NCBI GenBank assembly: GCA_002707785.1
Contig: PANW01000032.1
Coordinates: forward strand, 82,363-146,362
Direction of reading: 5' to 3'
DNA: 64,000 nucleotides
Origin: Cellvibrionaceae bacterium
GTDB taxonomy: Bacteria; Pseudomonadota; Gammaproteobacteria; Pseudomonadales; Cellvibrionaceae
Within the stretch, counting starts at the first letter, position 1, and each line of letters starts with the position of its first letter. A program made the position numbers and the translations under genes. The notes under the pieces were generated by a model. That model was given only the letters and a program-made list of their open reading frames with translations, was not told the DNA's origin and made no database searches. Below, piece after piece: positions 1 to 64,000 of this stretch.

Positions 1-176
1 ACAACGTGGGCATCTCTCTTTTTCTGTACTGCAGTGTGTATCTGTTTTTGTTACTTGCCTACATTCATACTTTACTACTGATGGCTCGCAAGGCAGTTTC
101 GGTAGAAGAGTTTGAAACTCAATCTCCGCAGATCGTAGAACCCTTCCAATCAGAAACCGTCGGAGGTCAAGCCTAA
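1..176 (+). CDS. cydA: Cytochrome bd-type ubiquinol oxidase subunit I, C-terminal fragment (truncated by window start)
   Basis: Open frame from position 3 encodes NVGISLFLYCSVYLFLLLAYIHTLLLMARKAV...GGQA*, a TM helix plus short tail; its stop TAA overlaps the cydB ATG (TAATG). Confidence 0.75.
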   Translation, partial: NVGISLFLYCSVYLFLLLAYIHTLLLMARKAVSVEEFETQSPQIVEPFQSETVGGQA

Positions 177-1177
177 TGAACGCCGAGACTTTACCCACAA
201 TTTTTGTTGCGCTGATGGCATTGGCCATAGTCGTATACGCCATCCTCGACGGCTACGATCTCGGTGTTGGCATCCTCTTGCCGATGACTCCAGAACAGGA
301 GCCTCAGCGGGACATATTGATTGCCTCCATTGGCCCTTTCTGGGATGCCAATGAAACTTGGTTAGTTCTAGCCGTGGGGCTAATGCTCATTGCGTTTCCC
401 GCGGCGCATAGCCTCATCTTGATGAATCTGTACCTGCCCGTCGTCATTATGCTGATCGGCCTCATCATGCGGGGGGTAGCGTTTGATTTTAGAGCCAAAG
501 CCGCCATTGCCCACAAGCTGGCTTGGGATCGCTTGTTCAAACTAGGCTCACTGATCACGACCCTGACGCAAGGATACATGCTGGGTGCCTATGTTACAGG
601 CTTTCAAACCACCACCTTGTCGTTACTATTTTGTCTACTGTCGGCCGTGGGTGTTTCAGCGGCCTATTGCTACATTGGTGGAGCGTGGCTGGTACTCAAA
701 ACTGAGGGAGAACTGCAACAAAGAGCCATTGCTTGGACACGCACGAGTGGTCGCTTTACTGCTCTCGGGCTGATTGCAGTGTCATTGGTCAATCTATGGC
801 TCAACCCCAATGTCTACGATCGCTGGCTGCAACCACCACTGTTAATGTTTGTGCTGCTCATTCCCGCCACCTGCATTTTGGCCTTTGTCACCAATGAGGT
901 GTTGCTCAATCGCCTTCCCAAGCCTAAAGACCGCCATTGCGGGCTGCCATTTCTGCTGGTGGCGCTGATCTTTGTGCTGAGCTTTAGCGGGCTGGCGTTT
1001 AGCTTTTACCCCTATATCGTGCCAGGAGAACTTACCATCTGGGAGGCGGCAAGCGCTCCGGAATCTCTGAGCTTTATTTTAATCGGTGCTGTTGTCGTGA
1101 TTCCCGTCATATTGCTCTACACCATCTATTCCTATCGGGTCTTTCATGGAAAGGCGACACAATTGCGCTACTACTGA
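176..1177 (+). CDS. cydB: Cytochrome bd-type ubiquinol oxidase subunit II
   Basis: 333 aa polytopic protein with VYAILDGYDLGVGILLPM and GPFWDANETWLV motifs typical of CydB/CioB. Confidence 0.93.
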   Translation: MNAETLPTIFVALMALAIVVYAILDGYDLGVGILLPMTPEQEPQRDILIASIGPFWDANETWLVLAVGLMLIAFPAAHSLILMNLYLPVVIMLIGLIMRGVAFDFRAKAAIAHKLAWDRLFKLGSLITTLTQGYMLGAYVTGFQTTTLSLLFCLLSAVGVSAAYCYIGGAWLVLKTEGELQQRAIAWTRTSGRFTALGLIAVSLVNLWLNPNVYDRWLQPPLLMFVLLIPATCILAFVTNEVLLNRLPKPKDRHCGLPFLLVALIFVLSFSGLAFSFYPYIVPGELTIWEAASAPESLSFILIGAVVVIPVILLYTIYSYRVFHGKATQLRYY

Positions 1178-1190
1178 TTTTGACCAGTCA

Positions 1191-1229
1191 GCGGCAGCAG
1201 TGCTCTATTGACTCGAGCACTACTGCCGC
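1191..1229 (+). terminator. Strong hairpin downstream of cydB (no clear U-tract)
   Basis: ggcagcagtgctc-tattgact-cgagcactactgcc, near-perfect 13-bp arms. Confidence 0.45.
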
Positions 1230-1404
1230 CTTGGCAAAATGGCCATAACGCAGGCCACCTGAGGAAAAACACCGATATTAGACAAGCCAACCCGACAAAT
1301 TTGACGCTTCGGCAGAAACTTCCCCCTTAACAGTTGACAATCACCTCGCAAACGGGACACTTAGCAGCTTTGCCCCTAAGCCCTCTGTAGAAGAAGTTGC
1401 CCAC

Positions 1405-2409
1405 ATGGAAATGACTAAGACCCTCGGTGAATTCATCGTCGAACGCCAAGCCGAATACCCTAACGCCAGCGGAGCCCTTACCTCGATATTCTCATCGATA
1501 CGCCTGGCCTCTAAAGTGGTGCACAGGGAGATCAATAAGGCCGGTCTCGGAGACATTAATGGAGCCGCTGGCGAAGAGAACGTGCAGGGCGAAGAGCAAC
1601 AGAAGCTCGACATCTACGCCAATGAGAAATTCAAGTCAGCGCTAGCTGCCCGAGGTGTCGTTTGCGGTATTGCCTCGGAAGAGGAAGACAAGTACGTCAA
1701 CTTCGAGGGCAACAGCCAAGATGGGGAATACGTGGTATTGATGGACCCACTCGATGGCTCCTCGAATATCGACGTCAATGTCTCCGTCGGCACTATATTC
1801 TCCATCTATAAGCGCGTTTCCGAAGTGGGGCAACCGGTTACTTCAGAAGACTTCCTGCAGCCGGGCGACAAACAAGTGGCCGCCGGCTATGTCATCTACG
1901 GCTCTTCCACCATGCTGGTGTACACCACGGGTAATGGCGTCAACGGGTTTACCTTCGATCCGAGCTTAGGTGTGTTTTGCCTATCCCACCCAGACATGAA
2001 AACACCGGAAGACGGCAAAATTTATTCAGTGAATGAAGGCAACTACATTCACTTTCCCGAAGGGGTTAAGAAGTACATTAAGTACTGCCAACAGGAAGAC
2101 GCTGCCACCAATCGCCCCTACACCTCGCGCTACATCGGCTCGCTGGTGTCTGACTTCCATCGCAACCTGATCAAAGGCGGTATCTATTTTTATCCGCCAT
2201 CAAGCAGCCATCCAAGTGGTAAACTGCGTCTACTCTACGAGTGCAACCCCATCGCCTTTCTCGCCGAGCAAGCTGGCGGCAGCGCAATTGCCGCTCCAGA
2301 TCAGCGAATCATGGAACTCAAGCCCACTGAGCTGCATCAGCGGACACCATTCTTTGTAGGCTCAAATAACATGATCGCTAAGGTTGAAGAGTTCATGCGC
2401 GAGAACTAG
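1405..2409 (+). CDS. fbp: Fructose-1,6-bisphosphatase class I
   Basis: [43 protein letters not shown] motifs; 334 aa. Confidence 0.96.
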
Positions 2410-2419
2410 TTTCGCGCTC

Positions 2420-2445
2420 GATGATCTCGCTACAGCGGGATCATC
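2420..2445 (+). terminator. Hairpin downstream of fbp
   Basis: gatgatctcgc-taca-gcgggatcatc inverted repeat just after the stop; no U-tract. Confidence 0.35.
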
Positions 2446-2511
2446 ACTCCCTCCGACATTGTTTAGAGTTTTCTTATATCTTTCGCAACTAAGCCCCCAA
2501 CCTGTCTATAC

Positions 2512-3481
2512 TTGAGCAGAACCCCGCGATTCATCCTCCTCAGCCCCATTCATGCCGACTCCAATCCCTTCGATTCCCCAGCGACGATCCTGCAACTGGT
2601 ACTAGACAGCATTCCGTCTCGGGTTTTCTGGAAGGATGACAACCTGGTTTTTCGCGATGCCAATCGATGTTTTCAGCAAGACGCGGGCCTGAGTGAGCTC
2701 GAAGACCTCATCGGTAAAACTGACTTTGATATAGCTGGAGCCAGCAAGCCAATGCCTTTCGAACAGATGATCGAGAGGTCATCAACAACGGACAACCCAA
2801 TCTCAATATTGAAGAGCGACAAACCCAACCCAATGGCGAGGAGCACTGGCTTGAAACCAACAAGATGATGCTATTTGATCAGCAGGGAAAAGTAATCGGT
2901 GTACTTGAAACCTATACCGACATCACTGAACGCAAGGCGTACGAACAAAAAAATCGAGAATCAAGCCAATTACGATCAATTGACAGGATTGGGTAATCGC
3001 TGTGCGCCACCCTCAATCAGTTTATACAACAGCAGAGAAGTCATTGCGCCGCACTCTTGATTATCGATCTCGCCCCCTGAAAGTAAGCGCCTCCATCCAA
3101 AAGAACTGGCGATTCATAAAACAGCACCGACTCAAAGCGGCGGGACTTTCCATTGCCATTGATGATTTTGATACTGACTACTCTTCACTCGCCGACCTAA
3201 CGCGCTGGCCGATCGACAAACCAAAAATTGATCAGAGTTTCGTACGCAGGCTAAGCGCCGATCGACAACACGCTTGCATCGTCGAAACCATCATCAACAA
3301 GGCACAAAATCTAAATATGGAAGTGATTGCTGAAGGGGTAGAAACAGAGCGAGAAAAAAACTTTCTAGCGAAACATAACTGCAACCAATACCAAGGGTAT
3401 CTGTTCAATATCGCCATGCCAGAAAGTGAATTTACCGCTCTGCGGTGGATTTTCAAGTTCAGGCCCACAACGAGGAGCTGA
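2512..3481 (+). pseudogene. Decayed PAS-GGDEF-EAL signalling protein
   Basis: PAS fragments lie in two frames (…DSIPSRVFWKDDNLVFRDANRCF… then FRTDDREVINNGQPNL…VLETYTDITERK). GGDEF start NYDQLTGLGNR is in another frame, then the sequence jumps directly to an EAL C-terminal part (AIDDFDTDYSSL…PIDKPKIDQSFVR…VIAEGVETE…QGYLF). Confidence 0.88.
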
Positions 3482-3633
3482 ACTCAAATGCTATCGAGAA
3501 CCATTCACCGACTCTTTTCTGCTCTAGATCCCTCGAATAGCGCCAAAAACTTGATCTGAATACCAAGTTTGAGACCAATCGACACCAGTCAGGTCAACTC
3601 GGTTATACTGTGCACCTACTTTTAGGAACTGGT

Positions 3634-3834
3634 ATGGCATATTTTTCTCGACTAACCGCCCCCTTGCTACTGAAAGCCTCTAAGACGGCCATAGTCGTGG
3701 GCAGTACACGGTTGTTGATCAATCAGTTTGATGCCTTGTTTTATGATGCACCCTTTCGCTTTGTCCCAGCATTACTCACTTATTGTGTTCCATTTGTTGT
3801 CTTTCTCTATGGCAATCTCAGCAAAGATCGCTAG
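3634..3834 (+). CDS. nrtS: NrtS-like small membrane protein (putative nitrate/nitrite transporter)
   Basis: About 66 aa, two TM helices, KASKTAIVVGSTRLLINQFDALFYDAPFRFVPALLTYCVPFVVFLYGNL resembles the NrtS pattern (KVALVVGT..LINxxDA….LLTYLVPYCVSTY). ATG at 3634 preferred over GTG 3610. Confidence 0.68.
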   Translation: MAYFSRLTAPLLLKASKTAIVVGSTRLLINQFDALFYDAPFRFVPALLTYCVPFVVFLYGNLSKDR

Positions 3835-4600
3835 TCGCTCTTCGCTTGCAGCTTGCCTGCTGCTGGTGTTGGTTGGAATAGAAGATTCGACGGCCGAATC
3901 TGAGACGCCGGTGGTTACCCTAAAGACACTGCGCCAAACACACTCCGGTTGGAAAAATCTGCTCTACGTGGAAAACAATCAACTCAGCGGCCACTTTCGC
4001 GACATTATCGATTGCAGTTTCGAATCCATCCCCTATGAAGTAAATTACGGCTTTGGCCCTTTTTCTCGCATACAGCGACAAGTTGAAAACGCTCAGGCCG
4101 ACGGCTACTTCCCTGCAAATTTAAGCCTACAGCGTCGACAATATTCAGTGGCCTCAAACTCATTGCTAACAGATCACAAACTGCTGGTGTTAGCCAAATC
4201 ACACACCTTGTCTCGAAACTCTCGTATTGCAGCCATGCGCGGCGCCTCTGAAGAATTGGCATTGGCCAGAAGTCGAAGTGATAGGGTATTTTTGGTGAAT
4301 AGCTATCGACAACTCATCGATATGTTATTGGCACGACGTATAGACGGTTTCGTCGGCTCTGAGTTATTTTTGTTCGCGACTAAAGGCCAATCTGAATTAG
4401 TCCAAACCACTCTAAAACTCCCGATAAAACAATCCGATATGCACGCCTTCTTTGGCAAACATTTTGTGCTTCAGCACCCCGAGTTCCTTTCGCGGTTTAA
4501 CGATAGCTTATCGCGATGTCGACAACGAATCCCCTATCAACTCAGTCCGCCACAGCCTCTATCAGAGAGCGATTCCAGTGGCGAATCAACAGAAAACTGA
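3809..4600 (+). CDS. Periplasmic substrate-binding-like protein (SBP_bac_3-like), signal peptide
   Basis: ATG at 3809 gives signal peptide MAISAKIASRSSLAACLLLVLVG; the rest resembles orphan family-3 solute-binding proteins. Confidence 0.55.
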   Translation: MAISAKIASRSSLAACLLLVLVGIEDSTAESETPVVTLKTLRQTHSGWKNLLYVENNQLSGHFRDIIDCSFESIPYEVNYGFGPFSRIQRQVENAQADGYFPANLSLQRRQYSVASNSLLTDHKLLVLAKSHTLSRNSRIAAMRGASEELALARSRSDRVFLVNSYRQLIDMLLARRIDGFVGSELFLFATKGQSELVQTTLKLPIKQSDMHAFFGKHFVLQHPEFLSRFNDSLSRCRQRIPYQLSPPQPLSESDSSGESTEN

Positions 4601-4937
4601 GCCACGCCACCGCAATCAGTAGACCACCAATCTCTCTCGCTTCTTCGACAGCGTTGCTGTTCATAGCTAAGGATGTCAAAACCTCATTCATCGCCACGTC
4701 TTCTACGACAAGATTGAGTACCAGCTTGATTGCCCAGAGGGATCCGAATGCCATCGTCAATATCGACAGATAGATCGGCAGACGACGAAACGCGCACACG
4801 CAACAGATCAACGCCGATAGATAATAGACGATCCATAAGGTCGGATCGGGATCATTCCACTGCACCAATGCCGACAAGAGAAAGGCGCCTGAGAAAACGC
4901 TGTTGAAAACAATAAAAACGTTACTTGCGCTGCTCAT
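4542..4937 (-). CDS. Transmembrane 220 (TMEM220)-like family protein
   Basis: 131 aa, 4 TM, QWNDPDPTLWIVYY motif. Confidence 0.7.
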   Translation of the reverse strand: MSSASNVFIVFNSVFSGAFLLSALVQWNDPDPTLWIVYYLSALICCVCAFRRLPIYLSILTMAFGSLWAIKLVLNLVVEDVAMNEVLTSLAMNSNAVEEAREIGGLLIAVAWLSFLLIRHWNRSLIEAVAD

Positions 4938-5685
4938 GAGATTCCAATCGACGCCATGGCAATGACAAATCAGATAGTCCCTGCTTCAAGAACTCAAACG
5001 CCAGCTTGGCATTTAACATGGGTCCCTTAATACCGAACTCGATACGTGGCGTGCCATCAATGATGGGCAAACTGAAAGCTTTGACATCGCTATATTTCGC
5101 CATCACCGCTTCCATCAACGGAATAATCGTCGATTCATTGGCACCCTCAAGAATCACTGCGTACTCTCGATAGGAATCATCGCCCAGATCGCTGTAATAA
5201 GTATCCATTACCCATTCCAACATGGGCCACGCCATTTGTGGAAAGCCGGGAACAAAATGATGATCCGCCACACTGAAACCCGGAATACGGTTTACGGGGT
5301 TCGGAATCAAACGCGCATCCTTGGGAAATTCCACCAATCGATAACTTTCCGCAGTGAGATCCCTTCCCCGCTCACGAGCGAGTTCTTCCAGCAGTGGCGC
5401 ACCTTGTGGATGACGTTCGGTAACCGTCTCGGTGGCTGCAGCAACCGCTTCACGAGTGAGATCATCAGGTGTTGCACCAATACCACCGGTACTCAATACA
5501 ATATCGCCCTTAGCGAAGCTTTCACGATAACAATTGATCAAATCCTCTCGATCATCGCCCATAATTCTCGCCCACGCCAAACACAAGCCTCGTTGATTAA
5601 GCATGTCGACAATATAGGGAAGATGCTTATCGGCTCGACGGCCGGAGAGAATTTCATCACCTACAATAATCAACCCTACGTTCAT
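4921..5685 (-). CDS. CinA N-terminal/MoaB-type molybdopterin-binding domain protein
   Basis: IIVGDEILSGRRADKHLPYI…STGGIGATPDDLTREAVA…IPGFSV…PGFPQMAWPML. Confidence 0.9.
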   Translation of the reverse strand: MNVGLIIVGDEILSGRRADKHLPYIVDMLNQRGLCLAWARIMGDDREDLINCYRESFAKGDIVLSTGGIGATPDDLTREAVAAATETVTERHPQGAPLLEELARERGRDLTAESYRLVEFPKDARLIPNPVNRIPGFSVADHHFVPGFPQMAWPMLEWVMDTYYSDLGDDSYREYAVILEGANESTIIPLMEAVMAKYSDVKAFSLPIIDGTPRIEFGIKGPMLNAKLAFEFLKQGLSDLSLPWRRLESHEQRK

Positions 5686-5909
5686 TTGATGTTCCTATCT
5701 TGTTGACCCCAATGGCATGACGCTCACTATACACGAGTCATAACAGAGCACTGATTACCAACGCCCCAAACCGCTCGACCTAAGCAGCTATCCTTAGAAA
5801 GCTACCCGCTGTTTTCGCCAACACACCAAAAAAATGGTGCTGGCACTCTAGAAAGCTTGAGCCCCAACACGAGTTTCTATAGCCTGATTATCACTAAGGG
5901 AGAACACCT

Positions 5910-6755
5910 ATGGCAAGCAACGACATTTACACACCACCTAAAGTTTGGCAATGGGACTCGGAAAGCGGCGGCCGCTTTGCGAACATCAATCGCCCCATCG
6001 CCGGCGCCACCCATGAACAAGAACTACCCATTGGCAAACATCCACTGCAGCTCTATTCGCTAGGAACCCCCAATGGTGTCAAGGTAACCGTCTTACTGGA
6101 AGAACTATTGGCGATTGGTAAAACCGATGCAGAGTACGACGCTTGGATCACTAACATCAGTGAAGGCGCTCAATTTGGCAGTGGCTTTGTTGAAGCAAAC
6201 CCGAATTCAAAAATCCCCGTACTGATGGATCGCAGTGGCGACACCCCCATTCGCGTCTTTGAATCCGGCGCTATCCTCATGTATCTGGCAGAAAAGTTTG
6301 AGGCATTCATACCCACTGAGCCCGCTGCGCGAGCGGAGTGTTTATCTTGGTTGTTTTGGAACATAGGCAGCGTTCCCTTCCTCGGTGGCGGTTTCGGACA
6401 CTTTTATGCTTATGCTCCAGAAAAATACGAATACCCCATCAATCGCTACGCCATGGAAGTCAAACGCCAACTGGATGTTCTCGACAAGAACCTAGCCTCA
6501 CGCCGCTACCTCTGTGGCGATGACTACAATATTTCGGATATGGCCAACCATGCGTGGTATGGGAGCTTGGTGCTAGGAAGTCTTTACGAAGCGCAAGAGT
6601 TTCTCGATGTGACGTCCTACAAGAACGTGTGCCGTTGGGCCGAGGAGATCCAAGCACGACCAGCCGTACAGCGGGGCTTGCGCGTTAATCGTGCTTGGGG
6701 TCCGGAAGAAAAACAGTTGATCGAGCGTCACGACGCCAGTGACTTCGATACTTAG
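5910..6755 (+). CDS. yghU: YghU-like glutathione-dependent disulfide-bond oxidoreductase (GST family)
   Basis: FANINRPIAGATHEQELPIGKHPLQLYSLGTPNGVKVTVLLEELLA…NPNSKIPVLMD…VFESGAILMYLAEKF. Confidence 0.93.
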   Translation: MASNDIYTPPKVWQWDSESGGRFANINRPIAGATHEQELPIGKHPLQLYSLGTPNGVKVTVLLEELLAIGKTDAEYDAWITNISEGAQFGSGFVEANPNSKIPVLMDRSGDTPIRVFESGAILMYLAEKFEAFIPTEPAARAECLSWLFWNIGSVPFLGGGFGHFYAYAPEKYEYPINRYAMEVKRQLDVLDKNLASRRYLCGDDYNISDMANHAWYGSLVLGSLYEAQEFLDVTSYKNVCRWAEEIQARPAVQRGLRVNRAWGPEEKQLIERHDASDFDT

Positions 6756-6804
6756 GTCAAAGAAGCGTTACCCGTGTTAACGGTTAAGACCCTATAGCAG
6801 GCTA

Positions 6805-6852
6805 TTGAAGCTCTATCTGCGCGGCTTTACTGCGTGTGAATAGAGCTTCATC
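6805..6852. terminator. Inverted repeat between convergent genes
   Basis: tgaagctctat…atagagcttca arms between yghU and the convergent hydrolase. Confidence 0.45.
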
Positions 6853-6881
6853 TACCTGCTGGCCACGACTCTAGTGTTGCC

Positions 6882-7865
6882 TCATGCGGCTTCAAGCTGC
6901 CTAATAAAAGCTCGGTAATGTTGCGCGACATCCTCCGGCGCCTCGACTTGAGGATAATGACCAATAGCTTCCAACTCAGCCAAGTAATCTAACTGACACT
7001 CTAGCGCTTGGTAGCGTGAAACCATATGCGAGCCAGACACCGGATCCACCGAGCCGTTGATCAATGCTAGTGGGCAGATAGGTTGTTGTAGTGCTTCTAA
7101 CCAGCGCTGACGATGTTGCTTGCGGTCACGCATGTAGGTAATCAAGTTATGGAAGATGTGTTTACCATTGTTGGTATTAATGATCGCCCAATAATCCGAC
7201 AGCTCTTGATCTGACGGTTTGGTGTGTTCTCCAAATACCGACGAGAAGTTTTTCTTAAACTGTTTGAAGCCCGCCAGCTTATTCACCCACGAACCAATGG
7301 GTGACAGCAGCAGTTTTTGCGTGAGCAAGGCGCGATGGGTTTCCGGAAATAGACCACCGTTTAAAAAACAACACGACAACCAGTGTCCAGCCCCCACACC
7401 TTGGTTTTGCCGAGCCAGTAATTCCTGCGCAACCGTGTCGCCATAGTCATGGGCTAACACGTGAAGTTTCTCGAGTTGTTTATGGCGAATCAAAGCTTCA
7501 AACAAGTCCGCTTGACCATGAATGGTGTAATTGCGTTGATCCGGCTTGTCGGAAAAACCAAAGCCCAACATATCCATACTGACCAGGCGAAACTTCTCTC
7601 GCAGTGCTGGCCACAGTGGCGCCCAGTCCCAACTGGAGGTAGGAAAACCGTGAATCAGCAAGAGTACCGGCTGCTGTGGTTGCCCTTCGTCAATGACGAA
7701 AATTTGATGGCCATTGAGGCTGAGCATTTCTCCTTTCTGTCGCCATTGTTGTGGGCTAGGGATTGATTCTCCTGCCACCCCGATCGCTGATGCTGCCTTT
7801 TCCATGTCGCTACTCCCCATACGATGTGTGAATGATACTGACGCCCCTAGCTTGTCACTAGCCAA
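6882..7865 (-). CDS. Alpha/beta hydrolase
   Basis: LLIHGFPTSSWDWAPLWPAL, LAHDYGDTVAQELL nucleophile elbow with Asp, GHYPQVEAPE: haloalkane dehalogenase/epoxide hydrolase-like. Confidence 0.88.
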   Translation of the reverse strand: MASDKLGASVSFTHRMGSSDMEKAASAIGVAGESIPSPQQWRQKGEMLSLNGHQIFVIDEGQPQQPVLLLIHGFPTSSWDWAPLWPALREKFRLVSMDMLGFGFSDKPDQRNYTIHGQADLFEALIRHKQLEKLHVLAHDYGDTVAQELLARQNQGVGAGHWLSCCFLNGGLFPETHRALLTQKLLLSPIGSWVNKLAGFKQFKKNFSSVFGEHTKPSDQELSDYWAIINTNNGKHIFHNLITYMRDRKQHRQRWLEALQQPICPLALINGSVDPVSGSHMVSRYQALECQLDYLAELEAIGHYPQVEAPEDVAQHYRAFIRQLEAA

Positions 7866-7923
7866 CGGTCTGCATCATCACTTCTTTCTCTATTATTTTG
7901 TCTTACTATCATGACCGAACATA

Positions 7924-7941
7924 GAACTTGACGTCAAGTTC
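7924..7941. promoter_or_regulatory. Perfect 18-bp palindrome, candidate TetR operator
   Basis: gaacttgacgtcaagttc equals its own reverse complement; lies in the intergenic region between divergent hydrolase and TetR genes. Confidence 0.7.
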
Positions 7942-7979
7942 AAGTTTGTACAATACTTACGCAACACCTACCTACGCAG

Positions 7980-8606
7980 ATGAGCATCATGGTTGTATCA
8001 CTAGAATCGGGTAAACCCATTCCCACCCAAGCCCGCGCACGCCTAAAGCGCGATGCCCTCATTGAGGCGGCCATCGTGGATTTCCAGACGTTGGGCTACG
8101 ACCACACCACCGCGAAAAGCGTGGCCAAACGCGCCGAAGTTGCCACAGGGACTTTCTATCAATACTTCCACAACAAAGACGACATGCTGCGCACCATAGC
8201 ACAACAGCGCTTCGCTTTTCTGTTTGATCATGTGGAAGCTCCCAGCGCCGGTGAAGATGAATCGGTTACCACCAGATTCCAACGCATTCTCACGCTGATC
8301 TACGACTTTCACCAACAGGATAGAGAACTGCACCAAGTACTGGAGCAGCGCCGCCATCTCGACCCACAACTAGAGAGCATTCTTGGGGAGGGAGAGGCCG
8401 TACTCGAAGCTCGAGTGCTGCGCTTCGTCAGCAGCTTCAATCTCGACAACCCAACCGCGGTGGCCTTCAATTTGTTTGCCATGGCCGAAGGCCTAGTCCA
8501 TCGCCACGTGTTTTCCGCTGCGACAGAAAACACACCCAAGCGCCAAGACGTCATAGAACTGGGTGCAGAAATGCTCGCCAGCTACCTCAACCACTACAGG
8601 ACATAA
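7980..8606 (+). CDS. TetR/AcrR family transcriptional regulator
   Basis: N-terminal HTH: RDALIEAAIVDFQTLGYDHTTAKSVAKRAEVATGTFYQYFHNKDDML. Confidence 0.93.
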   Translation: MSIMVVSLESGKPIPTQARARLKRDALIEAAIVDFQTLGYDHTTAKSVAKRAEVATGTFYQYFHNKDDMLRTIAQQRFAFLFDHVEAPSAGEDESVTTRFQRILTLIYDFHQQDRELHQVLEQRRHLDPQLESILGEGEAVLEARVLRFVSSFNLDNPTAVAFNLFAMAEGLVHRHVFSAATENTPKRQDVIELGAEMLASYLNHYRT

Positions 8607-10534
8607 TGATAATGAATGCCCAAGAGCCAACGCCTGACAACCGCATCGATACGCTGATCAAGAACGCCAAGATCTTCAATAACGGTGAATCTCCGATTAC
8701 TGAAGACATCGCCATTGCCGACGGGCGCATAGTGGCGAGAGGTCAGAACCTAAGTGTCAGCGAACACACTGAAGTGGTTGATGCTGAGGGGCTGTGGGCC
8801 ATGCCCGGGCTATTTGATATCCACACCCACTACGACCTAGAACTGGAAGTTGCGCCGGGATTATCCGAATCGACTCGCCATGGCACCACCAGTGTGGTTA
8901 TTGCTAACTGCAGTTTAGGCCTCGCTTTCGGCGCGCAACGAAAAGGCGATAGCGACCCCATCGTCGATTGCTACGCTCGGGTGGAGAACATCCCTAAGAG
9001 CGTACTGCGCAGCTGCGCCGATAAGGTCGATTGGAATACCCCAGAAGAATACCTAGAGCATTTGGACTCACTCAATTTGGGACCCAATGTCATCACCCTG
9101 TTGCCCCACTCGATGCTGCGAATCGACGCTATGGGGTTTGATGCCAGCATTAATCGTGATCCCAGCGGTGCCGAGTTAGAAACTATGCGCAAGACCTTGC
9201 GCGACGCCTTGCGTGCAGGTTATGCAGGCTTCTCAACCGATGCTCTGCCTTTTCACTATTTGGCCAATCAACCCAATTGCCACAAAACCATTCCCACACA
9301 ATTTGCCAAGTACGCCGAGCTCAAAGCACTGACACAGGTCGTGCGGGAAGAAGAAAAACTGTGGCAAGCAACGCCACCAAAAGACAGCGCTATTGGCACC
9401 CTAAAGACCTTCTTACTCACCAGTGGACGCCTGCATGGCAAACCTCTCACCACCACCGTAGTGGCAGCATTGGACGTGGCCAACAACAAAAAGATTTCGC
9501 GACTGGCGAGAACCTTATCGAAAATGCTCAATCACCCTTGGGTCAACGGTGACTTCCATATGCAAGCTCTCGGCGCCCCTTTTAAGACCTGGTCCGACGG
9601 CGCCATTACGCCACTGTCGGAGGAGATTCCAGAGCTGCGCCAACTCAACGAAACAGATCTGGAGGACCGCCCGGCACGACAAGCTATCTTGCACGACCCC
9701 GACTACATCAAAGCCTTTAAGGCGATGTGGATGAAGGGCAAGCAGGGCTGGAGTATCGATCGACTGAAGCGCAAACTCGATCTGGAAGACTACGCCTTTA
9801 ATCGCACTCTGGCCGATATGACCGTCGAGCTCTGCCCACAGAAAAGCTGGCAGGGAATGGATTTTGAAAGCCTGTTCCAGCGCATTCTTGCCATCAAAGC
9901 CGGTCGACTGCCTGCCGACGGGGAAAAAGACGAACAAGAATTGGTAGAACGAGAGTTTTTCTGGATCTGCGATGAAGCCGATTTCATGCTGCAGATGCTG
10001 CGCAGTTTCGACACGGAACTGAGCTGGTGTACTGTCACAGCTAATCGCAATCTGGATACCGTGCGCGAGCTGTTGATGGATCCTTTGCTACTGCCCGGTT
10101 TCAATGACTGCGGCGCCCATCTCACCAACATGGCGTTCTACGATGTCAATTTACGCAGCTTAAAGCTGGCGGCCCAAGGCGGTGAAGCGGATCTCAGTTA
10201 TATGGTCAAGCGACTGACCAAAGATCCCGCCGATGTCTTTGGCGTGGAAGGTGGCACCATCAATGTCGGCGATCGGGCCGATTTGATTCTTGTAAATCCT
10301 GAGGAATTAATGAACTACGATGGCGAGCAAAGCGTAGAACGTATCTATCGTGAAGAGTATCAGCATCCACAGCTGGTCAATCGATCCGGCGACGTCGTGT
10401 CTTTAGTGCTTATCGGTGGTCACAAGGCTTGGGAAGCTGGCGCCGCTGGCGAGCAATTGGGACAAACTAAAATGGGGCAGGTATTAAAACCCAGCGCTAG
10501 CATCACTGCAGAAGAACTAGAGTACGCCAGCTAA
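8606..10534 (+). CDS. Amidohydrolase family protein (N-acyl-D-amino-acid deacylase-like)
   Basis: DTLIKNAKIFNNGE, PGLFDIHTHYDLE, GTTSVVIANCSLG, GGTINVGDRADLILVNPEEL; start overlaps the TetR stop by 1 nt. Confidence 0.87.
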   Translation: MIMNAQEPTPDNRIDTLIKNAKIFNNGESPITEDIAIADGRIVARGQNLSVSEHTEVVDAEGLWAMPGLFDIHTHYDLELEVAPGLSESTRHGTTSVVIANCSLGLAFGAQRKGDSDPIVDCYARVENIPKSVLRSCADKVDWNTPEEYLEHLDSLNLGPNVITLLPHSMLRIDAMGFDASINRDPSGAELETMRKTLRDALRAGYAGFSTDALPFHYLANQPNCHKTIPTQFAKYAELKALTQVVREEEKLWQATPPKDSAIGTLKTFLLTSGRLHGKPLTTTVVAALDVANNKKISRLARTLSKMLNHPWVNGDFHMQALGAPFKTWSDGAITPLSEEIPELRQLNETDLEDRPARQAILHDPDYIKAFKAMWMKGKQGWSIDRLKRKLDLEDYAFNRTLADMTVELCPQKSWQGMDFESLFQRILAIKAGRLPADGEKDEQELVEREFFWICDEADFMLQMLRSFDTELSWCTVTANRNLDTVRELLMDPLLLPGFNDCGAHLTNMAFYDVNLRSLKLAAQGGEADLSYMVKRLTKDPADVFGVEGGTINVGDRADLILVNPEELMNYDGEQSVERIYREEYQHPQLVNRSGDVVSLVLIGGHKAWEAGAAGEQLGQTKMGQVLKPSASITAEELEYAS

Positions 10535-10543
10535 ATAGAAAGT

Positions 10544-10569
10544 GGACTTGCGCTCACAAGCGCAAGTCC
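10544..10569 (+). terminator. Hairpin downstream of amidohydrolase gene
   Basis: ggacttgcgct-caca-agcgcaagtcc. Confidence 0.5.
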
Positions 10570-10576
10570 GGCGCCC

Positions 10577-10606
10577 ACAAAAAATGGAGCCATAAGCTCC
10601 ATTTTT
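10577..10606. terminator. Bidirectional intrinsic terminator
   Basis: aaaaatggagc-cataa-gctccattttt between convergent genes. Confidence 0.85.
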
Positions 10607-10630
10607 AATCAGCGAATCATCCGCTTCTTC

Positions 10631-10942
10631 TTACAAGGAGCTGAAGTAGGCCGCTAGATTTTCGATATCGGCATCACTCAGTGGTGCCGCCATACCGGCC
10701 ATCATCATCGCCTGACCACCTTTACGTTCACCGTTTTTATACGCTTTCATGGCCATCACCAAATACTGTTGATTCTGCCCCGCTAGATTGGGGTAGGTTG
10801 GAATCATGGCCTTACCATTAGCGCCGTGACATGAACTGCATACAGCTGCCTTTGCTTTGCCTGCTGCCACATCGCCCGCCGCCTGAGCTGCAAAGGGTAG
10901 AGCCGCAATGGCCAAAGCTGAAACAATCACGCGTAATTTCAT
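10631..10942 (-). CDS. Small periplasmic class I c-type cytochrome
   Basis: Signal peptide, [11 protein letters not shown] haem site, distal Met region, 103 aa. Confidence 0.93.
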
Positions 10943-11253
10943 ATGGTGTTCTCCTAAGAGGCTTGATAAATATAATAATAATCAACCTAGGTTGAATACA
11001 GTCTGAACGGGGTTAATCCCCTCTCCCAACTGCCTTTAACCGGCTATCCCATGACTTCGGATCTTTAGGAAGATCTCTATGGGGCAAGCATAGCAAAAAG
11101 ATTGAGGGTTAGCCTGCGACAATTTGCCTCTCAAACCAACCTCTAGGGGGACTGTCATCATAGAACTCTAAAAACCACAATTTAGAGGCCTTCCTCCCTC
11201 TGTCACTGCCAAACCGCCGCAGTCGGAACAATACTCAGCGCTCTTCGAAACAA

Positions 11254-11961
11254 TCAGCGCTCTTCAGAATAGTCAGGCAGAACCTGCCCCTGCCCAAACC
11301 ACTCACTGTAGTGCTGTTCAAGGGCAATTCTATCAATGAGTAGGATTTTGCCATAGTGCAGCTCAATCCAGCCCTCGGTCTCAAAATACTTGAGCTCCTT
11401 GCCAATACTCTGACGAGTAGCATTCAGCATCTTACCGAGCATTTCCTGAGATAAATCCACTTGCAGCCGCCCCTGTTCATCTGCGCCAGCTTCTCGCAAT
11501 AAGGTCACTGCCAGCCTTTCGCGCACCCCCATCAAAGTGAGACCCTCGACGCTGTTAAACGTGATTCTCAACCGGCGGCAAAACATCAAATTCAAGGCCT
11601 GAGCGACCTGGGGACAAGTTTGGTAGAAGTGAAGAAAATCGTGTCGATGTAAACAATTGAGTTCGGTTTGCCCATAAGCTGACACACTGTTAAAGCGAGG
11701 CTGCTGGTCGATCAGGCTCATTTCGCCAAAACAATCACCCGCCCGCAAAATACTAAAGAGGATTTCTTTTCCCTCTTCGGAATAGTTACAGACTTTAACT
11801 CGTCCCGCTTTGACTTGAAAAAGGTAGGAAGCCTCATCACCTTGACCATAGATAGCGGCACCACTGTCATAGGTCTTAGTGATCATCTTGTGCTGAATAC
11901 GGGCGCGCAGCTCGTCGTCCAGATCCTGCATCCAATTGTGCAAATGGGACACTTTTATCAC
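11254..11961 (-). CDS. Crp/Fnr family transcriptional regulator
   Basis: cNMP fold (AGDCFGEMSLIDQQPR) plus C-terminal HTH (SQEMLGKMLNATRQSIGKELKYFETEGWIEL). Confidence 0.92.
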   Translation of the reverse strand: MIKVSHLHNWMQDLDDELRARIQHKMITKTYDSGAAIYGQGDEASYLFQVKAGRVKVCNYSEEGKEILFSILRAGDCFGEMSLIDQQPRFNSVSAYGQTELNCLHRHDFLHFYQTCPQVAQALNLMFCRRLRITFNSVEGLTLMGVRERLAVTLLREAGADEQGRLQVDLSQEMLGKMLNATRQSIGKELKYFETEGWIELHYGKILLIDRIALEQHYSEWFGQGQVLPDYSEER

Positions 11962-12000
11962 AGCAACCTCAACACCAATTTGGGCTTTTATGTCGGCAAG

Positions 12001-12616
12001 TTATTTGCGCTGACTGCGTTTTTTCTTAATACGGGACAAGGATACCGCATCCATGCCGAGATAGCTGGCCAAATGGTACTGCGGAATCCTCGGCACCAAC
12101 CAGGGCTCATGCTCCAATACCCATTCATAACGAGCTTCGGCATTGCAAGTGAGGAGAAGTGCCTCTCTGAATTCATTGCGCAAAAACATCTCTTCCGTTA
12201 AACGCACCTTAAGCTGCGTTAATTGAGGATGTAATTCGGACGCTCGCTCCATAATGCTCAGCGGTAAGCTATAGACCTGTGTCGTTTCAACCGCCTCGAC
12301 ATCATAGCGACAAGCGCCATCTGTAAGCAGTGCATTCAATGATCCGCAAAACTCATTCTCTTTAAAGAAAACTTTGTTCCAGAACTTTGTTCCAGAACTT
12401 TCCCGATGGCTGGGAATAGTAATAACGCACCAGACCCGTACGGATAATATAGAAGTTCTGTGGATATTCTCCCTGAGTGATTAACTTTTCCTCTGGAGAG
12501 AATGATTGAAGCCTCATCTCATTGAAAATCAGCGCCTTTAGGCTCTCGTCACTTACCCCATAACGCGCTAAGGTCGACCAGAGAACATCATAGATAGAAT
12601 CGTCTTCGGCTTTCAT
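12001..12616 (-). pseudogene. Crp/Fnr family regulator disrupted by a 13-bp tandem duplication
   Basis: ORFs 12362..12616 and 12001..12339 are the two halves. Removing one 13-bp copy gives continuous …QPSGKFWNKVFFKENEFCGSLNALLTDGACRYDVEAVE…. Confidence 0.9.
12370..12401. repeat. 13-bp exact tandem duplication (aactttgttccag x2 plus aacttt)
   Basis: Read directly: aactttgttccag aactttgttccag aacttt. Confidence 0.97.
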
Positions 12617-12619
12617 CTA

Positions 12620-13870
12620 TTAGGGTGTCTCGGCTCGAGTAGCCACATCCAGTGAATCCGCCTGTGAATCTTTTAACTGCTGCGCCAACGTTCGGAAGAA
12701 CATCAGCGACTGATCGTTGGAGAGGTTCTGTGGTTTCGTGTAATCGGGGTTAGCGGAATTTTTAACTATCACCAAATTCTGATCGGGCTTAATGTAGATA
12801 AACTGATTGTACACACCGACCGCCATATACTCGCCTTCTTGCGGAATCCACCATTGATAGCCGTAGCCCCAACCTAAACCTATTTCTTTGTTTTTGGCTT
12901 TAGGCAATAGGTGCGGTGCATCCATAGTCCAAGAATCCAACACCCACTGACGCGGTACAATTTGCTCACCATTCCACTGCCCCAAGTTTAGGTAGAGTCG
13001 ACCAAAACGGGCGTAATCTCTCAAGGTGACATTAAGCCCCCCGAAAACCATTTCCATTCCCTTGCTATCAACCAACCAATAGGCGTTTTGCTCCACGCCC
13101 AATTTACTCCAGAGTTTTTCTTCCATATAGTCAGTAACTGATCGTTGAGTAGCCGCAACCAACACCATACCCAACACTTGCGTGTCCATACTCACGTAGT
13201 GATTAAGCGTACCCGGCTCACGCCCGCGAGCGAGACTTGCCACGAACTCGTCCAGCGGTCCGTTCATGGCGAAAATTCGTCCCATACGGTTAATGTCGGA
13301 ATAGAAATCCCCGTAGTCTTCATTGAACTCAACGCCTGATGACATTTGCATGACGTCTTTGATGCTGACCCCGTCATATCCGCTGCCTTTCAGAATGGGA
13401 ACATAGTCAGTAACGGGTTGTTCGATGCTGTTGATATGGCCCTCTTCCACTGCAACGCCGAGCAAAGCAGATGTGAACGACTTAGCCATCGACCAAGAAA
13501 TATGACGCTGCTGGGCATTGTGACCTTGAAAGTAGCGCTCGAATCGAATTTCATCATCTTGGAGAATCAATAAGCCGTTGGTACCCGTACTGTCTAGAAA
13601 ATCAGACACGGCCAGTGGCTCACCCTCAAAATCAAAGCGCTCAGGTAATTCAATTTGCTGCTCGGCATAAGGCAAAGGAAAAACCTCTCCCGAACGCTGC
13701 ACTTCCCGACTGTTGAAAGTCTGGTTCATGTTCAAAAAATGACCCGTGATCTTATCAACTTCAAACAAGGTAACAGCAGCGTAGAGGCGGCTTAATCGCT
13801 CATGGTTTCCCCATAGCAACCCCGTCGCCAAAACCAGCACCACCAACAAACTCCATTTAAATATTTTCAT
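12620..13870 (-). CDS. Serine hydrolase, beta-lactamase/class C family
   Basis: SWSMAKSFTSALLGVAVEEG (SxxK), YVSMDTQVLGMVL, membrane-anchored N-terminus MKIFKWSLLVVLVLATGLLWG. Confidence 0.9.
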   Translation of the reverse strand: MKIFKWSLLVVLVLATGLLWGNHERLSRLYAAVTLFEVDKITGHFLNMNQTFNSREVQRSGEVFPLPYAEQQIELPERFDFEGEPLAVSDFLDSTGTNGLLILQDDEIRFERYFQGHNAQQRHISWSMAKSFTSALLGVAVEEGHINSIEQPVTDYVPILKGSGYDGVSIKDVMQMSSGVEFNEDYGDFYSDINRMGRIFAMNGPLDEFVASLARGREPGTLNHYVSMDTQVLGMVLVAATQRSVTDYMEEKLWSKLGVEQNAYWLVDSKGMEMVFGGLNVTLRDYARFGRLYLNLGQWNGEQIVPRQWVLDSWTMDAPHLLPKAKNKEIGLGWGYGYQWWIPQEGEYMAVGVYNQFIYIKPDQNLVIVKNSANPDYTKPQNLSNDQSLMFFRTLAQQLKDSQADSLDVATRAETP

Positions 13871-14229
13871 ATATCCATCCGCGTTATCTATCGAATCAAC
13901 TCCATTAAAACTGTGAAGCTCACAGTAATAACAGTTTATTAAGTGTCTAGTTTGCGTAACCCGTGTCATGACGCAAGCCATGTTACAAATTGCATGGCTC
14001 AATTTAATTGTCGACAGCGGAGGCCCTGCAAACTGCATCGCTGGTCAAGACTGTTATTGGACACGCCATCTCAGATCACCAATCTGAAAGTAAGACTACA
14101 CTCTATCTCCAGCACCCTACCAAAGCGCAGAACGCTGAACAATCACAGAAAATGACAATCTCCATGACCCCAATGACTACCCATGCTAAGCTGCTGACGT
14201 CTCACTATCTGGTATTGTCCTAAACAATA

Positions 14230-14721
14230 ATGGCACGACAACATCCCTTAACATCCCTCCATTTAGCCGCTTCCTGTAGACGAACCATAATAGGCGGAGC
14301 TTTTGCCTTGGCCGCATTAACACTGTTTTGGCTGCCAACGACCTACGCCCAAGACTATCAATTGAAACCCTTTTATACGGATGGACGCAGCGTCTTCCCA
14401 GATGGCACTTGGCGGGATGGAGATCTTTGGCGAGACTGCTGTTTGCGACACGACTACGACTACTGGAAGGGCGGTACTGAAGCCGAGCGTAAGGCCAGCG
14501 ATCAGGCATTGAAGCAATGCGTCACCAAACTCGGTGAAGATACTGTTGCAGAGCTTATGCTGGCGGGAGTGCGTGCCGGCGGCAGCCCCTATTTTCCCAC
14601 ATCCTATCGCTGGGGGTACGGCTGGCCACTAGGGCGCGGCTACAAAGCGCTCACTGAAGACGAACAACAACAGGTGAAAGCGCTGAGTCAGCAGTTACCA
14701 TTCATACTGCTTAGCGATTAG
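14230..14721 (+). CDS. Uncharacterised secreted protein with phospholipase A2-like CCxxHD motif
   Basis: N-terminal hydrophobic segment, DGRSVFPDGTWRDGDLWRDCCLRHDYDYWKGGTEAERKASDQALKQCV. Confidence 0.65.
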   Translation: MARQHPLTSLHLAASCRRTIIGGAFALAALTLFWLPTTYAQDYQLKPFYTDGRSVFPDGTWRDGDLWRDCCLRHDYDYWKGGTEAERKASDQALKQCVTKLGEDTVAELMLAGVRAGGSPYFPTSYRWGYGWPLGRGYKALTEDEQQQVKALSQQLPFILLSD

Positions 14722-14786
14722 TTTATCGTATCAATCAGCGGCGAAACTCTCATTACCGCAAGGACATTTCACACCAAGGAAGCCCC

Positions 14787-15323
14787 ATGCACTGGACGAA
14801 CTTCACTCTTGAACTGGTTGAGCTACTGATGTGGCCGCTGCTCGTCTTATTAATTCTCGGCTATTGTCGCCAGCCGCTGCTGGCGCTGGTGCCTATGTTA
14901 AAACGTTTGAGATTTCGCGAACTCGAAGTGGAATTTGATCGCCAACTGCGAGAGACGAAAGAGACCGCGGATAAACTACTCCCAAAAGACAACACACTAA
15001 AAAGTCGACTGCTGCAAACGCTCATACAAGATCCAAATGCAGCCGTGCTTGAGGCGTGGAAATCCGTCGAAATTTCCGCCAAGAAAATCATTGCCACCAG
15101 TCAGGGCGAAGTGGACTGGGATCGAGACAAACCTTACAAGCATCTGGAAGACATTCTCACGCAAGAGAAGCTGCTCGATGGCGATACCGCCCAAGTATTT
15201 TCCGATATTCGTCAATTGCGAAATAAAGTCTAACACGCACCAGATTTTGAGCTGTCTGCAATAGAAGCGGTGCAATACATTGAGCTTTGTGATCAATTGA
15301 TTCATCGCTTGAACCATTTATAA
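14787..15323 (+). pseudogene. Membrane-anchored hypothetical protein with in-frame stop (DUF4145-like C-terminus)
   Basis: ORF 14787..15233 stops at TAA 15231-15233 after LRNKV; the same frame continues HAPDFELSAIEAVQYIELCDQLIHRLNHL* to 15323, completing an LRNKxxHAPDF motif. Confidence 0.65.
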
Positions 15324-15351
15324 TTTTCATAAAAAGGACAGAGAGAGCTGT

Positions 15352-15735
15352 ATGAGCATTGAAGTTATTACCCCACGTTTTTGTGAAACCGACGCCCTAG
15401 GACACATCAACAATGTCAGCTATGCCGCTTGGTTAGAACAAGGCCGTATGGCTTTCTTTATCGATACGAAAGACCCTTTTAATACTCCTCTGATTCTTGC
15501 CAAGCTAGAAATCAACTATCGCAACGAGAGCTTTCACGGCACCCAAGTCGAGGTACACACTCATTTAGCACATCTCGGCAACAGTTCATTCGCTCTGTCG
15601 CAGAAGATCTATCAAAAAGAACTCTTGGTGGTTGAAGCCAAAGCCGTTCTGGTTCAGTTTGACTTCGACAATAAAGAAGCAATGCCCTTTAATGACGAAC
15701 AGAGGGAGTTTTGGCAGAAGTTTTTGAAGGACTAA
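15352..15735 (+). CDS. Acyl-CoA thioesterase (4HBT hot-dog fold)
   Basis: RFCETDALGHINNVSYAAWLEQGRMAFF. Confidence 0.9.
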   Translation: MSIEVITPRFCETDALGHINNVSYAAWLEQGRMAFFIDTKDPFNTPLILAKLEINYRNESFHGTQVEVHTHLAHLGNSSFALSQKIYQKELLVVEAKAVLVQFDFDNKEAMPFNDEQREFWQKFLKD

Positions 15736-15813
15736 CAACTGGCAGGGACAGGTAAAACACACTGAAATCGCGTAACGGAAAACACTATACACCCAAATGA
15801 AAAACTCGGTGAC

Positions 15814-16221
15814 TTAGCCTGGCAAGTCTTCGCGTGTAAGATTCTCGGTTCCCTCTCCAGGGGTTACAAAAAGCACTCTTACTGTATTCGAGACTTTCCC
15901 TGTATGCCAGCATCCCTTGGGGATAACGACGCTGTCGCCACTGCTATTCAAAACCACCGATGAGGTGCCTTGCTTGTGTTTGATCTGCAGCTCAATTGTG
16001 CCCTCTAACAACACGAGCATTTCATCACCGGCGGGATGTCGCTCCCAGGTTGGCCAATCCGCCTCAAAACGATGCAATGAAATCAGTTTACAGCCACGAA
16101 ACCCATCGTAAGTTTGATCGAGCTCTTGATAGAGCGTTTCGCGATTCTGCTCTGCATGCATAGTCATCTGCTCGTCGACCACCACGAACTGCTCTTCCAA
16201 ATTAAAGACTGAGAAACTCAT
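15814..16221 (-). CDS. Cupin-domain protein
   Basis: WERHPAGDEMLVLLEGTIELQI…VIPKGCWHTGKV. Confidence 0.88.
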   Translation of the reverse strand: MSFSVFNLEEQFVVVDEQMTMHAEQNRETLYQELDQTYDGFRGCKLISLHRFEADWPTWERHPAGDEMLVLLEGTIELQIKHKQGTSSVVLNSSGDSVVIPKGCWHTGKVSNTVRVLFVTPGEGTENLTREDLPG

Positions 16222-16300
16222 GTGACACCTCCAGCAAGTGAAACTGTATTGTCGGACTAGAAGAGATCAACAACACTAAGAATCAATAATTACCGGTACG

Positions 16301-17155
16301 CTAGGAGCGCAAAGCGTAAACCCAGTTGCGCTCTCGGTTGTCGCAGACGATCAGATGATGTGCAATTGATTGACACCAGCCAAAGTTCGCCGGCAGTTGC
16401 GTATCGTAGCGGGCTTTTATCGACAAGTTTTGCTTATCACGTTTTAGATAGTCGAACATTTCAGAAAAGCGAGTCTCTGCATCCAACCCCTGTTGTTCGG
16501 CCTGCTGCCAACTATACACAAACTTGGTGTAACTCATGGTCGACGCGCCCAGACCAATAGACAGCATGCGTTCGATGTAAGCTCTGTAACTATTGCTCCA
16601 GTGTTGGGAGTCTGTTTGACCTGAGTTTGACGCAAATTTCAAACGATTCTCACTGCTCAAACTGCCTTTTTTCAACGCTCGATTCAGTTGGTTTTCGACC
16701 AGTTGGAATTGTTTTTTACCGCAAAAAATAAGCTCTCCCGCCAACTCACATTCGCGCTCGCCTTCAGCCTCACCGAGCAGCTGAAATGGCCGTTCCGAAG
16801 CCTTCTCGACTGTTGATTGATTGGTTAGTCTGGGCCTGCTCGCACGCAAATCTCTACCGACAGGCTCGGTCGTTACTGCGAGATCAGGTAATTCTATACC
16901 CTCTTGCGCAGCAGCTCGCTTGAGAAGCAGTCGCTGAATTACGGGAGAGTTTCGACGAAACTCTCCGAGACTGGGCAACGAACGATAGTCGTGACGCACT
17001 TGACAATAGACAGCCTCGAGCTCCGTTCGCGACTCGCAAGCCTGCACGGAATGGTTCATAGACAACGAGATGACTAACGCAAATAAGTAGCGCGAGTAGC
17101 CAAGATGGAAGATCGACAGTCTCACTGAGCGTTTGCCTTCTGATCCCTTATTCAT
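16301..17155 (-). CDS. Hypothetical exported protein
   Basis: Long ORF; start MNKGSEGKRSVRL with a hydrophobic signal-like segment; overlaps the upstream TetR gene end by 8 bp. Confidence 0.6.
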   Translation of the reverse strand: MNKGSEGKRSVRLSIFHLGYSRYLFALVISLSMNHSVQACESRTELEAVYCQVRHDYRSLPSLGEFRRNSPVIQRLLLKRAAAQEGIELPDLAVTTEPVGRDLRASRPRLTNQSTVEKASERPFQLLGEAEGERECELAGELIFCGKKQFQLVENQLNRALKKGSLSSENRLKFASNSGQTDSQHWSNSYRAYIERMLSIGLGASTMSYTKFVYSWQQAEQQGLDAETRFSEMFDYLKRDKQNLSIKARYDTQLPANFGWCQSIAHHLIVCDNRERNWVYALRS

Positions 17156-17864
17156 TGAGTACTTGCCCGCTTGCCTCCGCCTTACTGGATAACAGCAGAA
17201 GCCCAGCAATCATCCGCTGCAAAGTTTGTTGCGCACGCTGCCACTGCTCTGAGTTTGCGCTTAAGGACAAGTTATACTCGAGATACAAGAGCGTCCCCAT
17301 CACAACTTGGGCATCGGCTTTGGGATTTGGCGACGCCAACTGAACCAGGAAACTCTCAATCGCCCGCAATTGCAGTTGATGGGGAATCGACACGACTTCC
17401 GCCAGATCTTTATTACACAGCGCCTCATGGCGAAAAGCCACCTCGACGCGCCTTTCTGCCGCTTGTTCGACCTGACTTTTCACATGCTCGAATAGAATGC
17501 CAGCAATGCCATCAATTAGCCTTGCAGAAAAAGCCCCGTCATTGCGAGATTGCGCGCCAGAGAGGTCTTGCAGCAACTCATAGCCTTTCTGTTGGAGCTG
17601 ACTGGAGTCATTGCTACTGCGAGTTTCCACGTAGTGGACAAAGGCATCGTGGAGCAACGCCTGTATATCATCAAAGTAGTAGGTGGTCGCCGCCAACGGC
17701 ACCTGCGCTTCTGCTGCGACCGCTCTATGTTTGACACCCCTAACACCATCGCGTTCGATCACTCTCAATGCAGCCTCTAGAATGGCTTGGCGCCGAGCTC
17801 TACTATCGCTACGCAGCGCGGGTCGACCTCGATACTGTAAGATATCGTCAAACAATGGCTGCAT
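17148..17864 (-). CDS. TetR family transcriptional regulator
   Basis: RRQAILEAALRVIERDGVRGVKHRAVAAEAQVPLAATTYYFDDIQALLHDAFVHY. Confidence 0.88.
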   Translation of the reverse strand: MQPLFDDILQYRGRPALRSDSRARRQAILEAALRVIERDGVRGVKHRAVAAEAQVPLAATTYYFDDIQALLHDAFVHYVETRSSNDSSQLQQKGYELLQDLSGAQSRNDGAFSARLIDGIAGILFEHVKSQVEQAAERRVEVAFRHEALCNKDLAEVVSIPHQLQLRAIESFLVQLASPNPKADAQVVMGTLLYLEYNLSLSANSEQWQRAQQTLQRMIAGLLLLSSKAEASGQVLNE

Positions 17865-18054
17865 ATTAACCCTTTTTATTGAGAGCTTAGAGAGCCACTT
17901 TGTGAGCTCAATAAACAAATATTATAGTGGTGGATTGTCGCAGGAAACATCATACCGAAAAGACCTGAGCATCCTATTAAAATCCGCTAAGGTGACACCA
18001 ACTTGGCATGAACGGTAAATAATCGTAGGGTTCTGGTCGCTAGATAATGTGAGT

Positions 18055-18624
18055 TTATAGGTGACTCAACTGAGAAAATTGCGGTCGCAGGTACTCCACC
18101 TGATCGGCGCGAATACGGGCGCCGTTGATCAGCGCTAGATATTCCGCGGCATTGGGTCGGTAGGGCAACGCGATCAACTCCATCGTAATCTCTTCGAGCA
18201 ACCAATTACCTTTACGCTGATTGCACCGTTTACACGCAGCCACGACGTTCTCCCAGCGATCTTTGCCACCGCGACTTTTGGGATGCACATGATCCCGAGA
18301 CAATTCACGGCCTTTGAAATAGCGACCGCAATAGAGACATTGGTGATTATCGCGACAGAACAACGCCGGATTATTGAGGGGAGGAATGGCTCGTCTCGGC
18401 GCCAAACGACCGCCGCCGCAGGCCAAGATAGCCGGCACCTCAATGTAGCTGCGTTTGCCGGTTAGACGTGAATGACCACCGTGAATACGATGCACAACCC
18501 CACCCAAGCTCCAAGCCACCAGCTCGCGTGCGTATAAGCACACAGCCAGCTGCCAATCAATCCATTCCAGCGGGTGGCCGGCGGCATTCAAACGCAGAAT
18601 TCTAGCCTCGGCGCTCATGGCCAA
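18055..18624 (-). CDS. HNH endonuclease family protein
   Basis: LFCRDNHQCLYCGRYFKGRELSRDHVHPKSRGGKDRWENVVAACKRCNQRKGN. Confidence 0.93.
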   Translation of the reverse strand: MAMSAEARILRLNAAGHPLEWIDWQLAVCLYARELVAWSLGGVVHRIHGGHSRLTGKRSYIEVPAILACGGGRLAPRRAIPPLNNPALFCRDNHQCLYCGRYFKGRELSRDHVHPKSRGGKDRWENVVAACKRCNQRKGNWLLEEITMELIALPYRPNAAEYLALINGARIRADQVEYLRPQFSQLSHL

Positions 18625-19090
18625 ACCTCCCTTAAACCCAACCCTTGATCACAGCGGTTAACCCCACGCAAAATCAACCCAGCGAGAATTACAAAACTGA
18701 GGGATTTGCGGCCGGGCGGCATCAATAGAGAAATACAATCTAGACGAGCGAAGAAATGGAGACAATGGCGATCACGAACATGCAGAGCCTGTTTTTCACG
18801 AGAGAAAGACAGACTTGCCAGAGAGGGCGGCTTTATTCCGTCGTGCTCTAGAAAAAAGCCGAGTAGTTGTGTCCCAATTGCTCTGTTGAAGACCTAACCT
18901 CCAATGATCGAAGCGGTAACACCGATGCATCTGAGTATCCGCCGGCGATAGCAGCGAGTCAAGGTATGACCCTGGTGTGTTAGACAGCCTAAAACCTGAA
19001 TGCGGCAAAAAAGACGAAATTCACAACTAGGGGGAGCCGGATGAGTCATAACCTAAAGAGGAGTTACAACTTTTCGGTCTATAAAAAATG

Positions 19091-19120
19091 AAAAACCCCA
19101 GTAGCATCCCGCCACTGGGG
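19091..19120 (-). terminator. Intrinsic terminator of the leftward pomAB-PilZ operon
   Basis: Minus strand ccccagtggcgggatgctactggggtttttcatttttt. Confidence 0.75.
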
Positions 19121-19348
19121 TATATTCTCACAGGATTTTTTTACCCTAATTCCATTAAGCCAGCAAATTCCATAGTCCTTGCTGTTTGTTTGTCCTTATA
19201 TCCTTATTTGCTCATCCGTGTGCTTCATCCTTGTGTACCTAATAATAGACCATTGCGCGAGTTTCAACAGTGGAGAAGATCGGCAATGTTTGTGAGATAT
19301 ATCCTACAAAATGATTGCCACGGCAACGGCTTAAGCGACAACGTCGAT

Positions 19349-19945
19349 TCATTCATTGGCTAAGGCCTCATCATCACGCAAGGCTTTCAGCAACACCCCC
19401 TGCCGTTTAACAATGTGCTGGATGAGTAGCTCTTGGTCTTCGGGGCTCATGCCAGTGAAATCCACGCGGGTATGGAAGCCATCGCCCTCGTTTGCCGGCG
19501 CCGTGGCCACCACCACGCCATGACAGTGCACGAGATAGCGCCCAGGCAGTAGCATTAACTCAAGATCCACAACCGTACCGGTTTCTAAGGCCTCCTCCAC
19601 CGCTAATGCCATCCCACAGGCGCTGATGTTGACCTCTTGCACCTTGTGCACCAGTTTCTGTGTGATGCGCGATTCCAGCTCTAGCTGCTGAATAACACAA
19701 TTCACCTTTTTGTTGAGTACGCCTAGCAGCTCGCCGACGGTGGGATCTTTAATGACCACTTGCGACAAGAGCGTGTCGATCTGTTTGTTGTAGTCCGAGA
19801 GCAGGGTAATGGTATCGGTGGGATTGATCAGTGAATCAATACGTTGATTGAGTTCTGACTCTTTTAATATACGGTAGTGCACACCAACGTTGTCGTTGAT
19901 TCTAAAAAATCGGCGGCGGTCAGCACTCGCTGCGGGTTCATTCAT
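19349..19945 (-). CDS. PilZ-domain c-di-GMP-binding protein
   Basis: RRRFFR (RxxxR) near the N-terminus and VNISACGM ((D/N)xSxxG). Confidence 0.85.
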   Translation of the reverse strand: MNEPAASADRRRFFRINDNVGVHYRILKESELNQRIDSLINPTDTITLLSDYNKQIDTLLSQVVIKDPTVGELLGVLNKKVNCVIQQLELESRITQKLVHKVQEVNISACGMALAVEEALETGTVVDLELMLLPGRYLVHCHGVVVATAPANEGDGFHTRVDFTGMSPEDQELLIQHIVKRQGVLLKALRDDEALANE

Positions 19946-19957
19946 AAACTACAGACC

Positions 19958-20938
19958 TTAAAAAATTTCGTCAGGTTTCAAATCAAAAAGATATTCGGGA
20001 TCGAGATCAAGATCGCGCAGCAAGTCAGAGCCTTCTTCTTGCAGCAGTTTAACGTCTTCATCACTGAGGCTTTCATCCAACCCCTGCTGGATCACGATTT
20101 CGACACGTCGATTGCGGGAGCGATTGTCACGCGAGTTATTGGCCACCAAAGGCACCGTATCGGCGTAGCCGGCAATTGCGAAACGGCGCTCATTGATGCC
20201 GTCTTTCATTAGTTCATGGGCAACCGATACCGCGCGCGACGATGACAGCTCCCAGTTAGAGCGAAAGCGTGCGGTGGTAATCGGAATGTTATCGGTATGC
20301 CCTTCGACAAAGACCTTGCCGGGCTTGGCCCGCAGCACTTCTCGAATCTCATCAATCACATCGTAATAGTCATCATTGAGTTCTGCCGATGCGGTTTTGA
20401 AAGACCCTTTTTCACGGATGCGGATAATAATCTTGCGACCGCGGGTTTCGACTTCGATTTCGCCTTTAGCGATTTGATCATGCAGAGCTTGTGCGATTTC
20501 CACCGCACCCTGCTCAGTCTGCGCGATCAGCTCTTCCAGTTTTTCTTTAACACGAACCTTGGCACCAGCTTCGTTGTTAACGTCACCCTGCTCAACATCG
20601 AACTCCTGATCACACTCAAAGTCCAATGAGCTCTGAGTCAGGTCTTGAGTCTTTTGCCAAATTTCGTTGATTGGGGTTGGCTCGGGAATGGCGGGACTAA
20701 ATTCTTGCGCAATAATACTTGTCCCTTTGGGCACGTCGGTCACATTTAGTTTATTTTGTACGCCAAACGCCTGCGCCATGGAACCCGCCAGACGTTTGAA
20801 CTTCATCGCGTCCATCTCTGAAAATGACAACAACAACACAAAGAAACACATCAATAGCGACATCAAGTCGGCAAAGGTGCCCATCCAAGGAGGTAATCCC
20901 TCGGGAGGACACTTACATTTTTGCTCTTCATCACTCAT
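19958..20938 (-). CDS. pomB: Flagellar motor stator protein, PomB/MotB type
   Basis: PPWMGTFADLMSLLMCFFVLLLSFSEMD plug/TM and an OmpA-like domain VEGHTDNIPI…NRRVEIVI. Confidence 0.9.
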   Translation of the reverse strand: MSDEEQKCKCPPEGLPPWMGTFADLMSLLMCFFVLLLSFSEMDAMKFKRLAGSMAQAFGVQNKLNVTDVPKGTSIIAQEFSPAIPEPTPINEIWQKTQDLTQSSLDFECDQEFDVEQGDVNNEAGAKVRVKEKLEELIAQTEQGAVEIAQALHDQIAKGEIEVETRGRKIIIRIREKGSFKTASAELNDDYYDVIDEIREVLRAKPGKVFVEGHTDNIPITTARFRSNWELSSSRAVSVAHELMKDGINERRFAIAGYADTVPLVANNSRDNRSRNRRVEIVIQQGLDESLSDEDVKLLQEEGSDLLRDLDLDPEYLFDLKPDEIF

Positions 20939-21009
20939 GGAAATGAAAATTCCTATTTATACTCAACGGGAAAGATTTCGGTCACGATCAGTCAAGGACT
21001 ATTGAGAGC

Positions 21010-21768
21010 CTATTCTTCAGTCACATCACGCTTACCTTCCGGCAAATAGGTTCTCAACATGGTATCGATAACGCGAGGATTCTGTCCCCCTTGAATGGCC
21101 AAGAGCGCATCCAAGATCAAGCTCTTGACCATGGCCTCCTCCCCCGCCCGCAATTTCAACTTATCAGCCACCGGCTCACAAAACGCATTCGCCAGTACCG
21201 CGCCGTACAGAGTAGTCAGCAGCGCTACCGCCATTGCCGGACCAATAGATTTGGGATCATCCATGTTGGCCAACATGGCCACCAGACCGATCAAGGTACC
21301 GATCATTCCCATTGCTGGAGCCATAGCGGCCAATGACGAAAAGATCTTGGCAGCGGTTTCGTGTCGCTCTTCGGCCAGCGTGCGATCTTTGGATAGGAGC
21401 GCTTTGACGACCTCTGGGTCGTGACCGTCGACGAGAAGCTGAATCCCTCTTTGCAGGAATTCATTGCCCACCTCCTTGCCCTCGAGAGCCAAGAGCCCGC
21501 CCTTTCGAGCCGTATCTGCCAGCTCGACGATCTCATCGATTAACTCACCAGGGTCGGAGAGTTTGCTGGAGAAGCTCTTGCCGGCAACCTTTGCGGCCCC
21601 AAGAAATTGCCCCAAGCCAAACTTGGCCATGACCGCAAACAAGCTACCGCCGAATACGATCACCAGAGACGGGACATTCATGAACATTCCCAGATCGCCG
21701 CTCATTAACATGGTGGCTATGATCAGACCGAATGCCCCAATCAATCCCACTATCGTCGCTAAATCCAC
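21010..21768 (-). CDS. pomA: Flagellar motor stator protein, PomA/MotA type
   Basis: MDLATIVGLIGAFGLIIATMLMSGDLGMFMNVPSLVIVFGG; APAMGMIGTLIGLVAMLANMDDP; adjacent pomB. Confidence 0.92.
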   Translation of the reverse strand: MDLATIVGLIGAFGLIIATMLMSGDLGMFMNVPSLVIVFGGSLFAVMAKFGLGQFLGAAKVAGKSFSSKLSDPGELIDEIVELADTARKGGLLALEGKEVGNEFLQRGIQLLVDGHDPEVVKALLSKDRTLAEERHETAAKIFSSLAAMAPAMGMIGTLIGLVAMLANMDDPKSIGPAMAVALLTTLYGAVLANAFCEPVADKLKLRAGEEAMVKSLILDALLAIQGGQNPRVIDTMLRTYLPEGKRDVTEE

Positions 21769-22075
21769 TTCAAACTCCTATGCAACGGACGTGCTCGCAG
21801 TCGCGCCCCTCTATCTGGGCAACATCAATACGAGACACCCCCAAACAAGCTGGCCATGGCTGGCGCAGACTCATCTGATTCAAATACAGCTTTCTCGGTT
21901 ATCGGCCAAACGGGAAAAATCACCACCTCTTTTAGCAGAAATTGAGGATTCTTCGCCTTCGCCGCACCGAAAGTTTAGCAGCCCTCATCGATGAAACCGA
22001 ACCGCTTGCTCAGATTGACCTAGATTGCTTGCTTCTGTAGTGTTCCCCGCTGTCATTCACAGTGAGAGAATTCCC

Positions 22076-22315
22076 GTGGCAGCCAAGAAAAAAGCCGTCG
22101 ACTTCGAACAATCCCTACAGCAGTTAGAAGCCCTAGTCACCGAGATGGAAAAAGGCGAATTAAGCCTAGAAGACTCCTTAAAAGCCTTTGAAAACGGCAT
22201 ACAGCTCACACGCGAATGCCAGACCCGCCTTGCCGAAGCGGAGCAAAAAGTTCAGCTACTCGTCGAACAGCAGGGCCAGCTCACCAGCCAACCCTTTGCA
22301 GACGATACTCTATGA
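22076..22315 (+). CDS. xseB: Exodeoxyribonuclease VII small subunit
   Basis: [58 protein letters not shown] start at 22076. Confidence 0.93.
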
Positions 22316-23202
22316 GCACTCAGCTCGACGGTTTTCTGCACCAAGGACAAAAGCGCATCGACGAGGTTTTACGTGTCGCTCTGTCGCCGATTCCGAATGG
22401 CGACGAACGCTTGATGCAAGCCATGCAATACAGCTTATTGAGCGGTGGCAAACGTATTCGACCTATTTTGGCTTACGCCAGCGCGCAAGCCGTGGCAGAA
22501 CTCAGCGCTGCAGTGGATCGAGTAGGCTGCGCGGTTGAGGCCATCCATGCCTACAGCTTGATACACGATGATCTGCCGGCCATGGACGACGATGACTTGC
22601 GTCGCGGACAGCCCACTTGTCATATCGCCTTCGATGAGGCCAGTGCGATTCTGGCTGGCGATGCCCTGCAAACCCTCGCATTCGAGCAGCTTGCGAGCGC
22701 TCCTAACATCAGTGATAGCACACGCATTGAGCTCATCCAAGAACTGGCATCGGCATCGGGTGCTGCCGGCATGGTCGGCGGCCAAGCGATTGACTTGGCG
22801 AGCGTCAATCAACAGCCCTCACTGCAGCAACTGCAGCAGATGCATTCTCTCAAGACCGGCGCTTTGATTCGCGCCAGCGTCAGAATGGGAGCAATAGCAA
22901 CCGGAGCGGCAAGCCCGCAGCAGCTGCAAGCACTGTCGCTTTATGCCGATGCCATCGGCTTAGCCTTCCAGGTGCAGGATGACATTCTTGATGTGATTGC
23001 TGACACGGAGACACTCGGCAAACAACAGGGCGCCGACATAGCACTGAACAAGCCAACCTACGTCTCACTATTGGGGCTAGAACAGGCCCAGCAGAAAGCC
23101 CAACAACTGCACCAAACCGCGCTGGACGCCTTGGCTGGGTTTGACCAAAAGGCCGATATTCTAAGGGCTTTGGCGAGCTACATCATCGAGCGTGAGAAAT
23201 AG
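22312..23202 (+). CDS. ispA: Polyprenyl (farnesyl/geranyl) diphosphate synthase
   Basis: [39 protein letters not shown] 22312 overlaps xseB end. Confidence 0.94.
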
Positions 23203-23323
23203 CGAGTCGGTATCAAGATCGGCTCAGTCAATTGCCTCACATAAAACCTTAATAAAGCTATGCTTTCTGCGTCTATCCCCCTAAAATCCCCTTTCTAGTC
23301 GCAAAACAATCAGTAACGGCCGC

Positions 23324-25231
23324 ATGTTTGAAGAAATCCCGCTTTCTCGCCCCCTGACCCCACTTCTTGATCAGGTGAATAATCCAGCAGACTTGCGTCA
23401 GCTGGAGGAAAAACAGTTGCCGCAACTGGCTCGAGAACTGCGCGAATTTATGCTCTATAGCGTGGGGCAAACCGGCGGTCACTTTGGCGCGGGCTTGGGC
23501 GTGGTCGAACTCACCATCGCTCTTCACTATTGTTACAACACCCCCGAAGATCGCTTGGTCTGGGATGTTGGCCATCAGACCTACCCCCATAAGATTCTTA
23601 CCGGTCGCCGTGAGCAAATGCTTACTATGCGTCAAGAAGACGGCCTTTCAGGCTTCCCCAAACGAGCCGAAAGCCAGTTTGATACCTTTGGCGTAGGGCA
23701 TTCCAGCACCTCGATAAGCGCCGCCTTGGGCATGGCGCTGGGCGCAGAAATGGATGCCAGCGGCCGCAAAAATGTCGCGGTCATCGGCGACGGTGCCATG
23801 ACCGCCGGCATGGCGTTTGAAGCTCTGAACCATGCCGCCCACGCAGAGGCGGATATGTTGGTGGTCTTGAACGACAACAACATGTCGATTTCACCCAATG
23901 TCGGCGGATTGGCCAATTATTTCTCCAAAGTCTGGGCCAGTAAGCTCTACACCAACTTCCGCGAAGGCAGTAAAAAAGTGCTGTCAAAAATACCGCAAGC
24001 GTGGGAGCTGGCGCGCAAAACCGAAGAACACATGAAGGGCATGATCTCTCCTGGCACGCTGTTTGAAGAGTTGGGCTTTTATTACATCGGCCCCATTGAC
24101 GGGCACGACCTAGAGCGATTGACCCACGACCTGCGCAACTTGCGCAGTCTGCCAGGGCCGAAGCTACTGCACATCATTACTCGTAAGGGTAAGGGCTTTG
24201 CCCCGGCAGAAGCCGACCCCGTGGGCTATCACGCGCTCAACAAAATTGAACCCAAACCCAAGGTTCAAGACGTGCAACCGAAAAAAACCACCAAGAAGAA
24301 GTATCAAGACGTCTTCGGTGACTGGCTGTGCGACATGGCAGAAGTCGATGAGAAGCTCGTGGGTATTACCCCAGCGATGTGCGAAGGTTCAGGTATGGTC
24401 GACTTTGCACAGAGATTTCCAGAGCGCTTCCAAGACGTCGCCATCGCCGAACAACACGCGGTAACACTCGGTGCCGGCCTCGCCTGTGAAGGGCAAAAGC
24501 CCGTTGTCGCCATCTACTCGACTTTTTTACAGCGAGCCTATGACCAGCTGATACACGATGTCGCGATTCAGAACCTCGATGTCACCTTTGCCATCGATCG
24601 CGCCGGTTTAGTGGGCGAAGACGGTCCAACCCACGCCGGCAGTTTTGATCTCAGCTTTATGCGCTGCATCCCCAATATGGTGATCGCAGCACCCAGTGAC
24701 GAAAACGAGTGTCGCCAACTGCTCACCACCGCCTACCAGTTCGAAGGCCCCAGCGCCGTTCGCTACCCCCGAGGCACTGGTCCCGGCGCCGCCATCGAGA
24801 CTGAACTAAACGCACTCCCCATTGGCAAAGGCGTGATGAAACGACAAGGCCAGCGAGTGGCGATCTTAAATTTTGGCACGCTTTTGGCGGAAGCTGAAAT
24901 TGCCGCAGAGCAAGTGAATGCCAGCCTCTGTGACATGCGTTTTGTCAAACCTCTGGATATTGAGCTGCTGATTGAAGTCGCCAGCCGCCACGAATTACTG
25001 GTCACCGTAGAAGAAAACTGCATCGCTGGCGGAGCCGGAAGTGCGGTGATGGAGGCTCTGGCGGCTCGAGGACTAACGACCCCGGTAATGCCTTTTGGTT
25101 TACCCGACGACTTCATTGATCACGGTAAGCACGGCGATCTGTTGACTGCTGCAGGCTTGCACAGCGCCAACTTCGTCAAGCAAATCGAGCAACGCTTAGC
25201 GCCATCGCCAAAAGCCTCAAACCAAGCTTAA
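23324..25231 (+). CDS. dxs: 1-deoxy-D-xylulose-5-phosphate synthase
   Basis: [54 protein letters not shown]; xseB-ispA-dxs order. Confidence 0.97.
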
Positions 25232-25295
25232 AATCGCTGACCAGGCCCTTTTGAGGGCCTGTCGCCTCCCCCTATCAAGACAAAGGCCTATTAAG

Positions 25296-26180
25296 ATGCC
25301 CTGGTTACAAGTCCGCGTGAACACCCACCGCCAAGACGCAGATGCCGTCGAAGATGCCTTGCTCGCCGCTGGCGCCGTATCCGTAACCTTACAGGACAAC
25401 GCCGATCAGCCCATCCTGGAACCGGCATTGGGAGAAACCCCACTGTGGGATGAGACCGCCATCAGCGCCTTATTCGATGCGGAAGTCGATACCGACTTGG
25501 CTTCCTTAGCCGCCTCTCGGGCGCTGGGCAAAGAACTTCCCCCCCACCGCTGGGAACTATTGGAAGACAAAGACTGGGAACGGGAATGGATGAACAACTA
25601 TCAACCCATTCACTGTGGCGGAGAACTGTGGATCTGCCCCAGTTGGAAAGAGGCTCCAGAACCCGATGCCACCAACTTGTTGCTCGACCCCGGGCTGGCG
25701 TTCGGAACGGGCACTCACCCCACCACCTTTATGTGCCTGCAATGGTTGTCCAAACAAGCCCCTTTCAGCGGGCAGAGCTTTGTCGATTACGGCTGCGGCT
25801 CGGGCATATTAGGAATCGCGGCCTTGCTGCTCGGTGGCAGTCAAGTGACGGGCACTGACATTGATCCTCAGGCACTGCTAGCGACACATGACAATGCCGA
25901 TCGCAACAAGATTGATCGGGCTCGCTTTCCCGTACATTTGCCCCAAGATTGCCCTGAGATTCAAGTCGATATTACCTTGGCCAATATTCTAGCCGGACCT
26001 CTGGCCGAACTAGCGCCCGTCCTGAATGGACTGACCAAACCCGGTGGAAAGCTGTGTCTATCGGGTATTCTTGATTCACAAGCAGAAACCGTGATGGCAG
26101 CCTATCAGCCTTGGTTTGATTTCGACCCCATTCGTCAGCAACAGGAATGGGTCTGCCTGACCGCCACGAAACGCAGATAA
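25296..26180 (+). CDS. prmA: Ribosomal protein L11 methyltransferase
   Basis: MPWLQVRVNTHRQDAD…LDPGLAFGTGTHPTTFMCLQWL…DYGCGSGILGIAALLLG…NILAGPL. Confidence 0.96.
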   Translation: MPWLQVRVNTHRQDADAVEDALLAAGAVSVTLQDNADQPILEPALGETPLWDETAISALFDAEVDTDLASLAASRALGKELPPHRWELLEDKDWEREWMNNYQPIHCGGELWICPSWKEAPEPDATNLLLDPGLAFGTGTHPTTFMCLQWLSKQAPFSGQSFVDYGCGSGILGIAALLLGGSQVTGTDIDPQALLATHDNADRNKIDRARFPVHLPQDCPEIQVDITLANILAGPLAELAPVLNGLTKPGGKLCLSGILDSQAETVMAAYQPWFDFDPIRQQQEWVCLTATKRR

Positions 26181-26281
26181 GTCACAGCTTTGAGCTAGCC
26201 AGCAACACAACCATTTACCCGACACAGCGGAACGTCTACACTCTGCCGCTGTTCTTCGAATTTCAGGGAAAGACCACACTC

Positions 26282-27592
26282 ATGGCAGATCGGGTCACAT
26301 GCTGCCCCCATTGCAGCACTTCGTTTCGCATTACCGACGATCAACTCAAAACCGCCAAAGGCGCTGTTCGTTGTGGCTCCTGCCTGCAAATTTTTCGAGC
26401 CTTGGATCATCTGCAGGAAGAAGAAATCAGTACAGAAGAAACTTCTGCTGCAACGCCGGAAGAGTCCATTCCCGAGCTGGATGACTTCAGTGATGATGCC
26501 TTGATCTCCGATGATATGGATCAGATTGAAGACACGCAAAGCCTCGCACTGGGCGAGCTGAGCGACGACTTTCTGCAGCAAGGCAGCTTCGGCGAAAACA
26601 AAGGGTCCCTGTTCGATCGTGAAATCAAGGTTCGGGAAAACCAAGATAACGACCATACCGACGAATCCTGGGCCGTTAATCTACTCGATGAAATTGAAAA
26701 TGAAGAGGACGTCCCTGCGCCTCCCGCGGCCTCAAAGAGTGATGATAGCGCTCTCTCTCTAGAAGACCCCCTCGACATCCAAGAGACTCTTGGAACAGGT
26801 GAAGACAGTGACACTGACTACAGTCGCGCCACTACCGGGACCTTCGATGCAATTACAGATGAAGAGCTAGAACAAACTCTCAACGAGGCCCCCTCACGCA
26901 GAGAGCCCATCTTTAATGTCACCGGCGAGCGAGATATCGACGCTGCGGAGTCGTCCACGGACGACGAGATTTCTGCCTTATTTGCCGACGATCATGCCAT
27001 CGACGATGGCCACACTGAAGACACCTCAGACTACCGGCAAGACGAGCACGACGATTTATTACACGCCATTGCCCCCGCCCCAGTGGAAATGGAGTGGCAT
27101 GCAGAAAAGTCTCGTTGGCCCATGCGAGTTCTGTGGGCAAGCTTAAGCCTGCTGGCAATAGTGGCACTCGTCACTCAATTTCTGTGGTTTAACTTTGACG
27201 ACTATAGCCGCAAACAACCTTGGAGAGATGGCTTTGCCCAACTGTGTCCAATGTTGGGCTGCAGCCTACCGTCATTGGCTGCGCCGGAGAAAGTCAAAGC
27301 CTACAACCTTGTAGTGCGCAGCCACCCGCGCGCCGATAATGCTCTAATCATTGACAGTATTCTGCTGAACAAAGCCAGCTTTGAACAACCCTTCCCAGAT
27401 TTCAGCCTGAGTTTCAGTGATCTGCAGGGCAAGCCCCTTGCCCATCGCCGCTTTAAACCCTCCGAGTATTTGGGCGGTGAGCTAGCCGGAGCCAAAACCA
27501 TGCCTGCAGGCCAACCGGTGCACATCTCTCTCGAAGTGCTCGATCCTGGCCCAGATGCGGTCAATTACCGAGCAACCATTCCCCTTAATTGA
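26282..27592 (+). CDS. Zinc-ribbon / DUF3426 domain protein
   Basis: N-terminal TCCPHCSTSFRITDDQLKTAKGAVRCGSCLQIF, central acidic region, TM, DUF3426-like C-terminus. Confidence 0.88.
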   Translation: MADRVTCCPHCSTSFRITDDQLKTAKGAVRCGSCLQIFRALDHLQEEEISTEETSAATPEESIPELDDFSDDALISDDMDQIEDTQSLALGELSDDFLQQGSFGENKGSLFDREIKVRENQDNDHTDESWAVNLLDEIENEEDVPAPPAASKSDDSALSLEDPLDIQETLGTGEDSDTDYSRATTGTFDAITDEELEQTLNEAPSRREPIFNVTGERDIDAAESSTDDEISALFADDHAIDDGHTEDTSDYRQDEHDDLLHAIAPAPVEMEWHAEKSRWPMRVLWASLSLLAIVALVTQFLWFNFDDYSRKQPWRDGFAQLCPMLGCSLPSLAAPEKVKAYNLVVRSHPRADNALIIDSILLNKASFEQPFPDFSLSFSDLQGKPLAHRRFKPSEYLGGELAGAKTMPAGQPVHISLEVLDPGPDAVNYRATIPLN

Positions 27593-27741
27593 GGCTCAAA
27601 GGAGGTCAAACCCTCCTTATTGACCGGGCCTTTCAGGTCGAACCCGTAACCACTGGCATGAAAGGTAAATTTGCATCTGTCAACGTCTATTTTTTCGTCA
27701 ATCTGTGCAATTTGTGCTTTTAAAAAGTAGGGGATCGCAGG

Positions 27742-27755
27742 TATGATAGCCCCCC
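27742..27755 (+). promoter_or_regulatory. Candidate -10 (TATGAT) with GC-rich discriminator upstream of dusB-fis
   Basis: gTATGATagccccccttt; -35 is not convincing. Confidence 0.35.
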
Positions 27756-27875
27756 TTTCGCGAACCCTTGATCAAATGTTGAAACAAGCGCTCGCAAAGG
27801 CCTGAGGCGGTATTATTCGCCTCATAGCAGGAACGGAAACTGCAACAGTTTCCACAGGCAAACTTGGGGTGAATC

Positions 27876-28865
27876 TTGTTTCAAATCGGTCCATACCACA
27901 TTCAAAATCAAGTGGTGCTCGCGCCTATGGCAGGAGTAACGGATCAACCATTCCGACAACTGTGTCGCAATCTGGGCGCAGGTTTGGTGGTTTCAGAAAT
28001 GGTCACATCCGACACCCGCTTGTGGAACAGCCGCAAATCACAGACTCGCCTCAACCACACTGGTGAGCTGGAGCCAAGATCCGTTCAAATCGCTGGTGGC
28101 GACCCAGAGATGATGGCTGAAGCTGCACGTATGAATGCCGAACGTGGCGCCCAAATTATTGATATCAATATGGGCTGCCCAGCCAAAAAAGTCTGCAAGA
28201 AAGCCGCTGGATCAGCACTGCTGAAAGATGAACCGCTGGTAGCGGCTATTCTCAGCGCCGTCACCCAGGCCGTGGACGTGCCGGTAACACTAAAGATTCG
28301 CACCGGCTGGAATCAAGACCATCGCAATGGCGTTAACATCGCCAAGATGGCACAAGATACAGGCATTGCCGCCTTGGCCGTACATGGCCGCACCCGCGCT
28401 TGCGGTTACAAAGGTGATGCCGAATACGACACAATCGCTGCCATTGTCGACGCGGTAGACATACCCGTCTTTGCCAATGGTGACATTGATGGCCCAATCA
28501 AAGCCAAGCAGGTACTGGATCACACCGGTGCCACCGCGGTAATGATTGGGCGTGCCGCACAGGGCAAACCGTGGATCTTTCGGGAAATTGACCATTTCCT
28601 GAAAACGGGGGAACAGTTGGCGCCCGCGCCACTAACCGAGATTCAACACATACTGTGCACTCACCTCGGTGAGTTACATCGCTTTTATGGCGATTTTATG
28701 GGACTTCGTATCGCTCGCAAACATGTGGGCTGGTACTTGAAAACGCTCACAGGCAGTGAGCCATTTCGCAAGGCCTTTAACCAAATAGAAGATGCTCAAG
28801 AGCAACATGCCAGCGTTCAAGATTTCTTTGAACAGCTGATAACGAAAGAGGATAAAGCGGCATGA
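27876..28865 (+). CDS. dusB: tRNA-dihydrouridine synthase B
   Basis: [31 protein letters not shown]…[19 protein letters not shown]; followed by fis. Confidence 0.96.
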
Positions 28866-29170
28866 ATACAGCTGAAACGCTGATGGCTGACGCGCCAATC
28901 GAACTAACCAGCCCAATCACCGAGCCTGCACCGGCGACTCAAAATCAATCCCTACGCGATTGTGTTGAACAGGCCATGGACAACTATTTCAAGCACTTAG
29001 ACGGGCAACCGGTGAGTGACGTATACGACTTGGTTATGGCCGAAGTCGAAGCGCCGATGCTGGAAATCGTGATGAAATACACCCGTCACAACCAGACTAA
29101 AGCCGCTCAAGTTCTCGGTCTGAACCGCGGTACTTTGCGCAAAAAACTCAAGCAGTACGGCCTACTGTAA
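28862..29170 (+). CDS. fis: DNA-binding protein Fis
   Basis: C-terminal [46 protein letters not shown] overlap with dusB. Confidence 0.96.
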
Positions 29171-29193
29171 ATCTGTCGCTATACTGAAGTTTT

Positions 29194-29222
29194 AAGAAGG
29201 GTGAGCTGGTCTCGCCCTTCTT
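29194..29222 (+). terminator. Intrinsic terminator-like hairpin downstream of fis
   Basis: aagaagggtgag-ctggt-ctcgcccttctt. Confidence 0.7.
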
Positions 29223-29306
29223 CGTTTCACTACTGCCACTGATTCTCACGATCCAACCGCAGTAACCCAAGCTCTTTTGATACACAGTCAACAACGGACA
29301 CACTCC

Positions 29307-30896
29307 ATGACCCAACTTGTTAAAGTTCAGCGTGCTTTAATTAGCGTCTCTGACAAAACCGGTATCGTTGAATTTGCCCAAGCCCTCAGTGCTCAAGGCG
29401 TTGAAATTCTCTCCACCGGCGGCACCTTCCGCCTGCTGCAGGAAAACGGCGTAGCCGCTATCGAAGTCTCTGACTACACCGGTTTTCCGGAAATGATGGA
29501 CGGTCGCGTAAAGACCCTTCACCCAAAAGTTCACGGTGGAATCCTAGGTCGTCGCGGTACCGATGATGCGGTCATGAACGAGCACGGCATCACTCCAATC
29601 GACATGGTTGTGGTTAACTTGTATCCCTTTAAAGCCACCGTTGCCGATCCTAACTGCGATCTACCGACGGCGATTGAGAACATCGACATCGGCGGCCCGA
29701 CTATGGTTCGCTCAGCGGCGAAGAACCACAAAGACGTTAACATTGTGGTCAATGCTGGTAACTACGACGCCATCATTGCTGAGATGCAAGCCAACGGCGG
29801 CGCCACCAGCTACGAAACCCGCTACGACCTGATGGTCAAAGCCTTCGAGCACACCGCTCAATACGACGGCATGATCGCCAATCACTTCGGTCGCCGCCCT
29901 TCTACCTTCGCCCCTGGCGAAGTAGATACACGCAACTTTTCCAACACCTACAACGTTCAGTACGTTAAAACTCAAGACATGCGCTACGGTGAGAATCCTC
30001 ACCAAAAAGCGGCTTTCTACGTTGAAGAAGATGCTAAAGAAGCGTCAGTTTCAACCGCCAAGCAGCTACAAGGTAAAGAGTTGTCGTTCAACAATGTTGC
30101 CGATACCGACGCCGCGCTAGAAACCGTTAAACTATTTGACGAACCAGCCTGTGTCATCGTTAAACACGCTAATCCCTGTGGTGTGGCCGTAGCGACCGAC
30201 ATTAAAACCGCTTACGAATTAGCCTTTGCCACCGATCCAGAATCCGCTTTTGGTGGCATCATCGCCTTCAACCGCGAGCTGGATGCGGAAACCGCACAGC
30301 TGATCGTCGACAAGCAATTCTCTGAGGTCATCATCGCGCCTAGCGTTTCCGCCGACGCCGCCGCAGCCGTGTCAGCCAAGAAAAATGTTCGCCTGCTTGA
30401 GTGTGGCGAATGGGGCGCCGAACGCCCTGTAGCTTACGATTACAAACGCGTTAATGGTGGCCTGTTGATCCAAGAAAAAGACAACGGCATGGTCAGTAAA
30501 GACGACCTAAAAGTGGTGACCAAAGCTCAACCCAGCGATGAGCAAATGGACGAACTACTGTTCGCCTGGAAAGTTGCCAAGATGGTTAAGTCCAACGCCA
30601 TTATTTACGCCAAAGACGGCCGCACGATCGGTGTCGGCGCGGGCCAAATGAGCCGCGTCAACTCTGCTCGTATTGCCGCCATTAAAGCCGAACACGCTAA
30701 CCTAGAAGTCAAAGGCGCAGTCATGGCATCTGACGCTTTCTTCCCTTTCCGCGACGGTATCGACAACGCGGCGAAAGTGGGCATCAGTGCGGTCATTCAG
30801 CCCGGTGGTTCTATGCGTGATGAGGAAGTGATTGCCGCGGCCGACGAGCACGGAATGACGATGGTATTCACCGGCATGCGCCACTTCCGTCATTGA
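29307..30896 (+). CDS. purH: Bifunctional AICAR transformylase/IMP cyclohydrolase
   Basis: [36 protein letters not shown]…[12 protein letters not shown]…KHANPCGVA. Confidence 0.97.
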
Positions 30897-30897
30897 T

Positions 30898-31015
30898 AAA
30901 AATGCTCCTGTGACGCGATGGTGGCGTTGCTTCGGTGCTCGGTCGGTCACGTACACTTGTACGCTCCCTTCCTGCGCTCCGAGGCGCCTTACCCTCACAC
31001 CACAGGAACATTTTT
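30898..31015. repeat. ~118-bp imperfect palindrome (copy 1)
   Basis: Outer arms aaaaatgctcctgtg … cacaggaacattttt; apex cgtacacttgtacg. Confidence 0.8.
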
Positions 31016-31091
31016 CTTCAACGACGACTTCTTAATCGAAGAAATCAATTTAGATTTGTTTTTGTTGGTTTAATGATAAGCCTCTAAACAA

Positions 31092-31210
31092 GGAGCTTAG
31101 CTAAGTGTTCCTAGCAAGGCGCGATGTCGATTTTGTGAGGGAGTGTACTCAAGTACATGACCGATCAAAATCGGCAACGCAACGCCGCTAGGGACGCTTA
31201 GATAAGCTCC
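31092..31210. repeat. ~119-bp imperfect palindrome (copy 2)
   Basis: Outer arms ggagcttagctaagtgttcctagc … gctagggacgcttagataagctcc; apex tgtactcaagtaca. Confidence 0.88.
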
Positions 31211-31226
31211 GACAAAGGACAAAAAA

Positions 31227-32516
31227 ATGAACGTACTAATCATTGGCTCCGGCGGCCGCGAACACGCGCTCGCTTGGAAGGCCGCGCAAAACCCCAACGT
31301 TGAAACCGTTTACGTGGCCCCCGGTAATGCCGGTACGGCGACCGAAGCCGGTCTGAAAAACGTCGCTATCGATGTGATGGATTTCGACCAGCTCGCCACC
31401 TTTGCTAAAGACAACAATTGCGGCTTGACCATTGTTGGCCCTGAAGCGCCGCTGGTTGAAGGTGTGGTGGATTATTTTGCCGAGCAAGGCTTACGCGCCT
31501 TTGGTCCCTCCAGGGGAGCCGCGCAACTGGAAGGATCCAAAGCCTTCACCAAAGATTTTTTGGCCCGCCATAAAATCCCGACCGGTGAATACCAAAATTT
31601 CACCGAAGTGGAACCCGCACTGGCTTATCTGCAAGAGAAAGGCGCACCGATCGTGGTTAAAGCCGACGGTCTCGCTGCCGGTAAAGGTGTAATCGTTGCT
31701 GAAACGTTGCAGCAAGCGGAAGACGCCGTGAAAGACATGCTATCTGGCAACGCCTTCGGCGAAGCCGGTTGCCGCGTCGTCATCGAAGAGTTTCTCGACG
31801 GCGAAGAAGCCAGCTTTATTGTTATGGTCGATGGAAAAAACGTTGTCGCCATGGCCACCAGCCAAGACCACAAACGTGTAGGCGACGGCGATACCGGCCC
31901 CAACACCGGCGGCATGGGCGCATACTCCCCAGCGCCGGTTGTCACTGCCGATATTCATCAACGCATTATGGATGAAGTCATCTACCCAACCGTTAACGGC
32001 ATGGCCGCTGAAGGCAACGATTACACCGGCTTCCTCTACGCCGGCCTGATGATCGACGCTGCCGGCACGCCGAAAGTGATCGAGTACAACTGTCGCTTTG
32101 GCGATCCAGAAACCCAGCCGATTATGCTGCGCATGAAGTCCGACATGGTGGATTTGTGTGAAGCTGCTATCGATGGTGAACTGGCCGGAAAAACGACCGA
32201 ATGGGACGAGCGCTGCGCCGTGGGTGTGGTACTGGCAGCGGGTGGCTACCCTGCTTCCTATGAAAAAGGCCTGCCCATCTCTGGCTTACCCAGTGAAGCG
32301 ATTGCCGGTGAAAAGGTGTTCCATGCGGGCACTCAATTATCGGGCGATGATGTGGTTACCAGTGGTGGCCGCGTACTCTGCGCCACCGCTCTAGGCAACT
32401 CAGTCACTGAGGCTCAAGCTCGTGCTTACGACCTGACACGTCAGATTGACTGGAAAGATGTCTACTTCCGTAACGACATTGCCTACCGAGCAATCGCCCG
32501 AGAAGCAGAGAGCTAG
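31227..32516 (+). CDS. purD: Phosphoribosylamine-glycine ligase
   Basis: MNVLIIGSGGREHALAWKAAQ…GPEAPLVEGVVDYF…ADGLAAGKGVIVA…EYNCRFGDPETQP. Confidence 0.97.
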   Translation: MNVLIIGSGGREHALAWKAAQNPNVETVYVAPGNAGTATEAGLKNVAIDVMDFDQLATFAKDNNCGLTIVGPEAPLVEGVVDYFAEQGLRAFGPSRGAAQLEGSKAFTKDFLARHKIPTGEYQNFTEVEPALAYLQEKGAPIVVKADGLAAGKGVIVAETLQQAEDAVKDMLSGNAFGEAGCRVVIEEFLDGEEASFIVMVDGKNVVAMATSQDHKRVGDGDTGPNTGGMGAYSPAPVVTADIHQRIMDEVIYPTVNGMAAEGNDYTGFLYAGLMIDAAGTPKVIEYNCRFGDPETQPIMLRMKSDMVDLCEAAIDGELAGKTTEWDERCAVGVVLAAGGYPASYEKGLPISGLPSEAIAGEKVFHAGTQLSGDDVVTSGGRVLCATALGNSVTEAQARAYDLTRQIDWKDVYFRNDIAYRAIAREAES

Positions 32517-32536
32517 CCGTCAAGACAGCGAGCTCA

Positions 32537-32581
32537 AAAGCCCTGATCACTCAATAGCGAGCCAGTGATCAGGGCTTTTTT
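32537..32581 (+). terminator. Intrinsic terminator downstream of purD
   Basis: aagccctgatcact…agtgatcagggcttttttg. Confidence 0.92.
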
Positions 32582-32857
32582 GTGCACCACCGCTCCCCTG
32601 CGAGCCGTCCCACCATCGTATATTTCTTTTCTTTCTAAGCACAACCTTCACATCCCACTGTCCCCGCGCTAGCATCTGTGGTTTGCTCTTACTTTCTGTG
32701 TACGAGCGTCACTCATAGATAATGAACACAGTCTGTGCAAATGGCATTTTAGAGCGCCAAATAGGGTTGCGTTAAGCGCATCCATGTTGCCCGCTCACGA
32801 TCGAAACAACAGATTAAACACAGCCGCCCATAAAAATATAAAAAGGCCGTAATAACA

Positions 32858-34809
32858 ATGACACTACGACTATTTTTAGCAATCACTGCAGTCATCGGTT
32901 TTTCTGTCCCAGCGACAACAGCGGCCTCTGCCGATACCAGCTCTACGCTAGCCAACCTACTTTCGTATCCAGCAAGCTCTACCTTCGACTACGTATTGAT
33001 GGCCGCGTTGGTAGGCGCTAGCTTAATGTTGATGTTTATCAACATCGGCCAAGCCCTGATTCGACAAGAGCGCCTCAATATTTATCTCGCTCTTTATATC
33101 GCCATCATCTCAACCGCTTGTATCTGTGGCTGGAATTCGGTGCAGACGTCTCCCTTGCTTCCCACCGACCAATGGATCCGCAAGAGCTTCACCTTGCTCA
33201 CGTTGGCGATTCAAGCCTTCCTTATTTATCAGTACTTTTTACCACGTCCTGCGATGACAACATGGACTCGGCTTTTCATTGGTATCCATATCGCCTTAAT
33301 CGCAACGGGTCTTTGGTTAATCACTGTAGAGCATGCGGAGTCTTATCGTGCTGTGCGCTTACTGCTACTGATTAGCGCCAGTGTTTGCGTGGTTCACACA
33401 GCCCTTATGATCCCCTTTAAAATTCCATTCACACGGTATTTTTGGTATCGAAGATTATCGCCATCGGACTCTTGGTCAGCATGTGGATAACCGTAGAAAA
33501 CACACTCACACAAGGCCCACTATTCTATTGGTTTGCCCAATGCGTGATCATTATAGAAAGCATGATCGTCACTTACGCTCTGGTCATGAGAAATATCCAA
33601 CAAACTAATGATCGACTACAAACTCACTTTCAACGCAGTGCCAAACTCAAACTCAAAAAGCAATACAATCAAACACTAAAGCGCATCGACAATGAGCTGC
33701 GCACACCGCTAAGCGGAGTTGTCGGCATCGCAGAATTGTTGCTCGACACCTCTCTCAACAAAACTCAGAGAGATCAAATTGTGACGATGCGTCGCTCAGG
33801 CGAAGCGCTATTGAAATGGCTTAATCGACTCAATGACTGGCGCTCTCTACAGATTGGACGATTGAACTTCGACAATATCCCCTTCGACTTTTCTCACTTG
33901 CTCAATACTCTCTGTGAAGACAGTAAAGTCAAAGCAGAAGATCGAAAAATCCAGCTACAGTACACTCCAAACCCCAACACTCCTACCTTAATCAAGGGTG
34001 ATCCTGCACGCATCAAACAGATCATTTCCGGCACTTTAGATATGGCGCTTTATTACAGTGAACAAGGAAACGTTGAGGTCAACCTAAAAGCTTCCGCACA
34101 ACGCAACTGCTGGCGTTTAGAAATCCGCGACTGTCAAAGCGGATTACACATGGAAGACATCGATTTAACACTATCAAATGAAGCAGAGATAGAAGCGGGC
34201 ACGCTAAGTAGCGTACAACGCAACTGGGCAATTGCTCAGGCGTTGGCGGAACATATCGGTGGCAGCCTGAATGTCACCATCAATGACAATGGTGAAGCGC
34301 TGTTTATCTGTGAGCTCATCTTAACCCGTTACTCGCTACTTCAACATCACGAGAACCACTACGACAAACTACTCAAAGATAAGCGTTTACTGATTGTAGA
34401 TGACAGCAGCTCCAGCCGAAAACTGTTGGCCAAACGCGCCGAAAGCTGGGGTATGAAAGTAACCTGCGTACCTAACGGTCAAGATGCTTTGGATATGATT
34501 AACACGATGTCCAAGATCGGTGGCGTATTCGACTGCATTATTCTCGATCATGACATGCCGGGACTCACCGGTCTTGAAGTCGCCAAAACCATCGCTGACT
34601 CGCACTCTGCTGTCGATACTCCAACGATGATTATGCTGAGCGGGGCCAACAATCCCCCCAGCCAAGATCAGGCCAGTAATGCAGCGATTAAACGCGTTCT
34701 GTCCAAACCCATCACCGCTAAGAGTTTAAAGATCACACTGGCAGAAGAGCTGACATTGCACCAAGTGCGTCAGCGAGAGCGCAAAGAAAGCACGGTGGCC
34801 CTGCTGTAA
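32858..34809 (+). pseudogene. Multi-TM hybrid sensor kinase-like gene, split by a frameshift; degenerate kinase domain plus intact receiver
   Basis: ORFs 32858..33490 (5 TM) and 33442..34809 (2 TM, HisKA-like, HATPase-like, REC). Adding one T to the T5 run at 33439-33443 gives continuous FTRYFLVSKIIAIGLLVSMW. Confidence 0.75.
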
Positions 34810-34838
34810 GTGGCAATCTAAGAACACCTATCTCAAAT

Positions 34839-36317
34839 TTAGGCAGGTACTGTTCGTCCCTCAGCCCAATGACGCAGTGCGTGTAACTGCTCTGCCATCA
34901 CCACCGATAGTGGTGTAGTACTGATGATGGCTTTGATCAGATCGTCTTCGGAGAGTTTGCCGTCGTCGTCGATGGCATACAAGGCAGACACGATCACCTG
35001 CTCAATTTCAGCACCGGAAAACCCTTCCGCCGCCTCTGCCACCCGAGCAATATTGATATGGGTTTGATCCTGTTGGCGTTTTTTCAGGTGGATAGAAAAT
35101 ATTTGCTGCCTTACTTCTACATCGGGTAAATCCACAAAGAAAATCTCATCAAAACGACCTTTTCGCACCAACTCCGCCGGCAGTGATTGAATGTCATTGC
35201 TCGTCGCCACCAAAAATACCGGTTCTTTCTTTTCTGCCATCCACGTCAAAAAATAGCCCAGTAGACGTTTACCCAAACCATCATCACCACCGCCTTGTGC
35301 CAGAGCTTTTTCTAACTCATCGAGCCAGAGCACGCAGGGAGCCATTTGCTCAGCCTGCTGCAGGGACTTACGTAAGTTCTTTTCACTTTCACCGATAAAC
35401 TTGTTGTAAAGAGATCCCATATCCAAACGCAATAAGGGCAGTTTCCACAAGCCCGCAACAGCCTTAGCCGCGAGGCTTTTACCACCACCCTGAACCCCCA
35501 ATAACAAAATACCCTTGGGGGCTTCAAGATCACTGTCATGCAGAAAAGCTTTTTCCCGCAAATTCAGCCAGCGCTTGAAATTATTCAACCCACCTACATC
35601 GGCAAACGACTCGGTATCATATTCGTAACTGAGCAGCCCTTGTTGATTGAGCATGGCAAATTTGGCGCTATTGACTGCCGGTACATCCGAGGCATCAATC
35701 ACACCATCATCAGCAATGGCGTGATAGGCAAGGCGTCCGACATCCCGATGCGTCAATCCACGCAAACTGTTGACCAACAATTTCAGTGCGTCGGAATCGG
35801 TACGGATTCGAGTCTTGCCCACACTCTGCGTATAGCGCTTAGCTTCTTGGCGAATGATAGAGAGAATTTCTTCATCGCTGGGTAGTGACAAGCGCGCCTG
35901 AGCCGAGAACGCTTGCAGCTCGACCGGGAGTTTGACGCTATGACTGAGAAAGATAATACGCTTGGGAATGGTTTCAAAGCTCAGAGCAATGTCCTTTAAC
36001 AGACGAACAATCTTCGCCTCCCCCTCCATATGCCAATGAAAGTCACAGAGAACAAAAACACCGCTGTCGTTGCGATTTTTGATCCCTTGGAGCAATTCCA
36101 CCGGAGACACCTCGGCGCCCCCGCCTTGTACTCGAGGGCCGAAACCCATGGTTTCTAGGCCGTCGGTTAAAGTCCAGCGATAGAGCGTCGTTCTGAGGCT
36201 CTGACATTGTTTTTGCAACAGCGATAGGGCGTGGTTTTCCTGTGTGCTTTCAAGTGCAATGAGTGGCACTCGCTGGGCCAGCAAAGTGGCTATATCAGAA
36301 CTGACTTTCACTTGCAT
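34839..36317 (-). CDS. AAA family ATPase (Ycf46-like)
   Basis: GILLLGVQGGGKSLAAKAVAGLWKLPLLRLD (Walker A), CVLWLDELEKAL (Walker B), LVATSNDIQSLPAELVRKGRFDEIFFVDLP. Confidence 0.92.
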   Translation of the reverse strand: MQVKVSSDIATLLAQRVPLIALESTQENHALSLLQKQCQSLRTTLYRWTLTDGLETMGFGPRVQGGGAEVSPVELLQGIKNRNDSGVFVLCDFHWHMEGEAKIVRLLKDIALSFETIPKRIIFLSHSVKLPVELQAFSAQARLSLPSDEEILSIIRQEAKRYTQSVGKTRIRTDSDALKLLVNSLRGLTHRDVGRLAYHAIADDGVIDASDVPAVNSAKFAMLNQQGLLSYEYDTESFADVGGLNNFKRWLNLREKAFLHDSDLEAPKGILLLGVQGGGKSLAAKAVAGLWKLPLLRLDMGSLYNKFIGESEKNLRKSLQQAEQMAPCVLWLDELEKALAQGGGDDGLGKRLLGYFLTWMAEKKEPVFLVATSNDIQSLPAELVRKGRFDEIFFVDLPDVEVRQQIFSIHLKKRQQDQTHINIARVAEAAEGFSGAEIEQVIVSALYAIDDDGKLSEDDLIKAIISTTPLSVVMAEQLHALRHWAEGRTVPA

Positions 36318-36457
36318 AGATAGAATCCCTGAGATCAAACATGGCTCTACTTTACTATGGCTTTACTCATTTGACACTCTGTCCATATCCCCTTTGAAGG
36401 CCAATTCCATTACAATGATGGGGTTACTTCGCCCCATCTCGTTAAAGGTCGCTGAAT

Positions 36458-37102
36458 ATGTCAACTCGCCACTTATCCCCAGCCGATGTACTCCTCACCC
36501 AAGTTGATCGAGCCCTTCGCACTCTAGCCCCAGGAAAAGTCACTCATCAGCGCCCCTCGCCGGCTCAAACGCTCAATGAAGCGGAGCTAACAGATAGCGA
36601 ACGCCAACACGCTGCGGGCCTAATGCGAGTCAATCATGCCGGAGAAGTGTGTGCCCAAGCCCTGTATCAAGGGCAGGCGATGACCGCCAAACTGCCTCAA
36701 GTGCGCCAAGAGATGGAACTGGCCGCCGAGGAGGAAGTGGATCATCTAGCTTGGTGCCAAGAGCGTATAGAGAATCTAGGAAGCCATACCTCACTACTGA
36801 ATCCACTCTGGTATGGCATGTCTTTTGGTATAGGCGCGACTGCTGGACTCATCAGTGACCGCATGAGTCTGGGATTTGTGGCCGCCACTGAAGACCAAGT
36901 GTGTAAGCACTTACAGGACCACCTAAGCGAACTCCCTGAACAAGACGCCAAAAGCCGAGCCGTGGTAGAAGTAATGCTGGAAGACGAGGCCAAACACGCC
37001 CATTCCGCGCTGGAGGCTGGCGGTCATCGTTTCCCTGCACCGGTCAAAGGCCTTATGTCACTGGTGTCCAAGGCTATGACCAAAACCAGCTATAGGATCT
37101 GA
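36458..37102 (+). CDS. coq7: Demethoxyubiquinone hydroxylase Coq7
   Basis: [18 protein letters not shown]…[16 protein letters not shown]…[16 protein letters not shown] di-iron ligands. Confidence 0.95.
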
Positions 37103-37167
37103 CGCAGAGCAGGCCAATCAAGGCTATACTAGGAGAGATTTAAACCTCAGGGCCTTTCAACGTTTCC

Positions 37168-39576
37168 ATGCGGATCAAGACCAAACTCTCCTTCTTGCTG
37201 CCAGGCTTGATCCTTTTGCCCATGCTGGTCAGTATGGCGCTGCAGCTTCCACAATTAAAACAGCAAATTCACGACACTGAACTGGAGCGTTTCGATGCCC
37301 TGCTGATGCAGGTCAGCGCTCGTTTATCGCGCAACTTTTCCAGCCTGCAACACGAAGTCATGCTGTACGCTCGGACCCAGACGATTCGCTCGTTGGAACC
37401 AGAGCCCATCAGAACCTATCTGCTGCAAGAGATCGGTCGTAAGCAGGCCTTTTTTTCTGATTTCATGATCGCAGACACCAACGGCTATTTTTTCAGTACA
37501 CAACCGGGTAATCCCGCCCAAGCTCATCGTCACACTTTCGATGACAGCGACCCTGACGCTCGACCACATACCACCATACGACGAGATTACTGGCGTTATA
37601 CCGTGGCAGATAACCCAGGTGAGGTGCGCTCTATTATCTCCAACCCGATGATGGCCTATACCAATCAACAGCGTCAGATCATCGTGGCCGCCTCAATTAA
37701 TGACGACACGAACAAGGTGATCGGCATGGTTGGCGGGGTCATCAAGTGGGAACAAATCATTGAGCAGCTAAATATCATCGAGCAAACTCTCTTTGACAAG
37801 GTCAACTGGCAGCCGCGTTTTTTTATTGTCAGTAAGGGCGGAAACTATTGGTTTCACTGGGACGAGAATAAAATCGTCGATATCAAAACCACTCAACAGG
37901 GACAACAAGTTCTCAGCCAAGACCTGCAAGCTATTAGCGAGTCTCACTCCATTTTGGACGACCCCCTGAAGGAGTGGCAGCTCTCCGCCAGCGCCATTCT
38001 CGATCAGCAACAAGGTCACTTTCGCTACACAGATCAAACTACGCAACAACGAGCCATTGTCTCTTTCACGCCCATAAACAACACTGGATTTACTCTGGGC
38101 ATGGTCACCGATGAATCTTTGTTACTGGAGGACACGCCCGACATAGTCGCCCATAACATTGCTATCTTTGGCATAGCCGCGATGGCGACGTTAATGCTTG
38201 CCCTGATACTTGCCCGAAACACCACTCGCCCACTCCACAGCTTGAATCACTACGCACATCAAATTGAAGAGGGCTCCAACACCATCCCTAAAGATTTGCA
38301 ATCTCAAGATGAGTTCGGAGAACTGGCGCTGCAATTACAACATCTAGCCACCACCGTGGAGGCACGCCAGCGCGACCTAAGCGCCAGTGAAGAACGATTC
38401 AAACTTGCCATGAAAGGCAGTAGCGATGGTGTTTGGGATTGGAACTTGGTCACCGATGAGGTCTACTTCTCACCGCGTTGGTATGAAATGCTCGGCTACC
38501 GGAAGGAAGAAATTGCGTTCAATGTGGAAACGTTTTTTCAACTATTGCACCCCGAAGACGTGATCAGAACTCAAACAGCTGTCAATCAATGTTTGACCAA
38601 CAGAGAATCTTTCTACCACGTAGATTTGCGCATGCTGCACAAGGATGGCCATTTGGTCTACATCATGTCGCGAGCTTATCTTGTCTGCGACCCAATCAGC
38701 GGCGAGCCTAGCCGACTAGTCGGCACCCATGTAGACATTAGCGAACAAAGCAAACACCAAGACCGCATCGAAAAGCTCAATCAAGAGTTAGATAGCCGCG
38801 TAAAGGTTAGAACCCGGGAGCTTGAGCAAGCAAAATTCGACGCACAAAAGCTGCAGCATAAAGCGGAATCAGCCAACCATGCCAAGAGCACATTTTTGGC
38901 AAATATGTCTCATGAATTACGCACGCCATTAAACTCTATTATCGGTTTTACCAACCGACTCGTTCGCAAACTGGACGGTAAAATTGATTCAAAAAATCTC
39001 GACGCCTTAGGTATTGTTGAGGAAAATGGCAAACACTTACTAAGTCTAATCAATGACCTGCTGGACACAGCCAAAATTGAAACCGGCCAACTGTCTCTGA
39101 ATCGCGAAAGATTCAATTGCATACTGTTGGCTCAGCAATGTATCGATCAAGCGAGACCACTGAGCGAAGAAAAAAACTTGGAGCTATTGACAGATTTTTG
39201 CTGCGACGAATTGCTGATCGACGCCGACAAAAAAAGAGTCGTACAGATTCTGTTAAACATGCTGTCCAATGCCATAAAATTCACCGAACAAGGTAGCGTT
39301 ACTCTCGCCATTGAGCCCATGAGGAAAGGAGATGTTGCAGGAGTTGGCTTCCATGTCATTGACACAGGCATTGGCATCGCACCGGATTTGCAGGCTGCTC
39401 TGTTCGAAAAGTTCACCCGCTCAGATAGCGCCGAATACAATGCCGTGAAAGGAACTGGGCTCGGCTTGACCTTAATAAAACAATTAGCCAACTTACATCA
39501 AGGCAGTGTTGAAGTAATTTCAAGAGAAGGCGAAGGAAGCCGCTTTACCGCATGGCTCCCTCTCACCCAATACTAG
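37168..39576 (+). CDS. PAS-containing sensor histidine kinase with periplasmic sensor domain
   Basis: N-terminal TM/Cache-like region, HAMP-like, PAS (GVWDWNLVTDEVYFSPRWYEMLGY), STFLANMSHELRTPLNSIIGF, DTGIGI, GTGLGLTL. Confidence 0.94.
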   Translation: MRIKTKLSFLLPGLILLPMLVSMALQLPQLKQQIHDTELERFDALLMQVSARLSRNFSSLQHEVMLYARTQTIRSLEPEPIRTYLLQEIGRKQAFFSDFMIADTNGYFFSTQPGNPAQAHRHTFDDSDPDARPHTTIRRDYWRYTVADNPGEVRSIISNPMMAYTNQQRQIIVAASINDDTNKVIGMVGGVIKWEQIIEQLNIIEQTLFDKVNWQPRFFIVSKGGNYWFHWDENKIVDIKTTQQGQQVLSQDLQAISESHSILDDPLKEWQLSASAILDQQQGHFRYTDQTTQQRAIVSFTPINNTGFTLGMVTDESLLLEDTPDIVAHNIAIFGIAAMATLMLALILARNTTRPLHSLNHYAHQIEEGSNTIPKDLQSQDEFGELALQLQHLATTVEARQRDLSASEERFKLAMKGSSDGVWDWNLVTDEVYFSPRWYEMLGYRKEEIAFNVETFFQLLHPEDVIRTQTAVNQCLTNRESFYHVDLRMLHKDGHLVYIMSRAYLVCDPISGEPSRLVGTHVDISEQSKHQDRIEKLNQELDSRVKVRTRELEQAKFDAQKLQHKAESANHAKSTFLANMSHELRTPLNSIIGFTNRLVRKLDGKIDSKNLDALGIVEENGKHLLSLINDLLDTAKIETGQLSLNRERFNCILLAQQCIDQARPLSEEKNLELLTDFCCDELLIDADKKRVVQILLNMLSNAIKFTEQGSVTLAIEPMRKGDVAGVGFHVIDTGIGIAPDLQAALFEKFTRSDSAEYNAVKGTGLGLTLIKQLANLHQGSVEVISREGEGSRFTAWLPLTQY

Positions 39577-39585
39577 CCTCGAAGC

Positions 39586-40011
39586 TTAAGCCTGAGCCTC
39601 TATCATTTCGTAGGAATGGCTCACTTCCACTCCAGCAGCCTCCATCATGATGCTAGCGGAGCAGTATTTAGTGGCCGACAATTCTACTGCGCGCTTCACC
39701 TGCGCCTCTTTTAGACCCTGCCCGCTAACAACAAAATTCATACTGATTTTAGTAAACGGTGACGGCACACCTTCGGCTCGCTCAGCGTCCATTTCCACTC
39801 GGCAATCCACTACTTTTTGACGCGCTTTCTTGAGGATACTCATCACATCAAAGCTGGCGCAGCCCCCCATGCCCAACAACAGCATTTCCATCGGCCGAAC
39901 ACCCATATTGCGGCCGCCATGGTCCTCGGGTCCATCCATGACAACAGAATGCCCACTGCCAGACTCACCCAGAAACATCGCCCCATCTACCCACTTAACC
40001 GTCGCTTGCAT
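39586..40011 (-). CDS. OsmC family protein
   Basis: MQATVKWVDGAMFLGESGSGHSVVMDGP…RPMEMLLLGMGGCASFDVMSILKK. Confidence 0.92.
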   Translation of the reverse strand: MQATVKWVDGAMFLGESGSGHSVVMDGPEDHGGRNMGVRPMEMLLLGMGGCASFDVMSILKKARQKVVDCRVEMDAERAEGVPSPFTKISMNFVVSGQGLKEAQVKRAVELSATKYCSASIMMEAAGVEVSHSYEMIEAQA

Positions 40012-40336
40012 GTCACACCTCAATCTGCCTGAGCCACAGAGATGTCTGTGGCGCTTAATCATTCGTGGCGCAAGGTTAACATAAACCAAGAAATGGCGTG
40101 AATGGTACAAACTCTTGCACATTTCTCGACGGGTATAGATAACCGGTTCACAAAGACGATGAAGAACACCGCACACTGCTGGCCAGACATCCGGAAACTC
40201 GACATAATCCCTGTTTGCTATCTGGGCGATAAAGCAGGGCATTCGCAAAATTGGTATCTTGTACCACAAACCGCTATGGTTAGTGCAGGGTACTGAGCTT
40301 CCCTACTTCCCCCTGCAACAGTACGAGGAAATACCA

Positions 40337-40972
40337 TTGGTTGCCGTTTCATTGACCCCCCATATCGAAAATGTGGACGAGTTTCTAAGCCATTGCCATC
40401 GACGCCGCTACCCCGCTAAAAGCACATTGATTTACGCAGGTGACAAGAGCGACTCCCTTTATTACATCATCAAAGGCTCGGTCACCGTCATTATCGAAGA
40501 CGATGAAGGCCGCGAGATGATTGTCGCCTATCTAAACGATGGAGACTTTTTGGGTGAAATGGGATTGTTTGATGAACAAGACTCTCGCAGCGCTTGGATC
40601 AGAGCCAAAACAGAGTGTGAAGTTGCCGAGATCAGCTACTCAAAGTTTCAGGAACTCACCGAAGAACACCCTGAATTTCTCTTCGCCCTCGGCAGCCAAA
40701 TGGCCAAACGCCTGCGCAACACCACTCGCAAAGTGGGTGATCTCGCGTTCTTAGATGTTACCGGACGTGTGGCTCGAACGCTGCTCGACCTGTGCAAAGA
40801 GCCCGATGCGATGACCCACCCTGATGGCATGCAAATCAAGATTACTCGCCAAGAAATTGGTCGTATTGTTGGCTGCTCACGGGAAATGGTTGGTCGAGTA
40901 TTAAAAACTCTCGAAGACCAAGGATTGGTTTCCGTCAAAGGTAAAACCATGGTGGTCTTTGGCACCCGCTAG
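40337..40972 (+). CDS. vfr: CRP/Vfr-type cAMP-responsive regulator (TTG start)
   Basis: [44 protein letters not shown]…[42 protein letters not shown], near-identical to remembered Vfr. TTG 40337 preceded by gaggaa gives a Vfr-like N-terminus. Confidence 0.93.
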
Positions 40973-41004
40973 TCTGTATTCGCTAGAAAACCACTTAGAG
41001 TAAA

Positions 41005-41031
41005 CGAAATGCCGCCATTGCGGCATTTTTT
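41005..41031 (+). terminator. Intrinsic terminator downstream of vfr
   Basis: aaatgccgc-catt-gcggcatttttt. Confidence 0.92.
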
Positions 41032-41055
41032 CAATTACGCACTCCCTCTCACCTT

Positions 41056-41083
41056 CTCACTACAGCTCCTCACTACAGCTCCT
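41056..41083. repeat. 13-bp tandem duplication at gene 3' end
   Basis: ctcactacagctc ctcactacagctc ct, read directly; spans the stop codon of 41073..41867. Confidence 0.95.
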
Positions 41084-41867
41084 GCGAAACGTAGCGATCA
41101 ACGATACGATCAATAGAGCCCTGCTCTATAAGTTTCAAATACTGGCGATCTAAGCGCCCTGCCAGCTCAGCGCTCACTCCACATCCGTGGGAAATATAGA
41201 CCGGATAAGAAGGAATAATCGACGACAGGTCATGGAGTTCGAAATTCTCCCGCTGCGATTCTCCGGTTTTAAAACTGTAGGCAACCCGAAGGTTCATAGT
41301 CACAAAACCTAAACCGCGGCCAGCCATTACGGCTTTATAGGCTGCACGCTGGTTTTTGACGTCCAATTTTTGGATCGCCCCGCTATCGAAATGGGGCATT
41401 AGGGTGGCGTAATTAAAACCGTGTAGAGTAATCAGTCGCTGACCAAACAACTCTTCTACTGAAGACAAGGAAAAATCGCTATCAGCACGGGTTACTAAGG
41501 AATGGTTTACACTCAATATGGGCTGCGACAGTAAACAGTCACTTTGTACGCTGTCGTTGCCTTTAAGGCGCCATATCGGAGAACCATAGGAGAGACAGTT
41601 GCGATTCTCAGGTTTTTTCATCTCCAGTAGCATTCGCTTAAAAGGCAGCGAAACAGTGGTAATCGAGAGCCCCAGATCCAGCCCTAACCGATAGACAATA
41701 TCGCTAACTATACCCCGGTGCCCGAAACCATTGCGCTCAATTTGAAACGGGGGAGCTTGGCGCTCAATGACGAAATAGATTAACTCATCACCCGGCTCAA
41801 CATCAGGAAGTATCGGCTCGCCAGCGGACAATGAGCTAAACAGCAAAAGTGTCGCAAGCCACAGCAA
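41073..41867 (-). CDS. Substrate-binding-like periplasmic protein (family 3)
   Basis: Signal peptide MLWLATLLLFSSLSAGEP; QAPPFQIERNGFGHRGIVSDIVYRLGLDLGLS. Confidence 0.75.
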   Translation of the reverse strand: MLWLATLLLFSSLSAGEPILPDVEPGDELIYFVIERQAPPFQIERNGFGHRGIVSDIVYRLGLDLGLSITTVSLPFKRMLLEMKKPENRNCLSYGSPIWRLKGNDSVQSDCLLSQPILSVNHSLVTRADSDFSLSSVEELFGQRLITLHGFNYATLMPHFDSGAIQKLDVKNQRAAYKAVMAGRGLGFVTMNLRVAYSFKTGESQRENFELHDLSSIIPSYPVYISHGCGVSAELAGRLDRQYLKLIEQGSIDRIVDRYVSQEL

Positions 41868-41943
41868 TCGCTTAGAATGAAGGATAGATCACTCTCCTGC
41901 TAACAGGAACAAGAGAAGCCTTTGGGCTTCTCTTAGCTGAACA

Positions 41944-42741
41944 TTAATTAAACATTTCTAGAAGTTTAACACCTGGATCGTCAGCTCGCATGAATGTTTC
42001 GCCAACGAGAAACGTATCTACATTGTGACCACGCATCGCCATAACGTCATCGATGGTCAAAATACCCGACTCAGTCACCACAATACGATCGTCACCAATA
42101 CGATCCAATAACGCAAAAGTATGATCTAGACTGACTTCAAAGGTATGCAGGTTACGATTATTGATCCCAATAAGCTTATTGGGTAAACGCAAGGCCAGCT
42201 CCAGCTCTTCAGCGTTATGCACCTCGACCAGTACATCCATCCCCAATTCGTGGGCCAAGGTGTTGAGTCGGTGCATTTGTTCAAATTCCAATACCGCGAC
42301 AATCAGCAAAATACAGTCCGCACCAATAGAACGGGCTTCGTACACCTGATACTCATCAACAATGAAATCTTTGCGGATGACTGGGAGAGAAGACGCCGCT
42401 CGGGCTTCTTGCAGGTAGTGATCGGCCCCCTGAAAAAAGTCCACATCGGTCAACACCGAGAGACAAGCTGCCCCACCTTTTTCATAACTGATGGCAATTT
42501 CGGAGGGGTAAAAATCTTCGCGAATCACCCCTTTGCTGGGCGATGCTTTTTTGATCTCTGCAATCACAGCGGCTTGACCTGCTGCCAGCTTTTGCTCGAT
42601 GGATGCCACAAAACCGCGCGCAGGCGGTTGCTGCTCGGCATTGGCTTTCACCTCGGCCAAACTAACCCGCTGCGAACGGGCCGCAATTTCTTCATGTTTA
42701 CGGGTAACAATTTTTTCTAAAACGGTTGGGATTTTGCTCAT
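41944..42741 (-). CDS. trpC: Indole-3-glycerol phosphate synthase
   Basis: [47 protein letters not shown]…[14 protein letters not shown]. Confidence 0.97.
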
Positions 42742-42762
42742 AGTACTACCGGGGTTCCGGCC

Positions 42763-43803
42763 TCATGCATGTTCTTTTTGGCACAGCGTAAACGCCGCCA
42801 ATTCAGTAATTTTTTCTTTCGCCAAACCGCTACCAATTGCGTCTTGAGCCATGCTGACGCCTTCGACCAAGCTGTCGGCAACACCACTGACGTAAATAGC
42901 CGCACCAGCGTTCAAGGCAATAATATCGGCCGCTTTATCCGCCGCGTCACTGCCGCGCTTGCCTAAAGCCGCTTGAATCAAGCTCAATGAGGCTTCGGCA
43001 TTTTCTACACTTAAACCGTCCAAGCTTCTCGTCGCAATACCAAAATCTTTCGGATCAATGTCGTAACTGCTAAGAGCACCCTCTTTCCATTCCGCCACAA
43101 AAGTCGACGTCGCCAAAGAGATTTCATCCAGCCCATCCGCCGCATTGACGACCAATACATGCTCGCTGCCGAGCATACCCAGCACTTCTGCCAACGGCAG
43201 ACACAAGTCACGACTGAAAACTCCAACCACTTGACGCTTCACTCCCGCAGGATTGGTCAAAGGGCCGAGAATGTTAAAAATAGTGCGCTGCCCCAACTCT
43301 TTACGCGGGCCTATGGCATGTTTCATAGCGCTGTGATGAGAAGGCGCAAACATGAAACCCACACCCAGCTCTTCGACACAGCGAGCCACCTGCTCAGGCG
43401 TGATATCCAACTGCACCCCCGCCGCTTCCAGCACATCCGCACTGCCCGTAGAGCTGGAGACAGAACGATTGCCATGCTTGGCCACGTTTACACCGGCAGC
43501 TGCCGCGACAAACGTCGAAGCGGTAGAGATATTAAATAAGTTGGCGCCATCACCACCGGTCCCCACCAAATCAATCAAATTATCGGCGTTAATAGTAACC
43601 GGAGTAGCCAACTCACGCATGACGCGCACCGCGCCTGCAATCTCATCGATGCTCTCGCCTTTCATTCGCAAGGCCACCAATAGTGCCCCGATTTGTGCCG
43701 AGGTTGCCTCACCCGTCATCACCTGACGCATCACCGCCACCATCTCATCCTGAGATAAATCTTGGCGCTCAATGAGTTGGCCTATTGCTTGTTTAATATC
43801 CAT
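42763..43803 (-). CDS. trpD: Anthranilate phosphoribosyltransferase
   Basis: [51 protein letters not shown]. Confidence 0.97.
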
Positions 43804-43846
43804 ACACTGTTACCTTCAATGCCATGATGCAGTAAAAAATACGCGT

Positions 43847-44425
43847 TTATGATTCGAGAAAATTGCGCAGTAAATCGTGACCATGTTCGGTGAGAATACT
43901 CTCTGGGTGAAACTGCACGCCCTCCACCGCCAGCGTTTTGTGTCTCACCCCCATGATTTCATCGACCTGTCCCTGTTCGGTTTCGGTCCATGCCGTAATT
44001 TCCAAACAATTTGGCAGGCTTCTTTTTTCAATCACTAACGAGTGATAGCGAGTCGCTTGATAAGGATTCTTTAGCCCGCGAAACACTCCCGTGTCGGCGT
44101 GATGAATAGGAGAGATCTTGCCGTGCATGACTTGACGCGCTCTGACAATTTTACCGCCAAATGCCTGACCAATGCTCTGATGGCCCAAGCAAATACCCAG
44201 CAACGGTATACGACCGGCAAACGCCTCTATCACCGCCACAGATACACCCGCTTCATTGGGTGTACAGGGGCCGGGTGAAATGACAATTTTCTCGGGCTGC
44301 AGTGCTTCAATCTCTGCAACCGTAATTTCATCATTGCGCACCACCTTAACATCGGCCTTTAGCTCGCCGAGATACTGCACAATGTTGTAGGTAAAGGAGT
44401 CGTAATTATCTATCATTAAAATCAT
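43847..44425 (-). CDS. trpG: Anthranilate synthase component II (glutamine amidotransferase)
   Basis: [34 protein letters not shown]…[12 protein letters not shown]…[14 protein letters not shown]. Confidence 0.95.
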
Positions 44426-44435
44426 GTTCGGCTCC

Positions 44436-45902
44436 TTATAAAACCATGTCGACGGCGCGAAAAATGGCGCGGGCTTTATTCATTGTTTCTTTCCACTCCA
44501 GCGCAGGCACTGAATCGGCAACGACGCCAGCCCCTGCTTGCACATAGAGTTTTTTATCTTTAATCACGGCAGTGCGAATGGCGATGGCCGTATCCATGTT
44601 GCCATTCCAAGACAAATAACCCACCGCCCCGCCGTAGATTCCGCGCTTTTCATCTTCCAGTTCGTCAATAATTTCCATCGCTCGAATCTTAGGTGCGCCG
44701 GACAGAGTGCCAGCGGGCAGCGCCGCTTTTAATACATCCATCGCAGTCAATTCATCGCGCAACTGACCGGTCACATTGGAGGTAATGTGCATGACGTGAG
44801 AGTAGCGCTCAACAACCATCTTGTCGGTTAACTCAACACTGCCGACATTGGCCACACGACCGACATCGTTACGCCCCAAATCGATCAACATCAAATGCTC
44901 TGCAATTTCCTTGGGATCATTGACGAGCTCTTGCTCCAAGGCCAAATCTTCTGCCGCGTTATGACCGCGACGACGAGTACCCGCAATGGGTCGAACGGTT
45001 ACTTCACCATCTTCAAGGCGCGCTAGGATCTCTGGACTGGAGCCGACCACATGGTGATCACCCAAATCGAGGAAGTACATGTAAGGAGACGGGTTCAAAC
45101 TGCGCAAAGCTCGGTACAAATTGAGCGGCTGGGCCTCAAAATCGATAGACAGGCGCTGAGATACCACCACCTGCATGGTGTCTCCTGCCAACACATAGTC
45201 TTTAATTTGTCCCACAGCTTGCTGAAATTTGTCTTCACCAAAACTGGACCTAAACTGGTCTTCGCGAACAGTTTCGGACGACAAACTCATAGGCGCGGTC
45301 GCTGGCACTTCATGACGCAACTGCAGCTCTAGCTCATCCAAGCGCTTTTCTGCGGCATCGAAACTGCCCTCCTCTTCCGGATTGGCGTGAACGACCAGAA
45401 TCAACTTGCCGGCGAGATTGTCGAACACCAGCACTTCATCGGAGACCATCAACAAAATATCGGGGGTACCGATGGTGTCTTGTGGCTGAGAAGCTTTGAG
45501 TTTGGGTTCAACGTAGCGCACACAGTCATAACCAAAGTACCCCACCAGGCCGCCATTGAAACGCGGCAAGTGCTCAAGTTCGGGCACTCGATAGCGCTGC
45601 TGAAATTGCTCGACGAATTCTAGCGGATCTTCACATTCATGAGCCTCGACGACCTCGCCATCGGTTTCGATGATGATGGAATCTCCGTAGGCTTTGAGTA
45701 AGGTGCGAGCCGGTAGCCCTAAGATGGAGTAGCGCCCCCACTTTTCGCCGCCCTGCACGGACTCGAATAGATAGGAATATGGCCCTTGAGCCAACTTCAA
45801 GTAGCTCGAAAGTGGTGTATCAAGATCCGCCAATACTTCTCTGACTAAAGGAATGCGATTGTAGCCTTGATTGGCCAACTCGCGAAATTGATCCGGTGAC
45901 AT
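44436..45902 (-). CDS. trpE: Anthranilate synthase component I
   Basis: [43 protein letters not shown]…[18 protein letters not shown]. Confidence 0.97.
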
Positions 45903-46321
45903 GTTGTGTCCTTGCTAAAGTGCGATCACAGCGGGTGATCCGATGGAGTCTGCGTATTCACAACCCCGTAGGCAATTGCCCAAGGGTCTATTTGACAGCG
46001 AGCTCAACGGCTCGCAATTTGAGCTACGGACGCCATCGTCCCCAGAGAAGAGAAGCTGCTGTGACGACACCTGTCGACAAGGCTAGTTTGTTCACGAAAA
46101 CACCTAAGTTTTACGGTTGTACCAGCAGTGTAACGGGCCACCACTAGTAAGAATTAAAAGTGGCGCTAGTGTAGCGGCTCGCCCGCCGCCTGTACAGTCG
46201 AGGCCGCATAAGCCACCATATCCAGCCTCGCCATTGTCAGATTAGGGACTGCCAAGGCACAATGAGAAACGGCTTGCCTAAGAGAAGCCGATATCGCTCA
46301 TCCATTCGCTAGGACTGCCCC

Positions 46322-46693
46322 ATGACACTTGCTTCCCCACGCTCGATTATCGGTGTTCTCATATGCTTATTAATCAGCCCGCTGGCCACTGCCAAACCCG
46401 TCAATCACGTTGTTTTGGTCTGGCTAAAAGCGGAGATATCGGTCGAGCAACGCAACACCATTATGCAAGCGGGACTGCAGCTTCAGAACATTCCGGGGGT
46501 TATCTCAGTACACACTGGGCTTCCAGTCGCCAGTGACCGCGCCATTGTCGACGACAGTTTCAGCTTTGGCATCACCATCGAATTGCCCGATGCCAACGCC
46601 ATTAACAGCTATTTGGAGCACCCCATCCACGTGAACTATGTCGCCACTCATATCAAACACAGCGCTGAAAAACTGCTGATCTACGATTTCTGA
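46322..46693 (+). CDS. Exported Dabb (stress-responsive A/B barrel) domain protein
   Basis: Signal peptide then VNHVVLVWLKAEISVEQRNTIMQAGLQLQNIPGVISVHTG. Confidence 0.8.
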   Translation: MTLASPRSIIGVLICLLISPLATAKPVNHVVLVWLKAEISVEQRNTIMQAGLQLQNIPGVISVHTGLPVASDRAIVDDSFSFGITIELPDANAINSYLEHPIHVNYVATHIKHSAEKLLIYDF

Positions 46694-46739
46694 GTAAAAT
46701 CAGGGAACGCCATCCGGGCAAGACCCTCTAACACATTCA

Positions 46740-47444
46740 TCAGAGTATCACTGCGAAGAAGTTGTCGAGATTGCCGGTCACCCAAGTGGGGGATTCGTCC
46801 TCAATGGGGTTGCCGTGATTATAGCCGTAGCTCACCCCCAGCGTAGCCACTTTGGCCGCCTTGCCCGCCAGCATGTCACTGCGAGAATCACCCACCATTA
46901 AAGCGGCGGCGGGTTTGACTCCAAAGCGTTGCAGCAGCGACTCCAAAGGCGCGGGGTGAGGTTTTTTCTGTGCGAGAGAATCGCCGCCCAACCAGGCCGA
47001 CACATAGGGTTCAAGCTCGAGATCATCCAACAGGTGAGGCACAAATTCAGCGGGCTTATTGGTCACGACAGCAATAGCGACACCGGCTTGTTGCAAGCGT
47101 ATCAAAGCAGATTGGACACCGGCATAGAGGGTGGAATAACGCCCACTGATGCGCCGATAGTGAGACAGAAAACGCCGCAATGCCGCCTGATGCAATGCCG
47201 CTTCAACTTGGGTTTCGTCGATACCATCGATGTTCGCCAGCGCACGTCTCACCAGCACGCCCGCGCCATTACCCACCCACAAACGCACTTTAGCCTCACC
47301 CGCCGGCGGACTGCGCATTTCTTTCAGCATGGCATCAATGGCCGCGGTTAAGTCAGGCACGCTGTCGACTAAGGTGCCGTCCAGATCGAACATCACCAAA
47401 CGCGGCAGACCAGAAAAAGTCTGCCGAAAATCTATTGCAGACAT
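46740..47444 (-). CDS. gph: Phosphoglycolate phosphatase (HAD family)
   Basis: LVMFDLDGTLVDSVPDLTAAIDAML…VAIAVVTNKPAEFVPHLL…MVGDSRSDMLAGKAA. Confidence 0.94.
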   Translation of the reverse strand: MSAIDFRQTFSGLPRLVMFDLDGTLVDSVPDLTAAIDAMLKEMRSPPAGEAKVRLWVGNGAGVLVRRALANIDGIDETQVEAALHQAALRRFLSHYRRISGRYSTLYAGVQSALIRLQQAGVAIAVVTNKPAEFVPHLLDDLELEPYVSAWLGGDSLAQKKPHPAPLESLLQRFGVKPAAALMVGDSRSDMLAGKAAKVATLGVSYGYNHGNPIEDESPTWVTGNLDNFFAVIL

Positions 47445-47447
47445 GTT

Positions 47448-48119
47448 TTAGGCTTTGGCTAACTGGTCGCGCATCGCTTGAATGGCGGTGGCGTAGTCGT
47501 CCTTACCAAAAATGGCTGAACCGGCAACAAAAGTATCGGCACCGGCCTGGGCGATTTCCAATATATTGTCGGCAGTAACGCCACCATCGATTTCAAGACG
47601 AATGGGCAAATCTAGCGCGTCAATAGCCGCGCGAGCTTCACGTAACTTATCCAAAGTGTAAGGGATAAACTTCTGGCCGCCGAAACCTGGGTTAACTGAC
47701 ATCAACAACAGCATATCGAGCTGAGGCAGTACATGCTTAACAACATCAATTGGGGTCGCTGGATTGAGTACTAAGCCAGCTTCACAGCCCGCCTGCTTAA
47801 TCAACTGAATCGAACGGTCCACGTGGCGAGAGGCTTCTGGATGAAAGGTAATGATACTGGCGCCCGCATCGGCAAACTGACCAATCAAATCATCCACGGG
47901 CTCGACCATCAAATGCACATCGATGGGCGCCGTAACACCATGATTGCGCAAAGCCTTACAAACCATTGGGCCGACCGTTAAATTAGGTACAAAGTGGTTA
48001 TCCATCACGTCAAAATGCACAATATCGGCACCCGCGGCCAAAACCGCGTCAACTTCTTCTCCTAATCGAGCGAAATCTGCCGCTAATATAGAAGGAGCGA
48101 GTTTAAATTCCTGTTGCAT
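47448..48119 (-). CDS. rpe: Ribulose-phosphate 3-epimerase
   Basis: [51 protein letters not shown]. Confidence 0.97.
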
Positions 48120-48174
48120 AGAATACCTGCCATTACACGTTTGAGGTGGGAAAACACCGATTAATGAGCAACCG

Positions 48175-49464
48175 ATGCATATGAAACCTTTGAAAGACGC
48201 GCATTGTACTGAAACTTTGGCACAACGCCCACCGACAGATCCAAGAGATATTCGAAGATCGAACTCCAGCCCAATAGTACTCTGGCTACTGGCCTGCGCC
48301 CTCTGCCTGTGTGTACTCAGCCTGCCCGCACTGGCGCAAACCGCTGTCACAGAAAAGACTGATGAGACAGCCTCTGAGACCAAAGACAGTGATGCTGAAG
48401 CGAACGCCACACAAGCCCCCAGCAGCGATGCACCACCCGAGCCACCGCCCTATGCCTCGCGAGAAGAGCGGGATATGAATCTTCTCGCTGCGAGGCTAGA
48501 GGGTGAAACTGCAGTTTGGCTACAAGCCCTAGAACAACCCTTTCTGGCACTTTATGAGCAGGAACTCACCGGTGATGCGGTAGGCGCCGTACTGATCATT
48601 AACGCCGAGGGTCAGCACAGCAACTGGCCCACCACCAGTGAACAGATTCGCTTGAGCTTGCCTGAATTCGGCTGGAATACCTTGTCGACCGAGCTGCCGC
48701 TGCCGGAGCAAAGACCCATACCGCAGCGCTCGGCGCCAATAGCGCCAGCTCCGCCTTCTGTAGAGAACCCAGATCCCACAGCAACCGACGCCACCGCAGA
48801 GAGCAATCAAGACCCCGCCTCCTCGGTACAAGATACCCCGCCAACAAAAGCTGAAAAAGGAGAAGACAAAGAAATCTATGACTCCACCACCGGCGAACTG
48901 AGTGATGGATCATTGCCCCCTAGCGCAGAAAATCCAACCGCCCCCGGCGATGCCGATACGCCCGTACCTGAACTCAAGGTGCCGGCTGAAGATATTGCTA
49001 TAGCCAGACTGGAGGCGGCTATCAGTTACCTGCATCAACAGGGACAGTTCAATATTGTACTGATGGGAAGTGGTGTTGGAGCTCTGCGCGCGGTGTGTTT
49101 TCTGAAGGACATCCCCAAAGTGGAGCAGACAACTCAATCCCGTCTGATTCGATCACTGGTGATGATCAACGCACGCAATCATTTGCCGCTGGACTCACGC
49201 CAACTGCACCAATGTTTAGACACCCCCGAAATGCCCGTTCTCGATGTGTACTTGGGGCATAACGAACGAGATCAAAAAGACGCCAAACAGCGATTAAAGT
49301 ACGCCCGCAGGAGCGGCTACCAAATTTACCAACAACTGCGCTTGCCAGAGATGGCTCACAATACCATGCTGGGAGAAAATCGACTTTCACGGAGAGTCCG
49401 GGGGTTTATGGAAGCCCACGCACAAGGAGTCAAGGTTGATAATGCCGTCATCAACAATCCCTAA
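48175..49464 (+). CDS. DUF3530 family exported protein
   Basis: Signal peptide plus a long low-complexity linker; C-terminal alpha/beta-hydrolase-like part ([19 protein letters not shown]). Confidence 0.72.
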
Positions 49465-49495
49465 TTGCTGCCCACTAACCTCCTAGAGGAGCACC

Positions 49496-50179
49496 TTAGG
49501 CATTGGCCAGCTGCTGATCCAGCTCCTGGAGACGCTCTGGCGTGCCAATGTCCCACCACTGTCCCGAATAAACCAAACCGTGCAGTCGGTCCTGAGCGAT
49601 TGCATCTTCAAACACTTCGCGCAGGGGAAATGCTTGACGGCGCTCAGGGTAGCGCCCGACGATATCAGGATGCAGCAGAGCAATTCCGCTGTAGGTATAG
49701 CCCGCGTCCACTTCCGTATTGTGCAACAAGAGCTCGCCGTGCAAGGCAAAATCTCCAGCGCTGTTATGACCGGGATTGGGGACCAATACCAAACGCCCCA
49801 AGCTGTCATCCGACAGAGGAGATTGCGCCAATGTCGACAAATCAAAATCCGTCCACACGTCACCATTGAGTAACAAGAAGGGAGCCTCGCCCAATAGCGG
49901 CAAAGCCTTCAAAATGGCACCGGCAGTTTCTAATGGCTCATCCTCGACAGAATAGGTAATCGACATTCCCCACTGCGCGCCTTCTCCTATGGCGTCAATT
50001 ATTTTATGCCCTAAATGAGCGACATTAATGACCACGTCGGTCACATCTAGACGCTGCAAGCGCTCTAGGTGGTAGACAATGAGGGGCTTACCGCCAACGC
50101 ACAACAAAGGCTTAGGAAGATCATCGGTTAGCGGCCGCATCCGCTTACCAAAGCCTGCAGCCAGAATCATTGCCTTCAT
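49496..50179 (-). CDS. murU: N-acetylmuramate alpha-1-phosphate uridylyltransferase (nucleotidyltransferase)
   Basis: MKAMILAAGFGKRMRPLTDDLPKPLLCVGGKPLIVYHLERL; overlaps amgK-like gene. Confidence 0.92.
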   Translation of the reverse strand: MKAMILAAGFGKRMRPLTDDLPKPLLCVGGKPLIVYHLERLQRLDVTDVVINVAHLGHKIIDAIGEGAQWGMSITYSVEDEPLETAGAILKALPLLGEAPFLLLNGDVWTDFDLSTLAQSPLSDDSLGRLVLVPNPGHNSAGDFALHGELLLHNTEVDAGYTYSGIALLHPDIVGRYPERRQAFPLREVFEDAIAQDRLHGLVYSGQWWDIGTPERLQELDQQLANA

Positions 50180-51312
50180 CGGGCCACGTCCTCGTCGCCA
50201 GCAGCGGGCTTTGCTCCTTTGGCAATATCGCCCGCGCGTTGATAATCGCTGTACCAAGGCTGCCGCTCACACAGGGGCAACAATTTTTCCCGAAACCAAT
50301 AGGTAAAATCTGAGAATTCAGGGTATTGATCGGCCACTTCCAGCGTGTAACGCAGAACCAGTGGCAAATCTTTTAAATAGGCCGATTTACCGTCTCTAAT
50401 ACACAGTCGCGCGAATACTCCTAATACCTTGAGGTGACGCTGCAATCCCATCCAATCGAACCAACGCATGAAACCGGCCTGAGTCACCGGCGCCATCAAT
50501 CCAATTTCTACCGCCATGTCGCCATAAGCCAGAGCCCATTGCTGGACCTGCTCACTCGGCCAGCGAATATAACAATCTCTCAGCAGTGACACCAAATCAT
50601 AAGTCAGCGGCCCGCGCACGGCATCTTGAAAATCGATCACCCCAGGGGACTGCCCATCGCGATAAATCAAATTGCGGCTGTGATAGTCTCTATGCACCCA
50701 GACCTGCGGCTGCTGCAGCGCAGCGCCCTCCAGCTGCGCATATACATTATCCAAAATCGCTTGTTCGTCATCACTGAGGTTGTAGCCGAGCAATTGAGGA
50801 ATAAACCACTGGTGCAACAATGCCATTTCATCGCGCAACCGGCTTTGATCGTAATTGGGCAAAGTGTGGAGAGTATCGCCGTCAGCGGCAGGAATAGTCG
50901 TTTCCGGGCACTGCTGCAATCGCAACAATGTCATCATTGCCTCGCCATAGAGCTGGGTTGCGCTATCGCGCTCAGCCTCTAACGCTTGGCTGTATAACGT
51001 ATCACCAAAATCTTCCACGAGCAGAAAGCCACGCTCAAAGTCGACGGCTATGACATCCGGCGTATGCACACCTTGATCTCTCAAATATCTCGCGATCGCA
51101 ACAAAGGCATGACTGTCTTCCTCAGCCACGGGAGCATAAACCGCCAACAACTGCGGTTCACTATCAACGCGATAATAATGCCGGAACCCTGCGTCGCCAT
51201 TCAGCGAATGGAGCTTAAGCGGAGTTGTGGTCGACCACTGTCGCTGCTGCAATTGCTGCTCAACCCATTGCGATAAAATTGCTTCTGACTCTTGTCCCTG
51301 CTCCACGCACAA
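50176..51312 (-). CDS. amgK: Anomeric MurNAc/GlcNAc kinase (aminoglycoside phosphotransferase fold)
   Basis: WVHRDYHSRNLIYRDGQSPGVIDFQDAVRGPLTYDLVSLLRDCYI; paired with murU. Confidence 0.92.
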   Translation of the reverse strand: MCVEQGQESEAILSQWVEQQLQQRQWSTTTPLKLHSLNGDAGFRHYYRVDSEPQLLAVYAPVAEEDSHAFVAIARYLRDQGVHTPDVIAVDFERGFLLVEDFGDTLYSQALEAERDSATQLYGEAMMTLLRLQQCPETTIPAADGDTLHTLPNYDQSRLRDEMALLHQWFIPQLLGYNLSDDEQAILDNVYAQLEGAALQQPQVWVHRDYHSRNLIYRDGQSPGVIDFQDAVRGPLTYDLVSLLRDCYIRWPSEQVQQWALAYGDMAVEIGLMAPVTQAGFMRWFDWMGLQRHLKVLGVFARLCIRDGKSAYLKDLPLVLRYTLEVADQYPEFSDFTYWFREKLLPLCERQPWYSDYQRAGDIAKGAKPAAGDEDVAR

Positions 51313-51530
51313 CCCTTATTATCAACTGGCCAAACCCAAGATTCTAACCAACACAGACGATAACAGGAACGTCTTTTATGGATTAGTCGGGCAAATTAAA
51401 GCCGCGCGAGACACCGCCATCGATTAATAAAGAAGGAATACTCGTAGGCGGTAGCCTAATGCTCCCATCCCAAGTAGAATCAGTCTCTTTATTCCACAAA
51501 AGCAATAAGACACACAGGATTGTCCCAATA

Positions 51531-54242
51531 ATGGCCTTACGGAAGTCACTGTTACGGCAGCATATTCATCGCGCACTCAAACCGTCTCAATCACCTTGGT
51601 TACTGGCTTTAGGAGTGCTGGCAAGTCAGCCGATCACGCCACTTTACGCCGCAGACAATCATTACGAATGGAGCTGCCAAGCTAGCGCCAATGGCCAGGG
51701 CTGGGATTGCCAAGAGCAAGTCGCCCCAGGACCCGCCTACAAGCGCCCGCAGCATTCTCATCGTCGCCAAGCCACTGGGGCAAGCATCGCCGCGGCCGAC
51801 AAGCCTCGCAACCTACCCGCCGCGCAGGTCGACTGGGTTGACGAAGCACAACTCTCACCAGAGCAAGTCGCCAACCTGCAAGATGCCTGCTGCGGCAGCT
51901 ACATTGAGCCTGAGCGTACCGATGCCGATGCCAAGCTGCATCCGGATCAAGCCCCGATGCGCGCATCGGCCGAAAGCTCTGAGTGGATCCAAGAAACCAC
52001 CGCGGTACTCGAGGGCGACGTAAAGCTCACGCAAGGCTATCGTCAACTGGAATCAGACAAAGCAACGCTGGATCAAGACGCCAACACCGCGCTGCTGGAA
52101 GGCAATATTCGCTTGCGTGAACCCGGTCTGCTGATGACCGGCTCTCGTGGCGACATGAACATGGACACTGGTGAAGCAGTAATTCAAGACGCCAGCTATC
52201 TGGTCCACAATGCGGGTGCTCGCGGTGACTCCACCGCAATCAGCGTCTCCGGCAACAAAGTCCTTACGCTCGACGACGGCACCTTCACTCGCTGTGAACC
52301 CGAAAGCAACACTTGGTACCTGAAAGGTAGCGAGCTGAAAATCGATCCGAATACTGGGCAAGGTACCGGTAAACACGTGCGCCTAAACATCAAAGACGTG
52401 CCGGTGTTTTACACCCCCTACATTCGCTTCCCTGTGGGCAACGAACGCGCCTCTGGCTTTCTATTTCCGTCCATCAGCTCCTCTGATGGCGGCGGCCTAG
52501 ATTTGGCCGTACCTTATTATGTCAATCTCGCACCTAACTATGACATGACCCTCACTCCGCGCTTTATTAGTGACCGAGGCGAGATGTTAGAGACGGAAGT
52601 ACGTCATCTGTCCAAGCACTTTGAAACCACTGTCAGCGCAGGATTTCTGTCCAGTGATGATGGCGGTGAGGATGATGACAAAGAAGATTTCATCGCAGAC
52701 GGCACCCTAACTGAAGAAGAAGCTTACCCTTATAAAGGTGAAGACCGCTGGCTGATCAATGTCGATCAAGTTGGTGGCATGAGTACCCGTTGGTATTCTC
52801 GTATCGATTACACCAAAGTCAGCGACATCGATTATTTCCGTGATATCGACAATGCCAGCTTGGAAGTCAATAGCTCTACCCACCTGAAAAAGTCGGGCAT
52901 CCTAGGCTATCGCGGTGAAAATTGGCTCTATGAGATCATGGCTGAAGAGCATCAAACCATTTCTGCAAGAACCGCGGATCAGTACAAACAACTACCACGT
53001 ATTACCATGGATGGCTCTTACCGCCTAGGCGAAAACTGGCTAGTGGATCTCGATCACGAGGTGGTGAGCTTCGATCATCGCGAAAAAGACGAAGATCAGC
53101 TAATCACCGGCGAACGCGCTCGCATCGATTACAGTTTGGCGTGGGACAAACGCTGGATCTGGGGTTTCGTAAAACCCAGTGTCATGGTTAAAAGCCTGCA
53201 CTACCAACTTGACGACGACTACCTCACCGACGCCGCCGACGATGCACCTTCATTCACGGTACCGCAAGCCAGCCTCGACGCCGGCCTGTACTTCGAACGC
53301 GAAGGCTCTCTGGTCGGCAATCGCTATTTGCAGACGTTTGAACCGCGTTTGTTCTACTTCTATAGCGACACGGAAAACCAGGATGATCTGATCGACGTTG
53401 GCATTAACGGAGACGATGTTGATTTCGACACCTCCGAGCTGACATTCAGCTACAACCAGCTGTTCCGCGATAGCCGCTTTAGTGGCGGCGATCGTATTGA
53501 TGACGGCAATCAACTCTCTGTGGGCTTAACCACGCGCTTTATTGATCCCCACAGTGGTATCGAGCGTTTCAATGCTAGCCTCGGACAAATTTTCTATTTC
53601 GAAGATCGTGCGATTACCATCAACCAACGGGAAGATGTCGCGCTGCTCGATGAAGACAATCAGCGAGATGATTCAGAGTTTGCCGCACAAGTTGGCGCAC
53701 AACTGGGCGACCACTGGCGCCTGCGTTCGGATCTTATCTGGGATGCAGATGACAGCAATAGAGTCCGTCGCGGTAGCGCCAGCTTGCGCTACCAAGACGA
53801 TGACTACCGCTTATTCAATCTCAGCTATCGTTATTCACGCAAAAACCCACTGCTGAGTGATCCCGATGATCTCGACGACGATGGCGACCTGACTGATGAA
53901 ATCGAACAGAGCATTGAACAAGGGGACATTTCTTTCTCTTGGCCACTGTTTGGCAACTGGAGCACCGTCGGTCGCGCCAACTACGATTTTACTCACAACC
54001 GTGAACTCGAAACCTTAGTCGGCGTCGAATACAATGACTGTTGCTATCGTCTGCGCTTAGTCGCCCGTAAATGGATCGATAACGACCTGATTGACAGCGT
54101 AAACAGCCTCGACCTTGAAGAAGATACAGGTATCTTCTTTGAATTCCAGCTGAAAGGCTTGGGCAGCATTGGCAGCAAAGTATCCAGTGTACTCAATGAC
54201 GGCATTTACGGTTACGAAGAAAGAGAAGAGACTTTTAAGTAA
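51531..54242 (+). CDS. lptD: LPS assembly outer-membrane protein LptD
   Basis: OstA-like N-domain (LEGDVKLTQGYRQLESDKATLDQ), long beta-barrel, DCCYRLRLVARKW C-terminus; followed by surA. Confidence 0.96.
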   Translation: MALRKSLLRQHIHRALKPSQSPWLLALGVLASQPITPLYAADNHYEWSCQASANGQGWDCQEQVAPGPAYKRPQHSHRRQATGASIAAADKPRNLPAAQVDWVDEAQLSPEQVANLQDACCGSYIEPERTDADAKLHPDQAPMRASAESSEWIQETTAVLEGDVKLTQGYRQLESDKATLDQDANTALLEGNIRLREPGLLMTGSRGDMNMDTGEAVIQDASYLVHNAGARGDSTAISVSGNKVLTLDDGTFTRCEPESNTWYLKGSELKIDPNTGQGTGKHVRLNIKDVPVFYTPYIRFPVGNERASGFLFPSISSSDGGGLDLAVPYYVNLAPNYDMTLTPRFISDRGEMLETEVRHLSKHFETTVSAGFLSSDDGGEDDDKEDFIADGTLTEEEAYPYKGEDRWLINVDQVGGMSTRWYSRIDYTKVSDIDYFRDIDNASLEVNSSTHLKKSGILGYRGENWLYEIMAEEHQTISARTADQYKQLPRITMDGSYRLGENWLVDLDHEVVSFDHREKDEDQLITGERARIDYSLAWDKRWIWGFVKPSVMVKSLHYQLDDDYLTDAADDAPSFTVPQASLDAGLYFEREGSLVGNRYLQTFEPRLFYFYSDTENQDDLIDVGINGDDVDFDTSELTFSYNQLFRDSRFSGGDRIDDGNQLSVGLTTRFIDPHSGIERFNASLGQIFYFEDRAITINQREDVALLDEDNQRDDSEFAAQVGAQLGDHWRLRSDLIWDADDSNRVRRGSASLRYQDDDYRLFNLSYRYSRKNPLLSDPDDLDDDGDLTDEIEQSIEQGDISFSWPLFGNWSTVGRANYDFTHNRELETLVGVEYNDCCYRLRLVARKWIDNDLIDSVNSLDLEEDTGIFFEFQLKGLGSIGSKVSSVLNDGIYGYEEREETFK

Positions 54243-54249
54243 GAATATT

Positions 54250-55536
54250 ATGAATAAAAGCAGAACGTTTAAATTTTTGACAGGCGCGGCCTTTTTGGCC
54301 CTGAGCAGTTTCAGTGCCGCCAAAACAATTACGCTCGACAAAGTCATCGCCGTAGTCGACAACGACGTGGTCATGGCCAGTGAACTGCAGCAACGCATCG
54401 GCATTGTGAAGGCACAGCTAGAAGCCAATAACACCCCAATGCCCAGCGAAGATGTCCTGCACTCACAGATCATCGAGCAACTGGTAACAGAATCCCTGCA
54501 ACTGCAGATTGGGCAACGTGTGGGAGTGGAAATCAGCGAAGCTGAAATAGATGCCGCTCTCAACCGCATGAAACAAGCCAATAATCTGAGTGATGCAGCC
54601 TTTGCCGAGCAACTAAAAAACGACGGTGTTAGTGTCAACAGTCTGCGCGAACAGATTCGTCGCGACATGATTATTGATCAAGTCCAACGCGGCAGCGTCA
54701 ATCGCCGCATCCGAATCTCTGAGCAAGAAGTCCAAAACTTCCTGAAATCCAAACAGGGGAAGTTTTGGGCATCACCAGACTATAACCTTGGACACATTCT
54801 CATTTCACTGCCTTCCACAGTCAGCAATGAAGAAGCGAAAGCGGCTGAAGATAAAGCTCACGCATTGGTAAAACGCCTGCGTGACGGTGCCGACTTCCGT
54901 CAAGTTGCCGTCGCAGAATCTCAAGGACAAAACGCGCTTAAAGGTGGCGACATTGGCTGGCGTAAATCGGCGCAAATGCCGGACCTCTTTGCTCAAGCCA
55001 TTGAAACACTGGAAGAAAATGGCATCAGTGAACCGCTACGCAGCGGCGCCGGCTTTCACATCCTGAAACTCTACGGCACACGTGGCAGCCAAGAACAGGT
55101 CATCGAACAAGCGAAAGTTCGTCACATCCTCATTAAGCCTTCGACCATTCTTACCAACGATGAAGCCCAGCAAAAATTGGCAGATGTTCGCCAACAAATC
55201 CTTGATGGGGCTGACTTCGCTGAAATGGCCAAGCAGCATTCTGAAGATGTGGGCTCCATGCTCAGCGGCGGCGACTTGGGCTGGTCTCTACCTGGAAAAT
55301 TTGTGCCTGAGTTTGAACGCACAATTAACAACTCCTCTGTTGGCGACATCAGCGAACCGTTTCGCAGCCAATTTGGCTGGCACATTCTGCAAGTCCAAGA
55401 GCGACGCCAGCAGGATATGAGCGAGACTGTACGTGTTAATCAGGCCAATCGCTTGCTGCGAAATCAACGTTTCGAAGAAGAGCGCCTGAACTGGATCCGA
55501 GAGATTCGCGACGAAGCGTTTGTTGAAATCAAATAA
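54250..55536 (+). CDS. surA: Periplasmic peptidyl-prolyl isomerase SurA
   Basis: Signal peptide, SurA N-domain, two parvulin domains (VRHILIKPSTILTNDEAQQKL…GGDLGWSLPGKFVPEFE). Confidence 0.96.
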   Translation: MNKSRTFKFLTGAAFLALSSFSAAKTITLDKVIAVVDNDVVMASELQQRIGIVKAQLEANNTPMPSEDVLHSQIIEQLVTESLQLQIGQRVGVEISEAEIDAALNRMKQANNLSDAAFAEQLKNDGVSVNSLREQIRRDMIIDQVQRGSVNRRIRISEQEVQNFLKSKQGKFWASPDYNLGHILISLPSTVSNEEAKAAEDKAHALVKRLRDGADFRQVAVAESQGQNALKGGDIGWRKSAQMPDLFAQAIETLEENGISEPLRSGAGFHILKLYGTRGSQEQVIEQAKVRHILIKPSTILTNDEAQQKLADVRQQILDGADFAEMAKQHSEDVGSMLSGGDLGWSLPGKFVPEFERTINNSSVGDISEPFRSQFGWHILQVQERRQQDMSETVRVNQANRLLRNQRFEEERLNWIREIRDEAFVEIK

Positions 55537-55750
55537 ACCGGTTCAAACCGAAGCAACGGCTTGAGTCGGTCGAGTCATAGCACTCACCGACTCAAGCCAA
55601 ACACCAAACCTTAATCGCGGCTCGGCTATGATAGCCAAACCTCGATATCAGTAAGCTAGATTTTTCTCTCCCAACCGCTGCTTTCAGTGACGCGAACTCT
55701 AGCTGAGTATCACAAACTCTCCAGCACTTATTAGAAATGACGGCAGCCCT

Positions 55751-56749
55751 ATGACACTGCGATTAGCACTAACCCCCGGCGAACCTGCGGGAATCGGCCC
55801 GGATCTCGCCATTGCCTTGGCTCAGCAAGGCTGCGGTGATGAAGTGGTGGTCATTGCCGATGAGCAGCTACTGCATGAGCGAGCCAAGCAGCTAGGGGTC
55901 CCATTGCGTATACGTCAGTTCGAGGCAGACAAACCCGCTCGCGCGCTCAGCCCAGGTGAACTTTGCGTCTATGACGTCAAGCTCACCCACCCCTGCGTAG
56001 CGGGACAACTTCATAGTGGCAACAGCGGCTATGTGTTGGAAACCTTGAAGATTGCCATTGAAGGGTGTCAGCAAGGACTGTTTCAGGCCTACATTACCGC
56101 ACCAGTACATAAAGGGGTCATCAACGACGCGGGCATCGCGTTCAGCGGTCACACTGAGTTTCTGGCGCAGCAAACGAACACCGAGCAGGTGGTCATGATG
56201 CTGGCCACACAAGGACTGCGAGTGGCACTGGCCACAACTCATCTGCCATTAAAGGACGTGGCCGCAGCCATTACGCCCGATTCTCTGACCAAGACACTAG
56301 AGATCTTGCATTCGGACCTACGTCGTCAATTCGCCATTGATGCCCCCAAAATACTGGTGTGCGGTCTCAACCCTCATGCGGGCGAGGGCGGCCACATGGG
56401 ACGCGAAGAAATTGACGTCATCGAACCCACGCTGGCCAAACTGCGCGAACAGGGAATGAACCTAGTCGGCCCCCTGCCTGCCGACACCCTCTTCACACCG
56501 AAGTATTTAGAGGATGCGGACGCAGTGCTGGCCATGTATCACGACCAGGGGTTACCCGTGCTAAAATTCAAAGGCTTTGGCGAAGCGGTTAATATCACGC
56601 TGGGATTACCCATCATTCGCACATCGGTTGATCACGGCACAGCTCTAGATCTTGCCGCAACCGGTAAAGCCGACTTGGGAAGCCTACTGACTGCGCTCAA
56701 TTACGCACAATCCATGGCGCGAGCCAAGACCAATATTGAACAACGATAG
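55751..56749 (+). CDS. pdxA: 4-hydroxythreonine-4-phosphate dehydrogenase
   Basis: [17 protein letters not shown]…GHTEFLAQ…[17 protein letters not shown]…[12 protein letters not shown]. Confidence 0.97.
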
Positions 56750-56803
56750 CGTCATCACTGACACGCTTGAGGATAGTTTGCCCTAACGCAAACGAAATAC
56801 ATT

Positions 56804-57649
56804 ATGAGCAAATCCAAACCCGGTACCGAGCATCGCGCCCGTAAACGCTTCGGCCAGAATTTTCTCGAAGATGACAACATCATTCGACGGATCGTTAAAT
56901 CGATACACCCGACCGCCGATGATAACTTGGTGGAAATCGGCCCCGGCAAAGGCGCCATCACCGAACAGCTGCTCGCCGCCTGCCCGACCTTAAATGTTAT
57001 CGAGCTCGACCGTGACTTGATCCCCATTTTGCTGTCGCAGTTTATCGCTAACTACCCCGACTTTCAGATTCACCAACAGGATGCTCTGAAATTCGATTTT
57101 GGCACTTTACTTACCGATAAAGATCAACAAAAAAAACCGCCACTGAGAATTGTCGGCAACCTGCCATACAACATCTCAACGCCCTTGATTTTCCATCTCT
57201 TGAGCTATCAAGCAGATGTCAAAGACATGCACTTTATGCTGCAAAAAGAAGTGGTCGATCGTATGGCCGCGCATCCAGGACAAAAATCCTATGGCCGCCT
57301 TGGGGTCATGGTGCAATATTACTGCCGCGTAGAAAACCTGTTTGATGTACCGCCGGAGTGCTTTAACCCTCGCCCGAAGGTTGATTCGGCCATCGTGCGC
57401 TTGGTGCCGTATGAGCAACCGCCCTTCCCTGCGAAAAACATCAAACTGCTGGAACGCTTGGTTAACACCGCCTTTCAGCAACGCAGAAAAACACTGCGCA
57501 ACGCGCTCAAACAGTTACTGCCCACTGAAGCCATTGAATCTCTCAACATCGATACGTCTGTACGCCCTGAGAATATCACTTTACAAGAGTTCGTAGCACT
57601 GAGCGACAAGTTGGCTGAACATCTCGACAAGAATCCAGACCTAGCTTGA
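56804..57649 (+). CDS. rsmA: 16S rRNA dimethyladenosine transferase
   Basis: RARKRFGQNFLEDDNIIRRIVKSI…VEIGPGKGAITEQLL…VGNLPYNISTPLIFHLL. Confidence 0.97.
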   Translation: MSKSKPGTEHRARKRFGQNFLEDDNIIRRIVKSIHPTADDNLVEIGPGKGAITEQLLAACPTLNVIELDRDLIPILLSQFIANYPDFQIHQQDALKFDFGTLLTDKDQQKKPPLRIVGNLPYNISTPLIFHLLSYQADVKDMHFMLQKEVVDRMAAHPGQKSYGRLGVMVQYYCRVENLFDVPPECFNPRPKVDSAIVRLVPYEQPPFPAKNIKLLERLVNTAFQQRRKTLRNALKQLLPTEAIESLNIDTSVRPENITLQEFVALSDKLAEHLDKNPDLA

Positions 57650-57704
57650 GCCCGTTCCACACGGCCACTAAGCAATTACCGTCACCTAACTTTGATAGCG
57701 CGCC

Positions 57705-58079
57705 ATGAATCCAGACCATATTAATATCGATGTAAAAACGCAGTACTTAGCCGATCAATCGGAACCGCAACAAGAAAAGTACGTGTTTTCTTACACCATC
57801 ACTATTCGCAACCAAAGTGAAGAAAACACTCAGCTAATTAGTCGCCGCTGGAAGATTGTCGACGCCAACGACAGCGTGCAAGAGGTGGCGGGGATTGGGG
57901 TTGTTGGCGAACAACCCATCATTGCGCCCGGCGACGAGTACACCTATACCAGCGGCTCGGTACTCGATACTGACACTGGAACCATGGAAGGCTCTTACCA
58001 AATGCGCGACAATGACGGCAACGATTATGATGTCATCATCCCAACCTTCGCGCTGGTGCATCCAGAGAGACTTCACTGA
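57705..58079 (+). CDS. apaG: ApaG protein
   Basis: YVFSYTITIRNQSEENTQLISRRWKIVDANDSVQEVAGIGVVGEQPIIAPGDEYTYTSG. Confidence 0.97.
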   Translation: MNPDHINIDVKTQYLADQSEPQQEKYVFSYTITIRNQSEENTQLISRRWKIVDANDSVQEVAGIGVVGEQPIIAPGDEYTYTSGSVLDTDTGTMEGSYQMRDNDGNDYDVIIPTFALVHPERLH

Positions 58080-58086
58080 GACTTTT

Positions 58087-58893
58087 ATGGCCACCTACGC
58101 TGTTGGTGATTTACAAGGTTGTCTAAAACCGCTGAAATGTTTGTTGAAAGAAGTTGATTTCAACTATGACCGGGACCAGCTCTGGCTAGCTGGCGATCTT
58201 ATCAATCGCGGCCCGCAATCCCTAGAGACTCTCGACTTTGTCTACCAACGACGAGACAACTTTATTTCAGTACTCGGCAATCACGACCTACACCTACTAG
58301 CCTGCGCCTACGGTCATCGCCTGCCCAGCGATGGCGATACTATCGACGATATTCTCATCGCCAAAAACAGTGAACGCTACTACGACTGGTTGCGACAATG
58401 CCCGCTGCTACACCACGACAAAAAACTGGGCTTCACCATGGTTCATGCGGGTATACCGCCGCGCTGGAGTTTACGCAAAGCCCGAAAACGCGCAAAGGAA
58501 CTGGAAAAAGTAATACAGAGCTATCAATTCGACAAGTTTCTTTCGACCATGTACGGCAATCAGCCCAACGTTTGGCACCGCTCTTTAAGAGGTCCAGAGC
58601 GCTGGCGCATCATCACCAATTATTTCACTCGCATGCGTTTTTGCGATCGAACTGGACAGCTGGAACTGAAAGCCAAAAGCGGTATCAATAAAGCCCCGAA
58701 GGGGTTTGCCCCTTGGTTTGAACACAAAAATCGCAAGACTAAGAAAAACAAAATAATTTTTGGTCACTGGGCGGCACTGGAGGGGCAAACCGACACCGAC
58801 AATATCTATCCACTCGATACCGGTTGCGTTTGGGGCGGCAAGCTCACCATGATGCGCCTAGAAGATGAGCGCTACTTCGACTGTGATTGTTAA
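58087..58893 (+). CDS. apaH: Symmetrical bis(5'-nucleosyl)-tetraphosphatase
   Basis: MATYAVGDLQGCLKPLKCLLKEVDFNYDRDQLWLAGDLINRGPQSLETL…VLGNHDLHLLA. Confidence 0.97.
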   Translation: MATYAVGDLQGCLKPLKCLLKEVDFNYDRDQLWLAGDLINRGPQSLETLDFVYQRRDNFISVLGNHDLHLLACAYGHRLPSDGDTIDDILIAKNSERYYDWLRQCPLLHHDKKLGFTMVHAGIPPRWSLRKARKRAKELEKVIQSYQFDKFLSTMYGNQPNVWHRSLRGPERWRIITNYFTRMRFCDRTGQLELKAKSGINKAPKGFAPWFEHKNRKTKKNKIIFGHWAALEGQTDTDNIYPLDTGCVWGGKLTMMRLEDERYFDCDC

Positions 58894-58926
58894 GTCAGCT
58901 TCATCCTTTGAAGCATAGGATTCGCC

Positions 58927-59754
58927 ATGACCTCAACTGTTGAATACTGCCACAGGCTGTACACTCTACCGCTTCTGATTTTTGGCCTCTTGCTTAGCGG
59001 GCCATCACTGCCGCAGGCGGATTTATCGACAAGCGGTCTGCCTCACAACTTCCCGACCGAAAGGCGTATTATCGACGCCAGCCAATCGCCTTGGCACAGA
59101 ATTGGAAACTTAAGTATTGCCGGACGCCAGTTTTGTTCCGCCAGTTTGATTGCAGACAACATCGTTATTACCGCGGCACACTGCCTTTGGAATACGGATA
59201 CACAAACGTGGTACCCGGTCGAGTTCATTCACTTTCTTGCCGGCTATCAACAAGAAGACTATGTTGCCCACAGCCGTGCCGCCTCTATTCATCCCAACCC
59301 TGCCTATCAATTTGATCAGCAAGGACAAGCTAGCAATCTTCTCAACGATTGGGCTTTAATTGAGCTACAAGAACCTGTAGGTGCGCTGCTCGGATACTTT
59401 CCTTTGGAAATCACGGCAGCTGAGCAACAATACCGTGAACAACAAACACGCAGCCCCATTGCCCTCGCCGGCTACCGAAGAGATACTCGTGAAGCGCTCA
59501 GCTTGGACCAACAATGCACACTCATACCCACACCGACAACACTGCCGAAGAATTTTCTGACTAACAATTGTCATGGCTTATCAGGCGATTCCGGTGGACC
59601 GATACTGATCCACCATAACCAACAATGGCACCTCATCGGCATACACGCTGGGCGACATATTTCTTCAACTCGAACCCTGGCTCTGGGAATTCCCGCGCGA
59701 GAATTCTACGATCAGTTACTCGCCTTGCTATCCCAAACGTCGTTCAATCGTTGA
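58927..59754 (+). CDS. Secreted trypsin-like serine protease
   Basis: SASLIADNIVITAAHCLW (His), NDWALIEL (Asp), CHGLSGDSGGPILI (Ser); signal peptide. Confidence 0.92.
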   Translation: MTSTVEYCHRLYTLPLLIFGLLLSGPSLPQADLSTSGLPHNFPTERRIIDASQSPWHRIGNLSIAGRQFCSASLIADNIVITAAHCLWNTDTQTWYPVEFIHFLAGYQQEDYVAHSRAASIHPNPAYQFDQQGQASNLLNDWALIELQEPVGALLGYFPLEITAAEQQYREQQTRSPIALAGYRRDTREALSLDQQCTLIPTPTTLPKNFLTNNCHGLSGDSGGPILIHHNQQWHLIGIHAGRHISSTRTLALGIPAREFYDQLLALLSQTSFNR

Positions 59755-60302
59755 TCACGACCACAGCTGTAACGATAGTATTTATAGCGCAGCGGATTTT
59801 TCTGATAGTAATCCTGATGGTAGTCTTCCGCCACATAGAAAGAAGAAAACGTTTCAATCGGCGTCTTGTTATCAACTAGTTTAAGTTGCTTTTTACTTTG
59901 CTCGGCAGCAGCTTTCTGCTTTTCATCATGAACAAAAATAACCGGTCGATAGGAATAACCGCGATCACAAAACTGCCCACCGTCATCAAACGGATCAACG
60001 TTGCGCCAAAACACCGCCAACAGCTCCCGATAAGAAATGATGTTCGGATCGTAACTCACTTGTACGACTTCGACATGACCAGTATTCCCTCTGACGACCT
60101 GTTTGTAAGTGGGATTTTTCACATGACCACCGCTGTACCCAGACACCGTTTTCAAAACACCATCGAGCCCATCAAAAGGCGGTTCCATACACCAGAAACA
60201 ACCGCCGCCAAAAGTGGCGACCGCTACGTTTTTTTCTTCTGCATGAGCGCTAAACGCCACTAACCCCAAACAAAAACTCACTACCCAATACCACTGCTTC
60301 AT
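59712..60302 (-). CDS. msrA: Peptide-methionine (S)-S-oxide reductase MsrA, exported form
   Basis: VATFGGGCFWCMEPPFDGLDGVLKTVSGYSGGHVKNPTYKQV; signal peptide; overlaps protease gene tail to tail. Confidence 0.95.
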   Translation of the reverse strand: MKQWYWVVSFCLGLVAFSAHAEEKNVAVATFGGGCFWCMEPPFDGLDGVLKTVSGYSGGHVKNPTYKQVVRGNTGHVEVVQVSYDPNIISYRELLAVFWRNVDPFDDGGQFCDRGYSYRPVIFVHDEKQKAAAEQSKKQLKLVDNKTPIETFSSFYVAEDYHQDYYQKNPLRYKYYRYSCGRDQRLNDVWDSKASN

Positions 60303-60372
60303 AGACGACTCCGAATTGATAAGCCTTGAGACCTCGCTGACCGGTTGCGGTTCCCAAATAATGACCAGAAAC

Positions 60373-60403
60373 AAAAAAGGCTCCTACGACTAGAAGGAGC
60401 CTT
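60373..60403 (-). terminator. Intrinsic terminator downstream of hppA
   Basis: Minus strand aaggctccttctagtcgtaggagccttttttg. Confidence 0.9.
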
Positions 60404-60429
60404 CACGGTTTTATTGGTTCTATAAGTGA

Positions 60430-62451
60430 CTACACCAGCAAGGGCGCAATCACCAAACTAACGATAGCCATCACGTTAATAAGAATATTCATGGCAGGGC
60501 CACTGGTATCTTTGAAGGGATCGCCGACGGTATCGCCCACCACTGCAGCCTTATGAACATCAGACCCCTTGCCACCAAGGTTGCCCTTCTCGACATATTT
60601 TTTTGCATTGTCCCAAGCACCACCAGCATTGGCCATCGTCAAGGCCAATAGCACACAGCTGATCAGCGCACCGCCCAACATACCGCCCAGAGCCGCCGGC
60701 CCAATCCCAAAACCAATCACCACCGGCGCAGCAATGGCCAAAGCTCCAGGCATGACCATGCGTCGCAACGCAGCTTGAGTCGCAATGTCCACACAGCGAC
60801 CGCTATCGGGCTTAGCGGTGCCCTCCATCAGACCTGGAATTTCCTTAAATTGGCGACGAATTTCTTTGATCATATCGAAAGCGGCGTCACCCACCGCACG
60901 CATGGTCATGGCAGACACCAAAAACGGAAATATACCGCCAATAAACATGCCTGTAAGCACTTCTGGATTGCTGATGTTAAGAGCAAACCCCTCGACATGC
61001 TGTGAAACCGTTTCGATATAGGCTGCAATGATTGCCAATGCTGCCAAGCCCGCGGCACCAATCGCAAAACCTTTGCCAATCGCTGCGGTGGTATTACCCA
61101 CCTCGTCCAGACCATCGGTAATCGCGCGGGTCTCTTCTCCCAACTCGGCCATTTCTGCAATGCCGCCGGCGTTATCAGCCACGGGACCATAGGCATCAAT
61201 TGCCATCGTAATTCCCACAGTTGCCAACATCCCAACTGCCGCAATACCAACGCCATAAACGCCTGCACCCACAGGTAGGAGTGCGCTAGTGGTGTAAATA
61301 ATGCCCGCGATCATTAACACGGGTATCACCACCGACTCCATACCGACCGCCAGCCCAGCGATCATCACCGTGGCCGGCCCGGTTTCGCCGCCCTCCGCGA
61401 TTAATCTCACGGGTTTGCCGCCGGTGTAGTATTCAGTCACTAGGCCGATCACCATACCGCCTACCGCTCCACACACCACACATAGCCAAACGTTGGCGCT
61501 GATGCCCAAGCTGCCAAGCATCGCCCAAGCGGCACCAATAAACAGGATAGTGGCGCTGATAGTCCCCATTCTCAAAGCCACTTCCGGCGCTTTGGAGGAA
61601 GCGATTTTAACCAGCGCAATGCCCATGATGGAACAGATCAAACCGATAGAGGCCAACGCCAGAGGTGCAAACATTAACTGACTGCGATCACCACCCAATA
61701 CCTCCACGGCACCTATGGCCATGGTGGAAGCAATCGCAATAGTCGCAATCATCGAGCCGCAGTAAGATTCAAAGATATCGGAACCCATGCCGGCCACGTC
61801 ACCGACATTGTCACCAACGTTGTCAGCAATTACGCCAGGGTTCCTAGGGTCATCTTCTGGGATGCCGGCCTCGACTTTACCCACCAGATCGGCGCCGACA
61901 TCGGCACTCTTGGTAAAGATACCACCGCCCACACGGGAAAATAATGCCACTGTGGAGGCGCCCATGCCAAAGCCGTGGATGGCTTCGGCGTGCTGCGGAT
62001 CCGAACCGAACAGCAAGTACAGACACCCCAACCCCAGCAATCCCATGGAGGCAACCACCAATCCCATGATCGATCCGCCAAAGAAAGCCACACTTAAGGC
62101 TTCAGCTTGACCGCTCTCATTCGCCGCAACGGTGGTGCGCACATTGGCCTTAGTTGCGGTATACATGCCGATGTAACCGGCCGTCGCTGAACATAGGGCT
62201 CCCACCACAAACGCCACCGGCGTGTGCCAACTTTGAAAACCAACATAGAGGAAAATAGTAATCAGCAGGGCGAATGCCGCTAAAATTGTGTACTCCCGGC
62301 GCATAAACACCATAGCGCCATCATGAATCGCATCTGCGATTTCGGTGACAAGCCCTTCGCCGGCGGGATAACGTTTCACAATAAGGTAAATAATCAGTGC
62401 AGCTAAAAGCCCCACGACGCCGAGAACCGGCGGTAGTATCAGCATATCCAT
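60430..62451 (-). CDS. hppA: Membrane-bound ion-translocating pyrophosphatase
   Basis: [63 protein letters not shown] signature. Confidence 0.97.
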
Positions 62452-62718
62452 AACAACCCCTCATTTTATTATGATTACCCAGCAGCCGTGATATTACGAT
62501 TGCTGGGCCGAAACGGTCGGGGAGGGAGACAGCATCCTCGCGGTACCTATTTGTGCGACCGCCTGTATTCAGTCTATGCAAGGCAGTCTGCAAGCGCAAT
62601 GAACAAAAACCGATCAACTTTGCAAAGAAACCTTGCTCTCTAGACTTAGGTTGAATTGAGCTGCGATGAATTTGTGTTAAAATCGCCGCCTTTTTAAACG
62701 ACCAGTGGAATCCCGATC

Positions 62719-63267
62719 ATGAGTTACGATCAAGTCTCAGCCGGTAAAGACCTGCCAAACGACATTAATGTCATCATTGAAATCCCTTTGAATGGCGACC
62801 CCATTAAATACGAAGTCGATAAAGACTCTGGCGAGATCTTCGTTGATCGCATGCTAGGTACTGCAATGCACTACCCGTGCAACTACGGTTACGTTCCCCA
62901 CACCCTGTGTGGCGATGGTGACCCCGTTGACGTTATGGTGGTTATGCCCCTAGCGGTTGTATCCGGTGCAGTTATCCGCTGTCGCCCAGTTGGCGTCCTG
63001 AAAATGACCGACGACGGTGGCGAAGATGCCAAGATTGTTGCGGTTCCTCACGACAAGGTAACCCCGCTGTACAAAAATGTTAACGACATCTCCGATCTGC
63101 CTGAGCTAACCCTCAATCAAATCTCTCACTTCTTCCAGCACTACAAAGATCTAGAGCCAGGCAAGTGGGTTAAGATTGAAGGATGGGGCAATGCCGAAGA
63201 AGCGCGCAAAGAAATTCTCGATGCGAAAGCCAACTTCGAAAACACCAAAGACAAGCCTAACTTCTAA
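62719..63267 (+). CDS. ppa: Soluble inorganic pyrophosphatase (family I)
   Basis: [57 protein letters not shown]. Confidence 0.97.
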
Positions 63268-63329
63268 ATGAATGTTGAGGCTTTGCCTAAAGGGAGTGAG
63301 GCTGCAAGCTAAAATGCCGACTCCTATGC

Positions 63330-63365
63330 CATAAAAAACGCCGCTTCTTGCGGCGTTTTTTATGG
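63330..63365. terminator. Bidirectional intrinsic terminator
   Basis: ccataaaaaacgccgc-ttct-tgcggcgttttttatgg between convergent genes. Confidence 0.93.
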
Positions 63366-63395
63366 CTGTCGATCAACTGATCGCAACCAGATTGG

Positions 63396-64000
63396 TTATT
63401 CCAAGGAGATAGCACTGGTATCTGGCGGAGGCGGCGGTGCTGGCTGTTGCAACTGACCAAGCTCTTCCCCCACCGGAGCAAGATCCACGTCGGGAAGATC
63501 AACCTCTACGGGCTCAATCTGCCTACGCTCATGACTCTGGATCAGGTCGTCACCCAATTCGCTCAAACCATAATCGGTCAATTCAATCGTAACCGGTGCT
63601 TCATGAGCCAACTCACTAGTCTCGACTAAATTACCCTCTTGTGGCTTCAGGCTGAGCTGGCTGACATCAATCGCCACCGCAGGCTCAACGGCTTTGTCCT
63701 CGGGCTCCAGTAAATCCGCACCTACCGGTGCCAAGGTAAAATCAGAAACACCGCTATCGGCATTTTCCTGTGTCTGGACCTGTGACTTCTGCGGTTTCGT
63801 CTCTTGTCGCTCCCGCTCTTGCTCCTGCTGAGCCAGCCGCTCCTGCAAGGTCATTTTTCGCTCAGGCGCTGACGCTTCAGAATTAGCTCTAACAGGGCGG
63901 GGTGGACGGTTCGGAACGATCTTTGCGGTTACCTTGCCTGCCACACTGATTTGCACATCTGCCCCAGCTTGGCGCAGTACCGCTTGGTATTTCTCAGCGG
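63396..64000 (-). CDS. Uncharacterised protein with degenerate ~28-aa tandem repeats (5' end beyond window)
   Basis: Frame stays open to the window edge (…AEKYQAVLRQAGADVQISVAGKVTAK…); coiled-coil QERLAQQEQERERQ then four repeat units ending in DTSAISLE*. Confidence 0.7.
   Translation of the reverse strand, partial: AEKYQAVLRQAGADVQISVAGKVTAKIVPNRPPRPVRANSEASAPERKMTLQERLAQQEQERERQETKPQKSQVQTQENADSGVSDFTLAPVGADLLEPEDKAVEPAVAIDVSQLSLKPQEGNLVETSELAHEAPVTIELTDYGLSELGDDLIQSHERRQIEPVEVDLPDVDLAPVGEELGQLQQPAPPPPPDTSAISLE

Follow-up and report, generated by a model that had tools for sequence, protein, structure and literature searches.

Two palindromes in the gap between purH and purD of a Cellvibrionaceae bacterium very probably belong to the superfamily of repeats that includes ERIC/IRU. 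The members of this family are imperfect hairpins of about 120 bp with a conserved core and freely changing, self-complementary arms. Our analysis suggests that the two copies are most likely remnants of small palindromes that were once mobile, now either tolerated or put to use as hairpins of 3' untranslated regions and leaders that would affect RNA stability, as is reported for the ERIC of Yersinia.

Two hairpins between purH and purD

The window, which is the whole 64,000-nucleotide stretch of DNA that was analysed, carries purH (29277..30896) and purD (31227..32516) on its forward strand. Copy 1 (30898..31016) begins 1 nt past the purH stop (30896), and copy 2 (31092..31210) ends 16 nt from the purD start (31227). 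These distances agree with the earlier note on this DNA, which had placed the elements just past the purH stop and just before purD. Its description of them as back to back was too strict, as a non-palindromic spacer of 75 nt separates the copies. Below, G-form denotes the strand that reads GGGAG...TGACC, and C-form denotes the complementary strand. The motif of copy 1 lies on the reverse strand, antisense to purHD, with the C-form in the mRNA; that of copy 2 lies on the same strand as purHD, with the G-form in the mRNA.

Each copy is an imperfect hairpin of 119 nt, and ERIC is a single long stem-loop of about 127 bp. As RNA, the motif strand folds at -63.3 kcal/mol in copy 1 (z -7.8) and at -72.6 kcal/mol in copy 2 (z -11.8), and for each copy 0 of 200 dinucleotide shuffles equalled the fold. 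The two long imperfect palindromes described earlier are thereby confirmed. The apex of copy 1, GGGAGCGTACAAGTGTACGTGACCG (30944..30968, reverse strand), is composed of GGGAGCGTAC-AAGT-GTACGTGACCG and contains tandem GA/GA mismatches and a G.U pair. The apex of copy 2, GGGAGTGTACTCAAGTACATGACCG (31139..31163, forward strand), is composed of GGGAGTGTAC-TCAA-GTACATGACCG. Both read GGGAGYGTAC-N4-GTACRTGACCG, with a compensatory C-G to T-A difference between them. The common part extends beyond the apex that had been recognised and includes a basal box, GCAAGGCG / CAACGCCGC (T/GCAAGGCG ... CAACGCC). In copy 2, the 5' side of the box, GCAAGGCG (31114..31121, forward strand), occupies conserved columns both of alignment A1 and of 75 model matches, and the 3' side, CGCAACGCCGC (31178..31188, forward strand), occupies conserved columns of A1. 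The arms are private to the locus. Folds of orthologues indicate that the outermost palindrome arm of copy 1 takes in the last codons and the stop of purH. Aligned end to end with a covariance model of 106 positions (R1), copy 1 scores 66.0 bits over 30906-31007 and copy 2 scores 83.2 bits over 31099-31203.

Within the genome itself, the apex occurs at two places when up to 3 mismatches are allowed, both in the purH-purD gap, and the model finds two strong and two weak copies. The element is not a dispersed repeat of tens of copies. The two copies are related, oppositely oriented members of one palindromic family, as had been proposed; as a repeat family it holds across genomes and not inside this one. 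One weak match (contig C40:38528-38630, reverse strand; 22 bits) lies motif-sense, 9 nt 5' of tRNA-Met. The other (C40:46337-46422, reverse strand) is a degenerate relative in the folB/folK region that has kept the basal box (GTAAGGCG ... GCAACGCAGCA) and has a different apex.

Relation to ERIC and spread across phyla

The core of the elements corresponds to the region of the two ERIC-PCR primers. Copies of ERIC from E. coli were retrieved with the joined core of these primers and held out of the model; R1 was built without any enterobacterial sequence. It nevertheless scored canonical E. coli ERICs at 24.6 bits (E 4e-5) and 26.1 bits (E 1.5e-5), a variant between hsdM and hsdR of E. coli at 51.5-60.5 bits, and variants in Ewingella and Citrobacter at 56.3 and 55.3 bits. 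In a search of about 80 gaps between purH and purD, among them many that hold long palindromes of other kinds, R1 matched the true family members and nothing else, so it does not reward palindromes as such. Since a model of non-enterobacterial sequences finds ERIC and its variants, we class the elements as distant ERIC-like elements.

The elements share with ERIC/IRU/RU-1 a length of about 120 bp, a single long imperfect hairpin, an intergenic position with the motif antisense beside stop codons, the apex GGAG-N-NTAC-N4-GTAN-N-TGAC and the basal box AAGGCG / GCCAACGC. There are also clear differences. Classical ERIC has terminal TA with a TA target duplication (PMC2229807 Table 1), whereas neither window copy has this duplication or a TA flank on both sides. 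The arms of ERIC follow a genome-wide consensus, whereas those of the window elements are locus-specific, and the genome holds two clear and two weak copies. ERIC has been a typing marker for decades, and the literature assigns it to Enterobacteriaceae and Vibrionaceae (PMC10969869); the hosts here lie far outside these two families. What is new in comparison with ERIC is the lack of TA ends, the private arms and the distant host, together with a core found across phyla under one placement rule.

Other known repeats resemble the elements less closely. REP/BIME are also extragenic palindromes, often right after stop codons, but they measure 20-40 bp and carry GTAG/CGTC tags (PMC3733652); the core here is larger and different. 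QMITE2 of Coxiella, which is reported to reside mainly in 3' untranslated regions (PMC10969869), and other bacterial MITEs are likewise small palindromic elements. The Correia elements of Neisseria (CREE/NEMIS) are small mobile palindromes with CAAGGCG...GGCAACGCCG in common, but their apex is different or missing, and the Correia terminal repeat TATAGTGGATTAA is absent from copies 1 and 2. In a 1.7-kb search, the model scored a Correia element of Neisseria gonorrhoeae (L312:410-495) at 23.3 bits, the match resting on the basal box of that element, CAAGGCG / GGCAACGCCG. When the entire gonococcal record was searched, no Correia copy was matched, and the lone match there (L314) is not a Correia element. 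A relation to the Correia elements is kept only as a lead. Two gonococcal sequences labelled as plasmids (NZ_CP119140.1, NZ_CP119142.1) are 2.17 Mb long, the size of a chromosome.

The core is widespread. A scan of 84,980 species genomes (257 Gb) with an apex pattern of 19 fixed bases matched at least 120 stretches, against about 2 matches expected by chance (2 x 257 Gb / 4^19). Among the matches listed, the exact apex occurs in Bacteroidota, Bacillota, Lentisphaerota, Verrucomicrobia, Coriobacteriales, 'Deltaproteobacteria' and Gammaproteobacteria; the hosts among them include Porphyromonas and other Bacteroidales, Lysinibacillus, Sporosarcina, Psychrobacillus, Clostridiales, Pseudomonas, Lysobacter, Citrobacter and Ewingella, as well as Coriobacteriales, Lentisphaerae, Verrucomicrobia and 'Deltaproteobacteria'. 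Across 144 own-family genomes, the true pattern gave 6 matches and a reversed control gave 1. Model matches were present in 52 of 143 own-family genomes at E <= 0.01 and in 72 of 274 genomes sampled across the class at E <= 1e-4. Copies per genome range from 1 up to 72 in Porphyromonas somerae, with 33 in Ewingella. The pattern matches also have the basal box, TGCAAGGCG ... GCAACGCNGC, with a helix on each side of it.

The likeness of the two copies could in principle be fortuitous, given that their outer arms have no sequence in common and that the gap attracts many unrelated palindromes. The count of at least 120 stretches against about two expected in 257 Gb, the whole-element scores of 66 and 83 bits and the failure of the model to match the unrelated purHD palindromes refute chance similarity, to which we give practically no weight.

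The structure of the family is conserved, and its arms covary. In 28 diverse members, 90.7% of cells were paired, 13 of 20 pairs had two-sided changes, and the covariation score was 0.375, compared with 0.115 in shuffled and 0.03-0.09 in slid controls. The earlier note would have abandoned its family for an apex unique to this locus and arms without covariation; in fact, several phyla have the apex, and covariation of the arms is observed. In every lineage examined, the apex keeps two adjacent G.A oppositions (GA over AG) beside a G.U pair. Apex letters were forced by the exact pattern in alignment A1 and were free to vary in the 75 model-found matches, in which the four G.A positions read G in 70, A in 73, G in 71 and A in 67 of the 75. 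The copies of P. somerae are MITE-like, with terminal repeats of about 16 bp (GAGAATGTTGCACGAA / GAGACTGTTGCACGAA) and, by eye, apparent target duplications of 4-6 bp such as ATTAA, CTCAT, TTCTT and TACTT. In other hosts the arms are entirely different, and so are the ends.

Databases offer little on these elements. Rfam (Rfam 15) gave no match at the gathering score in the window and has no family for ERIC or these elements; in 18 related loci its matches were limited to rRNA, tRNA, 5S, group II intron and riboswitch. Neither the apex pattern nor copy 2 matched viral contigs, phages or plasmids, and a literature search for the apex letters returned unrelated primers and reads only. A methanotroph as the host was rejected, as the PmoA family gave no match. 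At three loci of Lysobacter and Lysobacterales (L055, L100, L118), an element seems, by eye, to occupy the same spot by a uppS-like gene. The 3' part of another locus (L112) contains a 110-bp unit five times in tandem, with the apex motif in each.

Orientation, age and upkeep of the elements

Where an element adjoins a stop codon, its motif nearly always runs antisense to the gene. Orientation was counted for open frames of at least 150 codons with a stop within -25 to +45 nt of either element edge, the right being the 3' end of the element in its G-form. Among model-found gammaproteobacterial elements, the stop lay on the right in 22 and on the left in 1; the non-redundant cross-phylum elements comprised 23 right-only, 0 left-only and 6 with stops on both sides. 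Because the arms are palindromic, stop codons within them cannot yield such an asymmetry. Copy 1 obeys the rule, as do the ERIC that E. coli carries at ybhI and its hsdR variant, and De Gregorio and colleagues (2005) reportedly saw the same preference beside stop codons for the ERIC of Yersinia.

By 16S, 23S and tRNA genes, the G-form is nearly always sense and just upstream. The motif-sense hairpins lie 9-20 nt 5' of 16S and tRNA genes, the distance to tRNA-Met in the own genome being 9 nt. A 16S-adjacent G-form is present in Sporosarcina, Psychrobacillus and one Coriobacteriales genome, a 23S-adjacent one in two own-family genomes (L004, L005), and tRNA-adjacent ones in Bacillota, Coriobacteriales and Gammaproteobacteria, with a single antisense exception by a tRNA (L092).

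Copy 1 is old, as other genera have orthologues of it in this position. The gap was surveyed in 81 genomes of the family (80 retrieved gaps and the own genome), and 12 of the 81 carry an element there. Eleven have the C-form directly 3' of purH (G000, G112, G117-G121, G126, G127, G139, G052); they come from five genera, can be aligned across their variable middle parts and are therefore taken as one inherited element. The remaining genome, G040, has a G-form just 5' of purD, like copy 2, and, by eye, its purH is followed by a hairpin resembling the C-form. Within the own genus, G114 and G113 have palindrome-free gaps of 28 or 58 bp, and the gaps of G115 and G116 contain palindromes of other kinds. 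G112 has one element there, and the own genome has two. The empty sites of G114 and G113 are too divergent to define an insertion junction. The earlier suggestion of mobile palindromes thus fits MITE-like family members elsewhere, in P. somerae; a recent private insertion of copy 1 is ruled out by its same-site orthologues in other genera. The gap itself is a hotspot, with long palindromes of several unrelated types in many genomes, for example GTCATCCTCGCG..., GTAGGTTGGGC... and GGCGGATGCGCC.... With an element in 12 of 81 gaps and unrelated palindromes in many, the element is not required at purH-purD.

The arms of the purHD orthologues differ strongly, yet 94.5% of cells are paired, and 26 of 41 pairs have two-sided changes. 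Their covariation score is 0.494, compared with 0.18 in shuffled and 0.07-0.15 in slid controls; relatedness of the sequences inflates these scores, and the slid controls retain that relatedness. In several orthologues the palindrome extends across the purH stop into the last codons. The last purH codons of G112 read TTT AGG CAC TGA, as against TTC CGY CAY in most relatives, and its distal arm is complementary to them, which suggests correction of one arm from the other by hairpin templating. For upstream genes in general, the pairing between their coding bases and the distal arm was too noisy a signal to be of use, and the purHD cases alone are cited here.

In 91 of 92 elements, the G-form folds more stably as RNA than the C-form does, with a mean of -56.8 against -45.1 kcal/mol. 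Register-based counts of G-U pairs in the arms appeared strongly biased (33:5 in alignment A2, which is dominated by two columns of related sequences, and 25:1 in A1). This bias vanished when both strands of the 92 elements were folded without bias (197 vs 200), and we do not claim selection of the arms on one RNA strand. Equal numbers on both strands leave the arms without a sign of such selection, and upkeep at the DNA level fits equally well. The arms look maintained at the DNA level.

Possible roles of the hairpins

ERIC at the 3' ends of genes is reported to make upstream transcripts less stable and less abundant by way of an RNase E site, with a crucial role for its orientation (PMC2229807, PMC10969869). 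We propose that the elements spread as non-autonomous mobile palindromes, most of which would now be vertically inherited, and that hairpin-templated correction may largely keep their arms complementary. The G-form, when transcribed, would act as a processing or decay signal for RNA upstream of the element. It would be harmful in the 3' untranslated region of an mRNA, where the C-form alone would survive, but leaders of stable RNAs could carry it without damage or even with benefit. A G-form that marks upstream RNA is the simplest reading, since it covers both contexts. We hold this decay mechanism tentatively, as a plausible candidate. The joint account, of ERIC/IRU superfamily members with mobile spread, arm correction and an RNA decay signal on the motif strand, seems to us rather probable. 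At purHD, copy 1 would represent the benign 3' untranslated variant. Copy 2 would be a hairpin of the leader type and could reduce the amount of purH mRNA compared with purD mRNA, a putative regulation of the purH:purD ratio. Against the decay model, copy 2 is motif-sense and also downstream of purH, where it is predicted to be costly for purH.

The elements might instead be neutral MITE relics, selfish debris whose orientation rule reflects insertion and not RNA action. This reading is a reasonable though somewhat doubtful one. The transposon-like copies of P. somerae, with their terminal repeats and apparent short target duplications, speak for it, as do the patchy presence at purHD and the lack of a strand bias in the G-U pairs of the arms. 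However, internal-loop bases (GA/GA, AA x GCA) are kept across phyla, although hairpin-templated correction should erase them, and the orientation rule is the same in lineages with differing terminal repeats. A function at the DNA level, in which a transposase or a replication or repair protein would read the motif-strand hairpin in single-stranded or cruciform DNA, appears unlikely. The motif strand can indeed form its hairpin in DNA (z -5.0 and -8.1), tandem G.A pairs have stability there as well, and the upkeep of the arms is without RNA-strand bias; but the placement follows transcribed genes, antisense after stops and sense before rRNA and tRNA, and no partner gene was found.

The earlier note had also raised attenuation between purH and purD. 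The flanks of copy 1 are rich in A and in T (AAAAATG...CATTTTTC), and A/T runs occur at the ends of some Bacteroidales members, as intrinsic terminators or attenuators would have them. The scan of the gap gave two minor terminator-like sites only, both on the strand opposite purHD and no direct support for such a role, and in other purHD orthologues, among them G112 and G118-G121, no U-run follows the hairpin. We consider this role improbable.

The locus alone is a modest find, two members of a family. The family would readily account for many long hairpins that lack annotation, both in the gaps between bacterial genes and in rRNA and tRNA leaders; Rfam covers none of them. A bolder and still speculative view is that ERIC is one branch of a cross-phylum palindrome superfamily, whose G.A-rich core would be a universal RNA processing or decay signal, moved by unrelated transposon ends, placed antisense behind mRNAs and built into the rRNA and tRNA leaders of several lineages. 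If the core is common to several other phyla under one placement rule, the origin and function of ERIC become a general question.
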